The position numbers and the translations under genes are program-made. 64,000 bases of DNA from Halorhabdus rudnickae. Its GTDB lineage: Archaea; Halobacteriota; Halobacteria; Halobacteriales; Haloarculaceae. Below are positions 1 through 64,000 of the stretch, piece by piece; within the stretch, counting starts at the first letter, position 1, and every line of letters begins with the position of its first letter. The stretch spans positions 496,001 to 560,000 of the forward strand of contig NZ_CAAHFB010000001.1 of NCBI RefSeq assembly GCF_900880625.1. Direction: 5' to 3'. The notes under the pieces are model-generated. The model saw only the letters and a program-made list of their open reading frames with translations. It was not told where the DNA came from and ran no database searches.

Positions 1-1494
1 CCGATCGAACTGTCGAACGAGGCCGGTCATCTCTGGGTCTATCGGGACGTCACGGAACGGACAAAGCGGCGGGAGAATCTCGAATCCGTACTGGATGAAA
101 TGAACGACGCCATCTTCGTCCACCCTCCGGACGGATCGTTCACGTTCGTCAATCGAGCTGCTGTCGAACGGTACGGTTTCACTGAGGACGAACTTCTCAC
201 GATGACACCGGCAGATCTCAACGCCACAGAAGACTTACAGGAAGTTTCCGAGCGCGCCCGGGAGATCATGGCGACAGGCCGATCGGTGTTCGAAACCGAA
301 CTCCGCACGCAGTCCGGGGAGACCATCCCGGTCGAGATCAACGCGACAACGGTGACGTTCCGCGGCGAACGGTCCATCCTGTCGATCGCCCGTGACATTA
401 CTGAACGCAAACGAGCCGAACGTGAGTTCCGAATGACGAAAGAGCGGCTGAATCTGGCCATCGAGGTGACGGGGTTGGGTGTCTGGGACTGGGACATGCT
501 GAGTGACGAGGTCGAATATAACACTCAGTGGGCGGAGATGCTTGGGTATACCCTCGAGGAGATAGAACCCCACCTCGATGCGTGGGAGAAGCGCGTCCAC
601 CCGGACGACAGAGAGGCCGTGCAAGCGGCACTGGACGGCCACATCGGGGGCGAAACCGATTACTACGACACCGAATATCGGATACGTACGGCGGAGGGTG
701 ACTGGAAGTGGGTCCGAGACATCGGAAAAGTGGTCGAACGAACGTCGGACGGTGAGCCGAGCCGCGCCGTTGGGATCCATATCGATATTACCGACCAGAA
801 GCGACGGGAACAGGAATTACAGCAGCAAAACGAGCGCCTCAATCGATTCCTCAGTGTGATCAGTCACGATCTCCGGAACCCACTGCACGTCGCGAGTGGG
901 CGTATCGAACTTGCACGGGAAACGTCTGACACTGATTCTCTCGACGAGGCGGCCGACGCGGTCGAGCGTAGCCTCGCGTTGATCGACGATCTCCTCACGC
1001 TTGCCCGAGAGGGCGAGCAGGCAAGCGATCTCGAAGCGACTGATCTCGGAACGACGGCCTCGCGCTGTTGGGAGTCAGTGATGACACACGATGCGACACT
1101 CATCGTCGAAGCCGAGCAGACGATCGACACTGACCCTGGCCGGTTGAAACAACTGTTCGAGAACCTGTTCACGAACGCCGTGGAGCATGGCTCCACGAGC
1201 CCTGACTCACAAGTTCGTCAGGACGCCGTCGAACACGGCGGCGAGACCGTGACTGTTACCGTGGGCGATCTCGACGATGGGTTCTACGTCGCGGACGACG
1301 GGTCAGGTATCTCGGAGGACGACCGCGACGAAATTTTCGATACCGGATTTTCGACAGGGGACGAACGGACCGGATTTGGCCTGTCGATCGTCGAGGAGAT
1401 CGTCGACGCGCACGGATGGGAGATACGGGTGACAGACAGCGAGACCGGCGGCGCCAGGTTCGAGATCACCGACGTCGAGACGAGTGACACGTAA
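1..1494 (+). CDS. PAS-domain sensor histidine kinase, 5' end cut by window
   Basis: Cytoplasmic two-component sensor kinase. The frame is open from base 1, so the N terminus lies outside the window; the first residues end an earlier PAS/PAC unit (DVTERTKRRENL). Then come two PAS domains, each closed by a PAC-type signature (ARDITERKRAE and HIDITDQKRREQ). A HisKA dimerisation domain follows with the phospho-acceptor His in VISHDLRNPL, then a HATPase_c domain with the N box (LFENLFTNAVEHG), G1 (DDGSGI) and G2 (GFGLSIVEEI). No membrane segment is visible in the part present, so it probably senses an intracellular cue such as redox state. No response regulator is adjacent, which is common for haloarchaeal kinases. 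The stop is TAA. Function as a kinase is secure; the signal is unknown. Confidence 0.93.
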   Translation, partial: PIELSNEAGHLWVYRDVTERTKRRENLESVLDEMNDAIFVHPPDGSFTFVNRAAVERYGFTEDELLTMTPADLNATEDLQEVSERAREIMATGRSVFETELRTQSGETIPVEINATTVTFRGERSILSIARDITERKRAEREFRMTKERLNLAIEVTGLGVWDWDMLSDEVEYNTQWAEMLGYTLEEIEPHLDAWEKRVHPDDREAVQAALDGHIGGETDYYDTEYRIRTAEGDWKWVRDIGKVVERTSDGEPSRAVGIHIDITDQKRREQELQQQNERLNRFLSVISHDLRNPLHVASGRIELARETSDTDSLDEAADAVERSLALIDDLLTLAREGEQASDLEATDLGTTASRCWESVMTHDATLIVEAEQTIDTDPGRLKQLFENLFTNAVEHGSTSPDSQVRQDAVEHGGETVTVTVGDLDDGFYVADDGSGISEDDRDEIFDTGFSTGDERTGFGLSIVEEIVDAHGWEIRVTDSETGGARFEITDVETSDT

Positions 1495-1651
1495 CGGGAC
1501 CTGTGTCCGTTGGTGTAGCTCTCTTCTGCCCCGGATTGGAGGGCATCTGCTTACGACGCGTCACCATGGTTTCCGATCGCAGCGGTGACTCCCATCGAGC
1601 AGGACGTTTGCGTGCCACACGGAAGTGTTCGTAACTATACGACGTCAGCGT

Positions 1652-3106
1652 TCACCGCTCTCGCTCGTCCCACATCGCCGTCGGGACGCGATCGAGTAGA
1701 TCCGTCGCGACGAGTCCATAGCCCCGGTCGTCGACGGCGAGATCGCCGGCCCGACCCGTCACGTACGCGCCGAGGCCCGCTGCCGGATGTGAATCAAGCG
1801 TGGCGGCCAGCGCGCCCGTGACGCCTGCGAGCACGTCGCCGGTTCCACCGACTGTCATCCCTGGGTTCCCGGTCCGGTTGAGTCGCGTTCGCTTGCCGTC
1901 CGATATCACGTCAGTCGGTCCCTTCACGAGCAGCGTTACGTCGAGGTCGGCGGCCAGCTCCGCGACAGCGTCGGCACGGTCGTCCACGTCGTCGGCCGAG
2001 CGCCCACCCATCCGTTCGAACTCTCCCCGGTGTGGGGTACAGATCAGCGTCGCATCCGTCTCCACTTCGGGAACCACGCCGAGGGGATCGGCGTCGACGA
2101 CTGCTGTACCGTCGAACTCAGCCAGGAAGTTCCGGGCTGCATCGAGAGTCGGTTCCGTACGTCCGAGTCCCGGACCCAGAACGACAGTATCGTGCGCTGT
2201 TGCGAGTTCGAGGACGTGATCGACAGCGTCCGACTCGAAGCAGTCGCCAGCGAACGGGCGGACGATCAGGTTCTCGCTGTAGCCTCCGACTGTGTCGGCG
2301 ATCGACTCCGGACAGGCCACCCGGACGAGGTCCGCGCCCGCCCGAAGCGCAGACTGGGCGGCCAACGCCGGCGCGCCCGTGTAGGGGCCGCCGCCGACGA
2401 CCAGTACCTCGCCGAACTCGCCCTTGTGGCTGTCCACGGGCCGGGAGAGCCAAAGGAGATCACCCGACTCGACGACGCCCTCGGCGGCGTCGGGAATACC
2501 GATGTCGGCGACCTCGACGGGAACCGCCAGCTCGGCAAGCCCGGGTTTCGGTTTGTGGAAAGTCACCACCCGATCCGGCTCGACAGCGCCCTCGGCCAGC
2601 GTCCCCGCGGTGGCGTCCAGGCCAGAGGGGACGTCCACGCTGAGGACCATCGCGTCGGCGTCGTTGATCGCCGCGGCGGCGGTCGCGACCGGTTCGCGCA
2701 GGGCTCCCGAGATTCCCGTGCCGAGCATCGCGTCGACGATCACGTCCGGGTCATCGAGATCGAACGCTGTCGAATCACTGACGGTCCGGGTCTCGATCCC
2801 GGTCCGGTCGAGGGCGTCCCAGTTCTCCCGAGCGATCGTGGTCGAGATCGCGTCCGGCTGCCCGAGTAACGTGACCCGAAGGTCCAACGCCTCGAGGAAT
2901 CGGGCCGCGACGAGCGCATCGCCGCCGTTGTTGCCGGTGCCGGCGACGATCTCGACGCGATCGTCCGGATCGCGCATCTCCCGGACAGTGCGACCGATTG
3001 CGCCGCCGGCCGACTCCATGAGTTGCTTCGGTGGAACCCCGAGTGCGGCGGCATTCGCGTCGACGACGGCCATCTCCGCGCCGGTAATGGTGCTCCCGAA
3101 AGTCAT
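1652..3106 (-). CDS. nnr: Bifunctional NAD(P)H-hydrate epimerase / ADP-dependent NAD(P)H-hydrate dehydratase
   Basis: Repairs hydrated NAD(P)HX. The N-terminal YjeF_N half (about residues 1-210) carries the NGGDALVAARFL motif, and the C-terminal carbohydrate-kinase-like half (about 225-480) carries the TPHRGEFERM motif and the GNPGMTVGGTGDVLAG anion-hole/catalytic Asp motif. Together these are the classic two-domain fusion. A GTG two codons upstream is possible, but the ATG at 3106 gives the normal N terminus (MTFGSTITGAEM). It is transcribed away from the small acidic gene on its upstream side. Length (484 aa) fits the family. High confidence. Confidence 0.95.
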   Translation of the reverse strand: MTFGSTITGAEMAVVDANAAALGVPPKQLMESAGGAIGRTVREMRDPDDRVEIVAGTGNNGGDALVAARFLEALDLRVTLLGQPDAISTTIARENWDALDRTGIETRTVSDSTAFDLDDPDVIVDAMLGTGISGALREPVATAAAAINDADAMVLSVDVPSGLDATAGTLAEGAVEPDRVVTFHKPKPGLAELAVPVEVADIGIPDAAEGVVESGDLLWLSRPVDSHKGEFGEVLVVGGGPYTGAPALAAQSALRAGADLVRVACPESIADTVGGYSENLIVRPFAGDCFESDAVDHVLELATAHDTVVLGPGLGRTEPTLDAARNFLAEFDGTAVVDADPLGVVPEVETDATLICTPHRGEFERMGGRSADDVDDRADAVAELAADLDVTLLVKGPTDVISDGKRTRLNRTGNPGMTVGGTGDVLAGVTGALAATLDSHPAAGLGAYVTGRAGDLAVDDRGYGLVATDLLDRVPTAMWDERER

Positions 3107-3204
3107 GTCCACCGGTTGGTCTGCCGGCGGGTTAACTGTTCAGCATTCTCAGCAACCGAAACCGATCCGTCCGCTTTTCCGCGTCGCGGACCAATCAGTA
3201 GGTG

Positions 3205-3366
3205 ATGCCGTTGATGGCTGACGACGATTTCTCCGTTCACCACGACGATTGCGAGAAGCAGGAGGACGGCTGGATGCCGCTATCGGATCTGCCCGACGAA
3301 GTGACGTCGATAGACGACCTCGAGTGTGAGTGCTGGGCGGAGTACGACTCTCTCGCCGAGCTTTAG
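3205..3366 (+). CDS. Small acidic conserved-looking protein, 53 aa
   Basis: An open frame too short for usual gene callers. It encodes MPLMADDDFSVHHDD, then a CEKQ...CECW tail, with many Asp/Glu and three Cys, a composition typical of haloarchaeal small proteins. A weak TATA-like CTTTTCC lies at 3174-3180, about 25-31 nt before the ATG at 3205. An internal ATG at 3214 would give 50 aa. Its stop codon overlaps the stop of the convergent acylphosphatase gene by four bases. The three Cys could bind a metal, but no standard zinc knuckle is complete. Function unknown; coding status inferred from composition, promoter spacing and neat packing. Confidence 0.6.
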   Translation: MPLMADDDFSVHHDDCEKQEDGWMPLSDLPDEVTSIDDLECECWAEYDSLAEL

Positions 3367-3641
3367 CGACGGATCTGGAAGCCGTCCGAACCCGTCGGCT
3401 CCTGATACTCGACCTCGACGTCTTCGACGCGAGCCTGGGGACTCCCCTCGTGGCAGAACTCGATCATAGCCTCGACTGATTCTTCGGCCCCTTCAAAGAC
3501 CGCTTCGACGCGGCCATCGGCGAGGTTCTTTACCCAGCCGTCGACATCGTGTTCGGCCGCCCGTTCGCGCGTCGTCGCCCGGAAAAACACACCCTGGACT
3601 CGTCCGGTGACGTGGACGTGGGCATGCGTGCGTTCGCTCAT
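3363..3641 (-). CDS. acyP: Acylphosphatase
   Basis: Hydrolyses acyl phosphates such as carbamoyl phosphate or 1,3-bisphosphoglycerate in the cytoplasm. The ATG at 3641 gives a 92-aa protein starting MSERTHAHVHVTGRVQGVFF, which holds the family signature GRVQGVFFR with the phosphate-binding Arg and the later VKNLADGRVE segment with the catalytic Asn. An in-frame upstream extension (MGSSVFGLGAGAVV) is not family-like and is left out. It converges with the small acidic gene, overlapping at the stops. Confidence 0.95.
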   Translation of the reverse strand: MSERTHAHVHVTGRVQGVFFRATTRERAAEHDVDGWVKNLADGRVEAVFEGAEESVEAMIEFCHEGSPQARVEDVEVEYQEPTGSDGFQIRR

Positions 3642-3717
3642 GACCACGGCTCCGGCTCCCAGGCCAAAAACGCTACTGCCCATCGTCTACACTCTCCGCC
3701 GTGTCGGTCTGCTCGTC

Positions 3718-4671
3718 TCAATCCGACGCTTCGCCGCCGTTCCGGAGATGATGGAAGACGTAGGTCTGGGCGTAGCCCGCATACTCCCCACCGAGGCGTT
3801 CGCGGATCGCCCGCGACGTCTCGGCGTAGTTTTCCCCATCGCACTCCGGGAAGTACTCCGCGATGGTCGTCTGGATCCAGGTGTCCAGTGGTACCGCTTC
3901 GAGAAAGCCAAGCGAGAACAGTGCGACACAGTCGGCGACCTTCTCGCCGACGCCGACGAACCGCGTGAGCGATTCGCGGGCCTGTTCGTAGGTCAATTCG
4001 GCCGCTTCCTCGGGACGGGCCTCGCCATCCGCCACCATCTCTGCGCTTCGCTGTACGTACGGTGCCCGATAGCCCAAGCCGAGATCACGCAATTGCGCCT
4101 CTGTCGCCGACGCGAGGGTGTCAGGCGTGGGAAAGGCGTGATACGTCTTGCCGTCGACGGTGACGGACTCGCCGAACTCCCGGGCGAGTGCCCGTTGCAT
4201 GTCGTAAATGCGGGCGACGCGCATCTGAGCCGAACAGATGAACGAGATCAACGTCTCGAAAGGCGGATCGCGTACCACGCGCATCCCCCAGTAGCGGTCG
4301 AACGCCGCGTCCAGGATCGGATCGTCGGGAGTCCGCTTCCGGATCGTCGTCAGGTCGTCCCCGAGGCGGAGCCTGCGGCGGAGGGTAACCTCGGCGTCGA
4401 ACGTCGCGGTCCACTCGATACGACCGTCGACTTGCCGGACACGGATCACCTGTGGTCCTGCAGTCGTGCTAAGAGGGTCGTCCGGCGTGGCATGCTCCGG
4501 TCGAACCACTGTCGAGTACCAGGCGTTGCCGCCGTAGGTATCAGAGCGGTCGTACATCGTCCCGTCCTCACGGCTCCAGAGATAGGTCTGTCCGCTCTCG
4601 AGTGTCGACTGCAGATCGAACGGCCCGACTGCATCAGTCGATAGCGTCCCGGAGTCCATCTGCCCAGACAT
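3718..4671 (-). CDS. ogg: 8-oxoguanine DNA glycosylase/AP lyase (OGG1-type)
   Basis: Removes 8-oxoguanine from DNA and nicks the abasic site. The N-terminal half resembles the OGG_N domain (QTYLWSRED at residues 28-36), and the C-terminal half is HhH-GPD. The helix-hairpin-helix carries the Schiff-base Lys in GVGEKVADCVALFSLG, and the catalytic Asp follows in AVPLDTW. At 317 aa it matches the OGG1 family rather than the shorter Ogg2 or AGOG enzymes. An internal ATG (residue 5) is an alternative start. It lies upstream-divergent to the UPF0212 gene. One of three repair glycosylase/photolyase genes in the window. Confidence 0.9.
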   Translation of the reverse strand: MSGQMDSGTLSTDAVGPFDLQSTLESGQTYLWSREDGTMYDRSDTYGGNAWYSTVVRPEHATPDDPLSTTAGPQVIRVRQVDGRIEWTATFDAEVTLRRRLRLGDDLTTIRKRTPDDPILDAAFDRYWGMRVVRDPPFETLISFICSAQMRVARIYDMQRALAREFGESVTVDGKTYHAFPTPDTLASATEAQLRDLGLGYRAPYVQRSAEMVADGEARPEEAAELTYEQARESLTRFVGVGEKVADCVALFSLGFLEAVPLDTWIQTTIAEYFPECDGENYAETSRAIRERLGGEYAGYAQTYVFHHLRNGGEASD

Positions 4672-4748
4672 GGGAAAGCCGTCCCTTTGTCGGTTTCGAG
4701 TCAGCGGGCGGGCTAACCTTCATATCGGAGGCGGTAGAACTCACACGT

Positions 4749-5255
4749 ATGAACTGTCGCGTTGTCGTCGAAGCTGCCGTCCCAGTCTACGACGTGGAGA
4801 CCGCAGACGAGGCGGTGCGCATCGCGATCTCGAAGACGGGGGAGATGCTCAACCCCGACCTCAATTACGTCGAAATCAACATGGGGGCTCGCAAGTGTCC
4901 ACATTGTGGTGAGGAGATGGACCCCGCCTTCATCGCAGCCGACGAGAGTCTGGTCGCCCTCGAACTCGAGATGACCGTTTTCAATGTCGAGCGCGACGAA
5001 CACGCCGCCCGAATCGCCCGCAAGGAGATCGGACAGCGCTTAGAGAACATCCCGCTTGACGTCCTCGAAATCGAAGAGATCGAGACCGAAGACGACGGTG
5101 ACGACAGTGAAGCCGAAGACAATGACGACAGTGAAGCCGACGAAGAGACGGCATCGACGGACGAGCAGAACGGATCGAGCGAGGACACGTCCCCGACCGG
5201 GCCAGCCCGTGAAGACGACGTGTTACCGGAGTTCGAGGAACTGATCGACGAGTAA
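4749..5255 (+). CDS. UPF0212 / DUF555 family protein with acidic tail
   Basis: Conserved archaeal protein of unknown function. The ATG at 4749 gives the family N terminus MNCRVVVEAAVPVYDVETADEA, and a zinc-knuckle-like CPHCGEEMDPAF sits near residue 51. The conserved core ends near residue 112, followed by a Glu/Asp/Ser-rich tail of about 50 residues. Within the tail a 16-base sequence (5101-5116) is repeated exactly at 5125-5140, giving two DDSEA units, so the tail grew partly by short duplication. Upstream in-frame residues from 4602 overlap ogg and are not family-like. Confidence 0.85.
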   Translation: MNCRVVVEAAVPVYDVETADEAVRIAISKTGEMLNPDLNYVEINMGARKCPHCGEEMDPAFIAADESLVALELEMTVFNVERDEHAARIARKEIGQRLENIPLDVLEIEEIETEDDGDDSEAEDNDDSEADEETASTDEQNGSSEDTSPTGPAREDDVLPEFEELIDE

Positions 5256-5413
5256 CGAGACAGTACACTTTCTCAGCCGTCGAAGATTCACATTGGTCCA
5301 GTGCCGGCCATGATTTGATTGTCAGTCGCCACTGCTCGATTACCGGCCGGAGACCACCGTTGTCGACGGTGAGAATCCCACGTCGCGTCGATACGACTGC
5401 GGTCGCAGAACTC

Positions 5414-5650
5414 TCAGTCGGCGGCCGCGGAGACGCGCTCGACCTCGTCTTCGCTGAATTCGCTAGTAATGCCGTCCGCCAGTGCGAAGACAGCGTCTTT
5501 ATGATCTGTCTTTGACTTGTGAATGGATGTGGGCTTGACGCCGAGTTCCGTGTACCGTTCGTGGCCGACTTCCTCGCCGACCGTTTCTTCGTAGTGGTCA
5601 CGTACCTGCGCAAGCAGCCCATGGAGATGGATGAGCTCCTGCTTTTTCAT
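5414..5650 (-). CDS. UPF0058 family protein
   Basis: Small archaeal helical protein (78 aa) of unknown function. It starts MKKQELIHLHGLLAQVRDHY and carries the family pattern of a conserved SIHKSKTDHKDAVFALADGI segment, where His and Asp residues may bind metal. The ATG at 5650 fits the family better than an alternative start two codons upstream. A diverged paralogue lies at 12507-12785, so the window has two copies of the family. Confidence 0.82.
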   Translation of the reverse strand: MKKQELIHLHGLLAQVRDHYEETVGEEVGHERYTELGVKPTSIHKSKTDHKDAVFALADGITSEFSEDEVERVSAAAD

Positions 5651-5850
5651 GGTCACTTGCCCGTAATGACTGGAGGGTTATAGTACTACTCTGAGAACTG
5701 TTACCATACGTCTCCGGCACGCAGGCGGTTCCTAACGGTTGATTCATCTCGATTCGCGCTCGACTGTCAAAGTGACAGGTGAAAGTACAGGTCAGCAATA
5801 GTGCCTTCCGACACAGAGGGCGACAGGCCTCTCGGATGAGGGTTGAAAGG

Positions 5851-5857
5851 TTTTTAC
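5851..5857 (+). promoter_or_regulatory. TATA-like box of the aIF2-beta gene
   Basis: TTTTTAC lies 24-30 nt before the ATG at 5881, the spacing expected for a leaderless haloarchaeal transcript. Confidence 0.55.
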
Positions 5858-5880
5858 TGACCGATGGGTAACTTCCGGGC

Positions 5881-6285
5881 ATGGAATACGACGACATGCT
5901 CGACCGGGCGATCGAGGAGACGCCAGACATCGAGTCAGGGTCCGATCGGTTCGATGTCCCGGATCCGGATGTCCGCCAAGAGGGTAACGTCACCGTCTAC
6001 GAGAACTTCCAGGCGACGACCCGGCGTCTCGACCGCGAGGACGATCACGTCATGAAGTTCCTGCAGGACGAACTGGGAACGAGCGGTCATATCGACGAGA
6101 GCGGCCGTGCACGTCTGACTGGCGAGTTTCGCCAGCGTCGCATCGCGGACGCGATCGATGCCTACACCGACGAGTTCGTCATCTGTTCGGAGTGTGGACT
6201 GCCGGACACACAACTGGTGCGCGAACAGGGTGCGATCCTGCTACGGTGTGAGGCCTGTGGCGCTCGATCGGCAACTAGCGGGTGA
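5881..6285 (+). CDS. eif2b: Translation initiation factor aIF-2 beta subunit
   Basis: Beta subunit of the archaeal initiator-tRNA-binding factor aIF2 (alpha, beta, gamma). The 134-aa protein has the core alpha/beta domain (VMKFLQDELGTSGHID, then RQRRIADAIDAYTDEFVIC) and a C-terminal zinc ribbon with two Cys pairs (CSECGLPDTQL and CEACGARS). Length and domain order match the family. The alpha and gamma genes are not in the window. Promoter at 5851-5857; probably leaderless. Confidence 0.95.
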   Translation: MEYDDMLDRAIEETPDIESGSDRFDVPDPDVRQEGNVTVYENFQATTRRLDREDDHVMKFLQDELGTSGHIDESGRARLTGEFRQRRIADAIDAYTDEFVICSECGLPDTQLVREQGAILLRCEACGARSATSG

Positions 6286-6289
6286 CCGG

Positions 6290-6469
6290 TCACTGCAGTT
6301 CGCGCAACGTTTCCAGATCGTGTTCGGTGCGCATGAACTCCGAAAGTCGTCGTTGTTCGTCACATTCCGGGCATCGGAACGTGTGCTCGGGGGCGGGGAG
6401 GTCTCGGGGCGTGGATTGCCACTCTTTGGTACAGTCAGGACACAATAGGCGAACGTACGCTTCTTCCAT
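6290..6469 (-). CDS. Small zinc-ribbon protein, 59 aa
   Basis: Short open frame on the minus strand ending five bases after aIF2-beta. It begins MEEAYVRLLCPDCTKEWQS and continues to FRCPECDEQRRL, so two CxxC pairs about 23 residues apart form a complete zinc ribbon. The C terminus is helical and acidic (LSEFMRTEHDLETLRELQ). A TATA-like GTTTATC lies at 6498-6504 (complement), 29-35 nt before the ATG, supporting a leaderless gene. It is convergent with aIF2-beta. Partner unknown; RNA or protein binding is plausible for such ribbons. Confidence 0.8.
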   Translation of the reverse strand: MEEAYVRLLCPDCTKEWQSTPRDLPAPEHTFRCPECDEQRRLSEFMRTEHDLETLRELQ

Positions 6470-6658
6470 CTATGGATCACAATGGCGGACGGTTCATGAT
6501 AAACTTTGTCACTATCCCGATACGGAGGGATAGCCCATCTGTGAGTATCCGGCCTTGTCGAGTGCCGTGAAGGGTGCTCAGCCACTATGGCAATCCTATC
6601 TCTGACCCGGCCATCGGATGGACGGAATGGTGGACAGAAGAAAACAGCTGTCGGAGGT

Positions 6659-7072
6659 TCAGGCGGTGTGTCGTTCGATCAACGACGTGTAGTGGCTCTG
6701 GTCCCGGACGCCGACGACCTGCTCGGCGACCTCGCCACCGGCGAACAGCACGGTCGTCGGGACGCCCCGCACCTGGAATCGGCTGGCGAGTTTCTGGTGG
6801 GCGTCGACGTCGACTTTGGCGACCGCGGCGTCGGTCTCGGCGGCCAGGTCTTCGACGATCGGTTCGAGCATCTTGCACGGACCACACCAGTCCGCGTAGA
6901 AGTCGACGAACACGACATCGTGGTCGTCGACAATCGAATCGAACTCGTCGGTACTTTCGACGTGAATCGGCTCGTTCGGTGCTTGCTGCTGGCTCGCTTC
7001 GGGTTCGTCCTGGTGCATGAGTTGCTCTTTCTTGCGTTGTTTGATCGCTTCGATGTCCTCGGCGTCGGTCAT
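6659..7072 (-). CDS. trxA: Thioredoxin
   Basis: Cytoplasmic thiol-disulfide oxidoreductase. The thioredoxin fold follows a charged N-terminal extension of about 35 residues, and the active site is intact (FYADWCGPCKM). The cis-Pro loop (RGVPTTVLFAGGE) and the buried Asp region are present. Length 137 aa is slightly long because of the extension, which is Gln/Glu-rich. It is monocistronic, with an HTH regulator divergently upstream. A second thioredoxin-like protein with a CGVC site lies at 22649-23005. Confidence 0.95.
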   Translation of the reverse strand: MTDAEDIEAIKQRKKEQLMHQDEPEASQQQAPNEPIHVESTDEFDSIVDDHDVVFVDFYADWCGPCKMLEPIVEDLAAETDAAVAKVDVDAHQKLASRFQVRGVPTTVLFAGGEVAEQVVGVRDQSHYTSLIERHTA

Positions 7073-7291
7073 CTCGACTGTGTCTATCCCCCAGAAGGGC
7101 TTAAGGATTTTGAAATACTGTACAATACTGTTCTTGGCTTTCTAGTGATGAGACTCACCATCCCATCAGTTAACCGGACTGTTTCTGGCCCCTGGCGGAT
7201 TCCGGAATCGTGTAGAACTGGGGAGTGGATTCACAGTGATGCACTCTTCACACAACACTTTTGAACGTGTCTCTCCAACTCTCGGTCAGTA

Positions 7292-7693
7292 ATGTCAGCG
7301 TCAATGGCCGAGTATCTCAAACAGGACATGGAGTGTGAGGGGCTACTGGAGTGCATTCATGGGCTCAAGGAACTCGACAAGGAGGTCTTCAGGACCTTGA
7401 CCCAAACGGACGAGCCGCTGACGATCGACGAGATCGCCGACGCGGTCGATCGCGAGCGGTCGACAGCCTATCGGGCAGTCCAGCGCCTCCTCCAGTCGGG
7501 GTTTATCCAGAAAGAACAAGTCAACTACGAGCAGGGGGGATACTACCACGTCTACCATCCGACCGATCCCGAGCAGGTCGCAGACGAAATGCAACGGACG
7601 CTCAACGACTGGTACGCGAAGATGGGCCAACTCATCAGCGAGTTCCGTCAGAAGTACGACTCCGAAATCACTATCGACGGCGAGCACAGTTGA
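7292..7693 (+). CDS. HTH transcriptional regulator (TrmB/MarR-like winged helix)
   Basis: DNA-binding protein of 133 aa. A winged helix-turn-helix spans about residues 28-85 (LTIDEIADAVDRERSTAYRA as the helix pair, then a wing with EQGGYYHVYHP). A C-terminal helix (residues 95-125) is probably the dimer or sensor segment. A possible internal start is MAEYLKQDM at 7304. It is divergent from trxA and upstream of the J-domain gene, so it may control one of them, but no operator is recognisable. The Cys at about residue 16 and Cys 21 could be redox-responsive (inference). Confidence 0.8.
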   Translation: MSASMAEYLKQDMECEGLLECIHGLKELDKEVFRTLTQTDEPLTIDEIADAVDRERSTAYRAVQRLLQSGFIQKEQVNYEQGGYYHVYHPTDPEQVADEMQRTLNDWYAKMGQLISEFRQKYDSEITIDGEHS

Positions 7694-7764
7694 ACGCGTC
7701 CGGCACCATCCGGTCCGTTCAACCGAAGATCGTTTGTACCTGACAATCGTATAATCGGTACCCG

Positions 7765-8658
7765 ATGGTCCGGACGTTCTACGACGTCCTAGAGATCTCC
7801 CCCGGTGCCTCTGACGAGGACGTCAAAGCTGCGTACCGCGAGCGGCTCAAAGATACGCATCCGGACGTGTGTGACGATGCATCCACGACCGATGCGGTCA
7901 AAGCTGTGATCGAGGCAGGCGACATCCTTACCGATGAGGAAGAGCGACAGCGCTACGATCGTCTCGGACACGAGACCTATGTGGACGTCACGGACACCCA
8001 CGATCCGACCGAATCGGTGAAATCGGCCGAGAACGAGTCAGGCCAGGCGACCGCCAGCCCCGACGCGGATACCCGCGACTTTGCGTCCGAGCCAAACGAA
8101 ACCGGACACCGAGAACAAACCGACAGGGCCGATCACGACCGTTCTACCGGCCAGTCTGAAACCGGACACCGAAGACAATCCGGCGGAGTTGATAATGATT
8201 TTGCGGCCGGGCGTGCGAGGACCAACCATCGGCGACAGGCCGGGGCGACAGACAGTGCGACCGCGAACGTAAATCCGGGAGGCGTCGACTGGGCGAGCCG
8301 TACCCGGGCGCCCTCCTATGAGTCGACCTCGACGTCCGGGTACGCCGGGCCGCGGAGTGAACGATCGATCCTCCTGCTATCGACGCTGATAGCCTACCCA
8401 GTTCTTGCCGTGTCGAGTCTCGTGCCACAGCTCCCGCTAGTATTCAGGCTCGTTATCGGTGGCTGTGCTATCGCACTGGTGATCTATCTCGTGGCGGTTC
8501 CGTCGATCAGTATTCCTGTCTTCAGTTTCTGGACGCTGATCACCGGCGTTGTCATCGCCCTCGGAAAGATATCTGTCCTGTCGATCGAAACGCTCGGGGC
8601 GCTCGTCGCGACTGCCGGCCCTCTGGCCCTAGCGGTGTTTTCGTATCGCTGGCTCTGA
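7765..8658 (+). CDS. Membrane-anchored J-domain protein with repeated linker
   Basis: DnaJ-like co-chaperone, not full DnaJ. The J domain is at residues 1-73 with the Hsp70-stimulating HPD in DTHPDVCDD. A Ser/Thr/His/Asp-rich linker (about 75-190) holds three copies of a 20-residue unit (starts ETGHREQ, ETGHRRQ, RTNHRRQ) encoded with an exact 60-nt period, 8098-8277. Three or four hydrophobic segments follow (about 200-297), placing the J domain on the cytoplasmic face of the membrane. There is no zinc-finger or CTD domain. The final coding bases (FSYRWL, stop) are part of a 26-bp tandem duplication. It probably recruits DnaK to the membrane (inference). Confidence 0.85.
   Translation: MVRTFYDVLEISPGASDEDVKAAYRERLKDTHPDVCDDASTTDAVKAVIEAGDILTDEEERQRYDRLGHETYVDVTDTHDPTESVKSAENESGQATASPDADTRDFASEPNETGHREQTDRADHDRSTGQSETGHRRQSGGVDNDFAAGRARTNHRRQAGATDSATANVNPGGVDWASRTRAPSYESTSTSGYAGPRSERSILLLSTLIAYPVLAVSSLVPQLPLVFRLVIGGCAIALVIYLVAVPSISIPVFSFWTLITGVVIALGKISVLSIETLGALVATAGPLALAVFSYRWL
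8098..8277 (+). repeat. Three imperfect 60-nt tandem repeats inside the J-domain gene
   Basis: Units 8098-8157, 8158-8217 and 8218-8277. The first two share GAAACCGGACACCGA at the start; the third has diverged. The period keeps the reading frame, giving three 20-residue linker units. Confidence 0.8.
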
Positions 8659-8685
8659 CGATGGTTTCGTATCGCTGGCTCTGAC
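8639..8685. repeat. 26-bp tandem duplication across a stop codon
   Basis: TTTCGTATCGCTGGCTCTGA occurs at 8639-8658 and again at 8665-8684. The first copy encodes the last residues and stop of the J-domain protein; the second lies just downstream. A third, degenerate copy (TCTCGCTGGCTTGA) follows at about 8696-8709. The 26-bp period is not a multiple of three. Confidence 0.85.
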
Positions 8686-8735
8686 AATGTACACGTCTCG
8701 CTGGCTTGATGCCGTGGCCGGCCAGGACGCCGCTG

Positions 8736-10502
8736 CTATGGGGCGTCACATTCCCGGACGCGTTCGTGGAGCCTCTCGCGATATCGATGGCTCATAGTGG
8801 CGTCCGTTCGCACTTCGAGTATTTGGGTTCCGTCGCTATCGAGGGATTCGGCGTACAGCGATCGGAACGCCTCGATCGAGTCCGCGCGGACGAACTCGGC
8901 CCCATAGAGGTCGCCGACGGGAGAGAACTCCAGTCCGTGGGGCGTCTCGAAGTACTCCGTGAACGGTGGATCGAAGTCTTCGATGGGGAGTTTGTGGAAG
9001 ATTCCGCCGCCGTCGTTGTTGAGCAGGACGATCGTCGCATCCACGTCACAGTGCTCCACGGCGAGCAGCCCGTTCATGTCGTGGTAGAACGCCAGGTCGC
9101 CGATCGCGAGGACGAGCGGACCCTCGCCGGCAGCACCGAGAGCAGTGCTGGTGACACCGTCGATACCGCTGACCCCCCGGTTGCCTAGCACCCGAATGGC
9201 CGCCGATCGAGGACGGCCAAAGCGGTCCAGGTCACGGACGGGCATGCTGTTTGAGACGACCAGCGTCGCACCCGCCGGGACCTCCGCGGCGACTGTCGAG
9301 AGGACCGCCCCCTCGAAGTCGGCTAAGTCAGTCTCGAACTTACGTTCGACCAGCGACCAGTACGTCGATTCGGCGTCTTCGAACCGCTCGCGCCAGGCAG
9401 GGTGTCCGTCGTCGTCCACTCGCTCGGCCAGGCGACGGGCGAGGACACTCGGATCGGCGACGAGAAGGTCACTTGCCGTGAACTCCGCCTCCGGCCAGCC
9501 GCCTGCCGGATCGACGACGAACTGCCTCGCGTCGACGTCCCGGAGGTACTGGCGCGTGACTTTCGAAGTCGGCGAGGCGCCAAACCGGAGGATCACGTCG
9601 GGATCGGGCCAGCCCCACGCATCGGCGGCGTCGAGATACGAGTCGTATCCGCCACAGATCACCGGATCGCCCTTGGCGGTGTGGCCGAACCGATGGCCCG
9701 AGAGTGGGTCGGCCAGTACCGGGAACCCCGTCGCTCGTGCCAGCGCGGCCAGGGTATCCCGAGATGGCGTTGGGTGGTTCGCCGGGCCTGTGACGATCAA
9801 TCCCCGATTGGCACCTTCGAGCGCTACGGTGACGTCGGCTAGGTCTTCCGCCGGCAGTTCCGAACGTCCCTGGCTGACCTGAACGAACGGCCCATCACGA
9901 CCATCCACGGCCAGGGATGCCCGGTCGGCCAGATCTGCCGGCACGTCACCGTCGACCGGCGTCGGTTCCAGGGGCTTGCGGAACGGGACGTTGAGGTGGA
10001 CCGGTCCCGGTGGTGTTCCCAGCGCAGTCCCGACCGCCCGCGAGGTAGTAACACGGAGCGATCGGAGAGCTCGGGGCCGGGGTGCAGGCTCCGGGAGCGT
10101 CCGGTAGTGACGGACTGCATCGCCGTAGAGGCGCTCCTGATCCATCGTCTGGTTCGCGCCGCTATCGTGGAGTTCCGGTGGGCGATCCGCAGTGAGGACG
10201 ACCAGTGGCACGCGGGCCGCGTCGGCTTCGAGGACGGCCGGGTGGAGATTCGCCGTCGCAGTCCCGGAAGTCGTGACGATGGCTGTGGGTTCACCGGTAC
10301 GCTTGCTGCGGCCCAGCGCGAAGAACGCGGCCGAACGCTCGTCCAGCAGTGATAGCGTCGCAACGTCCTCGTGCTCGGCGAAGGCGACCGTCAGCGGCGT
10401 CGAGCGACTGCCCGGCGCCAGGATCGCCGTCCGAACCCCGGCGGCAGCCAGTTCGTCGACCAACGTTCGTGCCCAGAGCGTGTTCCGGTTGGGGGCCGTC
10501 AT
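8736..10502 (-). CDS. menD: 2-succinyl-5-enolpyruvyl-6-hydroxy-3-cyclohexene-1-carboxylate synthase
   Basis: Thiamine-diphosphate enzyme that joins isochorismate and 2-oxoglutarate in menaquinone synthesis. The N-terminal Pyr domain has LAPGSRSTPL and the catalytic Glu region TSGTATANLHPAVLEA. The C-terminal PP domain has the ThDP/Mg motif GDLAFYHDMNGL...NNDGGGIF. The start chosen is the ATG at 10502, which overlaps the menF stop (ATGA), giving 588 aa, a normal MenD length; upstream in-frame residues lie inside menF. The overlap implies translational coupling with menF. Confidence 0.96.
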   Translation of the reverse strand: MTAPNRNTLWARTLVDELAAAGVRTAILAPGSRSTPLTVAFAEHEDVATLSLLDERSAAFFALGRSKRTGEPTAIVTTSGTATANLHPAVLEADAARVPLVVLTADRPPELHDSGANQTMDQERLYGDAVRHYRTLPEPAPRPRALRSLRVTTSRAVGTALGTPPGPVHLNVPFRKPLEPTPVDGDVPADLADRASLAVDGRDGPFVQVSQGRSELPAEDLADVTVALEGANRGLIVTGPANHPTPSRDTLAALARATGFPVLADPLSGHRFGHTAKGDPVICGGYDSYLDAADAWGWPDPDVILRFGASPTSKVTRQYLRDVDARQFVVDPAGGWPEAEFTASDLLVADPSVLARRLAERVDDDGHPAWRERFEDAESTYWSLVERKFETDLADFEGAVLSTVAAEVPAGATLVVSNSMPVRDLDRFGRPRSAAIRVLGNRGVSGIDGVTSTALGAAGEGPLVLAIGDLAFYHDMNGLLAVEHCDVDATIVLLNNDGGGIFHKLPIEDFDPPFTEYFETPHGLEFSPVGDLYGAEFVRADSIEAFRSLYAESLDSDGTQILEVRTDATMSHRYRERLHERVRECDAP

Positions 10503-11854
10503 CGTAGCGCGTCGAGAATCGGTCGGTACTTCAAGTGGATCTCGTCCCACTCGGCGTCGGGGTCGCTGTCGGCGACGATGCCGGCCCCGGCGAACAGCGT
10601 TGCGTTCCGATCACGAGCCAGCGCTGACCTGATGCCGACGGCGAACTCGCCGTCACCCGTCGGGTCGAACCAGCCGATCGGGGCGGCGTACCAGCCACGG
10701 TCGAACGCTTCAGCCTCGCGGATCGCCGATAGTGCCGCGTCCGGTGGCAACCCGCCGACCGCCGGCGTCGGGTGCAACGCAGCCACCAGCGACAGCACGT
10801 GGACGTCCGTCTCAAGTGTCGCCGTGATCGGGGTCTGTAAGTGCTGGACGGTTGCGAGCTTCCTGATCGTCCGGTCGCCGGTCTCGACCGTTTCGGCGAC
10901 GTCTTCGAGTTGCTCTCGGATCGCCTCGACCACGAGGGCATGTTCGTGGCGGTCCTTCCCGCTCGAACGCAATCGGTCGGCGAGCCACGCGTCTTCGTCT
11001 GTCGTCTCGCCGCGTCCCGCCGATCCGGCCAACGCCGTCGTCTCGACGGTTCGGCCCCGACGGCTCACGAGCCGTTCAGGCGTCGCACCGAAGAACGTCC
11101 CGGCACCCGGTTGCTCGGGACGGAAGGCAAACCGGACGCAATCCGGATACGTCGAGGCCAGGCGCTCGATCACGGCCGGCACCGACAGGTCACCCTCCAG
11201 GTCGACCGACTGCGCCCCCGCGAGCACCACCTTTCGGAGAGTGCCTCGGTCGACGCGTTCGAGCGCTGCCTCGACCTGTGCCGTCCATGCGTCGCGATCC
11301 GGGAGCTGGTGTCGACCGGCGATGCCCGGCGGTTCACTGTGGCGCTCGCCCCCGTCTTCCAGCCGACAGCGCCACCGTTCGAGCGTCCGCTCGGCCTCGC
11401 TCTCGGCGTTGGGTCCGTGCGCACTCGCGGTCAGCCATCGTTCTCCGTCGCGTTCGATCAGGCTGACGGCCGGGAGAACGAAGCGTGCGTCGGGGAATCC
11501 GGTCCAGTCGGGATCATCATGTCGTTCGGTCCTCCCCTCGTGGAAGGCGAATCCGCCGAACAGCCGCGGTCGTGCGAACGCCGGCAGCTCCGTCGGGACG
11601 TCCCGGTCGGCAAACAGCGTCGCTGCGCGGCGACGGACAGACTCGAACCGTCCCGGGCCACTCGCGGTGATCGTTTCCGCGGCACCCATCGCCAGAACGC
11701 GTTCATCAGGTCCCTGCCAGACGATAGACCCCCGCTCGTCCCCGTCCGCCGCGAGCACGGGGAGAGACATCCCGTCGGCGATGGCCTCGCCGCGAACGAC
11801 GAGCGGTTCGCCGTCCTCGTCGGATTCAACCACGTCGGCGCGCGCTGACTCCAT
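10499..11854 (-). CDS. menF: Isochorismate synthase
   Basis: Converts chorismate to isochorismate, the first committed step of menaquinone synthesis. A 451-aa chorismate-binding enzyme with C-terminal signature segments typical of MenF/EntC: LRKVVLAGAQSVDL with the catalytic Lys, FFGATPERLVSR, LAGSAGRGETTDEDA and IREAEAFDRGWYAAPIGW. It is first in a two-gene operon with menD. Isochorismate rather than anthranilate specificity is inferred from these motifs and from the menD partner. Confidence 0.95.
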   Translation of the reverse strand: MESARADVVESDEDGEPLVVRGEAIADGMSLPVLAADGDERGSIVWQGPDERVLAMGAAETITASGPGRFESVRRRAATLFADRDVPTELPAFARPRLFGGFAFHEGRTERHDDPDWTGFPDARFVLPAVSLIERDGERWLTASAHGPNAESEAERTLERWRCRLEDGGERHSEPPGIAGRHQLPDRDAWTAQVEAALERVDRGTLRKVVLAGAQSVDLEGDLSVPAVIERLASTYPDCVRFAFRPEQPGAGTFFGATPERLVSRRGRTVETTALAGSAGRGETTDEDAWLADRLRSSGKDRHEHALVVEAIREQLEDVAETVETGDRTIRKLATVQHLQTPITATLETDVHVLSLVAALHPTPAVGGLPPDAALSAIREAEAFDRGWYAAPIGWFDPTGDGEFAVGIRSALARDRNATLFAGAGIVADSDPDAEWDEIHLKYRPILDALR

Positions 11855-12077
11855 CTTGCCTTACTTGGGTCACAATCCATTAAGGGCTGACGATACCCCC
11901 GACAGCCCGGTCGAGGAGCCCTACCAGAGAGGGAAAAAAGTGCCGGAAGATGTCGAAAACGGAAGCAGGCAAACAACGATTTCCAAAGAAAATTGAGTCA
12001 ACGGGAAGTATTCGTATCACGTCTGGTATTCCCCCCGTCAGGCTTAAATACCCCTCCCGTTAACCCCCGATGACCCG
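11855..12077. other. Intergenic region, divergent promoters
   Basis: About 220 bp relatively A/T-rich for this genome between menF and the RHH gene. It holds the RHH promoter (next entry) and presumably the menFD promoter. No small ORF or hairpin is convincing. Confidence 0.5.
12043..12050 (+). promoter_or_regulatory. TATA box of the RHH gene
   Basis: CTTAAATA ends 27 nt before the ATG at 12078, typical leaderless spacing, and is one of the clearest promoters in the window. Confidence 0.7.
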
Positions 12078-12293
12078 ATGGCGAAAGTAGAGATCACAGT
12101 CCCGGAACATCTCGAGATGCAGATCGCACAACTGGTCGAAGAAGGGGAGTTCCTGAACCGCGAAGAAGCGATCGAAGACCTCCTCTCGACGGGATTGAAG
12201 GCCTACAAGACGAGTGGTCCAATTGACGACGAGGAAGAACCCGGATTCGAAGACGACGGGATGATGGGTCACGAGGACGAGTACGTGTTCTGA
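12078..12293 (+). CDS. Ribbon-helix-helix (CopG-like) protein with acidic tail
   Basis: 71-aa protein. Residues 1-45 form an RHH fold: beta strand MAKVEITVPEH, helix LEMQIAQLVEEGEF, then LNREEAIEDLLSTGLKAY. The C-terminal 25 residues are strongly acidic (DDEEEPGFEDDGMMGHEDE), unusual for a DNA-binding protein, and might bind a partner or mimic DNA (inference). No toxin gene is adjacent, so it does not look like an antitoxin. Strong leaderless promoter. Confidence 0.8.
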   Translation: MAKVEITVPEHLEMQIAQLVEEGEFLNREEAIEDLLSTGLKAYKTSGPIDDEEEPGFEDDGMMGHEDEYVF

Positions 12294-12506
12294 TTCCCCC
12301 ACGTCTTCTTTGCAACCTGAAATCAGGGGTGAGTTGATGCCGCCTGCGTAGTCACTTCTTGGGTCGAGCAAGGCCGGCAATCAGTGTCCCATCCACGGTA
12401 AATCCGATGTGTCGATGTTCCATCTACGACAATACCGATTCGTCGGCGTCTGGTAGCCGTTGACGGGCAATCCTTAAGCCGTATTCTCCACAAATCACGG
12501 GTAAGG
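12294..12506. other. Intergenic region without visible gene
   Basis: About 210 bp. A TATA-like CCTTAAG occurs roughly 30 nt before the UPF0058 start at 12507. No other feature seen. Confidence 0.45.
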
Positions 12507-12785
12507 ATGCACAAAGACGAACTTCTGGAGTTACACGAGCACATGGTCCAGATCAAGGACTACTTCCGCGAGCAGGACAGCGTCGACGGGACGCTGTTCG
12601 ACCCCTACGAGGAGCTGGACGTCACGCCCGCGGACGTCCACATGTCCAAGAGCGAGCATAAACATGCCGTCTTCGTCCTCGGTAACGCACTCGCCAACGC
12701 GATGAGCGAAGACGAGTTTTCAGACGCCGGCCGTGTCGGCAAACGCATGAAGGAACTCGCCGAGGACGCCGAGAGCAAACTCTGA
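12507..12785 (+). CDS. UPF0058 family protein (second copy)
   Basis: 92-aa helical protein starting MHKDELLELHEHMVQIKDYF, with the family segment VHMSKSEHKHAVFVLGNALA. It aligns with the product at 5414-5650 but has a longer C-terminal helix (RVGKRMKELAEDAESKL). Function unknown. Convergent with the enoyl-CoA hydratase gene. Confidence 0.82.
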   Translation: MHKDELLELHEHMVQIKDYFREQDSVDGTLFDPYEELDVTPADVHMSKSEHKHAVFVLGNALANAMSEDEFSDAGRVGKRMKELAEDAESKL

Positions 12786-12802
12786 GGGCTGTCGATCCCA
12801 CG

Positions 12803-13606
12803 TCATTCCTCGTCGACTGTCGACGGGTCGTTCTCGAGTCCCGACTCCCCGCCGTCCTGAAACGATCGCACGCGCTCTCTTTGTGCGTCCGTTCCGAGAA
12901 GCCGACGCTGGGCCGCCCGTTCGGCCGCCATCGCGGCGGACAGCGAGACCCCGTCATTTTCAGTGAGGAGACGCTTGGCTTCCAGCGTTGGATCACGGCC
13001 GTCACTCGCGATCGCGTCGACGAACGACGCGACTCCCGTCCTGAAGTCTTGCTCCGGGTAGACCCGATCGAACAGTCCCAGGGCCGCTGCACGATCCGGA
13101 TCGATGAGTTCGCCGGTAAACAGCAATTCTCTGGCCGTTGACGGTCCGACTGCACGTGGGAGGAGCACGGACGTTCCGCCACCCGGGGCCATGCCGACCC
13201 GGCCGAAGCCGAAACCGATCCCGGCTGAGGCTGCGCCGATCGCGAGATCACAGGCCAGTACCAGCGCGCCGCCGATGCCGAAAGCCGGCGCCTCGACTGC
13301 CGCCACGGTGGGCGCCGGGAACCGATAGAGCCGCTCGATCAGGGCGTCGATCCGTTCGAGACGATCCAGCAACGCGTCGCTCGTAAGTTCTCCGTTCGCG
13401 TGACTGACGATGCCAGCCAGATCACCGCCCGCACAGAAGGTCTCGCCTTCGCCACGCAACAGCAGACAACGCGTGTCTGTGCCGGCAGTCAGCGCTTCCT
13501 CCAGCCCCTCGACGACGGCCGGGGTCAGGATGTTCCGTCGATCGGGATCGACGATACTCACTGTCGTGACCGCTTCGGTGACCCGGTAGCGGACCGGTTC
13601 AGCCAT
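12803..13606 (-). CDS. Enoyl-CoA hydratase/isomerase family protein
   Basis: Crotonase-fold protein, 267 aa. The oxyanion-hole motifs are present (CAGGDLAGIV and AFGIGGALVLACDLAIG), followed by FGRVGMAPGGGTSVLLPRAVG. A typical second catalytic Glu (as in ECH E164) is not obvious: the loop reads GMAPGGGTS, suggesting isomerase or another crotonase reaction rather than a classic hydratase. Single gene convergent with UPF0058 and divergent from photolyase; substrate unknown. The true beta-oxidation hydratase is more likely the one at 59997-60791. Confidence 0.85.
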   Translation of the reverse strand: MAEPVRYRVTEAVTTVSIVDPDRRNILTPAVVEGLEEALTAGTDTRCLLLRGEGETFCAGGDLAGIVSHANGELTSDALLDRLERIDALIERLYRFPAPTVAAVEAPAFGIGGALVLACDLAIGAASAGIGFGFGRVGMAPGGGTSVLLPRAVGPSTARELLFTGELIDPDRAAALGLFDRVYPEQDFRTGVASFVDAIASDGRDPTLEAKRLLTENDGVSLSAAMAAERAAQRRLLGTDAQRERVRSFQDGGESGLENDPSTVDEE

Positions 13607-13718
13607 GACTTCTCACTGGCGGGGGCACCCGGTTAAGGCTTGAGGTGGAGCAGCGGTCCCGTGAAGGTTGACCACAACAAGGCCCAGCATTGACGTGAGT
13701 TGCGCTCCAGGTGCTACC

Positions 13719-15128
13719 ATGCGCATACACTGGCACCGGCGGGACCTCAGGCTCGCGGACAACCGAGGTCTCGCTGGTGATGGGATCGACGCGTCCGGCC
13801 CCGTTCTGGGGGCCTTCGTGCTCGATCCGACCGTTCTGGAACACGCTGGGCCGCCACGCGTCGCGTTCGTCCTCGACGCCCTCGCGTCGTTACGTGAGGC
13901 CTACCGCCAAGCGGGGAGTGATCTCGTCGTCCGCCGAGGCGAGCCAGCCGAGGTCCTCCCGGAACTGGCCGTCGAGCACGACATCGACGCCGTCACCTGG
14001 AACCGCGACTACTCGGGGCTGACCCGGGGTCGGGACAGCGCTGTCCGGCAGGCGCTCGCCGACGCGGGGGTAACGCGGGAGGCAGTTCACGACGCAGTCC
14101 ACCACGAGCCGGGGACGATCCGGACCAACGACGGCGACCCCTACCAGGTGTTTACCTACTTCTGGCGGAAGTGGCGCGACCGCGAGAAGGCTGAACCGAT
14201 CGATGCTCCGACAGCGGACGACCTGGCGTCGGTCGAAGACGACGTGCCCTTACCGACCCTGGAGGCGCTGGGCGTTCCCGAACCGGAGGCGGCGGTCCCC
14301 GATGCGAGCCCGGCCACAGCACGGCGCCTGCTCGAGGACTTCTGTACCGAGAACATCTACCGCTACGAGGAGCGACGAGACTATCCAGCCGATGGCTGTA
14401 CGTCTCAGCTATCACCACACCTGAAATTCGGAACGATCGGTGTCCGGGAAGTCTACGATGCGACCGAGACGGCTCACGACACAGCGCCGGACGAAGCGGC
14501 CCGCGAGTCCGTGACCGAGTTCCAGTCTCAGCTGGCCTGGCGGGAGTTCTACACCCAGGTGTTGTGGTTCAATCCCGGAGTCGTCACGGAAAACTACAAG
14601 GCGTACGAGAATCCGATCGAGTGGCGGGACGATCCGACGGGACTGCAAGCGTGGAAAGACGGCGAGACGGGGTATCCGATCGTCGACGCCGGAATGCGCC
14701 AGCTACGAGCGGAGGCGTACATGCACAACCGCGTCCGGATGATCGTCGCTTCGTTCCTGACGAAGGACTTGCTGATCGACTGGCGTGAGGGGTATGAGTG
14801 GTTCCGGGAGAAGCTGGTCGATCACGACACGGCCAACGACAACGGCGGCTGGCAGTGGGCCGCCTCGACGGGAACGGACGCCCAACCGTACTTCCGGATC
14901 TTCAACCCGATGACCCAGGGCGAGCGCTACGATCCCGACGCCGAATACATACGCGAGTATGTCCCCGAACTCGCAGGCGTCCCGGCTGACGTGATCCACT
15001 CCTGGCACGAACTCGATCCCGGGGCGCGAGAGATGCACGCCCCCGAATATCCGGCACCGATCGTCGATCACGGCGAACGCCGCGAGCAAGCACTCTCTAC
15101 CTTCGAACGGGCGCGCGGCGAGGAGTAG
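13719..15128 (+). CDS. phr: Deoxyribodipyrimidine photolyase (class I, cryptochrome/photolyase family)
   Basis: Blue-light-driven repair of cyclobutane pyrimidine dimers. The ATG at 13719 yields MRIHWHRRDLRLADNRGL, the normal N terminus; 469 aa. The alpha/beta antenna domain spans about 1-130, and the FAD-binding helical domain about 200-469. Signatures are visible: TSQLSPHLKFG, LAWREFY, WKDGETGYPIVDAGMRQL, MHNRVRMIVASFL, and NDNGGWQWAASTGTDAQPYF. UV repair is expected in a surface-brine haloarchaeon. Divergent from the crotonase gene. Confidence 0.95.
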   Translation: MRIHWHRRDLRLADNRGLAGDGIDASGPVLGAFVLDPTVLEHAGPPRVAFVLDALASLREAYRQAGSDLVVRRGEPAEVLPELAVEHDIDAVTWNRDYSGLTRGRDSAVRQALADAGVTREAVHDAVHHEPGTIRTNDGDPYQVFTYFWRKWRDREKAEPIDAPTADDLASVEDDVPLPTLEALGVPEPEAAVPDASPATARRLLEDFCTENIYRYEERRDYPADGCTSQLSPHLKFGTIGVREVYDATETAHDTAPDEAARESVTEFQSQLAWREFYTQVLWFNPGVVTENYKAYENPIEWRDDPTGLQAWKDGETGYPIVDAGMRQLRAEAYMHNRVRMIVASFLTKDLLIDWREGYEWFREKLVDHDTANDNGGWQWAASTGTDAQPYFRIFNPMTQGERYDPDAEYIREYVPELAGVPADVIHSWHELDPGAREMHAPEYPAPIVDHGERREQALSTFERARGEE

Positions 15129-15305
15129 CGAGTTTCGGTGCGATGACTGCGGCGTGGTTTGACGGTCGTTCCAGCGGTTCGAACATTCCCACGAATGGAT
15201 ACACTTCTAGACAGTTCGCGGTCAGATCATTAGGGGGTGAAATTCGCCGGACAACGGAGTCCTTTCTGCCGGTCCAAGCCATTTGTTAACATTCTCCATC
15301 TAAAG

Positions 15306-15312
15306 CTTTAAC
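15306..15312 (+). promoter_or_regulatory. TATA-like box of sod
   Basis: CTTTAAC lies 38-44 nt before the chosen ATG (15350), predicting a short leader that includes GGAGG at 15337-15341, about 8 nt before the ATG. Two earlier in-frame ATGs (15332, 15335) would be leaderless starts but give a less family-like N terminus. Confidence 0.5.
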
Positions 15313-15349
15313 AGGTGTCCGATCATCAGAAATGATGGAGGAATTTCAC

Positions 15350-15961
15350 ATGTCAGAGCGATCCGACCCCGCACTCCCGCCCCTGCCGTACGACTACGAC
15401 GCCCTCGAACCGCACATCTCCGAGCAGGTTCTCGAGTGGCATCACGACACCCATCATCAGGGCTACGTCAACGGTCTCGATGCCGCCGAGGAGACGCTCG
15501 CCGAGAACCGCGCGTCGGGCGACCACAGCTCGACCGGCGGTGCGCTGGGCAACGTCACCCACAACGGTTCAGGGCACTACCTGCACACGCTGTTCTGGGA
15601 GAACATGTCCCCGAACGGCGGTGGCGAGCCCGAGGGTGAGCTTCGAGACCGCATCGAGGCAGACTTCGGATCGTACGACGCCTGGAAGGCCGAGTTCGAG
15701 GCCGCCGCGGGTGCCGCCGGTGGCTGGGCGCTGTTGGTGTACGACCCCGTTGGCAAGCAACTCCGGAACGTCGCGGTCGACAAACACGACAACGGCGCGC
15801 TGTGGGGCTCCCATCCGATCATGGCACTCGACGTCTGGGAGCACTCCTATTACTACGACTACGGCCCAGACCGCGGTAGCTTCATTGACGCCTTCTTCGA
15901 GGTCGTCAACTGGGAGAAAGTAGACGAAGAATACGCGAAGTGTCTCGACCACTTCGAGTAA
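15350..15961 (+). CDS. sod: Superoxide dismutase (Mn/Fe family)
   Basis: Dismutates superoxide to peroxide and oxygen. The 203-aa protein has all metal ligands: His in LEWHHDTHHQGYV (first two), Asp and His in ALDVWEHSYYYDYG. Catalytic-site residues in GSGHYLHTLFWENMSP are present. Haloarchaeal members are usually Mn-dependent (family knowledge). The start was chosen because MSERSDPALPPLPYDYDA matches relatives and a Shine-Dalgarno GGAGG precedes it. Confidence 0.96.
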   Translation: MSERSDPALPPLPYDYDALEPHISEQVLEWHHDTHHQGYVNGLDAAEETLAENRASGDHSSTGGALGNVTHNGSGHYLHTLFWENMSPNGGGEPEGELRDRIEADFGSYDAWKAEFEAAAGAAGGWALLVYDPVGKQLRNVAVDKHDNGALWGSHPIMALDVWEHSYYYDYGPDRGSFIDAFFEVVNWEKVDEEYAKCLDHFE

Positions 15962-16120
15962 CGACCCCACCGTCATTACCTGTTTTTTCGACATTGTGGA
16001 CGGACAGTCATACCGCTCGTCGAAATTGCTGTCGTCGATCGCTGGCAGTCGTGAGCTGCAGGTCGGCGTCGCGGACGGGAGCGTGACCTTTAGGCCACCC
16101 ATCGGCCTATCGGGCAACAC

Positions 16121-16393
16121 ATGCCACGACCGAAAGCCGACTTCGACGACCTTCGACCGCTCGAGTTTCGGGAGCCCGCTGAAGTTCTGGATGCCGATCG
16201 AATGTACACCATCTACGAGGTTTCCCGGTTGCTCCAGGGCATCGAGCCCGACGCCGAACTCGATGTTGAAACCGAGAACGTTCTGCTGGACTGGGCGATA
16301 CCCTGGATGTTGGGCCACGCTGATGCGTTCGTCTTCGCCGAACCCGAAAGTGACGCCGAACCCGGCTACTACGGCCTCGCTCCCGACACATGA
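16121..16393 (+). CDS. Conserved haloarchaeal protein (DUF5827-like)
   Basis: 90-aa acidic protein (starts MPRPKADFDDLRPLEFREPA, contains TIYEVSRLLQGI and VLLDWAIPWMLGHA). I recognise it as a conserved haloarchaeal family, probably DUF5827, of unknown function. The stop overlaps the next gene's start by four bases (ATGA), so the two are translationally coupled and may act together. TATA-like CCTTTAG lies about 30 nt upstream. Confidence 0.75.
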   Translation: MPRPKADFDDLRPLEFREPAEVLDADRMYTIYEVSRLLQGIEPDAELDVETENVLLDWAIPWMLGHADAFVFAEPESDAEPGYYGLAPDT

Positions 16394-17193
16394 ACCTGCT
16401 CGTCGCGGGGGCCGACCGGGTCGACGCCGGCAAGACCACCTTTTCGGTGGGGCTGCTCGAACACACCGGCTCGGTCGGGTTCAAGCCGCGCGCCGGCAAC
16501 GATTACTGGTTCGATCACGACGACTATCGCCGAGCGGTCGAGCAGGGCCGGCTCTACGGGAAAGACGCAAAGCGCCTGGCTGTAGCCGGTCCCGGCGACC
16601 GTCGCCCGGAGTTGCTGAATCCGATCCACCGCCTCTGGCGGCCGAGTCCCGGCAGTGGGTCGGGTCTGCTCGGGAAGACCGATCGGGAGTTCCTGCTCGA
16701 CCGCGTCGGCGATGAGTACCTCCGCAACGGGACCGTCGAGCTGCCGGAATCTGCCCTCGAACAACTGCCGCTCGGGGACGCGACCGTCGTCGAGTCGACG
16801 GAACAACTCAACGCGATCATGGAGCGACTCCACCTCCCGGCACTCGATGCTATCGCCAGGGAGATCGACGGGAGCGACCGGACAGTCGTCGAGTCCTACG
16901 GAGACATCGCGCGGCCGCTGTCCGGGTTCGAACCCGACGCAGTCGCCGTCGTCGAACCGAGACGGGCGCGGATCTATCCCGGCCGACGGTACGCAAAGGC
17001 CTGTACGGTCGCCGCCGGCTCGGCAGCGGACGGACAACTCGAGGAACGCGTCCCGGCCGTCGTCGAGTTACTGGACCCGACGGTGTCCGTCGAACTGCCG
17101 CCGCTGGGGTCGGACGACCGACGGAATCCGGCGGCCGTCGCGGACGCATACGAACCTGCCTACGATGCACTGCTGGCGACCGCGTTCGAGTGA
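16390..17193 (+). CDS. Predicted P-loop ATPase/GTPase (COG4028-like)
   Basis: 267-aa protein with an N-terminal Walker A of unusual form (AGADRVDAGKTTFSVG). The spacing resembles dethiobiotin-synthetase-like P-loop folds such as BioD and CobQ. Later segments include VGFKPRAGNDYWFDHDDY and VVESYGDIARPL (candidate Walker B). This matches an archaeal family annotated only as predicted ATPase/GTPase. Coupled with the upstream 90-aa protein. No substrate is suggested by its neighbours. Confidence 0.75.
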   Translation: MNLLVAGADRVDAGKTTFSVGLLEHTGSVGFKPRAGNDYWFDHDDYRRAVEQGRLYGKDAKRLAVAGPGDRRPELLNPIHRLWRPSPGSGSGLLGKTDREFLLDRVGDEYLRNGTVELPESALEQLPLGDATVVESTEQLNAIMERLHLPALDAIAREIDGSDRTVVESYGDIARPLSGFEPDAVAVVEPRRARIYPGRRYAKACTVAAGSAADGQLEERVPAVVELLDPTVSVELPPLGSDDRRNPAAVADAYEPAYDALLATAFE

Positions 17194-17292
17194 GCGTCTG
17201 GTGACTGCAGACGAGTGGTCGCATGATACGAGAGGCTTCGAATGATATCTGGGGGATACACCCGGTTATCGACAGTACGTCCCATCGTCTGG

Positions 17293-17871
17293 CTACCTCA
17301 TGCGGGCTGCCTGGTGGGCGAGTTCGATCGTCTGATAGGGGTCGACGGTCACGCTCTTGCCGTGGCCGGCGTGGAGTGCCGAGAGGTCCTCGTCGGTGAT
17401 CTGGAGAAGTCGGTCGATACTCTCGAGGAGCAACTGCCGATCCCCCTCTTCGAGATCGGTTCGCCCGAACCCGCCGTTCTCGAAGATCAGATCGCCCGCG
17501 AACAGGATCCCTGGCTCTGGGGCGTACAGACAGACGTGATCGTCTTTGTGCCCGGGTGTGTGTAAGACTGTGTAGTCGTCATCGCCGAGCGTGATCGTGG
17601 CCTCCTCGGCCAGTTCGTGGTCGACGCCCGGGGCGTCCGGATCGAATCCCCAGACGTCGACTCCGAACGCGTCGGTGACGGCTTCGAGGTTCCCGACGTG
17701 GTCGGGGTGTGTGTGCGTCAGGACCACAGCATCCAGTTCTTCGGTCCGCTCACGAATCTGCTCGACGACGTCGAAGCCGTTGCCGGCGTCGACGAGGACG
17801 GTTCGCTCCCCCGTAACCAGAAACACGTTGGACGTGAATCCGTCAGCCTCGACTGCAAGGTTATCGATCAT
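17293..17871 (-). CDS. MBL-fold metallo-hydrolase
   Basis: 192-aa metallo-beta-lactamase fold protein. The zinc ligands are present: VVLTHTHPDHVGN, LHTPGHKDDH, LFAGDLIF and a final HAGHGKS. Small stand-alone MBL proteins of this size are often glyoxalase II-like or thioesterase-like, but substrate cannot be told from sequence. Monocistronic, divergent from the HalX gene. Confidence 0.88.
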   Translation of the reverse strand: MIDNLAVEADGFTSNVFLVTGERTVLVDAGNGFDVVEQIRERTEELDAVVLTHTHPDHVGNLEAVTDAFGVDVWGFDPDAPGVDHELAEEATITLGDDDYTVLHTPGHKDDHVCLYAPEPGILFAGDLIFENGGFGRTDLEEGDRQLLLESIDRLLQITDEDLSALHAGHGKSVTVDPYQTIELAHQAARMR

Positions 17872-18009
17872 GCCGGGACTTTGGAGTGGCTGCCTTTTCG
17901 TGTTGTCGTGTCGGGTTGATGGCCTTCGTGCGGACAGTGGATCCGTCGGGTTGTCTCCGGACCCACAGGGATATGTACCAGGAGGTAATTATCGTCACGT
18001 AGATAGGCG

Positions 18010-18594
18010 ATGTCAGATTCCGACCCCCCAGTCGTCCTCATCGTCGAAGACGAACCGGACGTCGCCGAGACGTACAATCTCTGGCTGCAGGACGAGTACG
18101 AGGTTCGCATGGCCGGTAACGGGAGTGATGCCCTGGACTTGCTGGACGGCGATGTCGATGTCGTATTGCTCGATCGGATGATGCCTGGGCTCTCGGGCGA
18201 TGAAGTCCTCGACAGAATCCGCGATGGCGACAGCGACTGCCGGGTTGCGATGGTGACGGCCGTCGAACCGGACTTCGATATCCTGGAGATGGGTTTTGAC
18301 TCGTATCTCACCAAACCCATCAGGAGCCAGGAACTCCACGAGACGGTCTCGAACCTGCTCGAACGCTCGACGTACGACGACCTCTTACAGCAGTATTACT
18401 CTCTGGTGGAGAAACAGGCGACGCTGGAAGCCACGAAGAATAGCGCCGAACTCGCAGAGAGCGACGAGTACGGGCAACTCTCCGAGCGCGTCGAGGAACT
18501 CAAAGGAGAACTCTCTGGCACGCTCGGCGGCGTCGAGAACGACGAAGATTTCATCGCCACATTGCGGGAGTTGAGCAATGGCGACGAACACTGA
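18010..18594 (+). CDS. Response regulator with HalX output domain
   Basis: 194-aa protein. REC domain at residues 8-120 with acidic pocket (IVEDEPD), phospho-acceptor Asp in VVLLDRMMPG, conserved Thr (AMVTAVEP) and Lys (YLTKPI). The C-terminal HalX domain (about 125-192) is a helical coiled segment restricted to haloarchaeal regulators. HalX is thought to be an output module; its target is not established. Followed within 13 nt (or overlapped) by a KaiC-like ATPase, implying a joint output. No kinase adjacent. Confidence 0.92.
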   Translation: MSDSDPPVVLIVEDEPDVAETYNLWLQDEYEVRMAGNGSDALDLLDGDVDVVLLDRMMPGLSGDEVLDRIRDGDSDCRVAMVTAVEPDFDILEMGFDSYLTKPIRSQELHETVSNLLERSTYDDLLQQYYSLVEKQATLEATKNSAELAESDEYGQLSERVEELKGELSGTLGGVENDEDFIATLRELSNGDEH

Positions 18595-18607
18595 CCGATC
18601 TGGGACC

Positions 18608-19261
18608 ATGTACGATCTATCATCAGTACTCGACGTCGACGCCCTCGAATCCGTCCGACCGGGAACGAGCATCCTGATCTCCGGGCCAGCCATGACCGGA
18701 AAGCAAGGGCTGGTCTACGACATTCTCGCAGACGGCGCTGGCGCGGGCGAGGGGACGGTTATCCTCTCGACCGGGGATCGGGCCGGAACTGTCGTCGAGG
18801 AGTTCGACGGCCACGTGACCGCCGATTCGTTCCCGCTTGCGGTTATCGACTGTGCCGGGGACGGAACCGCCAGCGATCCGGAAGACAGCGACATCTTCGT
18901 GTACCACGCGTCCTCTCCCGGCGACCTGACCGGCATCGGCATCGGGATCACCGAGGCCCTCGAGACGCTCCACGACCGGGGCGTCGAACGGGGTCGTCTC
19001 TCGCTGTCGTCGCTGTCGACGATGTTGACCTACACCGACCGCAAGACGGTCTTCAAGCTGTGTCACGTCCTGTCTTCACGGCTGGACGCCGCCGATTACC
19101 TCGGCCTGTTCACGATCGACGCCAGCGCGCACGACGAGCAGACGCTGCAAGTCATCAAACAGGCCTTCGATGGCATGATCGAGATCCGCGAACGTGAGGG
19201 CGTCAGGGAAGCACGCGTCCGCGGACTCACGTCCGAACCCAGCGAGTGGCTGGAACTATAA
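18608..19261 (+). CDS. RecA-superfamily KaiC-like ATPase domain protein
   Basis: 217 aa from ATG 18608 (MYDLSSVLDVDALESV); an ATG at 18578 would add 10 residues and overlap the HalX gene by 17 nt. Walker A is degenerate at the end (ISGPAMTGKQGLV, Gln where Ser/Thr is usual). A Walker-B-like segment is PLAVIDCAG, and RLSLSSLSTMLTYTDRKTVF resembles the KaiC sensor region. Halobacterial proteins of this type occur beside two-component genes and probably transmit the signal. ATP hydrolysis is uncertain because of the Walker A change. Confidence 0.78.
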   Translation: MYDLSSVLDVDALESVRPGTSILISGPAMTGKQGLVYDILADGAGAGEGTVILSTGDRAGTVVEEFDGHVTADSFPLAVIDCAGDGTASDPEDSDIFVYHASSPGDLTGIGIGITEALETLHDRGVERGRLSLSSLSTMLTYTDRKTVFKLCHVLSSRLDAADYLGLFTIDASAHDEQTLQVIKQAFDGMIEIREREGVREARVRGLTSEPSEWLEL

Positions 19262-19419
19262 GCTCGTACAGCCGCTTTCTGAGGGGCCGATTCCTTCTCT
19301 GTGCGTCTGGAACATCGCTAGTCGGTGGGCGGTCTCGTTTTACAACGACAACGACGGTCAGAACGGCTATCCATGCCGGAGTTGGCCGCTCTATCGACGG
19401 TCAATCCGACGCCGACCGC

Positions 19420-19851
19420 TCAGTCCAGAATGTTGTCGAGGAACGAGACCCACCGGCGATTGCTCTCGATCTCTTGCTGTCGAGCGCTATCAGCCAGGTC
19501 CGGTTCGTGAAGGTTTTGCAGTGCCGAGATCGCACGGTCGATGCCGACGATGGACTGTGCGAGTTCCTCGGCCTCGGCCTCCGTCAAATCGGCTGATTCG
19601 AGGCGCTGTTTGCGGTCCTTGCGCTCGGCGTTGAGTTTCGCCCGTACTTTCCGGACCCGATCGCGCAACTCCGGCGGGACGTTCCCCTGGCGTTTGGTCT
19701 CCCAGACGAACTCCTTGAGGTTCATTTCCGTGCCCTGAATCTCGACAGACTCCGGGAGGCGCTGGCCGACCGTCGCGCTCTTGCGCTGGACGCGCTCCAG
19801 TAACTCGTCGCGTCGACGATCGCTGATCGTGTCGTCCCCACTGTCGTCCAT
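19420..19851 (-). CDS. DUF5788 family protein
   Basis: 143-aa highly charged helical protein, conserved in haloarchaea, function unknown. Contains a central segment EMNLKEFVWETKRQGNVPPE and a predicted long coiled region (RVRKVRAKLNAERKDRKQRL). Lies 84 nt downstream of mutS on the same strand, so it may be co-transcribed with it. Cytoplasmic: no signal or membrane segment. Confidence 0.75.
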   Translation of the reverse strand: MDDSGDDTISDRRRDELLERVQRKSATVGQRLPESVEIQGTEMNLKEFVWETKRQGNVPPELRDRVRKVRAKLNAERKDRKQRLESADLTEAEAEELAQSIVGIDRAISALQNLHEPDLADSARQQEIESNRRWVSFLDNILD

Positions 19852-19935
19852 ATCTCGATTCGGACTTCCGGCGTCGCGTATCTTTTGGTCTCGCCCACGA
19901 GACTGTCACCACGACGTCACACGCGAATTGCGGCG

Positions 19936-22515
19936 CTATTCCGCCCGTCGCTGTAACTCCGCCAGGGCGTTCAACGCCTCGATCGGGGTCATCTCAGCGA
20001 CGTTTAGCGAACGGAGCTCGGCGGCGAGTCCGTCGTCCGGGTTGTCTTCGCTTTCGCGCCTCGATCCCGACGGTTCTGCGTGCTGTCCGTCCGACGCCTC
20101 TCCGTTCCGGTCGTCGAGCAATTCCCGCGAGCGCTCGACGACCGGATCGGGGACACCAGCGACGCCGGCCACTTCGACGCCATACGAGGCCGCTGCCGCT
20201 CCGGGTGCGATCTCGTAGGGGAAGGACACGTCGCTCCCTTCGCGGTCCGTCCGGAAATGGAGGTTCTGCGCGCCATCGAGGTCCGCTGCTAGGTCCGTCA
20301 GTTCGTGGTGATGAGTGGCAAAGAGCGTCGTCGCGCCGACCTCGTCGTGAACGAATTCCGTGGCGGCGCGGGCGATCGCCAACCCGTCAGTCGTGCTCGT
20401 CCCGCGGCCGACCTCGTCGAGCAGCACGAGCGAATCGTCGGTCGCGCTTTCAAGGATTGTGGCGAGTTCGCTCATCTCGACCATGAACGTCGAGCGCCCA
20501 CCGGCAATGTCGTCGCTCGCGCCGACACGGGTGAACACGCGATCGACGATCCGTAGATCGGCCGATTGTGCTGGCACGAAACTCCCGGCCTGGGCGAGGA
20601 TTGCGATCAGCGCAACCTGGCGCATGTACGTCGACTTCCCGCTCATGTTCGGCCCGGTGATCACTGCGAGGAAGGTATCCTCGTCGAGGTGGGTGTCGTT
20701 CGGGACGAAGGCGTCCCGTGTGCGCTCGACGACTGGGTGACGGCCACCGTCGACGTGGATTCCCTTCCCGTCGAAGCTGGGGCGACAGTAATCCCGCTCG
20801 GCCGCGACTGTCCCAAACGAGACCAGGGCGTCCAGTGTCGCCACGGCGTCGGCGACCGCCTGGATGCGCTCGGATTCGGCAGCGACGTCGTCGCGTACCT
20901 CCACGAACAGTTCGTACTCCAGGTCGTCAGCCCGCCCCTCGGCGCGGAGAATCTCGTCCTCGCGTTCCTTGAGTTCCGGCGTATAATAGCGCTCGGCGTT
21001 CTTCAGCGTCTGTCTGCGCTGGTAATCCTCGGGGACTCGATCGAGGTTCGCGTCGGTCACTTCGATGTAGTAACCGTGGACGGCGTTGTGTCCGACCTTC
21101 AAGGAGTCGATGCCGGTCCGTTCGCGCTCGCGCTCCTCCAGATCGGCGATCCACTCTTTGCCCTCGCGTTCGGTCGCGCGCAGCTCGTCCAGGTGCTCGT
21201 CGTACCCCTCGCTGACCACCCCGCCCTCGGTGATCTCCGTCGGCGGATCGGCCGCGATCGCGTCGTCGATCAGCCCACGAACGTCGTCCATTTCGTCGAG
21301 ACGATCGGAGAGATCGGCGAGCAACTGGGCGTCTACGCCGGACAGTTCCGCCCTGATCTCCGGGATCACGTCGAGCGTGTCCGAAAGCGAGCGGAGGTCG
21401 CGTGCGTCGGCACGCGACCGCGAGACGCGAGAGATGAGGCGTTCCAGGTCGTAAACGTCGGCAAGCAGTTCCTTGAGCCGCTCGCGGGTTTGCAGATCAG
21501 AGACGAGTTCTTCGACGGCCGCGTGGCGTGCTTCGATCCGGTCGCGATCGAGCAGCGGACGACGAAGCCATTCTGTCAGCCGCCGTCGCCCGAGCGCGCA
21601 GGCCGTCTCGTCGATCACGTCGACGAGCGTCAGGTCCGTGCCGCCGGTAACGCTCCGGCGCTCGAAGATTTCCAGGCTCTCTAAGGCGACCGTGTCCAAA
21701 ACCATGTACTCCCGGGGGTCATACCGCGTGAGGTGGTTGAGGTATTCCAGCCGGCCGTCCTGTCCACCGCGGGCGTATTCCGCGTAGGACAGCAACGCGC
21801 CGCAGGCTCGAACCTCGGCGTCACTCCCGAGCAGGCGGTCGGCTGGGCCGAAGTACGCGGCGACACGCTCGCCGGCCCGATCCGGGGAGAAGTATCGCCC
21901 ATCGACCGGACTGACCACGCAGTCGGCCCCGAAGAGGTTCGGCGCGTCCGGACCGACGATCCCCTCCGCGGGGGCGAAACGACCGAGTTCGTCCCGGATC
22001 GTACTCCGGTCGTCGGTGCTGGTCGCGTAGAAATCACCGGTCGAGACGTCGAGTACCGCGATAGCGAGACGCCCGTCGGCGGCGGCGAGCGCCGCGACGT
22101 AGTTGTTCTCGGCCCCGCCGAGCAATTCGTCCTCGGTGAGCGTCCCGGGCGTGATGATCCGCGTGACCGCCCGGTCGACGACGCCACTGACTTCGTCGGG
22201 ATCCTGGACCTGATCGGCGATGGCGACGCGATAGCCCGCATCCAGTAGTTTCTCGATGTAGGATTCAGCGTTGTCGATCGGAACACCGGTCATCGCGTAC
22301 GTGCCGGTCGAATCCTCGCGTTCGGTTAGCGTCACCTCACAGATCCGGGCGAGTACCTCTGCCCCCTCACAGAACGCCTTGTAGAAGTCACCCGACTGGA
22401 ACAGCACGAAGGCGTCGTCGTACTGCTCGGTCAACTCGACGTACTGGCTCAACATCGGGGTGAGGTCCCCGCGCCGCTCGACCATCTTTGCCGGCGGTCC
22501 CAGCGCCGCGTCCAT
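19936..22515 (-). CDS. mutS: DNA mismatch repair protein MutS (MutS1 paralogue A)
   Basis: 859 aa. Domain order: mismatch-binding domain I (about 15-130), connector, core/lever (to about 560), then ATPase: Walker [18 protein letters not shown]-like [10 protein letters not shown], Walker [14 protein letters not shown], and a His-rich [10 protein letters not shown]. ATPase and dimer regions are intact. The mismatch-reading Phe-X-Glu motif reads GDFYKAF, with Lys (codon AAG, 22378-22380, residue 46) in place of the invariant Glu; the paralogue at 31163 has GDFYEFF. That single change could alter mismatch sensing. An internal ATG at residue 11 is an alternative start. Neighbour: DUF5788 downstream. 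Confidence 0.95.
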
Positions 22516-22648
22516 GCCCAGACGAGTGCGGTCCAGCGGACAAATACCCGTTGGTCGCTACCCATCACGGTGGCGATTGATCACGATGGTATTGTAAAAA
22601 CCGGGCACTATCGAGGGGGCTTTGAACCTCTGGCACTGAGTGGTGCCA

Positions 22649-23005
22649 ATGACCGTCACAACACGCTTCGACCGTACCGATCCGCCAGAGCGCCCGGTCG
22701 CACTCGACGACGGGGGCGATCTCGACGCATTGATCGAGACGTACGATACTGCCCTCGTAGAGTTCTACACGGAGGGCTGTGGCGTCTGTGCGTCGATGGA
22801 CCCCGTCCTGGGTATCGTCGCCCGCGAGAGTGAGAGTGTTGTCGCGACGATCAACCCCCGGGACGATCCGCCACTGGTCGATCGCTTCGACGTACGGAGC
22901 GTCCCGCTGTTGGTCGTCTTCCGGGACGGCGAACCGGTCGAACGGGTCGCTGACGGGTTCCAGTCCGTCGAAGACGTGCTTGCGCTGGTCGAGAACGCAG
23001 CGTGA
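22649..23005 (+). CDS. Thioredoxin-family protein with CGVC active site
   Basis: 118-aa thioredoxin fold. Active-site segment FYTEGCGVCASMDPV keeps both redox Cys but replaces the usual WCGPC. The cis-Pro loop is VRSVPLLVVFRDGE. GTG codons at 22640 and 22643 lie in frame upstream, but ATG 22649 (MTVTTRFDRTD) is preferred. No signal peptide, so cytoplasmic. The different active site suggests a redox potential unlike that of TrxA at 6659. Divergent from mutS. Confidence 0.88.
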   Translation: MTVTTRFDRTDPPERPVALDDGGDLDALIETYDTALVEFYTEGCGVCASMDPVLGIVARESESVVATINPRDDPPLVDRFDVRSVPLLVVFRDGEPVERVADGFQSVEDVLALVENAA

Positions 23006-23061
23006 TCGGCAGGCAGGGCACGAACCGAATCCGGGCGCACCGTTCGTCACCTACTCAGCGA

Positions 23062-23796
23062 TCACTGCGGTCGCCCCAGGACGAGCATGGACAGTCCGGA
23101 GACGACCGTGACCGCGACGACGTGGCCGACGATCGCGGCCACCAGTACCGGGTGACCATCGACGAACGGCACGAGGGAGAGCTGGATCCAGGCGAACCCG
23201 ATCGTGATCGCGTCGATCCGGACCAATTCGTCGGCCGTCTCCCCGTCGAACTCTCCGGACAGCCACAGACTACGCCAGAGGCCGACCAGACTTGCCCACC
23301 AGCCCGTCCCGATACGATAACAGACGTCCCAGAGGATCACGAGTGTGAAAAATACCACCGGCACAGGCATCGGATCGCCGAGTAAGCCGCCGAGCAGTGG
23401 CGTCCCAGCCGACCGCGGATCGACGACGAACAGATAGGTGATCAAAGCGAAAAACGAGACGAGCCCGAGGACGATCTCAATCCCGGATCCGAACAACGCC
23501 TGCGTGTACTGGGACGGTAGGTCGAGCCGACGGGTCCGGCGTCCGATGGTCAACATGAAGCCGCTCCCGACAGCGGCGACGACGACCGCGGCAATCCCGG
23601 CCGGGAGACTCGCCCAGCGCCCGTACAATGCCACGAGCACCAGTACACCCGCGCCGAAAACGGCGATCTGGAGGGCCAGTGCGACGCCGCGCGAAAGCTT
23701 CACGCCAGGGATCGATCCGGCGATGCTCTCATAAACCCATCGCGGATCGTTCCCGGAGTGGCTCCCGTCTCGATCGTTCGGTCGACGGTTCGTCAT
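23062..23796 (-). CDS. Multi-pass membrane protein, unknown function
   Basis: 244 aa with about five or six hydrophobic segments (for example VALALQIAVFGAGVLVLVAL, then IAAVVVAAVGSGFMLTI, and IEIVLGLVSFFALITYLFVV). The N terminus (about 25 residues) is polar and positively charged enough to be cytoplasmic. I see no transporter signature. It looks like a haloarchaeal conserved membrane family; function not assignable. Between a thioredoxin-like gene and an NAD(P)-binding protein gene. Confidence 0.8.
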   Translation of the reverse strand: MTNRRPNDRDGSHSGNDPRWVYESIAGSIPGVKLSRGVALALQIAVFGAGVLVLVALYGRWASLPAGIAAVVVAAVGSGFMLTIGRRTRRLDLPSQYTQALFGSGIEIVLGLVSFFALITYLFVVDPRSAGTPLLGGLLGDPMPVPVVFFTLVILWDVCYRIGTGWWASLVGLWRSLWLSGEFDGETADELVRIDAITIGFAWIQLSLVPFVDGHPVLVAAIVGHVVAVTVVSGLSMLVLGRPQ

Positions 23797-23839
23797 TTCC
23801 GCCTCCTGCAGACGCCGTCTCCGTGCGTTCGATGCCCCG

Positions 23840-24730
23840 TCATTCGTTGGACTCGCTCGCGAATGCCCGGCGGACGGCAGTCTCGAAAGGGGTCTTCTCG
23901 AGATCGATCACGCCGTCGATACTGTCGTCAGTGACGATGACGGGGTTTTTCAGCCCCAGGATTAGCGGCCGGGAGATCGCCCGCGGGACGTCGGTAACGA
24001 ACTCCACCCAGTACGAGGAGAGTCGCGGCGTCAGGACGGGCACCGGGATGATGTATCGACGTTTGCCCAGGATTTCGGCCGTCTTTTCGAGCATATCCCG
24101 GTATGTGAGCACGGCAGGACCGCCGATCTCGTAGGTTTCACCCGCCGTTTCGGGATGGTCGAGCACACCGACGAGGTACGCGATCACGTCGTCGATTGCG
24201 ATTGGTTGACATTTGGTATGGAGCCATCGAGGCGCGATCATGACCGGCAATCTGTCGACGAGCTGGCGCACCATGCGGAAGCTCGCGCTCCCCTCGCCGA
24301 CGATGATCGCCGCCCGCAACGTCGTGAGGTCGAACTTGCCACCCGCGAGGACGGTCTCGACGGCCTGACGTGACCGGAGGTGCTCCGAGAGGTCGTCGCC
24401 GGCCTCGCCGAGTCCGCCGAGGTAAATAGCGCGGTCGATGCCGGCCGTGTCAGCGGCGGCAACGAAGTTCTCCGCGGCCCGCCGATCACGGTCCGCGAAC
24501 GATCCGCCGGTCTCCAGTGAGTGAACGAGATAGTACGCCGCGTCGATCCCGGTCGGTATTGAAAGCGAGTCGGGTTCGAGCAGGTCGCCCTCGAGGACGT
24601 CGACGCCGTTGGGCGGATCGTACGTGCTCGCGTCTCGCGTCATCGCGACGACATCGTGGCCCGCATCGCGGAGCGCGGGCACGAGTGCGCTTCCGACGAA
24701 CCCCGTCGCTCCTGTGACCAATACGCGCAT
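23840..24730 (-). CDS. NAD(P)H-binding SDR-like protein (NDUFA9/YbjT-like)
   Basis: 296 aa from ATG 24730. Rossmann glycine motif VTGATGFVGSALVPAL at the N terminus, then a conserved GDLLEPDSL and AAYYLVHSLE. The usual YxxxK catalytic pair is absent, placing it among atypical SDRs related to complex I subunit NDUFA9 and NmrA-like proteins. Such proteins act as NAD(P)H sensors, as quinone- or lipid-related reductases, or as chaperones. Upstream in-frame residues before the ATG are not family-like. Confidence 0.87.
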   Translation of the reverse strand: MRVLVTGATGFVGSALVPALRDAGHDVVAMTRDASTYDPPNGVDVLEGDLLEPDSLSIPTGIDAAYYLVHSLETGGSFADRDRRAAENFVAAADTAGIDRAIYLGGLGEAGDDLSEHLRSRQAVETVLAGGKFDLTTLRAAIIVGEGSASFRMVRQLVDRLPVMIAPRWLHTKCQPIAIDDVIAYLVGVLDHPETAGETYEIGGPAVLTYRDMLEKTAEILGKRRYIIPVPVLTPRLSSYWVEFVTDVPRAISRPLILGLKNPVIVTDDSIDGVIDLEKTPFETAVRRAFASESNE

Positions 24731-24872
24731 AGCGGTGTTCGGACCCGATGGGTTATAACTCGTGGCCCGGTCCCATGGGTTCACTCGTGTAGTGTCTGGC
24801 GTGCTTTCTCGCCGGACGTTGGTTCCTCAGGCTTCTGGAAACGGCTTTCTCGCTCTCGTGGACACCAGTTCG

Positions 24873-25049
24873 TCACTCTCGTGGACGCTGCTTCTGGTGA
24901 CTGGTCCGCTCGGCGACGACTGGGGGGACGGTGGTCTGATACAGCAGACACTTCCAGGTGGGGCGCGTGGTCCCGTCGTCCGTACTGGGGTCCTTCTCGT
25001 TGTCCAGTCGCGTACCGCAACCGTCACAGGTGTAAGTAGTTCGCGTCAC
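24873..25049 (-). CDS. Possible small CxxC protein or decayed zinc-finger gene
   Basis: A GTG-initiated frame of 58 codons on the minus strand opens TRTTYTCDGCGTRLDNEKD, a good first zinc knuckle, and continues to TWKCLLYQ. A second complete CxxC is missing and the tail (ERTSHQKQRPRE) is not protein-like. Short direct repeats (GTCCACGAGAG on the minus strand, twice within about 30 bp) lie near the end. It may be a real small protein, or a two-knuckle protein that lost its end. Confidence 0.3.
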   Translation of the reverse strand: MTRTTYTCDGCGTRLDNEKDPSTDDGTTRPTWKCLLYQTTVPPVVAERTSHQKQRPRE

Positions 25050-25204
25050 GGTCCGCCCTCGACAGCGACTTCGGACGGCAGCCACTTGATGGCTTTTCGG
25101 GCCGAGCCACCTGACAGTTGCCGACGTGTCGTGAAAGATGGCAACTGGCCAAGATAGCTCCGAATCTTTATCCCCGTCTGTCAATTACCCGTGAGCAGAT
25201 CACT

Positions 25205-26161
25205 ATGCAGAACCAATCAGTCAAAGGAAAGGTCGCGATCATCGGGGCAGGCGACGTCGGCGCGACGACCGCCTACGCTCTCATGATGAGTGGCTCGGTC
25301 TCGGAGATCGCACTCATTGACATCGATCACGAAAAGGCGGAAGGCGAAGCAATGGACCTGCGCCACGGTGCCGCCTTCGTCAAACCGGTCGACATCTACG
25401 CCGGCGATTACGAAGATGCTCACGACGCGGACGTGGTGATCATCGCAGCCGGCGCGAGCCAGAAACCCGGCGAGACCCGGATGGAACTGCTCGAACGCAA
25501 CGTCGAGATCTTCCACGACATGATTCCCCGGATCACCGATGGTCTCTCCGACGACGCCATCCTTCTGGTCGTCGCCAATCCCGTCGACGTACTCTCGTAC
25601 GTCACCTGGAAAGTATCCGATCTACCCAGACACCGGGTCATCGGGACCGGAACGGTGCTGGACACCTCCCGATTCCGGAACGTACTCAGCGAGAATTGTA
25701 ACGTCGATGCTCGGAACATCCATGCCTACGTCATCGGCGAGCACGGCGACAGCGAAGTGCTCGTCTGGAGTGCGACCCACATGGCTGGCGTCCCCTTCGA
25801 CGACTACTGTCCGGTCTGTGAGATGGACTGCGATCTCCAAAATCGCGATCTGATCGCCGAAGAAGTCCGTGGAGCCGCCTACGAGATCATCGATCGCAAG
25901 GGGGCGACCTACTACGCGATCGGGTTGGCAACGACTGAGATCGTCGAGAGTATCATCCGCGACGAGAACTCGATCCTGACAGTTTCGACGCTCTTAGACG
26001 GCCAGTACGGTCTCGAAGAGGTCTATCTGAGTCTGCCCGCCGTCGTCAACCGGGGCGGTATCCGACGGGTTGTCAATCTGGATTTGTCCGATACCGAGCG
26101 CGAACAGTTCGTCGAGTCCGGCGAACTGCTCAGAGAAGAGATCGCCAAGCTCGACATCTGA
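25205..26161 (+). CDS. ldh: L-lactate dehydrogenase
   Basis: 318-aa LDH/MDH-family enzyme interconverting pyruvate and L-lactate with NAD(H). Rossmann motif IIGAGDVGATTAY; Asp after strand 2 (LIDID) favours NAD. The specificity loop is AAGASQKPGETRMELL with Gln, not Arg, at the position (Q102 in LDH numbering) that separates lactate from malate dehydrogenases. Catalytic His is in IGEHGDSE, substrate Arg in DTSRFR. A TATA-like TCTTTATCC at about 25166-25174 supports the ATG at 25205. This suggests lactate fermentation or oxidation, uncommon in haloarchaea but reported for Halorhabdus. A malate role cannot be excluded without assay. Confidence 0.85.
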   Translation: MQNQSVKGKVAIIGAGDVGATTAYALMMSGSVSEIALIDIDHEKAEGEAMDLRHGAAFVKPVDIYAGDYEDAHDADVVIIAAGASQKPGETRMELLERNVEIFHDMIPRITDGLSDDAILLVVANPVDVLSYVTWKVSDLPRHRVIGTGTVLDTSRFRNVLSENCNVDARNIHAYVIGEHGDSEVLVWSATHMAGVPFDDYCPVCEMDCDLQNRDLIAEEVRGAAYEIIDRKGATYYAIGLATTEIVESIIRDENSILTVSTLLDGQYGLEEVYLSLPAVVNRGGIRRVVNLDLSDTEREQFVESGELLREEIAKLDI

Positions 26162-26195
26162 ACCGCTCGTCTGGCCACGAAAGAGAAGAGATTTT

Positions 26196-27236
26196 TCAGA
26201 CAACCACGTCGATCTCTCGGCCACAGTCACACGTCCCATCGAGGGCCACTTTGACGCTCGCCCGAAACCCGCTCCGCTCGATCCAGGTCGTTCCACAGTC
26301 CGGACATCGCGTGTCGTTTTCGGCATGGCCGGGAACGTTGCCGACGTAGACGAACTCCAGTCCCACCTCGCGGGCGATCGCTGCCGCCCGTTCGAGCGTC
26401 TCGACTGGCGTCGCCGGCCGGTCACGCATCTCGTGATCAGGGTGGAACCGGGTGAAATGGACCGGGACTGCGGGGTTGAGATCGTCACGGACCCACTCGG
26501 CGAACTCCCGGATCTCATCGGGATCGTCGTTGAGATCGGGAATCGTCAGGTAGGTAAGCTCGACGTGAATGTCGGCGTCGTGTGCCAGCTTCGCCCCGCG
26601 TAACGTCGGCTCCAGCTTCGCGCCCATGTGCTTGACGTGTGGGCGATCCCGGAATCCCTTGACGTCGACGTTAGCGGCGTCGAGGTATGGGCCGACCGCC
26701 TCGATGAACTCCGAGGTGAAGTAGCCGTTCGTGACGATGGCCGTGTAGCGGCCGTCTGCCTTGGCCAGACGCGCGCCGTCCCGGACGTACTCGGCGTAGA
26801 TCGTCGGCTCATTATACGTCCAGGCGATCCCCGCACAGTCCTGCATTCGGACGCTCTCGACGGCTTCTTCGGGGGAGACCGCCCGCAGTTCGAGGTCCTC
26901 GGGGCCGGCGAAAGAGATGTGGTTGTTCTGGCAGAACTCACAGGCAAAGTTACACGAGACGCCGCCGAAACTCAGTACGCGGGTCGTCGGATGGAAATGA
27001 TAGAGGGGCTTTTTCTCGATCGGATCGGCAGTTCCTGGCGGGCCGCTGGGCCGATCGAACACCTGTCCGTAGGTCAACAATCGGAGTTCGCCGTCGACGT
27101 GCCGCCGGACGTCACAGATGCCAGCCTGGCCGGGCGAGAGCGTACACCGATGGGCACAGGCCGTACACTGCAGCCCGTCCCCGGTTTCGACGACCAGATC
27201 GGCCGGAGCGCCCGTCGCGTCGTCGAACGTGGACAT
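26196..27236 (-). CDS. amrS: AmrS-type radical SAM enzyme (AmmeMemoRadiSam system)
   Basis: 346-aa radical SAM protein. N-terminal Cys-rich stretch (CTACAHRCTLSPGQAGICDVR) precedes the 4Fe-4S SAM motif CNFACEFCQN (CxxxCxxC). A C-terminal segment has CPDCGTTWIERSG and CDCGRE. This matches the radical SAM member of the AmmeMemoRadiSam set, related to pyruvate formate-lyase activating enzymes. The partners Memo and AMMECR1 are not in the window. The system's reaction is not settled. An upstream GTG start is possible but ATG 27236 is preferred. Confidence 0.87.
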   Translation of the reverse strand: MSTFDDATGAPADLVVETGDGLQCTACAHRCTLSPGQAGICDVRRHVDGELRLLTYGQVFDRPSGPPGTADPIEKKPLYHFHPTTRVLSFGGVSCNFACEFCQNNHISFAGPEDLELRAVSPEEAVESVRMQDCAGIAWTYNEPTIYAEYVRDGARLAKADGRYTAIVTNGYFTSEFIEAVGPYLDAANVDVKGFRDRPHVKHMGAKLEPTLRGAKLAHDADIHVELTYLTIPDLNDDPDEIREFAEWVRDDLNPAVPVHFTRFHPDHEMRDRPATPVETLERAAAIAREVGLEFVYVGNVPGHAENDTRCPDCGTTWIERSGFRASVKVALDGTCDCGREIDVVV

Positions 27237-27242
27237 ATCCAC

Positions 27243-27497
27243 GAGTAAGGGTCTGCAGATGAAAAGGTTGCCCCGAGAGCAGCGTTCACCGAGCGAATGC
27301 TGCTGATTTCACACGCTGGGACCGATAGTCGTTGGATTGGGTAAGCGAAGAACTTCCGGAGGATCAATCGGATCGCTCGACCGAACGGAGTACCAACCGG
27401 TCGCCGATCGTGGTCGATGGCTGGGACTCACGGGGCAACAGACCACGATCCGATCGGTCCGGTTGATTCGTCAATACCGAAAACCGACAGCCACCCG
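27243..27497. other. Intergenic stretch without visible gene
   Basis: About 255 bp between amrS and a frameshifted small gene. Contains no open frame with family-like content and no strong hairpin. Confidence 0.4.
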
Positions 27498-27646
27498 TCA
27501 GTCCTCGGTAGTCACGGACTGAACGTGGTACTGGAGGCCCACCTCGTGGGTCGCCTCGTCGTCGGCGACGCGCTTGGCTTCGCCCGGGTCTCGAACGGGC
27601 CGGCGACTCGATCACCGTCGACTGTCACGTAGTACTGCGTGGTCAC
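27498..27646 (-). pseudogene. Small conserved-looking protein with a one-base frameshift
   Basis: From GTG 27646 the frame reads VTTQYYVTVDGDRVAGPFET then RA; then it leaves frame. One base later the second frame reads AKRVADDEATHEVGLQYHV to SVTTED and a stop at 27498. Joined by restoring a single base (a C after 27581 on the plus strand, a G in the message, turning -AA back into GAA), the product is a coherent 49-aa acidic protein. The 149-nt length is exactly one short of 50 codons. Could be a true inactivating mutation, programmed frameshifting or a sequence error. Function unknown. Confidence 0.65.
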
Positions 27647-27742
27647 GTCCGGCGTAGGCTGTCGATCAGCAAGGTCGTTTCGAGCACTGTCTCCCGGGCC
27701 AGGGCGAGGAGCCTAAGTACCACCCGGAGTTACCACCGAGCG

Positions 27743-28780
27743 ATGAGTGGACCCGAACTCGGCAAAGCCGATCGCGAATTCTTCGACGAGTACATCTACC
27801 CGCGCCTGGGTGCCGACCGCGAGGAGGTCCGCCTGAGTCCACAGCACGGCGTCGACTTCGGCGTCGCCGATGTGGGTGGGCAGGCACTGGCGATGGCGAC
27901 CGACCCCGTTTTCATCGTGCCCGCGGCGGGTTTCGAGCGAGCGGCCTGGTTCGCCTTCCACATCCTGATCAGTGACGTGGCCGTCTCGGGACTGGATCCG
28001 GCCTATCTCAGCGTCGACTTCAATCTCCCGCCGGAGATCACCGACGAGCAGTTCGAGACCGTCTGGGAGACCTTCGACCGGGAAGCCAAAGAGTTGGGCG
28101 TCTCGATCGTCACCGGTCACACCGGCCGGTACGCCGGGTGTAACTACCCAATGGTCGGCGGTGGCACATCGCTGGCTGTCGGTGATTTCGACGACCTCGT
28201 GACTCCCGACGGCGCCAGTCCGGGCGATCGCGTCATCGTCACGAAGGGGCCGGCCATCGAGGCAACGGGCCTCCTGTCAGTCCATTTCGACTCGCTGATG
28301 GATGGGGACGTCCCGGCCGATGAGATTCAAGCCGCCAAGGACCGCTTCTACGATATGAGTCCGATCAAGGAGGCGATGGTCGCCTCCTCGGCTGGGCCGG
28401 TCACGGCAATGCACGACGCCACGGAGGGGGGCGTCTACGGCGGCCTCTTCGAGATGGCCCGTTCGGCGGGGGTCGGCTTCGAGATAGAGCGCGACCGCAT
28501 TCCGATCCAGCCGGGCGTCGAGGCCGCCTGTGAGTTCTTCGACATCGACCCCTGGATCTCCATCAGCGAGGGGACACTGCTGGCGACCGTCGACCCGGAC
28601 GGCGTCGACGACGTCCTCGCCGCCCTCGAATCCGAGGGGATCCCTGCCGCGGATGCCGGTCGAGTCACCGACGGTTCGGGGTTGACTGTCGACGGCGAGT
28701 CCGTCGACCACCCCGGGAAGGACCCCTACTGGGCAGCTTTCGAGGAGTACATGCAGAAATTGCAGGCAGCCGACGACTGA
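27743..28780 (+). CDS. AIR synthase-related protein (PurM/HypE/ThiL-like fold)
   Basis: 345-aa ATP-binding protein of the AIRS superfamily. The N-terminal AIRS domain includes LALAMATDPVFIVPAAGF-like active-site Asp (ATDPVF) and the region SDVAVSGLDPAYLSVDFNLP; the C-terminal domain includes MHDATEGGVYGGLFEMA. Closest in form to HypE/ThiL-like archaeal proteins, but no hydrogenase maturation genes are nearby, so HypE function is unlikely. A link to thiamine is suggested only by the thiDN gene 425 bp away. Substrate unknown. Confidence 0.85.
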   Translation: MSGPELGKADREFFDEYIYPRLGADREEVRLSPQHGVDFGVADVGGQALAMATDPVFIVPAAGFERAAWFAFHILISDVAVSGLDPAYLSVDFNLPPEITDEQFETVWETFDREAKELGVSIVTGHTGRYAGCNYPMVGGGTSLAVGDFDDLVTPDGASPGDRVIVTKGPAIEATGLLSVHFDSLMDGDVPADEIQAAKDRFYDMSPIKEAMVASSAGPVTAMHDATEGGVYGGLFEMARSAGVGFEIERDRIPIQPGVEAACEFFDIDPWISISEGTLLATVDPDGVDDVLAALESEGIPAADAGRVTDGSGLTVDGESVDHPGKDPYWAAFEEYMQKLQAADD

Positions 28781-28789
28781 GCGCTCGCG

Positions 28790-29110
28790 TCAGGGTGCGC
28801 CGACCAGCACGAACGTACTCTCGACGTCGCCGTTGTGAATCTCGCGAGTCGCCTCCGGTGGGACCCGGACGGCGTCACCCGATTGCATCGCCACATCCTC
28901 GCCGTCGATCGTCACTGTGGCTTGTCCGTCCACGAGCAGATAGACCTCCTCGTGGTCCTCCTCGGCGTGATCGTGGGCTTTCCCCGACCAGCCAGGTTCA
29001 CAATCCAGTACCGTTACCCCGACGGTCTCACAGTCCAGGGCGTCCCGAAGGAAGTGCATCGACTCCGCGACCGGGTCGACGTCCTCGTAGTTGACTTTGG
29101 TGTATGCCAT
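28790..29110 (-). CDS. Cupin-domain protein
   Basis: 106-aa single-domain cupin. Motif 1 is HDHAEEDHEEVYLLVDG, with possible metal-ligand His and Glu, and motif 2 PPEATREIHNGD. Small cupins of this type may be enzymes or ligand sensors; substrate not assignable. A TATA-like GATATTTC on the minus strand (complement of 29138-29146) is about 28-36 nt before the start. Convergent with the AIRS-like gene and divergent from thiDN. Confidence 0.87.
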   Translation of the reverse strand: MAYTKVNYEDVDPVAESMHFLRDALDCETVGVTVLDCEPGWSGKAHDHAEEDHEEVYLLVDGQATVTIDGEDVAMQSGDAVRVPPEATREIHNGDVESTFVLVGAP

Positions 29111-29204
29111 CGCAATCTATTGTTTGGTTGCCGGGCAGAAATATCCACCTCCGGACCGATACTGGAACATCACCGATTTGTACAACCGCCAAATAGACGT
29201 ACGT

Positions 29205-30527
29205 ATGACACGCAACGAGGCTCCACACGATCCGCCGACCGTGTTGACGATCGCCGGCAGTGATTCCGGTGGTGGCGCGGGCATCCAGGCCGATCTCAAG
29301 ACCATCGAAGCGGTCGGCGGGTTCGGGACGAGTGCGATCACGAGCGTCACTGCCCAGAACACCACCGGGGTTCAGGGGAGTTACCTCCAGCCGATCGACC
29401 ACATTGCAGCCCAGATCGAGGCCGTCCTCGGCGATTTCGACGTGCAGGCTGCCAAAACGGGCATGCTCGCCACCGGTGAGGTCATCGAGACGGTCTGTGA
29501 GTACGCCGACGAACTCCCACAGCTCGTCGTCGATCCAGTGATGGTCGCTACGTCGGGTGATCGACTGCTCGAACCTGCGGCCGAGACGGCCTACGAGGAG
29601 CTGATCGCCGAGGCGACGCTCGTGACGCCCAACGCCGACGAAGCGGCCGTTCTCACGGGCATCGAACCGACGAACGAATCGACGGCGATCGAGGCAGGCG
29701 AAACACTCCTCGACATGGGCGCCGAGGCCGCACTGGTCAAAGGTGGTCACATCGGCGGTGAAGACGTCATCGACGTGCTGGTCTCGGAAAACCAGGTTCG
29801 GACGTTCAGGCACGAGCGGATCGACACTGACGCGACCCACGGCTCCGGCTGTACGCTCTCGGCGGCGATTGCGACCCATCTCGCGCACGGCGAGGCACTG
29901 ACCGATAGCGTGAGCAGAGGGGTCGACCTGCTCGCCCGGGCGGTCCGGTACAATCTCGACGTCGGTGAGGGAGCGGGTGCGGTTCATCATCTCGTCGAGA
30001 CGCGCGAGCGCGCTGCCCGGAGCGAGACCACGGAAGCCGTCCGCCGTCTGGCCGCCTCGCTCGTCGAGATGGATGTCGCCTCACTGATCCCCGAAGTCGG
30101 GACCACCGTCGCCGGCGCGACGCCGTTCGCCGAGCGCCTCGCGGAGGTCGCCGCCGTCGACGGGCGGATCACGCACACTCGCGACGGCGTCTCCACCGGT
30201 CAGGACGTCCGCTTTGGCGCCTCGACTCACGTCGCGCGGTATCTGCTGGATGCTCGCGAAGTCGATGCCGATGTCCGCTACGCCGCGAACTGGCGCTACG
30301 ACGACGCGGTCGAAGACGCGCTGCTTGAACTGCCCGGTGATGTCATTACGCTCGAAGAGGCGCCGACGCTTGAATCCGGCGCCGTGTCCGCCCTCTCGGC
30401 GGCCACGGATCCCGTCGCCGTCGTCGATCCGGGTGGCGACGGGCGCGTTCCGGTCACCGTCCTGTTCGCCAAATCGCCAGCCGATCTCCAAACCCGGACG
30501 GCACAGCTACTCGAAGCAGTCGAGTGA
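29205..30527 (+). CDS. thiDN: ThiD-ThiN fusion: HMP/HMP-P kinase and thiamine-phosphate synthase
   Basis: 440-aa bifunctional enzyme of thiamine synthesis. The ThiD ribokinase-fold part (about 1-260) has [33 protein letters not shown] and the [17 protein letters not shown] anion-hole motif. The C-terminal ThiN part (about 270-440; [36 protein letters not shown]) replaces ThiE in many archaea. ATG 29205 is chosen because upstream in-frame residues are not family-like. No TPP riboswitch is seen in the short leader. Confidence 0.93.
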
Positions 30528-30529
30528 AT

Positions 30530-31069
30530 TCACCGCAACCAAAGCGAGAACACGATCACGAGAAGCGCCAGAAGCGCGGTGAATCCCGGTCCGGACGTCC
30601 TGGTCGCGTCCCCGTCTGTCGCGTGAGGTGTCCCGACGGTTCTCTTCCCACGACTGGTGGATCCACTTGCGGTGTCCGTCTCCCGGGCGGTGATACCTCG
30701 GACCGGCACGGTCGTCGTCCGGCCGTTCGTTCCTGTCACACGTACCCGATCGGGGATCTGCATCCCAAAGCTCTCGACACGTTCAGGCAGCGACGCCGCG
30801 AGTACCACCTCGATATCCCCGGGTTCGTCGGGAGTCAGGTGTAGTCGTTGCGTGACAGCAATGCCCTCCGCATCGTCTGTCAAATCGCCCGCTTTCGCCG
30901 GGCCGTCGGACGTCGCGGAGTTGATTCTTGCATCGCCGGTCGTCGCATCCGTGATCTTCTCACCCATCGAAAGCGGTTGGGCCTCTCCTGTGGCAATGGC
31001 CGGGATTCCCCCAACGGATCCGACGAGAACAACGACAGCCAGTCCGAGAGCGAGGCGACAGGTGGCCAT
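30530..31069 (-). CDS. Secreted protein with PGF-CTERM surface-anchoring signal
   Basis: 179 aa. N-terminal signal peptide (ALGLAVVVLVGSVGGIPAIA), a short extracellular region, a Ser/Thr/Gly-rich stretch (TASGSTSRGKRTVGTPHATD), and a C-terminal tripartite signal: PGF followed by a hydrophobic helix (TALLALLVIVFSLWL) and a final Arg. This is the signal processed by archaeosortase ArtA, after which the protein is lipid-anchored. The mature domain (about residues 55-130) has no family I recognise. Convergent with thiDN. Confidence 0.75.
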   Translation of the reverse strand: MATCRLALGLAVVVLVGSVGGIPAIATGEAQPLSMGEKITDATTGDARINSATSDGPAKAGDLTDDAEGIAVTQRLHLTPDEPGDIEVVLAASLPERVESFGMQIPDRVRVTGTNGRTTTVPVRGITARETDTASGSTSRGKRTVGTPHATDGDATRTSGPGFTALLALLVIVFSLWLR

Positions 31070-31162
31070 TGTGCCATTTTCCGGTCGACAAAGATCAGTC
31101 CGTTGGCCACTGCCAGAGTCGTCCCGTAGCGTTTTTCACCCACTTCGGTCCCAGGTAGCTGT

Positions 31163-33811
31163 ATGAGCGACGCGACGGGAATCGTCGGGGAATTTTTCTC
31201 CTTGCAGGGAGAGACCGACGCTGATCTCCTGGCGATGCAGGTTGGTGACTTCTACGAGTTCTTCGGCGAGGACGCCGAGACGGTGGCCGAGGAACTCGAT
31301 TTGAAAGTCTCCCAGAAGTCGAGCCACGGCTCCTCCTATCCGATGGCAGGTGTCCCGGTCGACGAACTCACACCCTACCTCAAGGGACTCGTCGAACGCG
31401 GTTACCGCGTGGCAGTCGCCGATCAACACGAAACCGAGAACGGGCACGCTCGCGCGATCGACCGGATCGTCACGCCGGGGACGCTTCTGGAGACGACCGA
31501 TGCAGACGCGCGCTACCTCACGGGGATCGTGGCGGGCGATGAAGAGTGGGGACTCGCTTTCGCCGACGTGACGACCGGACAGTTCTTCGTCACCAGCGTC
31601 GACGACAGATCGGCTGTCCTGAGCGAACTCTACCGATTCGACCCCGCCGAAGTGCTCCCGGGACCGACGGTCAGGACCGACGACGAGACGCTCGATCGAC
31701 TCCGCGATCGGACTGACGCCACCCTGTCTCTCCACACGACCGAGGACTTCGCGCCCGGACGGGCACGACATCGCCTGCGCGACCAGTTCGGTGCGGAGAC
31801 CATCGAGAGCGTCGGGATGGGCGACAGCGACACGACGATCGCCGCTGCGGGAGGCGTCCTCGCATACGTCGAAGAGACTGGTCAGGGCGTGCTCGCCTCG
31901 ATGACGCGACTCCAGCGGTACGGCGCGGGCGAACACGTCGAACTCGATGCGACGACACAACGCAACCTCGAACTCACGGAGACGATGCAGGGCGATCGCT
32001 CCGGGTCGCTGCTCGATACCATCGACCACACAGTCACGAGCGCCGGGACGCGGACGCTTCGTGCGTGGCTCCAGCGGCCCCGCCGATCGACGGCGGAACT
32101 GCACTCACGACAGGATGGCGTCGCCGCCCTCGCGTCGGCCGCGATGGCCCGCGAGCGCCTCCGGGAAGAGCTGAGCGACGCCTACGATCTTCAGCGACTC
32201 GCGAGCAAAGCCGCTTCGGGAAGTGCTGACGCACGTGACCTGCGGGCGGCCGCCGACACGCTCGCACGCTACGAATCGGTCCGAAACGTCGTCGCCGACG
32301 CGTCCGAACTCGCCGATTCACCGATCCTCGACCGGCTGGACGGACTCGACCGGTCCGCGATCGATGACCTCGCCAGGGAACTCGACGCGGCGGTCGTCGA
32401 GGATCCGCCGGGGACGATCACCGAGGGTGGGATCATCCGACGAGGCTACGACGAGGAACTGGACGACCTGGTCGAGCGCCACGAGAGTGCCCTGGAGTGG
32501 ATCGAGACGCTGCCCGACCGCGAGCAGCGCGAACACGGCATCACGCACCTCTCGGTCGACCGAAACAAAACAGACGGCTACTACATCCAGGTCGGCAACA
32601 GCGAGACAGAGAAGGTACCCGAGTACTACGAGAGCGTCAAGACGTTGAAAAACGCCGAACGCTACACGATCGACGAACTCGAGGAGCGCGAACGGGAGAT
32701 CCTCCGGCTGGAAGAACAGCGACACGACCTAGAACGAGAGCTGTTCGAGGCATTGCGCGATCGCGTTGCCCAGCGTGCCCAACTCCTGCAGGACGTCGGG
32801 AGCGTGCTGGCTGCAGTCGACGTTCTCGCAGCACTGGCGACCCACGCCGTCCGGAACGACTGGACGCGTCCGGAGCTGCTCGATTCGCGCGCCCTGGAGA
32901 TCGAGGCCGGCCGCCACCCTGTCGTCGAGGGGACGACCGAGTTCGTTCCCAACGACCTCTACATGGACGAGGACCGCCGGTTCCTGATCGTCACCGGGCC
33001 GAACATGAGCGGGAAGTCGACGTACATGCGACAGGCCGCCCTGATCGTCCTGCTGACCCAGATCGGGAGTTTCGTCCCCGCGCGCTCGGCCCGGGTCGGG
33101 CTTGTCGACGGCATCTACACCCGTGTCGGTGCCCTGGACGAACTCGCTCAAGGCCGCTCGACGTTCATGGTCGAGATGCAGGAGTTGTCGAACATCCTTC
33201 ACTCCGCGACCGGAGACTCGCTGGTCATCCTCGACGAAGTGGGGCGTGGAACCGCCACTTTCGATGGCATCTCCATCGCCTGGGCAGCCACCGAGTACCT
33301 CCACAACGAGGTACGGGCCAAGACCCTGTTTGCGACGCACTACCACGAACTAACGAACCTGGCCGAGCACTTGCCCCGCGTCGAAAACGTCCACGTCGCT
33401 GCCGACGAGAGCGATGGCGACGTCACGTTCCTGCGTACCGTCCGTGAGGGCGCGACCGATCGGTCCTATGGTATCCACGTCGCCGATCTGGCGGGCGTTC
33501 CCGATCCGGTGGTCGATCGCTCGCGGGACGTACTCGATCGACTGCGCGAGGAGAAAGCCATCGAGGCCAAAGGCGGCTCCGGCGGGACGACTCAGGCCGT
33601 CTTCGACCTCTCAGACGGTGCGTTCACCGCCGGTGACGGGGCGAGTGCGGACGGCAGCGGGGATGAGATGCGAGACAGAATCGCGGATCGTTTCGGCGAC
33701 GATGCGGAGGGCGTCCTCGAGGAACTGGCCGCCCTGGATGTCAATGAGACGCCACCGGTCGAGTTGATGGCCCGCGTTCAGGAATTGCAGGACGAGCTCG
33801 ACGAGGGCTGA
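31163..33811 (+). CDS. mutS: DNA mismatch repair protein MutS (MutS1 paralogue B)
   Basis: 882 aa. Domain I has the intact mismatch-reading motif MQVGDFYEFF (F30, E32). Connector, lever and clamp regions precede an intact ATPase: [56 protein letters not shown]-terminal tail holds TQAVFDLSDGAF, which resembles a sliding-clamp binding motif (inference), and ends in a helix-rich tip. With mutL nearby this is the better candidate for the main mismatch sensor. Confidence 0.95.
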   Translation: MSDATGIVGEFFSLQGETDADLLAMQVGDFYEFFGEDAETVAEELDLKVSQKSSHGSSYPMAGVPVDELTPYLKGLVERGYRVAVADQHETENGHARAIDRIVTPGTLLETTDADARYLTGIVAGDEEWGLAFADVTTGQFFVTSVDDRSAVLSELYRFDPAEVLPGPTVRTDDETLDRLRDRTDATLSLHTTEDFAPGRARHRLRDQFGAETIESVGMGDSDTTIAAAGGVLAYVEETGQGVLASMTRLQRYGAGEHVELDATTQRNLELTETMQGDRSGSLLDTIDHTVTSAGTRTLRAWLQRPRRSTAELHSRQDGVAALASAAMARERLREELSDAYDLQRLASKAASGSADARDLRAAADTLARYESVRNVVADASELADSPILDRLDGLDRSAIDDLARELDAAVVEDPPGTITEGGIIRRGYDEELDDLVERHESALEWIETLPDREQREHGITHLSVDRNKTDGYYIQVGNSETEKVPEYYESVKTLKNAERYTIDELEEREREILRLEEQRHDLERELFEALRDRVAQRAQLLQDVGSVLAAVDVLAALATHAVRNDWTRPELLDSRALEIEAGRHPVVEGTTEFVPNDLYMDEDRRFLIVTGPNMSGKSTYMRQAALIVLLTQIGSFVPARSARVGLVDGIYTRVGALDELAQGRSTFMVEMQELSNILHSATGDSLVILDEVGRGTATFDGISIAWAATEYLHNEVRAKTLFATHYHELTNLAEHLPRVENVHVAADESDGDVTFLRTVREGATDRSYGIHVADLAGVPDPVVDRSRDVLDRLREEKAIEAKGGSGGTTQAVFDLSDGAFTAGDGASADGSGDEMRDRIADRFGDDAEGVLEELAALDVNETPPVELMARVQELQDELDEG

Positions 33812-33863
33812 CTGACGATCGGCTGCGGAGGACAAGGAGCAACCCCACCGTTTCCAGGGCAAA

Positions 33864-34583
33864 TCAATCCGGCACCCGGAACGCCAGACTGTACATCTCG
33901 CCGGCCGACTCCGAGCCGATCTCCTCGGCGAGGGCGTCTGCTTCACTCGCCAGTTCGGCCCCGAGTGGGCCGTCGATGCGCTCGGTTCGCTCGCGTGCTT
34001 CGGCCACGTGGGCATCGACATGACTCTCCGTCCAGGGCACGGGATCGAGTAGCGTCTTCCGACGGTCGAACACCCAGCCTTGCGATTCGAAAACGCCACG
34101 GAGGACATCCGCGGGGTAAAACGTCAGTGCCGACCGCCCATCGGCGAGTTCGCTCACTGCGTTCTCGACCGCGAACAGCTCGCGGACGGCCGCGTCCTCG
34201 GGCAGCGGTGCGTAGTCGTCGATCACCAGGTGCCCACCGGGTGCGGCGACGCGCGTGAGTTCGGCCGCGATCCGATCCAGGTCCCGCGTCGGGACGACGT
34301 TGAACAGCGCATGGGCAGTGACGACTGCGACGGCGTCGTCGGCCAGTGGGATCTCCCGGAGGTCCGCCTCGACGGTCTCCACGCGATCCGGGTGATCTGT
34401 GCCGACGCGCTCCCGGACGGTTTTGGCGTGCTCACTGTCGTTCGTCACAGAGAGCACCGTCTCCGCACCGGCAGCGAGCAGTCCTGCCGTCGCGTTCCCG
34501 ACGCCCGCGCCGGCTTCGAGACTTCGCTTGCCTTCGACCGGCTGGTCCGCGAGAGCCGTCCGCACCGTCGCCGGCACGTCCAT
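33864..34583 (-). CDS. Class I SAM-dependent methyltransferase
   Basis: 239-aa Rossmann methyltransferase. SAM motif I is SLEAGAGVGNATAGLLAAGA, motif II acidic loop VETVEADLREIPL, then VVTAHALFNVVPTRDLDRI. Substrate unknown; the fold and C-terminal part fit a small-molecule methyltransferase. It starts one base after the aldo/keto reductase stop (TGACATG), so both are co-translated. In-frame residues upstream of ATG 34583 lie inside the reductase gene. Confidence 0.85.
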   Translation of the reverse strand: MDVPATVRTALADQPVEGKRSLEAGAGVGNATAGLLAAGAETVLSVTNDSEHAKTVRERVGTDHPDRVETVEADLREIPLADDAVAVVTAHALFNVVPTRDLDRIAAELTRVAAPGGHLVIDDYAPLPEDAAVRELFAVENAVSELADGRSALTFYPADVLRGVFESQGWVFDRRKTLLDPVPWTESHVDAHVAEARERTERIDGPLGAELASEADALAEEIGSESAGEMYSLAFRVPD

Positions 34584-34584
34584 G

Positions 34585-35469
34585 TCAGTGGTGGAGTTGT
34601 TCGGGGACGGGACTCTCGTCGTGGCGTGCGTCCTCGACGATCGCACGCTGTGTCGCCTCGTCGAGTTCCTCGAAGCGATCGCCAGCATCCAGTACCATCT
34701 TCACGAGTTTCGGATCGCCGGGCGTCAGGACGCTCGTTACGCCCCGAGAGAGGGTGTAGTTCAGTCGATTGCGGATCGTCTCCGGATCGTCGACCGGCTC
34801 GTACCAGTTGGCATACGGGCGCTCGTGTTCGGGGAGTGCGTCGGTGTCCGGCCAGGACCTCTTGGCGAAAGCCTTGATCGCCAGCGTTCCGATGTCTTCC
34901 TGGTCTGCCCGCTGAAGCACTGCATCGTAGTCGTACTCCGCGTCGTCCTTGGCATCCACCACGGGATTGAGCGGGAACATCAGCGAATCCAGGTCGTCGA
35001 TCTCCTCGATAGCGTTCAGGATGAGATCCGGATTCCCATGGCTCGTGAGGCCGATGTGGTCGATCAGTCCCTGCTCCTGTGCCTCGCGGAACGCCCGGAG
35101 GGCGCCATCGGCATCGGTGATCGTCTCTAGTTCGTGTTCGTATTCCAGCCCGTGAACCTGATAGAGGTCGATTGTTTCGACGCCCAACCGGTCGAGCGAC
35201 CGCTCCAGTTTCTTCCAGGCACCCTCGTAGGACCGCTCCTGGGTCTTGCACCCGAGGAAAATTTCCTCGCGGTACTGGCGGAGCTTCGGCCCGAGTTTGA
35301 GTTCGGCGTCGCCGTACGTCGGGGCTACGTCGAAGTGGTTGACGCCGTGATCGAGAACGAGTTCGACCAGCTGGTTGGCCCCCTCCTGTTCGAGCCAGTT
35401 CAGCGCGATCGCCCCGAATGTGACGACGGTACTCCGCTGTCCCGTGGCTCCGAGGTCACGAGTCTGCAT
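34585..35469 (-). CDS. Aldo/keto reductase
   Basis: 294-aa (beta/alpha)8 NAD(P)H-dependent carbonyl reductase. The catalytic tetrad is visible as Asp and Tyr in HFDVAPTYGDAE, Lys in LGCKTQER, and His in YQVHGLEYE. ATG 35469 gives MQTRDLGATGQRSTVVTFGA, the normal start for this family. First gene of a pair with a methyltransferase. Substrate unknown. Confidence 0.9.
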   Translation of the reverse strand: MQTRDLGATGQRSTVVTFGAIALNWLEQEGANQLVELVLDHGVNHFDVAPTYGDAELKLGPKLRQYREEIFLGCKTQERSYEGAWKKLERSLDRLGVETIDLYQVHGLEYEHELETITDADGALRAFREAQEQGLIDHIGLTSHGNPDLILNAIEEIDDLDSLMFPLNPVVDAKDDAEYDYDAVLQRADQEDIGTLAIKAFAKRSWPDTDALPEHERPYANWYEPVDDPETIRNRLNYTLSRGVTSVLTPGDPKLVKMVLDAGDRFEELDEATQRAIVEDARHDESPVPEQLHH

Positions 35470-35546
35470 GACCGACGATTGGGTCCCCGGCACCAAAAGA
35501 TCAGCTACCGCGAGCGTCCAGCAGCGTCACTCCGTGGCCCGGCGAC

Positions 35547-36053
35547 TCACTCCAGAACGGTCGAGGGGCGCTTGAGGTAGTAGTCCTGTTCGGTGACCCG
35601 CTGGTAAATGCGATAGAGCGTCTCGACGGCGTCCGGATCAGGATCGAACCGGAGGTGTGGCGCCGTATGATAGCCCTTGGCGCTAACCAGGAAGAAGTAC
35701 AACGTCTGGTGGTGTTTCGGCGTGGCGTCGGCGACGCCCATCCCTTCGCCACCGAGGTCGTCGGCGAAGTCGTTGAGCATGGTGGCGATGTCATCGTTGA
35801 GTTGCTCGTCCGGACGATAGGCGGGCGCGCCGAACGTTTGCTGGAGGAACTCCGTGGTGTTCGCGAGAAAGGGGTTCGAATCGATGCCTGTGGGATCGAC
35901 CGCCGCGAACGTCTCGTAGAGGGCAAGTAAGGCGTCGAGTTCGGCGTCCGTCAGTGCGATCGGCATGACGGGGTCGCCCTGCGGGATAGTGTAATCGGGG
36001 AACGAGTACGACCCTGGATCGGGAAGGTTCTCGAAGACGTCTGAGAGGTCCAT
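35547..36053 (-). CDS. Conserved-looking acidic protein, unknown function
   Basis: 168 aa from ATG 36053 (MDLSDVFENLPDPGSYSFPD). Largely helical with Phe/Asp/Pro motifs (PTGIDSNPFLANTTEFLQQ) and a His/Asp-rich end (TPKHHQTLYFFLVSAKGYH). No membrane segment, metal knuckle or known motif. It lies 122 bp from mutL and is divergent from it, but a repair role is only a neighbourhood guess. Confidence 0.75.
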   Translation of the reverse strand: MDLSDVFENLPDPGSYSFPDYTIPQGDPVMPIALTDAELDALLALYETFAAVDPTGIDSNPFLANTTEFLQQTFGAPAYRPDEQLNDDIATMLNDFADDLGGEGMGVADATPKHHQTLYFFLVSAKGYHTAPHLRFDPDPDAVETLYRIYQRVTEQDYYLKRPSTVLE

Positions 36054-36175
36054 GTGCCTCGATAGGACGGGACGTGCCGTAACTGTTTGGCGGCGTGAGA
36101 CAGCTCCCGGATCGACCAGTGTCGGCGAGCGGGGGACTGAAGTCGGTGCCGTCACAATCGGGAATCGACACCTGC

Positions 36176-38299
36176 ATGACAGAGCCGACGGAGATCAGGG
36201 AACTCGACGAGGCGACTGTCGAGCGTATCGCCGCGGGGGAAGTCGTCGAGCGCCCCGCATCGGTCGTCAAGGAGCTCGTCGAGAACAGCCTCGACGCCGG
36301 GGCCTCCCGCGTCCGCGTGGCCGTCGAGGCCGGCGGCACCGACGGGATCCGCGTCAGCGACGACGGCGTCGGGATGACCGAATCCCAGGCCAGGACAGCC
36401 GTCCGCGAGCACACGACTAGCAAGATCAGCGACATCGACGACCTGGAATCAGGGGTCGGGACGCTGGGGTTCCGTGGCGAGGCGCTACACGCCATCGGTG
36501 CCGTTTCCCGGTTGACGATCACGACGCGGCCCCGTGGCGGCGATCGCGGAACCCGCCTGCGCGTCGAGGGTGGCGAGGTCACGGCCGTCGAGTCTGCCGG
36601 CTGTCCCGAAGGGACGACCGTCGACGTCGACGATCTCTTCTACAACGTCCCTGCCCGCCGGAAGTACCTCAGCCGGGACGCCACCGAATTCGATCACGTC
36701 AGTTCAGTCGTGACCAAGTACGCCCTGGCCAATCCGGACGTGGCCGTCGAACTCGAACACGACGGCCGGGAGACCTTCGCCACGAGTGGCCAGGGATCGC
36801 TCCAGGAGACTGTTATGGCAGTGTACGGTCGGGAAGTCGCCGAGTCGATGATCGACGTCGAGACGGAGTCACTCCCCGACGGCCCACTCACTGACGTCTC
36901 CGGCCTCGTCAGTCACCCCGAGACGAACCGCGCCGGCCGGGAGTATCTCTCGACGTTCGTCAATGGCCGGTACGTCCGCTCGGGAGCGGCCCGTGACGCC
37001 GTCCTCGCGGCATACGACAACCAACTCGCCGCCGATCGCTATCCGTTCGCGGTCATACACCTCGCGGTACCGGCCGACACTGTCGACGTGAACGTCCATC
37101 CCCGGAAGATGGAGGTGCGATGGACCGAACCGGAAGCCCTCGAGCGACAGATCCGAAGCGCCATCGAGGACGCTCTCCGGGAAGAAGGGATCCTTCGCTC
37201 GACGGCACCACGCGGGCGCAGCGCCCCCGAGCAAACGACGATCGAACCGTCGTCGACGACCGACACGACGGAAGCGTTCCGGACTGGCGAGACCGACCAA
37301 GTGGCGACCGAGGACGTGACATCTGACGACATGACGGCCGAAGACGTGACGGTTGAGGAAATACCAGGCGAGGAGACCACACCCGACGATGTCGAGGCCG
37401 GTGGCAGTTCGTCGGACAACTTTGAGCAGACCCGGTCAAGGCCGCCGTCGCAGTCCGACCGGACGCCATCCGCTGGTTCGATTTCACGTGATGAATCGAC
37501 ACAGTCGCCGACGAAGTCGGATGTACGAGACGAATCAGCACAGTCATCGACGGGATCGGATTCACCGGACGACTCAACACACTCGGCGAAGGGGTCGACG
37601 GAGCAGGATTCGTCTCGTTCGCGGTCGGCCACGGGCCAGGACCCCGATACGCAAACGACCCTGCACGGCAACGACGCGATGCCGACGACGGAATACGATG
37701 CCATTCCCGACCTCCGCATCCTGGGCCAGCTACACGATACGTATGTCGTCGCCGAAGCCGACGACGGGTTAGTCCTGATCGATCAACACGCTGCCGACGA
37801 ACGGATCAATTACGAGCGGCTCAAAGATCGGTTCGAGGGCGATACGACCACGCAAGTGCTGGCCGATCCGGTCGAACTCGAATTGACGTCGGGCGAGTCG
37901 GCGATCTTCGACGCCTACAGGGAAGCGCTTGCTCGGATCGGGTTTACCGCCGATCGTACCGGCGACCGAACCGTCCGCGTCTCGACCGTGCCTGCCTTCG
38001 TCGCAGAAGCAACGGGACCCAAACTCATCCGCGACGTCCTGGCCGATCTGGTCGCTGACGGACGAACGGCGGAAGAAACAGTCGAAGCCGTCGTCGACGA
38101 TCTGCTGGCAGACATGGCGTGTCACCCGTCGATCACGGGGAACACGTCGCTGACTGAAGGGTCGATCGTCGACTTGCTTTCCGCACTCGACGAGTGTGAG
38201 AACCCCTGGGCGTGTCCGCACGGTCGTCCCGTGCTGATACACGTCGATTCGGACGAGATAGACGACCGGTTCGAACGGGATTATCCCGGCGGTCACTAG
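36176..38299 (+). CDS. mutL: DNA mismatch repair protein MutL with endonuclease motifs
   Basis: 707 aa. GHKL ATPase N-terminal domain (1-330): ERIAAGEVVERPASVVKELV, NSLDAGASRVRV, DDGVGM and GFRGEALHAI. A long Ser/Thr/Asp/Glu-rich linker (about 360-515) precedes a C-terminal domain with the complete metal-dependent nicking site: DQHAADERINYE at residue 536 (DQHA-X2-E-X4-E), ACH near 648-650 and CPHGRP at 680-685. MutL of this class nicks DNA itself, as expected without MutH. QTTLHGND near the linker end resembles a clamp-binding box (inference). ATG 36176 is the family start. Confidence 0.96.
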   Translation: MTEPTEIRELDEATVERIAAGEVVERPASVVKELVENSLDAGASRVRVAVEAGGTDGIRVSDDGVGMTESQARTAVREHTTSKISDIDDLESGVGTLGFRGEALHAIGAVSRLTITTRPRGGDRGTRLRVEGGEVTAVESAGCPEGTTVDVDDLFYNVPARRKYLSRDATEFDHVSSVVTKYALANPDVAVELEHDGRETFATSGQGSLQETVMAVYGREVAESMIDVETESLPDGPLTDVSGLVSHPETNRAGREYLSTFVNGRYVRSGAARDAVLAAYDNQLAADRYPFAVIHLAVPADTVDVNVHPRKMEVRWTEPEALERQIRSAIEDALREEGILRSTAPRGRSAPEQTTIEPSSTTDTTEAFRTGETDQVATEDVTSDDMTAEDVTVEEIPGEETTPDDVEAGGSSSDNFEQTRSRPPSQSDRTPSAGSISRDESTQSPTKSDVRDESAQSSTGSDSPDDSTHSAKGSTEQDSSRSRSATGQDPDTQTTLHGNDAMPTTEYDAIPDLRILGQLHDTYVVAEADDGLVLIDQHAADERINYERLKDRFEGDTTTQVLADPVELELTSGESAIFDAYREALARIGFTADRTGDRTVRVSTVPAFVAEATGPKLIRDVLADLVADGRTAEETVEAVVDDLLADMACHPSITGNTSLTEGSIVDLLSALDECENPWACPHGRPVLIHVDSDEIDDRFERDYPGGH

Positions 38300-38370
38300 C
38301 GAGGACCTCTCTCAGTCGGGGTCACGAGGTCACGGTGGCCAATATGTAAAATAAGCAATGTGGGCGCTGA

Positions 38371-38570
38371 TCAGTCCTGGGTTTGTTTCCGACTCGGCGG
38401 CGTGAGACGAGTCGCTTCCTCCAGAAGATCCCTGGCCCGCCGGTCGGTTTCTGCCTCCGCAGTCACCCGAACAAGCGGCTGAGTCCCGCTCGCCTCGTTG
38501 AAGCTGAGGCTTGTCCGTGGACCCTGCCACAGACTCGTCAGAGTACGGAATGTACCCCCGATTCGGCGTC
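38371..38570 (-). pseudogene. C-terminal relic of a phosphohexomutase (GlmM/PMM-like)
   Basis: On the minus strand the frame ending at 38371 reads FNEASGTQPLVRVTAEAET followed by DRRARDLLEEATRL. This is the final domain (PGM_PMM_IV type) of phosphoglucosamine/phosphomannomutases, whose usual signature is RxSGTEPxxRV. Upstream in the same frame a stop appears near 38571, and no N-terminal domains or active-site Ser motif (TASHNP) are found. The signature is already altered (Glu to Gln). Thus only about 65 codons of a once about 450-codon gene remain. Confidence 0.7.
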
Positions 38571-38600
38571 ACTGTCACGGACTTCAAGGCGTATTGATTG

Positions 38601-39173
38601 TTAGTGGTTTTCTCGATCGATCGGCAGGACCTGCTTGAGCCAGGCCAGCCACGACCGTCCCCGGGAAGACTGCTTGGTTGACTGATCGTCGACAGGAAGG
38701 TACTGCTCGAAGAACGCGATATTCTCGCCGATTTCGATCGTTCCACGCGATTTGTTGTACGAAATGACGCCAGCGTCGTCCATCTTGGGGAGGTGACTCT
38801 GGTAGAGCCCAACGTAGACGCGTTTGCGCTCCTGGGAAGATATCTGCCTGACGTCTTTCTCGTATTCCCAGGCGGCGATCTGTTCGGCAAGTTCTCCCAA
38901 CCGAACCTGTCCGTCGATGTCGGACAGATACCGGAGCACGTATCGACGTCGCTGGTTCTTCAGAATCTCGAACACCCGATCTAGCTCGACGGGTGGATCG
39001 GCCGGTTCAGTAAAGTCGACGGCTGTCCTTGCGGTTTCCTGTTTGTCGGTATCGAGCCGATACTGCTGGTTCCGGGTGCCGTTCTGACTTGTCGGTGCGA
39101 TGGCAGCGCCTCCGTCTGATCTCTTCGGCCCCCCACGCGATCCCTCGAATGCGTTTTTAATACGCTCGATCAT
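38601..39173 (-). CDS. DUF7344-type winged-helix protein
   Basis: 190 aa from ATG 39173 (MIERIKNAFEGSRGG). An upstream in-frame ATG at 39221 is less likely because a TATA-like GATATTGTC (complement of 39195-39203) is 23-30 nt before 39173. The DUF7344 domain spans about 65-155 (VFEILKNQRRRYVLRYLSD, a wing, then GTIEIGENI), a haloarchaeal HTH often found beside mobile or horizontally acquired genes. A basic segment (SSRGRSWLAWLKQ) ends the protein. Its target is unknown; the adjacent relic and sparse region suggest an accessory setting. Confidence 0.75.
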   Translation of the reverse strand: MIERIKNAFEGSRGGPKRSDGGAAIAPTSQNGTRNQQYRLDTDKQETARTAVDFTEPADPPVELDRVFEILKNQRRRYVLRYLSDIDGQVRLGELAEQIAAWEYEKDVRQISSQERKRVYVGLYQSHLPKMDDAGVISYNKSRGTIEIGENIAFFEQYLPVDDQSTKQSSRGRSWLAWLKQVLPIDRENH

Positions 39174-39367
39174 CTGTAGTGGATTCCCCCCATTGACAAT
39201 ATCGGGTTGAGGCGACCACATTACCGTTCGATGAGATTTTCATCCCATACTGAACAACCTCAGCCTGGTATGTTAATGCACGGCATTTTACAAATATTTT
39301 TTGTTTTGAGAGACTGAGTGAATGCCGATACAGGCGTGATTTGGCTCTCGAAGTTGTCCCATCTTAC

Positions 39368-39375
39368 TTTTATAC
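39368..39375 (+). promoter_or_regulatory. TATA-like box of an unassigned transcript
   Basis: TTTATACT in an A/T-rich stretch. A start about 25 nt downstream would fall near 39397-39400, with no family-like ORF close behind. Confidence 0.4.
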
Positions 39376-39396
39376 TGCTCTTCCATTTTACAGGGC

Positions 39397-39530
39397 CGGA
39401 TACTGTATCACCAATTCGGACATGGCGGACAGAAAGACCGACCCAGCGAGGTGGAAAGTCGGGTCACCGGCCCGGTCGCGACCTGTTTACCCAGCGGGGT
39501 GGGTAAGCCGGTCAGGCATCGCCCGACATT
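39397..39530 (+). ncRNA. Candidate structured RNA
   Basis: Downstream of the TATA-like box are GACCC/GGGTC and ACCC/GGGT hairpins. GGGCCGG (39393-39399) can pair with CCGGCCC (about 39468-39474). The repeated ACCCAGCGRGGTGG gives the two hairpin loops the same sequence. No known RNA family (RNase P, SRP, box C/D, H/ACA) was recognised by eye. A 42-codon ORF from ATG 39422 overlaps it but is not protein-like. Confidence 0.28.
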
Positions 39531-39792
39531 GGATATTCCGGTTCAGCTGATGTCAGATACTTACCCGTGCCAGGACGACATTGTGAGTTGACTCTTTCTG
39601 GGTCCTCCTCAGTGTGAACGCGCGTTGTGAAGAATAAAACCGCGACTCCAGCCCGGTTGAGTGACCGAAAATCCGGCTGTCGTTCTTGAACCCAAAACCG
39701 CTCAGCGATGCCAGCATCGTTCGGACGAAATCAGCGATTTATCGGGTAGTATGGTGGGCATTACAGTGATCTTGTAGTGTGAAACACCGAAT

Positions 39793-39960
39793 ATGGGTGG
39801 GAGCAAGCAAACGATCAATGAGGAGCGACACTCGACCAGAACCCCAGGCGAGAACAGCCACGCGACCCTCGGCATGTTCGAATGTGACGAGTGTGGTACG
39901 AGGCGACTCCAGCGAGTTCTCTCGTATGACCAGTTGTGGTACCCTATTTCCCGTCTGTGA
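39793..39960 (+). CDS. Possible 55-aa CxxC protein
   Basis: Short frame starting MGGSKQTINEERHSTRTPGE, with FECDECGTRRLQRVL near the end. Only one CxxC pair is present, so it could dimerise around zinc or be the truncated half of a longer zinc-ribbon protein. A weak TATA-like GCATTACA lies about 30 nt upstream. Composition is less acidic than the neighbours. Real gene versus relic unresolved. Confidence 0.35.
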   Translation: MGGSKQTINEERHSTRTPGENSHATLGMFECDECGTRRLQRVLSYDQLWYPISRL

Positions 39961-40300
39961 AACCGTGAGTCGGCCGATTCGAGCCGCTGGGATAACCGGA
40001 CAAAACTGGCGGAGTGCCGACTGATTTCTTCGATGTGGCTGTCGCGCGTGTGGGACCTGACAGCACTCCCCTCCAGCAGTGGCCGTCGGTCCGAACCACT
40101 GCTTGCATGCTTTGGATAGTCCGATAATCGAGATGGTCGAAGAGTGGATCGACAGCATGGATTCGACCCGGGGAGTGAGAAAGCCCACAGATTGTGATCT
40201 TCGGATGGCTCACTCCAGCCAGTCGTTCGCTTGCCGATATTTCAATCACGCTGTCTGTTCGTACAGCAGGCGCTCGCGGATTGCTCGCAGCAAAATGCTA

Positions 40301-40374
40301 CGGGCCGGAAGGGATTTGAACCCCTGACCGTCTGATTAAGAGTCAGACGCTCTGCCGGACTGAGCTACCGGCCC
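40301..40374 (-). tRNA. tRNA-Lys (anticodon CTT)
   Basis: Complete cloverleaf on the minus strand, 74 nt with discriminator G. The acceptor stem is GGGCCGG/CCGGCCC, the D arm GCTCAGTCCGGCAGAGC, the anticodon arm has CTGACTCTTAATCAG with anticodon CTT, and the T arm has GGTTCAAATCC. No intron and no encoded CCA, as usual in haloarchaea. Confidence 0.95.
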
Positions 40375-40461
40375 AGGCATTCGACAGTTTCGTCGGGCGA
40401 TTCAAATACGTTTCCTTTCCATTCGATCGGAGGACTTCAGTTCCTGGGGACAACCGCGACG

Positions 40462-40468
40462 GTTTAAG
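40462..40468 (+). promoter_or_regulatory. TATA box of the DHH/TrkA-N gene
   Basis: GTTTAAG, 28-34 nt before ATG 40496, leaderless spacing. Confidence 0.6.
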
Positions 40469-40495
40469 GCCTCGGGGACAAACGATGCCGACGTA

Positions 40496-41956
40496 ATGAG
40501 TACCGACGTCACGATGGCCTCGATGTCGACCTACGCCATCCTGGGCTGTGGGAGCGTGGGCCACGCCGTCGCCGAGGAACTCGAGGCGGAAGGCAAAGAC
40601 GTCCTCATCCTCGACAAAGACGAGGGACGCGTCGAAGCGTTGCGTGATCAGGACCTCAACGCGCGGACCGCAGACATCAGCGAAGAGTCCGTACCCGCCG
40701 AACTGGACGACCGAGACGTCGTGTTGATCCTCTCGCCGGACGAAGACGCCAACGCTGCCGCCGTCGAACACCTACGGGCACGCGACGAGGACCAGTTCAT
40801 CGTCGCTCGCGCCTCGGACCCCGTCTCAGCTGACGAACTGTCCGAGCTGGGGGCCAACGTCGTGATCAACCCCTCGGCGGTGATCGCCGACTCGGCGTTG
40901 CGCGCCCTGGAGACGGGCGAACTCGAACACAAGGCTAACCAACTCGCCGCAGTCATCGACGATACCGAAGCGCGGATGGCGATCCTAATCCACCGCGGCC
41001 CAGATCCGGATTCTATCGCCAGTGCCGCGGCACTCAGGGCGATCGCCGAGAGTCGTGACGTCGAGGCGGACATCGTCTACGAGGGCGACATCGGCCACCA
41101 CGAGAACCGGGCGTTCGTCAACCTGCTCGGGCTTGAACTCACCTCACGATCTGCTGTGGATCTGGGGGAGTACGACACGTACGCACTGGTCGACTACGCC
41201 AAGAGCGGGACTCCATCGACCGAAGACTTCGACGGCCCGATCGACATCGTCATCGACCACTACGAAGTCGAAACCGGTTCCGAGGCGGAATTCACTGACG
41301 TCAGGCCGAACGTTTCGGCGACGTCGACCATCCTCACGAAATACATCCAGGAACTCGATCTCACCCTCGAACAGGAGGTCGCGACCGCCCTCCTCTATGG
41401 TATTCGCGCCGAGACACTGGACTTCAAACGCGAAACGACACCGGCTGATCTCACCGCCGCCGCCTATCTCTATCCCTTTGCCGATCACGACACCCTCGAA
41501 CAGGTCGAGTCGCCCAGCATGAGTCCCGAGACGCTCGACGTCCTCGCCGAAGCGATCCGCAACCGGCAGGTCAGGGGGAGTCACCTCGTCTCGAACGCGG
41601 GCTTTATCAGAGATCGGGATGCCCTCGCGCAGGCTGCCCAACAGTTGCTCAACCTGGAGGGGATCACCACCACGGCCGTCTTCGCGATCGCTGACGACAC
41701 GATCTATCTCGCAGCACGTTCGAAGGACATCCGGATGAACATTGGAAACGTCTTAGAAGAGGCCTTCGGCGAGATCGGCGAGACGGCCGGCCACTCGACG
41801 GACGCAAGCGTCGAGATCCCGCTCGGGATCTTCACTGGGATCGAGACCAGCGACGACAACCGCGACACACTGTTGGAACTCACTGAAGAAGCCGTCCGCT
41901 CGAAGCTCTTCGAAGCGATGGGTGTCGAAGGTTCCGATAGCTCCAACGGGTCTTAG
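40496..41956 (+). CDS. TrkA-N (RCK) domain fused to DHH-family phosphoesterase
   Basis: 486 aa. Residues about 10-125 form a Rossmann RCK_N nucleotide-binding domain (YAILGCGSVGHAVAEELEAE). A DHH phosphoesterase follows (LIHRGPDPDSIASAAALRAI as motif I; VDYAKSG and IVIDHYE as the DHH-like segments), then a DHHA1 domain. DHH-DHHA1 proteins hydrolyse cyclic dinucleotides, pApA or nanoRNA. The RCK domain may sense NAD(H) or a cyclic dinucleotide, so a second-messenger phosphodiesterase is plausible (inference). No membrane segment. Tail-to-tail four-base overlap with the PRC-barrel gene. Confidence 0.85.
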   Translation: MSTDVTMASMSTYAILGCGSVGHAVAEELEAEGKDVLILDKDEGRVEALRDQDLNARTADISEESVPAELDDRDVVLILSPDEDANAAAVEHLRARDEDQFIVARASDPVSADELSELGANVVINPSAVIADSALRALETGELEHKANQLAAVIDDTEARMAILIHRGPDPDSIASAAALRAIAESRDVEADIVYEGDIGHHENRAFVNLLGLELTSRSAVDLGEYDTYALVDYAKSGTPSTEDFDGPIDIVIDHYEVETGSEAEFTDVRPNVSATSTILTKYIQELDLTLEQEVATALLYGIRAETLDFKRETTPADLTAAAYLYPFADHDTLEQVESPSMSPETLDVLAEAIRNRQVRGSHLVSNAGFIRDRDALAQAAQQLLNLEGITTTAVFAIADDTIYLAARSKDIRMNIGNVLEEAFGEIGETAGHSTDASVEIPLGIFTGIETSDDNRDTLLELTEEAVRSKLFEAMGVEGSDSSNGS

Positions 41957-42258
41957 GCCACGACGTCGTCGGTCTCCGGTTCTCCGTTGCGGACCCGTTC
42001 GACGATGTCGTTGACAATGATGACATCCCCGACGGCCTGTACCCACCGATAGGGGACGATCGCACCCCGTGAATTGGCCGTCTCCGCGTCGAAGAGTTCG
42101 GTGTTTAACTGATGGAGCGCGAGGCCGGAGACCGCCTCGGCATCGAGGTTCAGCCGCAGGTCTTCAACCTCGCCGACGTAGACGCCGTTGTTCGAGTACA
42201 CTTCCCGGCCGACCAGCGACGTGATCTCCTGAGGGCTCGCATCTCGGTCGATTGGCAT
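41953..42258 (-). CDS. PRC-barrel domain protein (CdpB-like candidate)
   Basis: 101-aa single PRC-barrel: LVGREVYSNNGVYVGEVEDL, LNLDAEAVSGLALHQLN, then GAIVPYRWVQAVGDVIIVND. ATG 42258 gives the family start MPIDRDASPQEITSL. Short PRC-barrel proteins of this size in haloarchaea include CdpB1/CdpB2, which link SepF and the FtsZ division machinery; identity as CdpB is an inference from size and fold only. Acidic C terminus (EPETDDVVA). Neighbours: DHH/TrkA-N (convergent) and menB (divergent). Confidence 0.8.
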   Translation of the reverse strand: MPIDRDASPQEITSLVGREVYSNNGVYVGEVEDLRLNLDAEAVSGLALHQLNTELFDAETANSRGAIVPYRWVQAVGDVIIVNDIVERVRNGEPETDDVVA

Positions 42259-42372
42259 ACTCTGATCCTGGGGAGGGGGTGCCTTAATTCTTGGCAGATC
42301 GTCAGACGCCGGGCCTCGGTGCACCGTCAAGGACGACCCGGTCGGGACGTTTTTTTCCGGGCCGGTGTGACA

Positions 42373-43269
42373 ATGGGTATGGTTTCGGAACTGTTCGACC
42401 CGAGTCGCTGGGATCCGATCGAGTCGTTCGACTTCACCGACATTACCTACCACCGCGCCCGCGACGTAGGGGCCGTCCGCATCGCATTTGATCGCCCAGA
42501 CGTACGCAACGCGTTCAGACCCGAGACGGTCGACGAACTCGCTGCCGCACTAGATCACGCCAAGCGTCAGACTGACGTCGGGTGTGTTCTGCTGACGGGT
42601 AACGGCCCGTCGTCGAAGGACGGCGGCTGGGCCTTCTCCGCCGGGGGCGATCAATCGATTCGCGGTGATGCCGGCTACGAATACGAAGACGAGAACAAGG
42701 AGGCTCGTGGAGAAGGGCCGCGACTCCACATTCTCGAAGTACAGCGTCAGATCCGCCACATGCCTAAACCCGTCGTCGCAGTCGTTCCCGGCTGGGCGGT
42801 CGGCGGCGGCCACTCCCTGCACGTGATCTGTGACATGACGCTAGCCAGCGAGGAACATGCAAAGTTCCTCCAGACTGATCCCGATGTCGGCAGTTTCGAC
42901 GGGGGCTTCGGCTCGGCGTACCTTGCCCGGCAGGTCGGCCAGAAGAAGGCCCGCGAGATCTTCTTCCTCGGGAAGACCTACGACGCCGAGGAAGCTGCCG
43001 AAATGGGCATGGTCAACGAGGCTGTCCCGCACGAGGAATTGGAAGAGACTGCCCTGGAGTGGGCCGAGCGGATCAACGGCAAGTCTCCGACCGCGATGCG
43101 GATGCTGAAGTATGCATTCAATCTCCCGGAGGACGGCATGGTGGGTCAGCAGGTCTTCTCGGGGGAAGCTACGCGCCTCGCGTACATGACTGACGAAGCC
43201 CACGAAGGACGGGACGCGTTCAACGAGGGCCGCGATCCGGACTTCGACGACTATCCCTGGCACTACTGA
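42373..43269 (+). CDS. menB: 1,4-dihydroxy-2-naphthoyl-CoA synthase
   Basis: 298-aa crotonase-family enzyme closing the naphthoquinone ring of menaquinone. Oxyanion-hole and active-site segments are present: FSAGGDQSIRG, GWAVGGGHSLHVICDM, TDPDVGSFDGGFGSAYLAR and SPTAMRMLKYAF. These separate MenB from generic hydratases. An ATG at 42379 is an equally good start. Apart from the other men genes and followed by a perfect inverted repeat. Confidence 0.95.
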   Translation: MGMVSELFDPSRWDPIESFDFTDITYHRARDVGAVRIAFDRPDVRNAFRPETVDELAAALDHAKRQTDVGCVLLTGNGPSSKDGGWAFSAGGDQSIRGDAGYEYEDENKEARGEGPRLHILEVQRQIRHMPKPVVAVVPGWAVGGGHSLHVICDMTLASEEHAKFLQTDPDVGSFDGGFGSAYLARQVGQKKAREIFFLGKTYDAEEAAEMGMVNEAVPHEELEETALEWAERINGKSPTAMRMLKYAFNLPEDGMVGQQVFSGEATRLAYMTDEAHEGRDAFNEGRDPDFDDYPWHY

Positions 43270-43276
43270 AACCACC

Positions 43277-43321
43277 TTTTTACTGCAGGGGGTCGCCACT
43301 GGTGACCCCCTGCAGTAAAAA
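43277..43321. repeat. Perfect 18-bp inverted repeat after menB
   Basis: Arms 43277-43294 and 43304-43321 are exact reverse complements (TTTTTACTGCAGGGGGTC), separated by nine bases that can extend the stem further. It begins eight bases after the menB stop. T-tract is 5' and A-tract 3', the reverse of an intrinsic terminator; it could be an RNA-end hairpin, a protein-binding palindrome, or a bidirectional transcription barrier. Confidence 0.85.
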
Positions 43322-43337
43322 TCTGGACCAAAAACAT

Positions 43338-43388
43338 CTCGGCGCTCACCTCGCTCACGGCTACGCCGTTCGCAGCGTTCGCGCCGAG
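43338..43388. repeat. GC-rich inverted repeat
   Basis: CTCGGCGC (43338-43345) pairs with GCGCCGAG (43381-43388), with smaller CGGC/GCCG pairs inside. Together with the stronger repeat just upstream this 120-bp stretch can form two cruciforms. Such C/G-rich motifs recur in haloarchaeal spacers. Confidence 0.5.
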
Positions 43389-43575
43389 CGAAACGCGCTC
43401 GCTCCGCTCGCGCGTACACCACGCTGTAATTCACCCACCTGGGTAGCATTCGGGACCGAGATCGTCCCCGGTCGTCCGTCTCCGCCAGCATACGTCTGTT
43501 TGTCGTCTTGGCGTTGCTCTGCTCGATATCCCCGGCGACTGGCTCTTCAGGCTCCAGCGGCTGGAGTCTCCCTGG

Positions 43576-43686
43576 TCAGCGTTTCCTCGTCCGGCGAAAA
43601 AATGTAGCACCGCCCGCCCCCAATGCCGCGATCATCACGGCAAAGATGAAAAGTAACTCATCGTGCCGTTGCGTCCACATGAACAT
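43576..43686 (-). CDS. Possible 36-aa single-pass membrane protein
   Basis: Short frame encoding MFMWTQRHDELLFIFAVMIA, a hydrophobic helix ending ALGAGGATFF and a basic end RRTRKR. The hydrophobic helix followed by Arg/Lys fits an N-out, C-in microprotein. A TATA-like TTCAAATAT overlaps the first codons, so promoter support is weak. Divergent from the membrane protein at 43717. Confidence 0.4.
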   Translation of the reverse strand: MFMWTQRHDELLFIFAVMIAALGAGGATFFRRTRKR

Positions 43687-43716
43687 ATTTGAACAAGCCG
43701 AACGCACCAACCACCC

Positions 43717-44463
43717 ATGGCCCTCCTATTCGGACTCACCGGCACGCAACTGTTCGGCCTGGCGCTCGGTGTGGTTGGATTGGTCGTTTTGCTCGTCTCC
43801 GTCAGATACGTCTGGCGAGCCACCGCTGTTCTCCGTGCGAAGGACGTCGATTCGATCGATGAACTCGATCAGGGACGGCTCGTTCGCGTCGCCGGGACGA
43901 TCCGCGCCATCGAGAACCCGATCACGGCGCCGTTCTCGGGCGTGGACTGTGCGGCCCTCCGGTACAGTATCGAGGAGCGCCGACTGAGTCTCTATCTCTT
44001 GCCCTGGTTTGTGACGATCCACGAGCGGACGGTGGCCCGCCCGTTCACGTTGCGCACGGCCACAAGTTCAGTCGCCGTCGCCGAAGCGGTCCGGACGGTT
44101 ACGCTCGACAGTGAAGATGTCGCGACGGTCCGAGCGGACGAAGAGCCACCCGAACGCGTCGCGGACTTCCAGCGATCGGTGTCTACGGCCCCTGGCCGGA
44201 CAATCTGGCTCGATCCGCCCGGATTCCTCGCCGGGTTCGCCCGGCTGCTGTCGCTCGGGACGCGTCGGTATCTCGAACAGCGGACCAGTGAAGGTGACGA
44301 GACCACTGTCGTCGGCCGTGTCACGATCGACGGCGTCGATCCGATAGTGGTCTCGGATCGCTCGCCGACCGGTACGCTCGTCCGGATGGCGAAGACATCG
44401 ATCGCGGGCCTACTCATCGGTGTGGTGACACTCGCGCTCGCGATCGTGCTGGTAGTCATCTAA
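43717..44463 (+). CDS. Membrane protein, GIDE-domain-like
   Basis: 248 aa. An N-terminal transmembrane helix (LFGLALGVVGLVVLLVSVRYVW) and a C-terminal one (SIAGLLIGVVTLALAIVLVVI) flank a soluble region with RLVRVAGTIRAIENPITAPF and CAALRYSIEERR, resembling the GIDE domain in archaeal and mitochondrial membrane proteins. No RING or protease motif. Function unknown. Upstream of, and same strand as, menA. Confidence 0.7.
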   Translation: MALLFGLTGTQLFGLALGVVGLVVLLVSVRYVWRATAVLRAKDVDSIDELDQGRLVRVAGTIRAIENPITAPFSGVDCAALRYSIEERRLSLYLLPWFVTIHERTVARPFTLRTATSSVAVAEAVRTVTLDSEDVATVRADEEPPERVADFQRSVSTAPGRTIWLDPPGFLAGFARLLSLGTRRYLEQRTSEGDETTVVGRVTIDGVDPIVVSDRSPTGTLVRMAKTSIAGLLIGVVTLALAIVLVVI

Positions 44464-44508
44464 CGGCCCGACTCCAAACATTAAGGCCGGTCCGGGCCGG
44501 AATACCGC

Positions 44509-45468
44509 ATGATGAGTACGGCAGCGGCAGACGTTTCGAAGACGAAGGCGTGGCTGATGGCCGCTCGCCCGCAGACGCTCCCTGCGGGGTCGGCCCCAGT
44601 GATCGTCGGCGTTGGCCTTGCGATCCACGACGGCGTGTTCACCCCGCTCCCGGCGATCGCGGCGCTGGTCGGCGCACTTTTGATCCAGATCGGGACGAAC
44701 TTCGCCAACGATTACTTCGACGCGATAAAGGGCACCGACGAGCCGGATCGAGAAGGGTTCACGCGCGTGACTGCGGGCGGATTGATCCCTCCTCACCAGG
44801 TCAAGGCTGCCATGGCGGGGACCTACACGCTCGCACTCGTTGTGGGGCTGTACCTCGTGGCCGTCGGGGGCGTCCCGATCCTGGTGGTCGGCCTCTCGAG
44901 CATCCTCGCCGGGTTGCTGTACACCGGCGGTCCGTACCCCTACGGGTACTACGGACTGGGCGACCTGTTCGTGTTCGTCTATTTCGGCGTCGTGGCGGTG
45001 ACAGGAACTTACTACGTCCAGGCCGTCGCGATGCTCGACGTTGGACTCTTTCCCGCCCTGATTCCACCCGGCACGGTCCCGACAGATGCCGTGCTGACAA
45101 GCGTCGCGGCAGCCGGCCTCTCGACGGCAATCCTCGTCGTCAACAATATCCGGGACATAGAAAGCGACCTGGAGGCCGGTAAGCGCACGCTGGCTGTCAT
45201 CCTGGGGTATCGGTGGAGTCGCGTCGAGTACGCGGCGATGGTCGGCGTGGCGTACGTCGTCCCTGTTGGGTTGTGGCTCCTGGCGGACTTCGGTCCGTTC
45301 GTCCTGCTCCCATTGCTGTCGCTTCCGCTGGCGATCTCGGTGACACGCACGGTCGCGACCGAACGGAGTGGTGAGGCGCTGAACCCGGCGCTGGAACGGA
45401 CGGGCAAACTCATGGCGATCCACGCCCTGCTGTTTGCGGTCGGCCTCGCGGTCCCGACGGTGATCTGA
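44509..45468 (+). CDS. menA: 1,4-dihydroxy-2-naphthoate polyprenyltransferase
   Basis: 319-aa UbiA-family membrane enzyme attaching the isoprenoid tail to the naphthoate ring. The first Asp-rich motif is NFANDYFDAIKGTDEPDR and the second NNIRDIESDLEAGK. About eight hydrophobic segments. A TATA-like CATTAAG lies about 28 nt before the ATG. First of menA-menC-menE; its stop overlaps the menC start by one base (TGATG). Confidence 0.93.
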   Translation: MMSTAAADVSKTKAWLMAARPQTLPAGSAPVIVGVGLAIHDGVFTPLPAIAALVGALLIQIGTNFANDYFDAIKGTDEPDREGFTRVTAGGLIPPHQVKAAMAGTYTLALVVGLYLVAVGGVPILVVGLSSILAGLLYTGGPYPYGYYGLGDLFVFVYFGVVAVTGTYYVQAVAMLDVGLFPALIPPGTVPTDAVLTSVAAAGLSTAILVVNNIRDIESDLEAGKRTLAVILGYRWSRVEYAAMVGVAYVVPVGLWLLADFGPFVLLPLLSLPLAISVTRTVATERSGEALNPALERTGKLMAIHALLFAVGLAVPTVI

Positions 45469-46472
45469 TGGAGATCGAACCGTTCTCACTATCACTCTCG
45501 GAGCCCCTCTCGACAGCAGCGGGCGAGATCGACTCCCGCGAGGGGTTTCTGGTGACACTCGAACGCGGAGCGGTGCGGGGTGTCGGCGAGGCCACGCCGC
45601 TGGCTGGCTGGACCGAATCCACCGAGGACTGTGAATCGGCTCTCCGAGACGTGGTGGCAGATGGCGTCGACTCCGCTTGCCCCGACCCCGCAGAGACACC
45701 GGCGGCGTGCCACGCCGTCGAGCTGGCCACCGCAGATCTGGCGGCCCGCGAGGAGGGGGTCCCGCTCGCCCGCTGGCTCACAACGGATCCTGCCGAGTCG
45801 GTTCCGGTGAACGCGACGATCGGCGACGGCGGCGTCGACGCGGCGGTCGAAGCCGCCCGGAAAGCCCTCAAGGACGGGTTCGAGACGCTAAAAGTCAAAG
45901 TCGGTGCCCGCTCGCTCGAAGCGGACCTCGAACGGCTCCGCGCGGTGAGACGTGTCGCCGCCGACGTCACACTCCGCGTCGACGCGAACGGTGCCTGGTC
46001 GCGCCCGGAGGCACAGAGGGCAATCGACAGACTGGCCGACCTGCCAGTCTCGTACGTCGAACAACCCCTCGCGGCGGCGGACCTTGCAGGACACGCTGCT
46101 TTGCGTGGCCGAGGTGTGGGAATCGCTCTCGACGAATCGATCCGCGAACGAGGAGTAGACGCGATCCTGAAGGCTGGCGCGGCGGACACACTCGTTTTGA
46201 AACCGATGGCACTTGGGGGGATCCGTCGGAGCCGGGAGATCGCTGTCCGGGCACGGAAACGAGGCGTCTATCCGATGGTCACGACGACAGTCGATGGCGT
46301 TGTCGCTCGGACGGCGGCGCTCCACCTCGCAGCCAGCCTCGGGATCGACCGGGCCTGCGGGCTGGCGACCGCCGACCGCCTGTCCGCGGACCTCGCGTCC
46401 GATCCGGCACGCGTTCGGGATGGCCGTATGCACTTGCCAGACGAACCGGGAGTCGGTGTCCGGTTCGGGTAA
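45468..46472 (+). CDS. menC: o-succinylbenzoate synthase
   Basis: 334-aa enolase-superfamily enzyme that dehydrates SHCHC to o-succinylbenzoate. Catalytic Lys pair in TLKVKVG, metal ligands in LRVDANGAW, YVEQPL and IALDESI, second-face Lys in LVLKPMAL. Low similarity to bacterial MenC is usual, and NAAAR-like relatives exist, but position between menA and menE supports MenC. Co-translated with menA. Confidence 0.92.
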   Translation: MEIEPFSLSLSEPLSTAAGEIDSREGFLVTLERGAVRGVGEATPLAGWTESTEDCESALRDVVADGVDSACPDPAETPAACHAVELATADLAAREEGVPLARWLTTDPAESVPVNATIGDGGVDAAVEAARKALKDGFETLKVKVGARSLEADLERLRAVRRVAADVTLRVDANGAWSRPEAQRAIDRLADLPVSYVEQPLAAADLAGHAALRGRGVGIALDESIRERGVDAILKAGAADTLVLKPMALGGIRRSREIAVRARKRGVYPMVTTTVDGVVARTAALHLAASLGIDRACGLATADRLSADLASDPARVRDGRMHLPDEPGVGVRFG

Positions 46473-46515
46473 AGTCAGGCCTACAAGGCGATGAGAATCG
46501 GGGAGCCACTCAAGT

Positions 46516-48036
46516 ATGGGCCGGACGGACGGGAGAGCAATGCGTACTCTCGATACCTGGCCCCAGGTCGATCCGCTGACTGCCAGGGCGAGTTCGACGC
46601 CGGATCGGACGGCAGTGATCGAGGCGGCGACAGGGGCCTCCTGGACCTACGAGGAACTGTTCGACGAGGCCGATCAGCTGGCCGACTGCCTCCTGACGGC
46701 CTGTGACACACAGCCTGACCGCCTCGGGATCGCCATGCGGACGGGCATCGACTTCGTCCGGACGACCCACGCCGCCTGGCGACTGGGGGCCACCGTGGTC
46801 CCGCTCGACAGCCGGGAGCCCACCGATCGACTCGAGTCGTTGGCAAAACAGGCCGACCTAGATGCGATCGTCTGTACCGAACGGACGGTCGAATCGATCT
46901 CGTCGATCGAGGGACCATCCCTGCTGTCCGTCGACGGGTCGACGGTTCCGGGCGTGGACGTCGTCCCAGGTGACTGTGAGGGAACCAACCCACGGGCACG
47001 CTACTCCTCGGACACCCACGTGATCATGTTCACCTCGGGGACGACCAGCAACCCAGAGGGAGTTCGACTCACGTTGTCGAACCTCTTCGCCAGCGCGATC
47101 GCCTCGGCGTTCCGGCTCGGCGTCAACCCCGCAGACCGCTGGCTGGTCTCGATCCCGATGGCCCACATGGGCGGGTTCGCCCCGATCGTCCGATCGACAC
47201 TGTACGGAACGGGGCTGGTCTTGCAGTCCGAGTTCGACCCCGAAGCGACCGCCACAGCCATGCGGGAGTACGACGTGACGGGCGTCTCCTTCGTGCCGAC
47301 GATGCTCTCGCGGCTGCTCGAAGCGGGCTGGCAGCCCCCGGCGGCGCTGCGGTTCGTTCTCCTGGGAGGCGCTTCGGCGTCGCAAAGGCTCATCGACCGC
47401 TGTGAGCGAGAGGGCGTTCCGGTGTATCCTACCTACGGCATGACCGAGACGGCCTCGCAGGTCGCCACCGCGACGCCCGACCAGGCGTTCGATAATCCCG
47501 GCACGGTGGGCCAGCCACTCATGTTCACGCAGGTTGCCATCATCGACGATGGCGAGTCAGTCGCCCCGGGAGAGACGGGCGAAATCATCATCGAAGGCCC
47601 GACGGTCACGCCCGGCTATCTCGACGACGAGGAGACGGCGACCGTCTTCGACGAGCGCGGTCTGCATACGGGCGACCTCGGCTACCGTGACGAAGACGGC
47701 CGGCTGTACGTCGTCGGACGGCTCGACGACCTGATCGTCACCGGCGGCGAAAACGTCGACCCCGAGGAGATCGTCGCGGTGATCGAATCGAGGGCAGATA
47801 TCGTTGAGGCAGCCGTTGTCGGCATCCCCGACGATGAGTGGGGCGAGCGCGTCGCCGCACTCGTCGTCCCGGACGAAGACGATGCCCCGACGCCCGATGA
47901 TATCGAGGAGACCTGTCGGGGCAAACTGGCACCCTACGAGGTACCGAAATCGATCGCCATCGCTGACGCGATCCCACGGACGGTCTCGGGAACGATCGAC
48001 CGGACAGCCGTCGTCGAGAAAATCCAGCAGGACTGA
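46516..48036 (+). CDS. menE: o-succinylbenzoate-CoA ligase
   Basis: 506-aa ANL-superfamily adenylating enzyme forming OSB-CoA. P-loop MFTSGTTSNPEGV, adenine motif YPTYGMTETAS, hinge TGDLGYRDEDGRLYVVGR and the catalytic C-terminal Lys in RTVSGTIDR. An internal ATG at 46540 (residue 9) with GGGAG just upstream is an alternative start. Follows menC by 43 bp, completing a men operon. Confidence 0.93.
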   Translation: MGRTDGRAMRTLDTWPQVDPLTARASSTPDRTAVIEAATGASWTYEELFDEADQLADCLLTACDTQPDRLGIAMRTGIDFVRTTHAAWRLGATVVPLDSREPTDRLESLAKQADLDAIVCTERTVESISSIEGPSLLSVDGSTVPGVDVVPGDCEGTNPRARYSSDTHVIMFTSGTTSNPEGVRLTLSNLFASAIASAFRLGVNPADRWLVSIPMAHMGGFAPIVRSTLYGTGLVLQSEFDPEATATAMREYDVTGVSFVPTMLSRLLEAGWQPPAALRFVLLGGASASQRLIDRCEREGVPVYPTYGMTETASQVATATPDQAFDNPGTVGQPLMFTQVAIIDDGESVAPGETGEIIIEGPTVTPGYLDDEETATVFDERGLHTGDLGYRDEDGRLYVVGRLDDLIVTGGENVDPEEIVAVIESRADIVEAAVVGIPDDEWGERVAALVVPDEDDAPTPDDIEETCRGKLAPYEVPKSIAIADAIPRTVSGTIDRTAVVEKIQQD

Positions 48037-48201
48037 CCCGTACGGAGGCGGTGATTGCATCGCGCAGTGAATCTCTCCGAGTTAGGGCCGGTCGTGGTGC
48101 CTCCGGTTCGTCCGCAGCAGGGTGGGAACGCAGTCCGACAGCCGCGGACGACGGACGACCGCCGGGTGGACGACAGAACCCCGTGCGTTCTGGTCGCCGG
48201 G

Positions 48202-48207
48202 TTTAAT
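48202..48207 (+). promoter_or_regulatory. TATA box of the NRDE gene
   Basis: TTTAAT, 25-30 nt before the GTG at 48232, supporting that start. Confidence 0.6.
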
Positions 48208-48231
48208 CCGATCAGTCCCCTATCTCGGGGC

Positions 48232-48972
48232 GTGTGTACGCTCGTCTTCGCCTGGCGGGTTTTCGACGAGATGCCGGTCGCCGTGGCCGCCAACCGCGAC
48301 GAGGTGACCGATCGGCCGTCCGAAGCGCCGAGTGTCTGGGATACCGATCCGGCCATCCTCGCCCCACGCGACAGCTCGGCCGGCGGCACCTGGATCGGGT
48401 ACAACGAGTACGGCGTCTGTGCCGCGATCACGAATCGCTGGCTCGATGAACCGCCCGCAGCCGATCGCTCGCGTGGATTGCTCGTCCGGGGCGCACTCGG
48501 CTCTGAAACGGCCGAGGACGCCGCGCGACTGGTCGAACGTGCGGTCGAGGCCGACAGTTACGACGGGTTCAATCTCGTCGTCGCCGACGAGAACGCCGCG
48601 ATCTATCTCGAATGGGACGGGTCGCTGACCGTCCGGAACGTCGACCCCAGCGTGCACGTCGTCGTCAACGTCGGGGCTGACGGCCGCTATCGGATCCCAG
48701 CGTTCCGGGCCGAAGCAGGTCGCCAACAGGCCGAAAACGCCGACACACTTCGGACTGCGCTCCAGCCGGAACCCGGTGAGTCCGGGGACGCGTGGCTCGA
48801 TCGCGCGGGTGAGTTCATCGCCGATCACGAGTACGGCGTTTGCATCCACGGGGACGGGTTCGGGACGCGTTCGTCGTCGTTGCTGGCGCTGAGTGAGGAC
48901 GATCGCGAGTACTGGTATGCGGACGGGCCGCCCTGTGAGACCGAGTACGAGCGCCTCGAAGGTCAGGTTTAA
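48232..48972 (+). CDS. NRDE/TANGO2 family protein
   Basis: 246 aa starting at GTG 48232, which gives M-CTLVFAWRV. The NRDE family begins with Met-Cys, where Cys2 is the likely N-terminal nucleophile; the name motif is present as VAVAANRDEVTDRP. Other family segments: LAPRDSSAGGTWIGYNEYG and ICAAITNRW-like VCAAITNRW. In eukaryotes TANGO2 relates to lipid or heme handling; the archaeal role is unknown. A longer frame to 48055 is rejected because it buries Cys2 and the TATA box. Stop codon lies inside the next gene's TATA box. Confidence 0.87.
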   Translation: MCTLVFAWRVFDEMPVAVAANRDEVTDRPSEAPSVWDTDPAILAPRDSSAGGTWIGYNEYGVCAAITNRWLDEPPAADRSRGLLVRGALGSETAEDAARLVERAVEADSYDGFNLVVADENAAIYLEWDGSLTVRNVDPSVHVVVNVGADGRYRIPAFRAEAGRQQAENADTLRTALQPEPGESGDAWLDRAGEFIADHEYGVCIHGDGFGTRSSSLLALSEDDREYWYADGPPCETEYERLEGQV

Positions 48973-48973
48973 G
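48967..48973 (+). promoter_or_regulatory. TATA box overlapping the NRDE stop codon
   Basis: GTTTAAG includes the TAA stop (48970-48972) and lies 25-31 nt before ATG 48998. Confidence 0.6.
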
Positions 48974-48997
48974 CGGCGACCTGCCTCACACGTGTAC

Positions 48998-49348
48998 ATG
49001 AGCAGCGCCGACGCCGAGACGGACCTCTCGGAAGACGAACGGCGGGGACTGGAACTCATCAGGGAGACCGGCGGGATCCACCAGAGTGACTTCTGGAAGG
49101 AGTTGGACGTCAGTTCCCGCAAGGGGAGCCGGATCGTCGACTCACTGGCCGAACAGGAACTGATCGACCGCGAGGAAACTGTCTACGACGGGCACAACAC
49201 GTACTACCTGACGCCAACGGCCAAGGAACTCGAGTTCTCTCTTTTGATGGCCGGTGACATGCTCTCACCGTTCGTCGGCGACGAGGAAGTCGATCCCCGG
49301 AGCGACCAGTTCACCCAGTGGCTCATGAACCTCGCTTACGAGGAGTGA
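48998..49348 (+). CDS. MarR-like winged-helix transcriptional regulator
   Basis: 116 aa. Winged helix about 14-80 (GGIHQSDFWKELDVSSRKGSR as HTH, LIDREETVYDGHNTYYLTP as strand 3 and wing). The C-terminal part is a single helix. The regulated gene is unknown. Leaderless from a TATA box embedded in the upstream gene's stop. In-frame sequence upstream of 48998 belongs to NRDE. Confidence 0.8.
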   Translation: MSSADAETDLSEDERRGLELIRETGGIHQSDFWKELDVSSRKGSRIVDSLAEQELIDREETVYDGHNTYYLTPTAKELEFSLLMAGDMLSPFVGDEEVDPRSDQFTQWLMNLAYEE

Positions 49349-49382
49349 CGTGGTGAGGCGGGACGCCCGTTCTCTCGTCGTC

Positions 49383-50579
49383 TCACTCACAGGCGACTGA
49401 TCGGGCGATCTCGATCAACTGTTCGGCCGAAACACCCGTCCCGGCGACCGAATACCGGGCTCCATCACAGACCCATGAGATCCGTAGCTCCGTCCCCAGA
49501 TTCCGGAGCGCCGCCTCCTGATCGCCGAGATTCACTGGCTGGCCCTCGGTCGTCGGTTCGTACCACGTCAGATTGCTTTTCGAAATCGTCACTCGTGCGG
49601 TCGCATTGGCATATTGAAGACCGAGACTCCGGACACGGTGCCCGACAGTCCAGGTCGCATCGACTAGCCTGAACGAATCGGCCAGCGACGGGTCCGGCAG
49701 CGAGAACGAGCTCGCCGCCTGCAGGCCGGCTCGGTCGGCGAAGTGCAGCTGTCTCGGTCGCTCGGTTGTCGTTAGGGCAACGCCAGCGGGCGGATCGAAC
49801 CGGAACTGCCCGTGATCGATCTCGGAGTCGAACGATACGGTCTCGTAGCCGACGGTGATCGAGACGTTCCGGTCGCCACGCCGGTAGTCGGTGACTCGCT
49901 TGAGTGGAACGTACCACTCCTGATCCAGCCAGAGTGTTTGGGAGAACCCCGAGACAAACGCAGTCGTGTTCGCGTTCGAGCTGAGTTCGAACACGTAGGT
50001 CGAGCGATTGGCCACGGTTGCTGTCCCCTCGTAACTCACGGTCAACGATCCCGCGACACCCGCTGTCGATGCGGCCTGTCCGCCTTCTGAAGGGACGACG
50101 GGCAGGGGACTGATCTCGCTACTACGGGCCGGTTCGTCTGCGGAGCGACGATTGAGGGTCGTGAGCAGCCGCTCGATCCGGCTCGGGCTATCCGCCGTGG
50201 CGGAGCCGTTCAGGTTGATCTGGACCACCCGTCCGTCCGCACTGTCGTACAGCCACAGCGTCCGCCCGTCTGAGACTTTCAACACGGAGTCACTGGCCGT
50301 CCCGCCAACATCCTCGATCCGATATTTCCCTTTCCCCGGACGACGCCAGACTTGCTCGACGGTCCTGACAGTCTCCTCGTCCCGTTCGATGGTCGTCTCC
50401 CTAAGGCCAGTCATCACACCCATCGAGGCTTGTATATCGGCGATATCCGTTTCGAACGTCGGCGAGGCCTCAGGCGCATCGACGGTCTCCCAGACGCCAA
50501 CGGCAGCAGTACTGGCGACCAACAAGGTGACGATGGCGAGAATCCAGGCCCAGCGTGATCGGAACGGATCGGACGCCAT
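49383..50579 (-). CDS. LolA-like outer-lipoprotein-sorting-fold protein, membrane-anchored
   Basis: 398 aa. N-terminal signal anchor (WILAIVTLLVASTAAVGVW), then a large extracellular region with LolA-like repeats: TVEQVWRRPGKGKYRI, DGRTLWLYDSADGRVVQINL, LDQEWYVPLKRVTDY. LolA folds carry lipids or hydrophobic ligands; archaea have no outer membrane, so here it likely binds lipid or acts in the cell envelope (inference). Many N-glycosylation sequons. Single gene. Confidence 0.78.
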   Translation of the reverse strand: MASDPFRSRWAWILAIVTLLVASTAAVGVWETVDAPEASPTFETDIADIQASMGVMTGLRETTIERDEETVRTVEQVWRRPGKGKYRIEDVGGTASDSVLKVSDGRTLWLYDSADGRVVQINLNGSATADSPSRIERLLTTLNRRSADEPARSSEISPLPVVPSEGGQAASTAGVAGSLTVSYEGTATVANRSTYVFELSSNANTTAFVSGFSQTLWLDQEWYVPLKRVTDYRRGDRNVSITVGYETVSFDSEIDHGQFRFDPPAGVALTTTERPRQLHFADRAGLQAASSFSLPDPSLADSFRLVDATWTVGHRVRSLGLQYANATARVTISKSNLTWYEPTTEGQPVNLGDQEAALRNLGTELRISWVCDGARYSVAGTGVSAEQLIEIARSVACE

Positions 50580-50634
50580 CGGTTATCTCGGGAAAACGCT
50601 GACGTCGTGAAAGACGTTTCGGTTGTTTGACTAT

Positions 50635-51036
50635 CTATTCTTCGAGCGCGTCGGCGATCCGCTCGAGTTCGCGCCGGACGTCGTGGACCTCGTCCCGTAG
50701 CTTCCGCATCTCACGGGTAAGTTCCTCGTTGCCGCCGTCGCTGTCGCCCTCTTCCGGTCCCATCTGCCCAGGACCGCGACCACCGGGTCCACCGGGGCCG
50801 CCGCCCATCATGCCGCTCATCATCTGGGCGAAGGGATTGCCACCACCCATACCGGGTCCACCGGGGCCGCCGCCCATCGCTTCTTCCATACGCTCGCGGC
50901 GGTCCTCCATATCCATGTCCTCGCCCTCCTCGGAGCGCTCCTGTCGGATCTCCTCGACGCGCTCCCGGAATGACTGCTCGTCGTCTCCGTCCGCTCCTTC
51001 GGCGTCGTTCGCCTCGTTGGGGTCTTCGTCCGTCAT
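50635..51036 (-). CDS. Gly/Met/Pro-rich coiled-coil protein
   Basis: 133 aa. Acidic N terminus with a charged helix (RERVEEIRQERSEEGEDMDM), a low-complexity centre (GGGPGGPGMGGGNPF...GGPGGRGPG), and a C-terminal coiled coil (TREMRKLRDEVHDVRRELER). The two GGGPGGPG copies are a short duplication. No catalytic motif, so a scaffold or oligomerising role is likely. Not recognised. Confidence 0.75.
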   Translation of the reverse strand: MTDEDPNEANDAEGADGDDEQSFRERVEEIRQERSEEGEDMDMEDRRERMEEAMGGGPGGPGMGGGNPFAQMMSGMMGGGPGGPGGRGPGQMGPEEGDSDGGNEELTREMRKLRDEVHDVRRELERIADALEE

Positions 51037-51082
51037 ACGCCGGGATTCGGCGTGCCGCCGGAAAAGGATTGCCGTCCTGGCT

Positions 51083-51838
51083 TCATCCGAACGACCCAAG
51101 ACTCGCCTGGAGGGTCCGTCCGGTCGTCCCTGGGGCGATTTCGTGGCCCACCAGGTTACGGAGATCGACGCCGTAGGTCGATCCGTTGTGATCGAGGACG
51201 AGAAGTCGACCTTTGCTCCCACGGACCGACCCCGACAGTAGGGTCTCAGCCACCGGCCGCTCGGAGAGTTCGATCCCGTGATCGAACGTGAATCGCTCCA
51301 ATTCCTCGAAGTCGGCCAGCAGCCGTTCCCAGACCGTCTCGTCGACCGACTGATGGATACCTGCCAGCTTGTGATCGACCCGAACGCTGTCGCCCACCGA
51401 CTCGGCGATGTCGGTCTCGATCTGCCGGGCGATGCGGCCGTTCTCGACCGTCCGGATGTGGGCGGCCCTGTCGGCACCTTGCTCGCGGAGGCGCGTCTCC
51501 AGTCGCCACGACCGGGTGACGCCGACCTTGAAGTGATCGGGCGCGAAGGCTGCCAGATAGATGGCGTGCTCCTCCCGACAACTCTCCAGCGGGAGGTCAC
51601 AGTCCCCCCGACACCGGGCACAGGGCCAGCGGTCGGTGTGCTGGGGACAATAGGGGGCAGTCGTGCGGTCACAGGCGACGTGGCGACCGTCCGAGACCGT
51701 GCCGGCACAGTGTCGCTCCTCCAGTGTATAGGCGACGTCTCGTCCCGGCTCCAGTGACTCCCGACGAACGGTGCCGTCCTCGGCGATGACCAGTTCCGCC
51801 GGTCCCTCGACGGCGCTGCGGTACCCGACGATCTGCAC
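51083..51838 (-). CDS. DUF2797 family zinc-binding protein
   Basis: 251 aa from GTG 51838 (QIVGYRSAVEGPAELVI). DUF2797 core with a Cys/His-rich zinc site (CPQHTDRWPCARCRGDCDLP) and a conserved segment FKVGVTRSWRLETRLREQGA resembling GIY-YIG nuclease strands. Nuclease activity is not established. Longer in-frame extension (to 52003) overlaps the divergent lipoprotein gene and is rejected. Confidence 0.82.
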   Translation of the reverse strand: MQIVGYRSAVEGPAELVIAEDGTVRRESLEPGRDVAYTLEERHCAGTVSDGRHVACDRTTAPYCPQHTDRWPCARCRGDCDLPLESCREEHAIYLAAFAPDHFKVGVTRSWRLETRLREQGADRAAHIRTVENGRIARQIETDIAESVGDSVRVDHKLAGIHQSVDETVWERLLADFEELERFTFDHGIELSERPVAETLLSGSVRGSKGRLLVLDHNGSTYGVDLRNLVGHEIAPGTTGRTLQASLGSFG

Positions 51839-51954
51839 GGCCGGGCCTAGCGGAGTGGAGCGTATAGAACTGCCGGGACGCCAGGGAGTGGCTGCTGGTT
51901 TTGCCGACGGCGACGACGAACGACATAAGAGGGGCAAGCTACAATCGCTCGTCA

Positions 51955-52644
51955 ATGACTCGGAAGATGACGCGCCGTGGGGCGCTCGTGGCGGGTACAG
52001 CACTGCTCGCCGGCTGTCTTGAGGGCGGCGAGAGCACGACCGTCAAACTGCCCGATGGTGCTGTCGCCAATGCGCCGATCCCGGGAGACCCGGCAACCTA
52101 CGAGTACGAGACGATGGGCAGCGGGGACGCTCCCCTGACCGCGACATATGTCGCAAACTGGAAATGTCCACACTGTGCGGACTTCTCGTCGGGATTCCTG
52201 GGAACGCTCGTCGAGGAGTACGTCCAACCCGGCGACCTTGCCATCCAGCTCCGTGCACTTGCCTACACGAACAACGGACCCTGGATGGGAGAGGACGCCC
52301 CGCGAGCGGCCGAAGCCGGTCTAGCAGTCTGGCATACCGACCCGGAAGCCTACTGGGCATATCACGAGCACGTCATGGAGAACCAGGGTGATCCGGGCGA
52401 GACGTGGGCGACGACCGACCGCCTCGTCGGGTTCGCTGAGGACGTCGGTGTCAGCGATGTCGACGCCGTCCGGACGGCCATCGAAGACGGGACCTACAAC
52501 GACGCGGTGCGCGAAACGGCGACAGCGGTATCCCAGATGGGTGTCACGTCGACGCCCACCCTCGTCATCGACGGACAGGTCGTCAGCGCCCTCGATGAGT
52601 CTGCCGTCCGGAGTACGCTGGATGATACCCTCTCGAACAGCTAG
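51955..52644 (+). CDS. DsbA-family thiol-disulfide oxidoreductase, Tat lipoprotein
   Basis: 229 aa from ATG 51955. Twin-arginine signal with lipobox: RRGALVAGTALLAGC, so exported folded and lipid-anchored. DsbA-like fold with active site WKCPHCADF and cis-Pro region VTSTPTLVIDG. Similar to haloarchaeal thioredoxin-like exported proteins that form or isomerise disulfides outside the membrane. TATA-like CATAAGA about 28 nt upstream. Confidence 0.9.
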   Translation: MTRKMTRRGALVAGTALLAGCLEGGESTTVKLPDGAVANAPIPGDPATYEYETMGSGDAPLTATYVANWKCPHCADFSSGFLGTLVEEYVQPGDLAIQLRALAYTNNGPWMGEDAPRAAEAGLAVWHTDPEAYWAYHEHVMENQGDPGETWATTDRLVGFAEDVGVSDVDAVRTAIEDGTYNDAVRETATAVSQMGVTSTPTLVIDGQVVSALDESAVRSTLDDTLSNS

Positions 52645-52648
52645 GCCG

Positions 52649-53200
52649 ATGCAAGAACAACCCCCGGTTGTCGTGCTCAGGCTCGGCCACCGACCGGGCC
52701 GGGACGAGCGCACGACGACTCACGTCGGACTGACGGCCAGGGCGCTGGGAGCCGATCGACTCGTCCTCGAAGACGTAGCCGAGGGGCGCCGCGAGACGGT
52801 CGCGGACATTACCGACCGGTTCGGCGGCCCCTTCGATGTCGAAGTGACGGACCAACCACTGGGGCGGATTCGCTCGTGGGACGGTCGGATCGCCCACTTG
52901 ACGATGTACGGCGAACCGATCCAGGACATCGAAGACGACCTACAGGCGGCCCGCCGCCAAGACCCGCTTTTGGTCGTCGTCGGCGCCGAGAAGGTCCCCT
53001 TCGAGGTATACGAGCACGCTGACTGGAACGTTGGCGTGACGAACCAGCCCCACTCCGAGATCGCCGCGCTTGCGGTCTTCCTCGATCGTCTCTTCGACGG
53101 GACCGAACTCGACCGAGAGTGGAAGGACGCCGACCAGCGGGTCGTCCCGAAGGAGACCGGCAAGCGCGTGGTCGAGGCAGGGGACACCCCTGAAAGCTAA
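52649..53200 (+). CDS. trm56: tRNA (cytidine(56)-2'-O)-methyltransferase
   Basis: 183-aa SPOUT-class methyltransferase that modifies C56 in the T loop of archaeal tRNAs. Conserved segments: VVVLRLGHRPGRDERTTTHV, MYGEPIQDIEDD, VVGAEKVPFEVYEHADWNVG with the knot region, and VTNQPHSEIAALAVFLDRL. First residue is ATG 52649, four bases after the lipoprotein stop. Archaea-specific; start of a conserved transcription/translation group. Confidence 0.92.
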   Translation: MQEQPPVVVLRLGHRPGRDERTTTHVGLTARALGADRLVLEDVAEGRRETVADITDRFGGPFDVEVTDQPLGRIRSWDGRIAHLTMYGEPIQDIEDDLQAARRQDPLLVVVGAEKVPFEVYEHADWNVGVTNQPHSEIAALAVFLDRLFDGTELDREWKDADQRVVPKETGKRVVEAGDTPES

Positions 53201-53224
53201 GCCGGTTGCCGTCGGTTCGGTGAA

Positions 53225-53230
53225 TTTAAA
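53225..53230 (+). promoter_or_regulatory. TATA box of tfe
   Basis: TTTAAA, 26-31 nt before ATG 53256. Confidence 0.65.
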
Positions 53231-53255
53231 CGACTCACGGCCCCATGGGAACATA

Positions 53256-53780
53256 ATGGCTTTTGAGGAATACCTGGAGGACCCAGTCATACAGAAGTAC
53301 CTCCACGAACTCGTGGGGCCGAAGGGCATGCCTGTCGCCGCAGCGCCGCCCGAGGGAGAGGTAACCGACGAAGAACTCGCCGAGGAACTCGGCCTCGAAC
53401 TCAACGATGTGCGCCGAGCGCTGTTTATCCTCTATGAGAACGATCTGGCGAGTTACCGGCGTCTTCGGGACGAGGACTCGGGGTGGCTGACGTACCTCTG
53501 GACCTTCGAGTACGACAACATCCCCGAGCAACTCGAATCGGAGATGTACGAACTTCACGAGGGGCTGATCGAACGCCGGGAGTACGAACTCCAACACCAG
53601 TTTTACCTCTGTGAGACCTGCGGGATCCGCTTCGAGTTCGAGGAGGCGATGGACTTCGGGTTCGAGTGTCCCGACTGTGGGTCTGCCCTGGAATCGATGG
53701 AGAATACGGCGCTGGTCGATGCGATGGACGAACGCATCGACACGCTCGCGGACGAACTCAACATCGATATCAACGCCTGA
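53256..53780 (+). CDS. tfe: Transcription factor E (TFE alpha)
   Basis: 174 aa. N-terminal winged helix (VTDEELAEELGLELNDVRRAL) followed by an acidic linker and a C-terminal zinc ribbon with two Cys pairs (CETCGIRFEF and CPDCGSAL). Assists TBP/TFB and RNA polymerase at promoter opening. Domain order and length match archaeal TFE. TGATG overlap with the next gene. Confidence 0.95.
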   Translation: MAFEEYLEDPVIQKYLHELVGPKGMPVAAAPPEGEVTDEELAEELGLELNDVRRALFILYENDLASYRRLRDEDSGWLTYLWTFEYDNIPEQLESEMYELHEGLIERREYELQHQFYLCETCGIRFEFEEAMDFGFECPDCGSALESMENTALVDAMDERIDTLADELNIDINA

Positions 53781-54469
53781 TGGTCGTCCTCGCAACCAAG
53801 TGTTACGTCGGCGGTGACGCCCGCGATCGGACACTGGACTCGCTCCGATCGCTACTGGACAACGACCTCGCCGACCTCGCGGTCGAGTACGACATCGGCA
53901 TCCGTGAGGACGGCTTCCCCTCGGTGACGCTCTCGGGTGAAGACGCAGCCGTGGCCCGGAACCTCCTCACCGAACAGTGGGGAACGATCACGCCCCACTT
54001 CGAGGCGGGCGAACGCTACGTCGGGACGCTCGAATCCTGGGACGACGACGGATTCGTCCTCGACGCGGGCGAACCAGTCCGGATTCCATCTGAAGGGATC
54101 GGCCTCGGGCAGGGATCGCCTGAACAGATCCGGACGCGTTTCGGACTCGTCCAACACGTCCCGCTCACGTTCGTTTACGAATCCGGCGGCGCGGGTGAGA
54201 CGCTGTCAGTCGGTCGGCTCGCCGACGACCAGCGCGACCGGCTGTACGACTGGACGCGGGAAAGTGGTCGAGTCAACGTCAACAGCGCCACGCGTGCGGA
54301 AGTCCGAGCCACGATCAACCGGGCGGGCCACGCCGAGGACATCGTCACCGTCGAGCGCCTCGGACTCCTCGAACAGAGCATCGTCTGTACAGAGGGGACC
54401 GACCCACCGGGACTGCTCGCCAGTATCGGCTCGTATCTGCCAGCAGAACTGCTCGCTGTCGTGCCATGA
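53780..54469 (+). CDS. DUF2110 family protein
   Basis: 229-aa archaeal protein starting MVVLATKCYVGGDARDRTL. Segment ERYVGTLESWDDDGFVLDAG resembles an S1-like or OB fold; VYESGGAGETLSV and NRAGHAEDIVTVERLG follow. Translationally coupled to tfe (one-base overlap) and overlapping the next gene. Function unknown; conserved co-occurrence with tfe suggests a transcription or RNA role (inference). Confidence 0.82.
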   Translation: MVVLATKCYVGGDARDRTLDSLRSLLDNDLADLAVEYDIGIREDGFPSVTLSGEDAAVARNLLTEQWGTITPHFEAGERYVGTLESWDDDGFVLDAGEPVRIPSEGIGLGQGSPEQIRTRFGLVQHVPLTFVYESGGAGETLSVGRLADDQRDRLYDWTRESGRVNVNSATRAEVRATINRAGHAEDIVTVERLGLLEQSIVCTEGTDPPGLLASIGSYLPAELLAVVP

Positions 54470-55224
54470 CCGGGCGGACACGTCTCGCGCTCGCGGCAGT
54501 CGGATTGCTCGTGCTGCTCGCGATTGCTGGCTGTCTCTCGCCCGTCAGTGACGCCGATCTCCAGGAAAATGCGACCTACGACTGGGAGACAAACGCCTCG
54601 GCGACCTATCACATTCACACGAACAACTACACTGCTGTGCTCGACCTGCACAACCAGTCGTCGGTGGAGCTGTATCTCGAAGACGCCTTGGGATCGAACC
54701 AGGCGTTGCCGATTTCGGGCCTGCAGTTCCGTCACCAAAACGGGACCGTGGTCAACGATTCGGCCTTCACGGTTGATGCGGGCCGATCGAAAGTGACGCT
54801 CGAGCCGCCGGCACCGAACGGAACCCTGGCGTTCACCGCCTCTCGTTCCGGGCCGGACTTCCGGACGCCCGTCGTCGTCAACGGGTCACACGAGGTCTAC
54901 CTGCCGCCCGGTCGGGACATCGCCATCCCGTTCGTCTCACGTGCCGTTCCGGGGAACTACACGACCCGGGCCGTCGGAGACCGCGTGGCGATCAGATGGG
55001 GGTCAGTCGATCGGGAATCGATCCTCGTGTCGTTCTATCGGAGTCGTGACGTGTGGCTGTTCGGCGGTCTGGCCGCGATCGTCCTGACAGTCGGCGTGAT
55101 CGGTCTCGCGTACTACCGCCGGCAGATTTCGGCACTCGAAGACCAGCGAAAGGAACTCGGCCTCGACGTCGATAGCGAGGACGACGATCCTCGCGATCGC
55201 GGGCCGCCGCCGGGAATGGGATAG
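54466..55224 (+). CDS. DUF5803 family lipoprotein with C-terminal membrane segment
   Basis: 252 aa. Signal peptide with lipobox (LLVLLAIAGCLS), an extracellular beta-rich domain with many N-glycosylation sites, then a transmembrane helix (LFGGLAAIVLTVGVIGLAYY) and a short cytoplasmic tail with a basic start (RRQIS) ending GPPPGMG. ATGA overlap with DUF2110. Function unknown. Confidence 0.82.
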   Translation: MTGRTRLALAAVGLLVLLAIAGCLSPVSDADLQENATYDWETNASATYHIHTNNYTAVLDLHNQSSVELYLEDALGSNQALPISGLQFRHQNGTVVNDSAFTVDAGRSKVTLEPPAPNGTLAFTASRSGPDFRTPVVVNGSHEVYLPPGRDIAIPFVSRAVPGNYTTRAVGDRVAIRWGSVDRESILVSFYRSRDVWLFGGLAAIVLTVGVIGLAYYRRQISALEDQRKELGLDVDSEDDDPRDRGPPPGMG

Positions 55225-55282
55225 CGCCGGCCTCGTCGATTAGGTCGTCACTCCTTTGTCCCTCGGGTCCCGACCGCGTGAC

Positions 55283-55984
55283 ATGCGCGTCGGGCTGGTC
55301 ACGATCGGCGACGAATTGCTGGCCGGGGAAACGGTCAATACCAACGGTGCCTGGCTGGCCGAGCAGCTGGCCGATCGAAGTGTTCGCGTCGAGCGGATCG
55401 TGGTCGTCCCGGACCGGATTGAGGACATCGTCGAGGTCGTCGATGACTACCGACAACGGTACGACGCAGTGATCACGACCGGCGGGATCGGTCCTACCCA
55501 CGACGACATTACGATGCGGGCTGTCGCCGATGCCTTCGACGTTGGCGTGACCGAGAGCCAGGAGGCCATAGAGTGGATCGAGACCCATCACGGATACGCC
55601 CGCGAGGACCTGACCGACGGAACGGCCCACATCCCCGACGGTGCGCGGATGATACCCAACAGCGAGGGCGTCGCGCCGGGTTGTGTCCTCGCGAACGTCT
55701 ACGTCCTGCCGGGCGTCCCAGAAGAGATGAAGGCCATGTTTGGGGAGGTCAGCGATGAGTTCTCGGGGGAGACGATCCACGTCGAGACAGTGCTGGCGGC
55801 CGAACCCGAGAGTGCGCTCCTCGATCGGATCGAGGCGGCCGGCGACCGCTTTGAGGTGACGATCGGGAGTTACCCGGGCGAGAACGTCCGGCTGAAACTC
55901 TCTGGTAGTGACGCCGGGGAAGTATCCGGGGCCGCCGAGTGGCTCCAATCTAGGGTCGACAGCCCTGCTGAGGGGAGTCGCTGA
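55283..55984 (+). CDS. CinA/MoaB-fold protein (competence/damage-inducible family)
   Basis: 233 aa from ATG 55283 (MRVGLVTIGDELLAGETVNT). MoCF_biosynth/CinA-N fold: VITTGGIGPTHDDITMRAVA and PNSEGVAPG. Bacterial relatives hydrolyse nucleotide repair products (FAD or ADP-ribose); archaeal role not known. No deamidase domain. Upstream residues from 55256 are not family-like. Confidence 0.85.
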   Translation: MRVGLVTIGDELLAGETVNTNGAWLAEQLADRSVRVERIVVVPDRIEDIVEVVDDYRQRYDAVITTGGIGPTHDDITMRAVADAFDVGVTESQEAIEWIETHHGYAREDLTDGTAHIPDGARMIPNSEGVAPGCVLANVYVLPGVPEEMKAMFGEVSDEFSGETIHVETVLAAEPESALLDRIEAAGDRFEVTIGSYPGENVRLKLSGSDAGEVSGAAEWLQSRVDSPAEGSR

Positions 55985-56012
55985 GGAACTGTCCTCCAGC
56001 CGCCGAACACGG

Positions 56013-56129
56013 TCACCGGACGAGGTGACGCCACCACGCCAGCGCGAGGACGATACTTCCAATAGCGATGGTACCCCCGGCCGCGTTGATCAGCGTCGCG
56101 TCGACGCCGGATGCCAGTGGGACGAACAT
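56013..56129 (-). CDS. 38-aa single-pass membrane microprotein
   Basis: Short minus-strand frame MFVPLASGVDATLINAAGGT followed by a hydrophobic helix (IAIGSIVLALAWW) and a basic end (RHLVR). An ideal TATA box (GATATAAA at 56152-56159, minus-strand TTTATATC) lies 23-30 nt before the ATG, so a leaderless gene is strongly suggested. Convergent with the CinA-like gene and divergent from dnaJ. Function unknown; too short for normal annotation. Confidence 0.7.
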   Translation of the reverse strand: MFVPLASGVDATLINAAGGTIAIGSIVLALAWWRHLVR

Positions 56130-56151
56130 ACAGCCCCGTTGCGCCCGATCC

Positions 56152-56159
56152 GATATAAA
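56152..56159 (-). promoter_or_regulatory. TATA box of the 38-aa membrane protein
   Basis: TTTATATC on the minus strand, consensus-like, 23-30 nt before the ATG at 56129. Confidence 0.65.
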
Positions 56160-56271
56160 AGATCGTTCCGCGACAGTCAGTCGAGCAGTCCACGAGAGAG
56201 CGACGGTCGGGTCACCGGCGTCATCGACCCGGGCTTTTGAAGTGTCTCAATCGCGTACCCCGCGATAACGA

Positions 56272-57435
56272 ATGAGCGAGGACTTCTACGAGGTTCTGGG
56301 CGTCTCACGGGACGCCAGCGAGGAGGAGATCCAAGAATCCTACCGCGAGAAGGCCCGCGAGTATCACCCCGACGTCAGTGACGACCCCGACGCAGAGGAG
56401 AAGTTCAAGCAGGTCAAGAAGGCAAAGGAGGTCCTCACCGACGACGAGAAGCGCCAGGCCTACGATCGACTGGGCCACGAGCGCTTCGAGCAGGCTGAAA
56501 AACGCGGAGGGTTCGACGACCGCGGCGGCGGACGGGCAGGTGCCGGTGGCCGTGCCGGCGGTGATCCCTTCGGGGGTGGCGGTCCGTTCGGCGACATGGG
56601 CGACATCTTCGATCAGTTCTTCGGCGGCGGTGGGGGCCGTCGAGGGGATCGCCCGCGACAGGGCCAGGATCTCAAGACAAGGCTGACAATCGACCTTGAG
56701 GAAGCCTACGAAGGTGTCGAGAAACAGTTCAGCGTGACGCGGCCGGAGACCTGTCCGGACTGCGGTGGCGAGGGACACCCGCCCGAGGCCGATTCACGGA
56801 CGTGTCCGGAATGTGAGGGCCGTGGGCAGGTGACACGGGTCCAGCGGACGCCGATGGGCCGCGTCCAGCAGACGACGACCTGTTCGCGGTGTGAAGGCGA
56901 AGGCACGCTCTACGATGACACGTGTTCGACCTGCCGAGGGGAGGGGCAGGTCCGCAACGAGGCGACGCTGTCCGTCGAGGTGCCTGCCGGGATCGAGAGC
57001 GGGCAGACCCTCCGGATGGAGCGGGAGGGTGCGCCGGGTGAGAACGGCGGGCCGAACGGCGACCTGCTGATCGAGATCGAGATCGACGATCACGACGACT
57101 TCGAGCGTGACGGTGACGACCTGCACTACACCGCACCGATCACGTTCCCGCAGGCCGCCTTCGGCGATACCATTGAGGTCCCGACCTTCGATGGTCCCGT
57201 CGAGGTGGACGTTCCGTCGGGGACCCAGAGCGGCGAGACGTTCCGATTGCAGGGTAAGGGGATGGCCCGCCTGCGTCGACGCGGGCACGGGGACCTCTAC
57301 GTCACCGTGCAGGTCTACACGCCCGAGTCGCTCAACGACGAACAACGGGAGGCCCTAGAGCAATTCGCCGAGGCCAGCGGCGAGGAGATAAACGTCGATC
57401 AGAGCTTCTTCGAGAAGATCAAGCGTTCGCTGTAG
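56272..57435 (+). CDS. dnaJ: Chaperone protein DnaJ
   Basis: 387-aa Hsp40. J domain (1-70) with HPD in EYHPDVSD, Gly/Phe-rich linker, four zinc repeats (CPDCGGEG, CPECEGRG, CSRCEGEG, CSTCRGEG), then the two substrate-binding domains (VEVPAGIESGQTLRMEREG). Complete. Haloarchaeal dnaJ often follows dnaK, but here it is preceded by the small membrane protein, so dnaK is elsewhere. Convergent with alkA. Confidence 0.96.
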   Translation: MSEDFYEVLGVSRDASEEEIQESYREKAREYHPDVSDDPDAEEKFKQVKKAKEVLTDDEKRQAYDRLGHERFEQAEKRGGFDDRGGGRAGAGGRAGGDPFGGGGPFGDMGDIFDQFFGGGGGRRGDRPRQGQDLKTRLTIDLEEAYEGVEKQFSVTRPETCPDCGGEGHPPEADSRTCPECEGRGQVTRVQRTPMGRVQQTTTCSRCEGEGTLYDDTCSTCRGEGQVRNEATLSVEVPAGIESGQTLRMEREGAPGENGGPNGDLLIEIEIDDHDDFERDGDDLHYTAPITFPQAAFGDTIEVPTFDGPVEVDVPSGTQSGETFRLQGKGMARLRRRGHGDLYVTVQVYTPESLNDEQREALEQFAEASGEEINVDQSFFEKIKRSL

Positions 57436-57451
57436 AGGGATCCTGCCCAGA

Positions 57452-58024
57452 TCACTCGACGACCCGCCAGAGATACAGCGACGCGAACGACCGATAGGGC
57501 CGCCAGCGTTCGGCCCGATCGACCATCTCGCTTCGCTCGAGATCGCCGTCGAATATCGTTTGCATCCCTTTTCTGATCCCGAGATCCTCGACTGGAAAGA
57601 CGTCTTCGCGGCCCAGCGCGAACAGTAGGAACATTTTCGAGGTCCACGGGCCGATCCCGGTAATTTCAGTCAGCTCGTCCATCACCGCTTCGTCGGACCA
57701 GTCGGCGAAGGCCTCGCGCGAATAATCACGCTCGACGAAGGCGGTCGCGACGTTTCGAACCGTCTGCCCTTTCCGTTTGGACAGTCCCACCTCGCGTAAT
57801 TCTTCGACCGCAACGTCGCGTAACGCCGTCGGCGTCACGTCGAACCGCTCGAAGAGTCGCTCTTCGATGGCATCAGCCGAGGCCATCGAGAGCTGTTGAC
57901 GGACGATCGAGACGACCAGACGTTCGAAGAGATCCTCGGCCGGTTCGAGGGTGAGTTCGCCGTGTTCGTCCACGAGGGGAGCTAACGCTGGATCCTCACG
58001 GAGGTAATCGTAGGGATATGCCAT
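57452..58024 (-). CDS. alkA: DNA-3-methyladenine glycosylase II (AlkA-like)
   Basis: 190 aa from ATG 58024. HhH-GPD fold: LVVSIVRQQLSMASADAIEE, then helix-hairpin-helix EITGIGPWTSKMFLLFALG and catalytic Asp in VFPVEDLGIRKG, as in AlkA. Excises alkylated bases. Shorter than E. coli AlkA because the N-terminal domain is absent, common in archaea. 37 nt downstream of cysE on the same strand. Confidence 0.88.
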   Translation of the reverse strand: MAYPYDYLREDPALAPLVDEHGELTLEPAEDLFERLVVSIVRQQLSMASADAIEERLFERFDVTPTALRDVAVEELREVGLSKRKGQTVRNVATAFVERDYSREAFADWSDEAVMDELTEITGIGPWTSKMFLLFALGREDVFPVEDLGIRKGMQTIFDGDLERSEMVDRAERWRPYRSFASLYLWRVVE

Positions 58025-58061
58025 GGGAAATCGGCAAATGCTGCGACGAAAAAGATTGCGA

Positions 58062-58616
58062 TCAGTCGTCCTCGCCGGACACGGGGGCCTCGATGGTCGC
58101 CGCGCCGTCATCGATCGGTTCCGCGGGGACGCCGGCGACGGTCGTTTCGGCGGGGACGTCCTCGATGACTGTCGCACCGGCGCCGACAGTGGCCTTCCGG
58201 CCGACGGTAATGTTTCCGATCAGCGACGCGCCGACGCCGAGCGTGGCGCCGTCTTCGACCGTCGGATGGCGCTTCTCGCGGCGCATCGAGTTCCCGCCGA
58301 GTGTGACGCCGTGATACATGAGCACATCGTCGCCAATCACGGCTGTCTCGCCGATCACGACGCCGATCCCGTGGTCGATGAACAACCGGTCGCCGATCTC
58401 CGCCGCGGGGTGGATTTCGATGCCGGTCAACAACCGGGCGAGATGTGACAGGAGACGGGCAGTGAGTTTGAAGCCGTTCCCCCACAGTGCGTGGGCAATG
58501 CGGTAACACCAGATGGCGTGGAGCCCAGGGTAGGTGAGGAGGACTTCCGCAGTTCCCTGCGCGGCGGGATCCTTTGCCTTGGCCGTGCGTACGTCCTCGC
58601 AGATTTGCTTGAGCAT
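58062..58616 (-). CDS. cysE: Serine O-acetyltransferase
   Basis: 184 aa from ATG 58616 (MLKQICEDVRTAKAKDP). Left-handed beta-helix hexapeptide repeats (VVIGETAVIGDDVLMYHG, then LGGNSMRREKRHP with the catalytic His, and VGAGATVIEDVP). Acetylates serine for cysteine synthesis. An upstream in-frame stretch to 58721 is Arg-rich and not protein-like; it is probably a transcribed leader, since the TATA-like GTTTAAG (complement of 58721-58727) lies about 105 nt before the ATG. Confidence 0.9.
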   Translation of the reverse strand: MLKQICEDVRTAKAKDPAAQGTAEVLLTYPGLHAIWCYRIAHALWGNGFKLTARLLSHLARLLTGIEIHPAAEIGDRLFIDHGIGVVIGETAVIGDDVLMYHGVTLGGNSMRREKRHPTVEDGATLGVGASLIGNITVGRKATVGAGATVIEDVPAETTVAGVPAEPIDDGAATIEAPVSGEDD

Positions 58617-58836
58617 ATGTCTCGAAGGGGACGCGTCCCGGCCGAGACGGCCTCCCGAGCGTCGCCGATCGCGAGATCCGGCCGGCCGTGGACAGGTGCC
58701 GATCCTAGTGGAGTGTTGCACTTAAACCCATCCGATCCGACATCCGCACGACCGGCGCACTCGACGGTGAATTACCACGGTCGATTATTCTAGGGGAAGT
58801 TTAAACTGTCTGCCAGTCGACCCCGTGTACGAACGC
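58617..58836. other. Divergent promoter region with GC-rich cysE leader
   Basis: Holds the cysE TATA-like box (58721-58727, minus) and, for the plus strand, GTTTAAAC at 58799-58806. Between is a leader of about 80 nt with several inverted repeats (GGCCGAGACGGCC; GATCGCGAGATC; CGGCCGGCCG). No gene. Confidence 0.5.
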
Positions 58837-60000
58837 ATGCACGTAGACGAAATCGACTCGCTCGCGGTACTGGGTGCGGGGACAATGGGCCACGGGATCA
58901 CGGAAGTCGCCGCACTCGCAGGATATGATGTCACGTTGCGCGACATCAACGAGGAACTCGTCGAGGAGGGGTACGACCAGATCGACTGGAGCTTAGAGAA
59001 GATGGCCGATCGAGAATACATCACGGAGGCCGAGGCTGATGCGGCCCGTGGCCGGATCGAGCCGGTCGTCCCGGTCGAGGACGCCGTCTCTGATGCGGAC
59101 GTCGTGATCGAGGCCGTGCCGGAAGATATGGCGATCAAAGAGGACGTCTACACTGAGGTCGACGAATACGCGCCGGAGGAGGCGATCTACGCGACGAACA
59201 CGTCGAGTCTGTCGATCACTGACCTCTCGGAGTTGACCGATCGGCCGGGCCAGTTCTGCGGGATGCACTTTTTCAATCCGCCGGTCCGGATGGACCTCGT
59301 CGAGGTCATTCGCGGGGCACACACTGACGACGAGACCCTCGAGACGATCGAGGCGGTCGCGGAAGACCTCGGGAAAACGTCGGTCCGCGTCCAGAAGGAC
59401 AGTCCGGGATTCATCGTCAACCGGATCCTCATCCCGATGCTCAACGAGGCCGCCTGGCTCGTCGAGGACGACGTGGCGAGCATCGAGGTGGTCGACGCGA
59501 CCGCGACCGAGAACCTCGGCTTGCCGATGGGTGCCTTCGAGTTGAGCGACCAGATCGGCAACGACGTGACGCTGCACATCCTCGAATACCTCCAGGCGGT
59601 GCTGGGAGACGCGTACGATCCGGCACCGTTGCTCGAGGCGGCTGTCGAGGAGGAACGACTCGGTCGCAAGACCGACGACGGGTTCTACGACTACGACGAC
59701 GGCGGGGCCGAGTACGAGGACACCGAGACAAGCGAGAACGTCGAGCACCGACTGCTGGCCGTGATGGCCAACGAGACGGCCCAGCTTCTCGATAACGACG
59801 TGGCGACGACCGACGCGATCGATCAGGCGATGGGACTCGGTGCGGGCTTCCCCGATGGTCCGGTCGCACTTTCGGAAACCGCCGGCCTGGACACGCTCGT
59901 CGAGACGCTCGACGAAGCCCACGAAGAGACTGGAGCCGAGCGGTACGTCACGGCGGAGTACCTGCGGACGGCAGCCGACGCCGGGGGGTTCGACACATGA
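58837..60000 (+). CDS. hbd: 3-hydroxyacyl-CoA dehydrogenase
   Basis: 387-aa NAD-dependent beta-oxidation enzyme. Rossmann motif LAVLGAGTMGHGITEVAALA, signature HFFNPPVRMDLVEVI with catalytic His-Glu pair, and a C-terminal dimerisation domain with a second 3HCDH repeat region. A GTG four codons upstream (58825) is possible, but the TATA position supports ATG 58837. Longer than bacterial Hbd (about 285 aa) because of the extra C-terminal helical domain. Coupled to the next gene by ATGA. Confidence 0.93.
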   Translation: MHVDEIDSLAVLGAGTMGHGITEVAALAGYDVTLRDINEELVEEGYDQIDWSLEKMADREYITEAEADAARGRIEPVVPVEDAVSDADVVIEAVPEDMAIKEDVYTEVDEYAPEEAIYATNTSSLSITDLSELTDRPGQFCGMHFFNPPVRMDLVEVIRGAHTDDETLETIEAVAEDLGKTSVRVQKDSPGFIVNRILIPMLNEAAWLVEDDVASIEVVDATATENLGLPMGAFELSDQIGNDVTLHILEYLQAVLGDAYDPAPLLEAAVEEERLGRKTDDGFYDYDDGGAEYEDTETSENVEHRLLAVMANETAQLLDNDVATTDAIDQAMGLGAGFPDGPVALSETAGLDTLVETLDEAHEETGAERYVTAEYLRTAADAGGFDT

Positions 60001-60791
60001 GCGGCGACAGGGCCGACTTCGAGACGCTGGTGGTCGATGTCGAAGACGCAGTCGGACGGATCACGATCGACCGTCCCGAACGGATGAACGCCATCAGCCC
60101 GACGCTGCTGACGGAGTTGGCCGACGCGATCGAGGCGCTCGAGGCGGACGACGACGTGCGGGCTGTCGTCCTCGCTGGCTCGGGTGACCGAGCGTTCTCC
60201 GCCGGCGCAGACCTCTCGGCGATCACCGAGGGGACAGCGGTCGACGTAGCGGAGCTTTCCCGCAATGGCCAGGAGACGTTCGCCGCTGTCAAGGAATGTT
60301 CGAAGCCGGTCGTGGCCGCGATCGACGGATTCTGCCTCGGCGGTGGGATGGAGCTGGCCACCCACGCCGATCTCCGGGTCGCGACCGAGGACGCCGTCTT
60401 CGGGCAGACAGAGCACAATCTCGGACTGATGCCCGGCTGGGGCGGGACCCAGCGCCTCCAGCGCATCGTCGGCGAAGGCCGCGCCAAGGAGATCATCTTC
60501 ACGGCCGATCACTTCGACGCAGAAACGATGGCCGACTACGGCTTCCTCAACGAGGTGCTTCCGGAGGGCGATTTCGACGAGCGCATCGACGAACTCGCGG
60601 CCGACCTCGCGGCCGGTCCACCGATCGCCCAAGAACTCACCAAGCGGGCGATGCACAACGGACAGGATAACGTCCAGGCCGGCCTTGAGATCGAGGCTCA
60701 GGCGTTCGGACTCCTGCGGGACACCAACGATCTGCTGGAAGGGATCGACGCCTTCCAGGAGGACCGGGTTCCGGAGTTTACCGGCGAGTGA
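59997..60791 (+). CDS. Enoyl-CoA hydratase
   Basis: 264-aa crotonase-fold hydratase. Oxyanion-hole segments FSAGADLSAI and GFCLGGGMELATHADL, then FGQTEHNLGLMPGWGGTQRL with the catalytic Glu pair typical of ECH. Translationally coupled with 3-hydroxyacyl-CoA dehydrogenase, so the two carry out consecutive steps of fatty-acid or other acyl-CoA oxidation. Confidence 0.92.
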   Translation: MSGDRADFETLVVDVEDAVGRITIDRPERMNAISPTLLTELADAIEALEADDDVRAVVLAGSGDRAFSAGADLSAITEGTAVDVAELSRNGQETFAAVKECSKPVVAAIDGFCLGGGMELATHADLRVATEDAVFGQTEHNLGLMPGWGGTQRLQRIVGEGRAKEIIFTADHFDAETMADYGFLNEVLPEGDFDERIDELAADLAAGPPIAQELTKRAMHNGQDNVQAGLEIEAQAFGLLRDTNDLLEGIDAFQEDRVPEFTGE

Positions 60792-60852
60792 GGGACTGAT
60801 TCGGCTCCGGTCGGTTTTGTCGCTGGCGGAGGAAGAGAGCCCACAGATGAGG

Positions 60853-61242
60853 TCAGTTTTCGACTGTCTCGACGATGTCGGTGGCGAGATCTGCATAGCG
60901 GTCGGTCCCGGTTCCCTTCCGGACGTAGCCGTCGATCGATTCCGCGTCCAACTCGGCGTCGATGGCTGACCGGTCGCGACCGGTAAAAAAGAAAAAGGCG
61001 AGGTCCGGATCACGGTCGCGGACCGCCTCGAGGAACTCGACGCCGGTCATCTCGGGCATCGTATAGTCGCTGACCACGCAATCAACAGCCGCCGGATCGG
61101 CTTCGATTGCCTCCAGTGCTGCAGCCGTCCGCGTCATCGTCTCGACGTCGAGCCGCTCGACCTCTCGCTCCAGGAAGGTCGCACTGATGTCGAGGATGTC
61201 GCGATCCTCGTCGACGAGCAGGACGGTGATCGACTCAGACAT
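60853..61242 (-). CDS. Stand-alone response regulator receiver domain
   Basis: 129-aa REC-only protein. Acidic pocket LLVDEDRDIL, phospho-acceptor Asp in CVVSDYTMPEMTG, switch Thr in FFFFTGRD, Lys in GYVRKGTGTD. No output domain, so it acts as a phospho-relay, phosphate sink or motor/kinase partner. Shares the SDYxMPEMTG segment with the REC of the kinase at 62736. Upstream residues before ATG 61242 are excluded. Confidence 0.9.
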   Translation of the reverse strand: MSESITVLLVDEDRDILDISATFLEREVERLDVETMTRTAAALEAIEADPAAVDCVVSDYTMPEMTGVEFLEAVRDRDPDLAFFFFTGRDRSAIDAELDAESIDGYVRKGTGTDRYADLATDIVETVEN

Positions 61243-61399
61243 TGATGCTCTCGAACCTACGAGGTCCTGGCTTTTGTATCTTGAGATGGTATCACTGACT
61301 GCAGTTGCGACGGACTGCAATGGGTAGATTCCAGGGCGACTGAAGAGTTGGCGGGATCGAAACGGTCACGGACAGCAGTGTGGGGGTTGGAGGCGTCGT

Positions 61400-61570
61400 T
61401 CAGGCGGTCGCCTCGGATTGCCGGTCCGGTTCGATGTTGACGACGCTGAACCCACACTCCGGACAGCGCCACTTGATTTTCGTCCCGAGTTCCATCGTCG
61501 TGCGAGCGATCCGGACGAACGCACGGGTCGTCTCACACCGCGGGCAGTGTCGTTCCGATGTCTCGGCCAT
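61400..61570 (-). CDS. Small zinc-ribbon protein, 56 aa
   Basis: From ATG 61570: MAETSERHCPRCETTRAFVR then IKWRCPECGFSVVNIEPD. Two CxxC pairs form a zinc ribbon resembling archaeal TFS or small ribosome-associated proteins but much shorter. A longer in-frame extension upstream is not acidic or family-like. Divergent from cobalamin adenosyltransferase. Confidence 0.8.
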   Translation of the reverse strand: MAETSERHCPRCETTRAFVRIARTTMELGTKIKWRCPECGFSVVNIEPDRQSEATA

Positions 61571-61658
61571 ACTCGTGTTCGGTCGGCGAGTCCCCTCAAC
61601 GTTTGGACGCCGGCCATTTTCGTCCAGGATTAAGAGTCTCGAGCCACTTGGAGAGACC

Positions 61659-62195
61659 ATGTCATTGTATACCGGTCGCGGTGACGACGGCAATACCGAC
61701 CTGCGAGACGCCTCGCGGGTGTCAAAGGCAGGGTCGCGCATCGGAGCCTACGGAACGGTCGACGAACTCAACGCCCTGGTGGGGACGATCAGACCGACGG
61801 GAGACGACGATGTGGACGATACACTCGCGGCCGTCCAGAACCACCTCCACGTCCTCCAGGCGGAGTTTGCGAACCCGAGCCCGGGCGATGACGACCCGAC
61901 TATCCAAGCCGCTCACGTCGAGCGACTCGAAGCGTGGATCGACGAGTTCGACGCGGAACTGCCGCCCCTGGAGTCGTTCGTTCTCCCGGGGGGTTCAGAG
62001 ACGGGTAGCGCGCTGCATCATGCCAGGACAGTCTGCCGGCGAGCCGAACGGCGTGCGGTCGCGCTGGCCGAAGAGACAGGGACGATCCGGGAGCAACCGC
62101 TGACGTATCTGAACCGACTGTCGGATCTGTTGTTCGCGCTGGCACGCCTTCGCAACCACCGCGAGGGCGTCCCCGAAGAGTCACCCACGTACTGA
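61659..62195 (+). CDS. pduO: Cob(I)alamin adenosyltransferase (PduO type)
   Basis: 178-aa four-helix bundle that adenosylates cobalamin. N-terminal MSLYTGRGDDGNTDLRDASR binds ATP, then YGTVDELNALVG; the later ALHHARTVCRRAERRAVAL and TYLNRLSDLLFALAR helices carry the conserved Arg/Glu/Asn. ATG 61659 is preceded by TATA-like ATTAAG at 61629-61634. Adenosylcobalamin is needed for class II ribonucleotide reductase and mutases. Confidence 0.93.
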   Translation: MSLYTGRGDDGNTDLRDASRVSKAGSRIGAYGTVDELNALVGTIRPTGDDDVDDTLAAVQNHLHVLQAEFANPSPGDDDPTIQAAHVERLEAWIDEFDAELPPLESFVLPGGSETGSALHHARTVCRRAERRAVALAEETGTIREQPLTYLNRLSDLLFALARLRNHREGVPEESPTY

Positions 62196-62251
62196 CCGCT
62201 GACAAAAGGGCGTTTGGGATGCTATCCTACCGAACAGGTCGCGACAACCGT

Positions 62252-62257
62252 TTTATT
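62252..62257 (+). promoter_or_regulatory. TATA box of the 85-aa helical protein
   Basis: TTTATT, 23-28 nt before ATG 62280. Confidence 0.55.
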
Positions 62258-62279
62258 CGTGGTTGGCGTACTGAATAGT

Positions 62280-62537
62280 ATGAACAAGCACTTCGAAGAC
62301 GCACGGTACTACCTCAAGCGGGCGGGCAAAACAGCCAAGAAAGGCGTGTCAGAGGAACTCGAAGTGGTCATGGAGCGGTTCGACGAGATGACCGGCAACG
62401 AGAAAGAACCCGAACCGAGCCGCCTCGATGCGGTCAAAGCCGATCTGACCGAGCTACAGGACAACGCCGAGGGCGAGGCAAAAGAGGCCACCGCGGACGC
62501 CCGTGAGAAGATGGAGGACTATCGATCGGACAACTGA
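62280..62537 (+). CDS. Conserved haloarchaeal helical protein (DUF7553-like)
   Basis: 85 aa from ATG 62280. A highly charged helical protein with MNKHFEDARYYLKRAGKTAK and a coiled C terminus (NAEGEAKEATADAREKMEDY). I recognise the type as a haloarchaeal conserved family, probably DUF7553; function unknown. Leaderless. Confidence 0.72.
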   Translation: MNKHFEDARYYLKRAGKTAKKGVSEELEVVMERFDEMTGNEKEPEPSRLDAVKADLTELQDNAEGEAKEATADAREKMEDYRSDN

Positions 62538-62704
62538 AGACTCCGGATTCAGGGGCCAGCCGACAGCTTGGTGTTCCCACTGGACGATAGCGAGCGATCG
62601 GACACCCCCCAACAGGGAAGCGACAGTCGTTCGAACGGCTCAGTGGAACAAGTACTATCACTCGAGAGAAGGTATGGTTATCGGATTCGAAAACCCCGGA
62701 GGTA

Positions 62705-62712
62705 ACTATATT
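62705..62712 (+). promoter_or_regulatory. TATA box of the REC-PAS kinase gene
   Basis: ACTATATT, 24-31 nt before ATG 62736. GGAGG lies next to it, upstream of the likely transcription start, so it is probably not a ribosome site. Confidence 0.6.
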
Positions 62713-62735
62713 ACCGTCTCAGGCCGATATTCGTT

Positions 62736-64000
62736 ATGATTGAGCCGTCGTCGATCGACGTGTTGCTCGTCGACGATAGTGGATTCTTCCGGACTGTCGT
62801 TTCCGATAAACTCACCGATTCGGAGGCACTGTCGGTACGAAAGGCGGGTTCCGGGCCGAAAGCTTTGGAGGTGCTTGAACGTGAGGCCATCGACTGCGTC
62901 GTGAGTGACTTCGAAATGCCGGAGATGACCGGCCTCGAGCTGTACGAACGTGTCGAAGCGAAGTACGGCCTTCCCTTCGTGTTATTAACTGGCCAGGGCG
63001 ACGAGGAAACTGCCAGCCTAGCGATCGGTGCCGGCGTCGACGACTACCTGCGGAAAGAAGAGATCGCAGAGAGCGGGCAACTGGACCTGCTCGCCAATCG
63101 GATTCGGAACGTCGTCACACAGCGACAGGCCCGCGAGAAGTACGAGTTGCTGGTGAACAACACGCCCGACGAGATATCACAGGTCGGCAACGACGGGACG
63201 ATCATGGCAACCAACGAGGCGACAGCACGGTCGTTCGACACGACACAATCCGCGCTGGTCGGGCAACATCTGACGGACATTCTGCCGAAAGAGACGGCGG
63301 CTGGACGTCTCGAAGAGGGCCGGAAAGCCCTCACGGTCAATTCGGCGGTCACATTCCAGGACAGCGTCGGGTATCGCCACTTCCACAACATCGCCGTGCC
63401 AGTGAGCGTCGGCAACGAAGCGGACTCGTTTCAATTAATCACGCGGGACATCACGCAACAGAAACGACGCGAGCAGCAACTCGAAGCAAGGACTGAGAAG
63501 TTGGCGGTTATCAATCGTCTCGTCCGCCACGACATCAACAACGACATCCAGTTGCTCATCGGGTGGGCTGATGGTGTCAGCGGGCACGTCAACGACGAGG
63601 GCCAGGACTACCTGGAACGCATTCAGGACACCTGCGATCACATCTCAGAGTTGACGACTATCGCGCGTGACTTCGTCGAATCGATCGGGAGCGACACGGA
63701 CCTAGAGTACTCGAGCATGAATCTGCGCTATATTCTCAAGTCCGAAGTCGAAAAAGCCGAGAGACGACACGAACGTCTCGTCGTCGAGCGGGACGGCGAG
63801 ATTCCAAACGTGTCCGTCAGGGGGAACGAACTCCTCTCGTCGGTATTCGGGAATCTCCTGAGCAACGCCGTCCGTCACAACGACAAGAGCGAACCGAGAG
63901 TGACCATCTACGTCGAGGAGGGCGAGATGGACGTACAGATTTACGTCGCGGACAACGGGCCCGGTATCCCCGAAGCAACTATCGACGGGATCTTCGGCAA
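62736..64000 (+). CDS. REC-PAS hybrid histidine kinase, 3' end cut by window
   Basis: Frame open from ATG 62736 to the window end (421 codons). N-terminal receiver (VLLVDDSGFFRTVVS, phospho-Asp in CVVSDFEMPEMTG, Thr in VLLTGQGD, Lys in YLRKEE). A PAS domain follows (NNTPDEISQVGNDGTIMATN), then a HisKA-type region (NRLVRHDINNDIQLLIGWAD) with the phospho-His and a HATPase with the N box (FGNLLSNAVRHN) and G1 (DNGPGIPE). Input receiver before kinase suggests it is itself controlled by another kinase. The C-terminal end is missing. Confidence 0.92.
   Translation, partial: MIEPSSIDVLLVDDSGFFRTVVSDKLTDSEALSVRKAGSGPKALEVLEREAIDCVVSDFEMPEMTGLELYERVEAKYGLPFVLLTGQGDEETASLAIGAGVDDYLRKEEIAESGQLDLLANRIRNVVTQRQAREKYELLVNNTPDEISQVGNDGTIMATNEATARSFDTTQSALVGQHLTDILPKETAAGRLEEGRKALTVNSAVTFQDSVGYRHFHNIAVPVSVGNEADSFQLITRDITQQKRREQQLEARTEKLAVINRLVRHDINNDIQLLIGWADGVSGHVNDEGQDYLERIQDTCDHISELTTIARDFVESIGSDTDLEYSSMNLRYILKSEVEKAERRHERLVVERDGEIPNVSVRGNELLSSVFGNLLSNAVRHNDKSEPRVTIYVEEGEMDVQIYVADNGPGIPEATIDGIFG

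Follow-up and report, generated by a model that had tools for sequence, protein, structure and literature searches.

A recurrent lysine at the mismatch-reading position of haloarchaeal MutS1A probably marks a retuned rather than a broken MutS copy

Few residues of mismatch repair are as conserved as the glutamate at position 38 of Escherichia coli MutS. Phe36 of the same Phe-X-Glu motif stacks on the mismatched base and Glu38 hydrogen-bonds thymine N3 or purine N7; the E. coli E38Q mutant is described as having lost discrimination against homoduplex (PMC3848065). Another mismatch-repair enzyme of haloarchaea, NucS (EndoMS), corrects transitions and not indels (PMC8228993). Deletion of mutS or mutL genes did not raise the mutation rate of Halobacterium salinarum, loss of mutS1A included (PMC2816208). 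For Haloferax volcanii, deletion of the canonical mutSL reportedly raises it (unpublished, mentioned in PMC7776575), and gene conversion needs mutS1b, not mutS1a (PMC11276520).

The window, i.e. the whole stretch of 64,000 nucleotides analysed here, belongs to a haloarchaeal genome of 3.36 Mb (G000). The family of this genome (f1) is probably Haloarculaceae, as a protein from a metagenome-assembled Halovenus genome (L034) clusters in the tree with an f1 genome. The window carries the following mutS1 features:

19936-22515, minus strand: mutS1A, a MutS1 with domains I to V (859-aa ORF; identified by Pfam, closest solved folds are MutS)
22135-22467, minus strand: mismatch-binding domain I of MutS1A (residues 17-127; Pfam MutS_I 19-130; pLDDT about 72-92 by block)
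22378-22380, minus strand: codon 46 of mutS1A, AAG (ctt on the plus strand), Lys at the E. coli Glu38 position, without variation across the genus (7/7 species)
31163-33811, plus strand: mutS1B, the canonical paralogue, 882 aa, with Phe30-Tyr31-Glu32 (Glu codon 31256-31258)

Domains I to V of MutS1A come in order (PF01624, PF05188, PF05192, PF05190 and PF00488, all above the Pfam cut-offs); MutS1B, about 45% identical to MutS1A over most of its length, likewise has all five. The AlphaFold2 model of MutS1A (mean pLDDT 84.8) found MutS as its best Foldseek matches, with TM values of 0.81-0.86 for the best-ranked chains, and these matches comprise E. coli and Taq MutS together with the E38T, E38Q and E38A mutant structures. 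Convergent with the gene lies a DUF7504 KaiC-like protein gene (18578-19261, plus strand).

Alignment to solved MutS chains placed Phe44 on Phe36 and Lys46 on E. coli Glu38 and on the equivalent Glu of Thermus aquaticus, so that the Phe-X-Glu motif is incomplete in this protein: its Phe is retained and its Glu is replaced. The preliminary description, which had reported a Lys at the reading Glu (AAG at 22378-22380, i.e. residue 46), a GDFYEFF paralogue at 31163 and an otherwise intact, non-decaying gene, was borne out on the three points, the second by the translation of 31163-33811 (plus strand) and the third by the five domains, the conserved sites and a low domain I dN/dS (see below). When sites at least 95% conserved among Glu46 MutS1A proteins were compared, the only genus-wide departures were V41S, E46K and H767Y, and the Walker/ATPase and clamp residues were conserved. 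The product of mutS1A is a MutS1 by architecture, fold and tree, which departs from the family at one defining motif residue.

The distribution of residue 46 was determined on 97 aligned haloarchaeal MutS1A proteins, which have Glu (75), Lys (20) or Gln (2). Lys46 is present in all seven species of the window's genus (g1), the proteins of the other six being 81-87% identical to the window's, and Glu is found in the sister genus g3. A search of 391 genomes of the class for the pattern GDFYKxF returned 34 genomes; the matches in G100, G175, G216 and G232 were discarded as short unrelated ORFs, and the 30 others are MutS1A from six genera: seven genomes from g1, and 23 from family f4, where every sampled genome (23/23) of genera g45, g51, g58, g71 and g74 has Lys46. 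Outside these two groups, Lys46 also occurs in a metagenome-assembled genome (MAG) of genus g24 (G029). In that MAG the first 41 or so codons of the gene (L020) lie in another frame, by assembly error or by a real frameshift. The two Gln proteins are from genus g65 (L165 and L168, in G157 and G104), with GDFYQTY at the motif and the changes V41N and F48Y. Phe44 and Tyr45 are invariant in all Lys MutS1A proteins. Among bacterial and other MutS with a readable motif, 75/76 have GDFYE, and the lone exception may be a false match of the search expression. In relatives beyond the class, no Lys turned up in a phylum-wide search, whose pattern was so strict that it missed the window's own MutS1A.

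Lys46 is therefore lineage-wide, as the haloarchaeal alignment suggested by the preliminary description could establish, and the 'private polymorphism' evoked there is refuted, since Lys is fixed throughout the genus and arose independently in another family. That GAG is one base away from AAG, the one point in favour of a sequencing error or a strain-specific variant, is true and uninformative because the substitution is old and fixed. As the AAG codon is shared by all seven members of the genus, whose genomes were assembled separately, and by five further genera, the odds of an error or a strain polymorphism are negligible.

The origins of Lys46 were traced on a maximum-likelihood tree (LG+G4) of the 97 MutS1A and 12 MutS1B proteins. 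In it, g3 is the neighbour of the window's genus (UFBoot 100); within f4, the genera with Lys form one clade (support 99). Constraining the tree to unite the two cost 363 lnL units (p-AU about 1e-39, a rough value obtained from 2000 replicates only), which indicates at least two origins, and perhaps three. Domain I of the g1 proteins is closest by identity to that of the sister genus; together, the constrained tree and the domain I identities rule out a single origin or a between-family transfer for g1 and f4. Lys46 thus arose at least twice. A third origin, in the frameshifted MAG, is probable; G029 and g1 came out as a pair at 0.79 in a tree of domain I only, and the independence of G029 may therefore be incomplete.

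Residue 46 did not change alone. Three other features of the window's mutS1A belong to the remodelled reading site, which comprises V41S, K/Q to E65, P74A and A76T besides Lys46:

22393-22395, minus strand: Ser41 (Val in 74/75 Glu46 relatives), a genus-specific co-change
22321-22323, minus strand: Glu65, at E. coli Lys57, on a neighbouring strand of the reading sheet
22285-22296, minus strand: Ala74-Met75-Thr76-Gly77, at the usual Pro-Met-Ala-Gly (E. coli 67-70)

Each of the 181 branches was screened for sites that every member of the clade has changed and that, among Glu46 MutS1A proteins outside it, are conserved at 97% or more. At least two such shared changes within residues 36-79 were seen on internal branches of Lys or Gln lineages only. 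On the stem of the f4 Lys clade there are six changes: one in the clamp (S471N/T) and five (Q40R, E46K, L63M/K/R, T64I and M75A) in a zone with 23 of the 258 conserved sites (P 2e-5; with residue 46 left out, 2e-4). For g1, the near-invariant reading-site changes were only V41S and E46K, and clustering was weak (P 0.16 without residue 46); those of g65 (V41N, E46Q, F48Y) were not significant alone (P 0.09 without residue 46). Residue 471 of the clamp domain, a Ser in the 75 Glu46 proteins, is Asn or Thr in the f4 Lys genera and Asn in the G029 protein, and may have changed along with Lys46 despite the distance.

Glu65 deserves separate consideration, as the acid may simply have moved: a charge swap from Glu46-Lys65 to Lys46-Glu65 would preserve canonical reading. 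Glu65 is present in 19/20 Lys46 proteins, from two independent clades, versus 5/77 Glu46 proteins. The proteins so counted are related to one another; counted as lineages, Glu65 is found in two of the three Lys origins and in two Glu lineages. In the AlphaFold2 model, three successive strands of domain I carry residues 46, 65 and 74-76, which speaks for such a swap. Against it, the G029 Lys46 protein has Thr65, Glu65 coexists with Glu46 in g20 and in G027, so that a strict Lys46-Glu65 coupling is rejected, and Q40R, T64I and M75A are left unexplained by a charge swap alone. Overall, a relocated acid appears unlikely. The g20 proteins (L179, L182, L208 and L210) read LTERSDSTG versus LT[K/Q]REDSTG with Glu46 kept, i.e. 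they have an acid at 65 without the Lys.

Selection on the gene was assessed by Nei-Gojobori dN/dS. The domain I values, rough at dS near 0.5, were 0.02-0.09 in seven Lys-lineage pairs (0.02-0.07 within g1) and 0.02-0.15 in eight Glu pairs; the rest of the protein gave 0.10-0.31, domain I being always lower, in the Lys and Glu classes alike. Given this low domain I dN/dS and the intact Phe wedge, fold and ATPase, decay of MutS1A is unlikely, and dN/dS together with the conserved sites rules out a pseudogene. Another form of loss is conceivable, in which mismatch recognition was given up as NucS and MutS1B suffice, the protein being kept to bind structures such as recombination intermediates or G-quadruplexes. 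NucS was present in 23/24 genomes tested, among them all the Lys and Gln genomes tested; the mutS genes are dispensable for the H. salinarum mutation rate (PMC2816208), E. coli MutS F36A still binds G4 DNA (PMC3437207), and motif loss in ferns and Zygnema was read as compromised recognition (PMC12292046). We nevertheless regard it as improbable: the constraint on domain I matches that in the Glu relatives, Phe44 is kept throughout, one and the same residue evolved two or more times along with clustered co-changes, and the H. volcanii mutS1a mutant, unlike mutS1b, shows no gene-conversion defect (PMC11276520).

The partners of MutS1A bear on another possibility, namely that MutS1A and MutS1B form a heterodimer in which MutS1A, like MSH2 in its pair with MSH6, does no reading: with the mismatch read by MutS1B, the Glu of MutS1A would be dispensable, and its Lys would strengthen a backbone contact. 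Only one subunit reads in MutS dimers (PMC5074593). A MutS1B with an intact Phe-Tyr-Glu was present in all the Lys and Gln genomes checked, and in three genomes that lack MutS1B and have one MutS1A-type match each (G030, G032 and G044), that match keeps Glu; both findings agree with a heterodimer. On the other side, strong purifying selection acts on domain I, its Phe wedge included, whereas MSH2 has no motif, and a separate mutL is kept beside mutS1A in the f4 Lys genomes. We consider such a heterodimer rather unlikely. MutS1B also kept its Pro-Met-Ala-Gly in nearly all genomes checked. The window contains the genome's only mutL, near mutS1B and not adjoining mutS1A:

36095-38299, plus strand: mutL (likely Met start near 36176), with a DQHA-type (DQHAADERINYE) endonuclease-type motif

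Most genomes of the window's family have one mutL, whatever their residue 46. All tested f4 genomes have a second MutL beside MutS1A, be it with Lys or Glu, which rules out mutL loss as the cause of Lys46 in f4. In several other haloarchaeal genera, not the window's, nucS is close to mutS1A and convergent with it, a neighbourhood where two mismatch-repair systems stand side by side:

G007, C4:444528-444851 (L013 region): nucS, within about 100 bases of mutS1A
G018, C1:2011419-2011745: nucS, within about 100 bases of mutS1A
G010, C21:41558-41887: nucS near mutS1A
G029, C28:45089-45436: nucS near mutS1A

Since the Lys swap arose at least twice and the protein is under strong selection, the Lys-bearing copy was probably retuned rather than broken. 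The explanation that we prefer, with a probability of about 0.5, is that MutS1A of the window's genus would be a working MutS1 ATPase clamp with a reprogrammed mismatch-reading site, standing beside canonical MutS1B and NucS. The Phe wedge would still stack on an unpaired or mispaired base, while the acidic reader would have become Lys and the neighbouring residues on adjacent strands would have been adjusted. In its presumed role, Glu is the acceptor of a hydrogen bond from thymine N3-H or, when protonated, a donor to purine N7, and it helps to reject normal pairs; Lys could only donate, and would attract DNA. With that acceptor gone and DNA attracted, a shift in the preferred substrate is predicted: one would expect a Lys46 MutS1A to bind duplexes more tightly and to have lost the preference for G:T and +T. 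Of the three options in the preliminary description (altered lesion specificity, a partner of MutS1B, lost recognition), the sequence evidence favours a new specificity over simple loss of recognition, and is compatible with a partner role. The new substrates would most plausibly be extrahelical loops and indels or purine-containing lesions; with ordinary mismatches taken by MutS1B (Phe-X-Glu) and transitions by NucS, loops or other NucS-refractory lesions would be a natural niche, and the new specificity may be for loops that NucS cannot correct. Such a division of labour would be loosely analogous to that of MSH3 versus MSH6.

Four observations weigh against a reprogrammed reader. The near-invariant reading-site changes of the window's own genus are just two, with weak clustering, and Glu65 is found in two Glu46 lineages as well. 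The E. coli E38A, E38Q and E38T crystals still hold a G:T mismatch, so that binding does not strictly require Glu; and H. salinarum without mutS1A lacks a mutation phenotype, so that any role of MutS1A may be subtle. More tentatively, haloarchaea may have repeatedly made one MutS1 paralogue a specialised reader by reversing the charge of a reading residue that is conserved almost universally, the prokaryotic counterpart of the split between MSH6 and MSH3, where one MutS1 would be free to specialise because NucS and MutS1B cover ordinary mismatches. A natural, recurrent and selected Lys is in any case a ready-made experiment on wedge insertion versus base reading in MutS. It bears on why haloarchaea keep two MutS1 despite the lack of a mutator effect of mutS deletion in Halobacterium, and Haloferax volcanii is a genetic system open to a direct test of the swap. 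A partial survey of the literature revealed no description of a conserved Lys at the Glu38 site, and our literature and structure searches found no E38K mutant of E. coli MutS.

How the protein compares with known systems can be stated as follows. It shares with canonical MutS1 of E. coli and T. aquaticus the five domains, the fold, the Walker region, the Phe wedge and a mutL located elsewhere in the genome, and differs from them by Glu38 to Lys, Lys57 to Glu and an altered Pro-Met-Ala-Gly loop. Haloarchaeal MutS1B is of the same subfamily, but keeps Phe-Tyr-Glu. MSH3 has basic residues at its reading site. As the insertion/deletion loop reader of MutS-beta, it resembles MutS1A in being without the Glu of Phe-X-Glu (PMC3848065, PMC5074593); unlike MutS1A, which keeps Phe44, it is also without the Phe and needs MSH2 as its heterodimer partner to work. 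MutS1A is not an MSH3, and no orthology is claimed. The E. coli E38A, E38Q and E38T laboratory mutants (structures 1WBB, 1WBD and 1WB9) are altered at the same residue but are uncompensated, E38Q being unable to tell mismatch from homoduplex. Fern and Zygnema MutS1 have naturally lost residues of the Phe36/Glu38 type (PMC12292046); there the loss was read as compromised recognition, whereas the haloarchaeal change is to one conserved, recurrent Lys under purifying selection.
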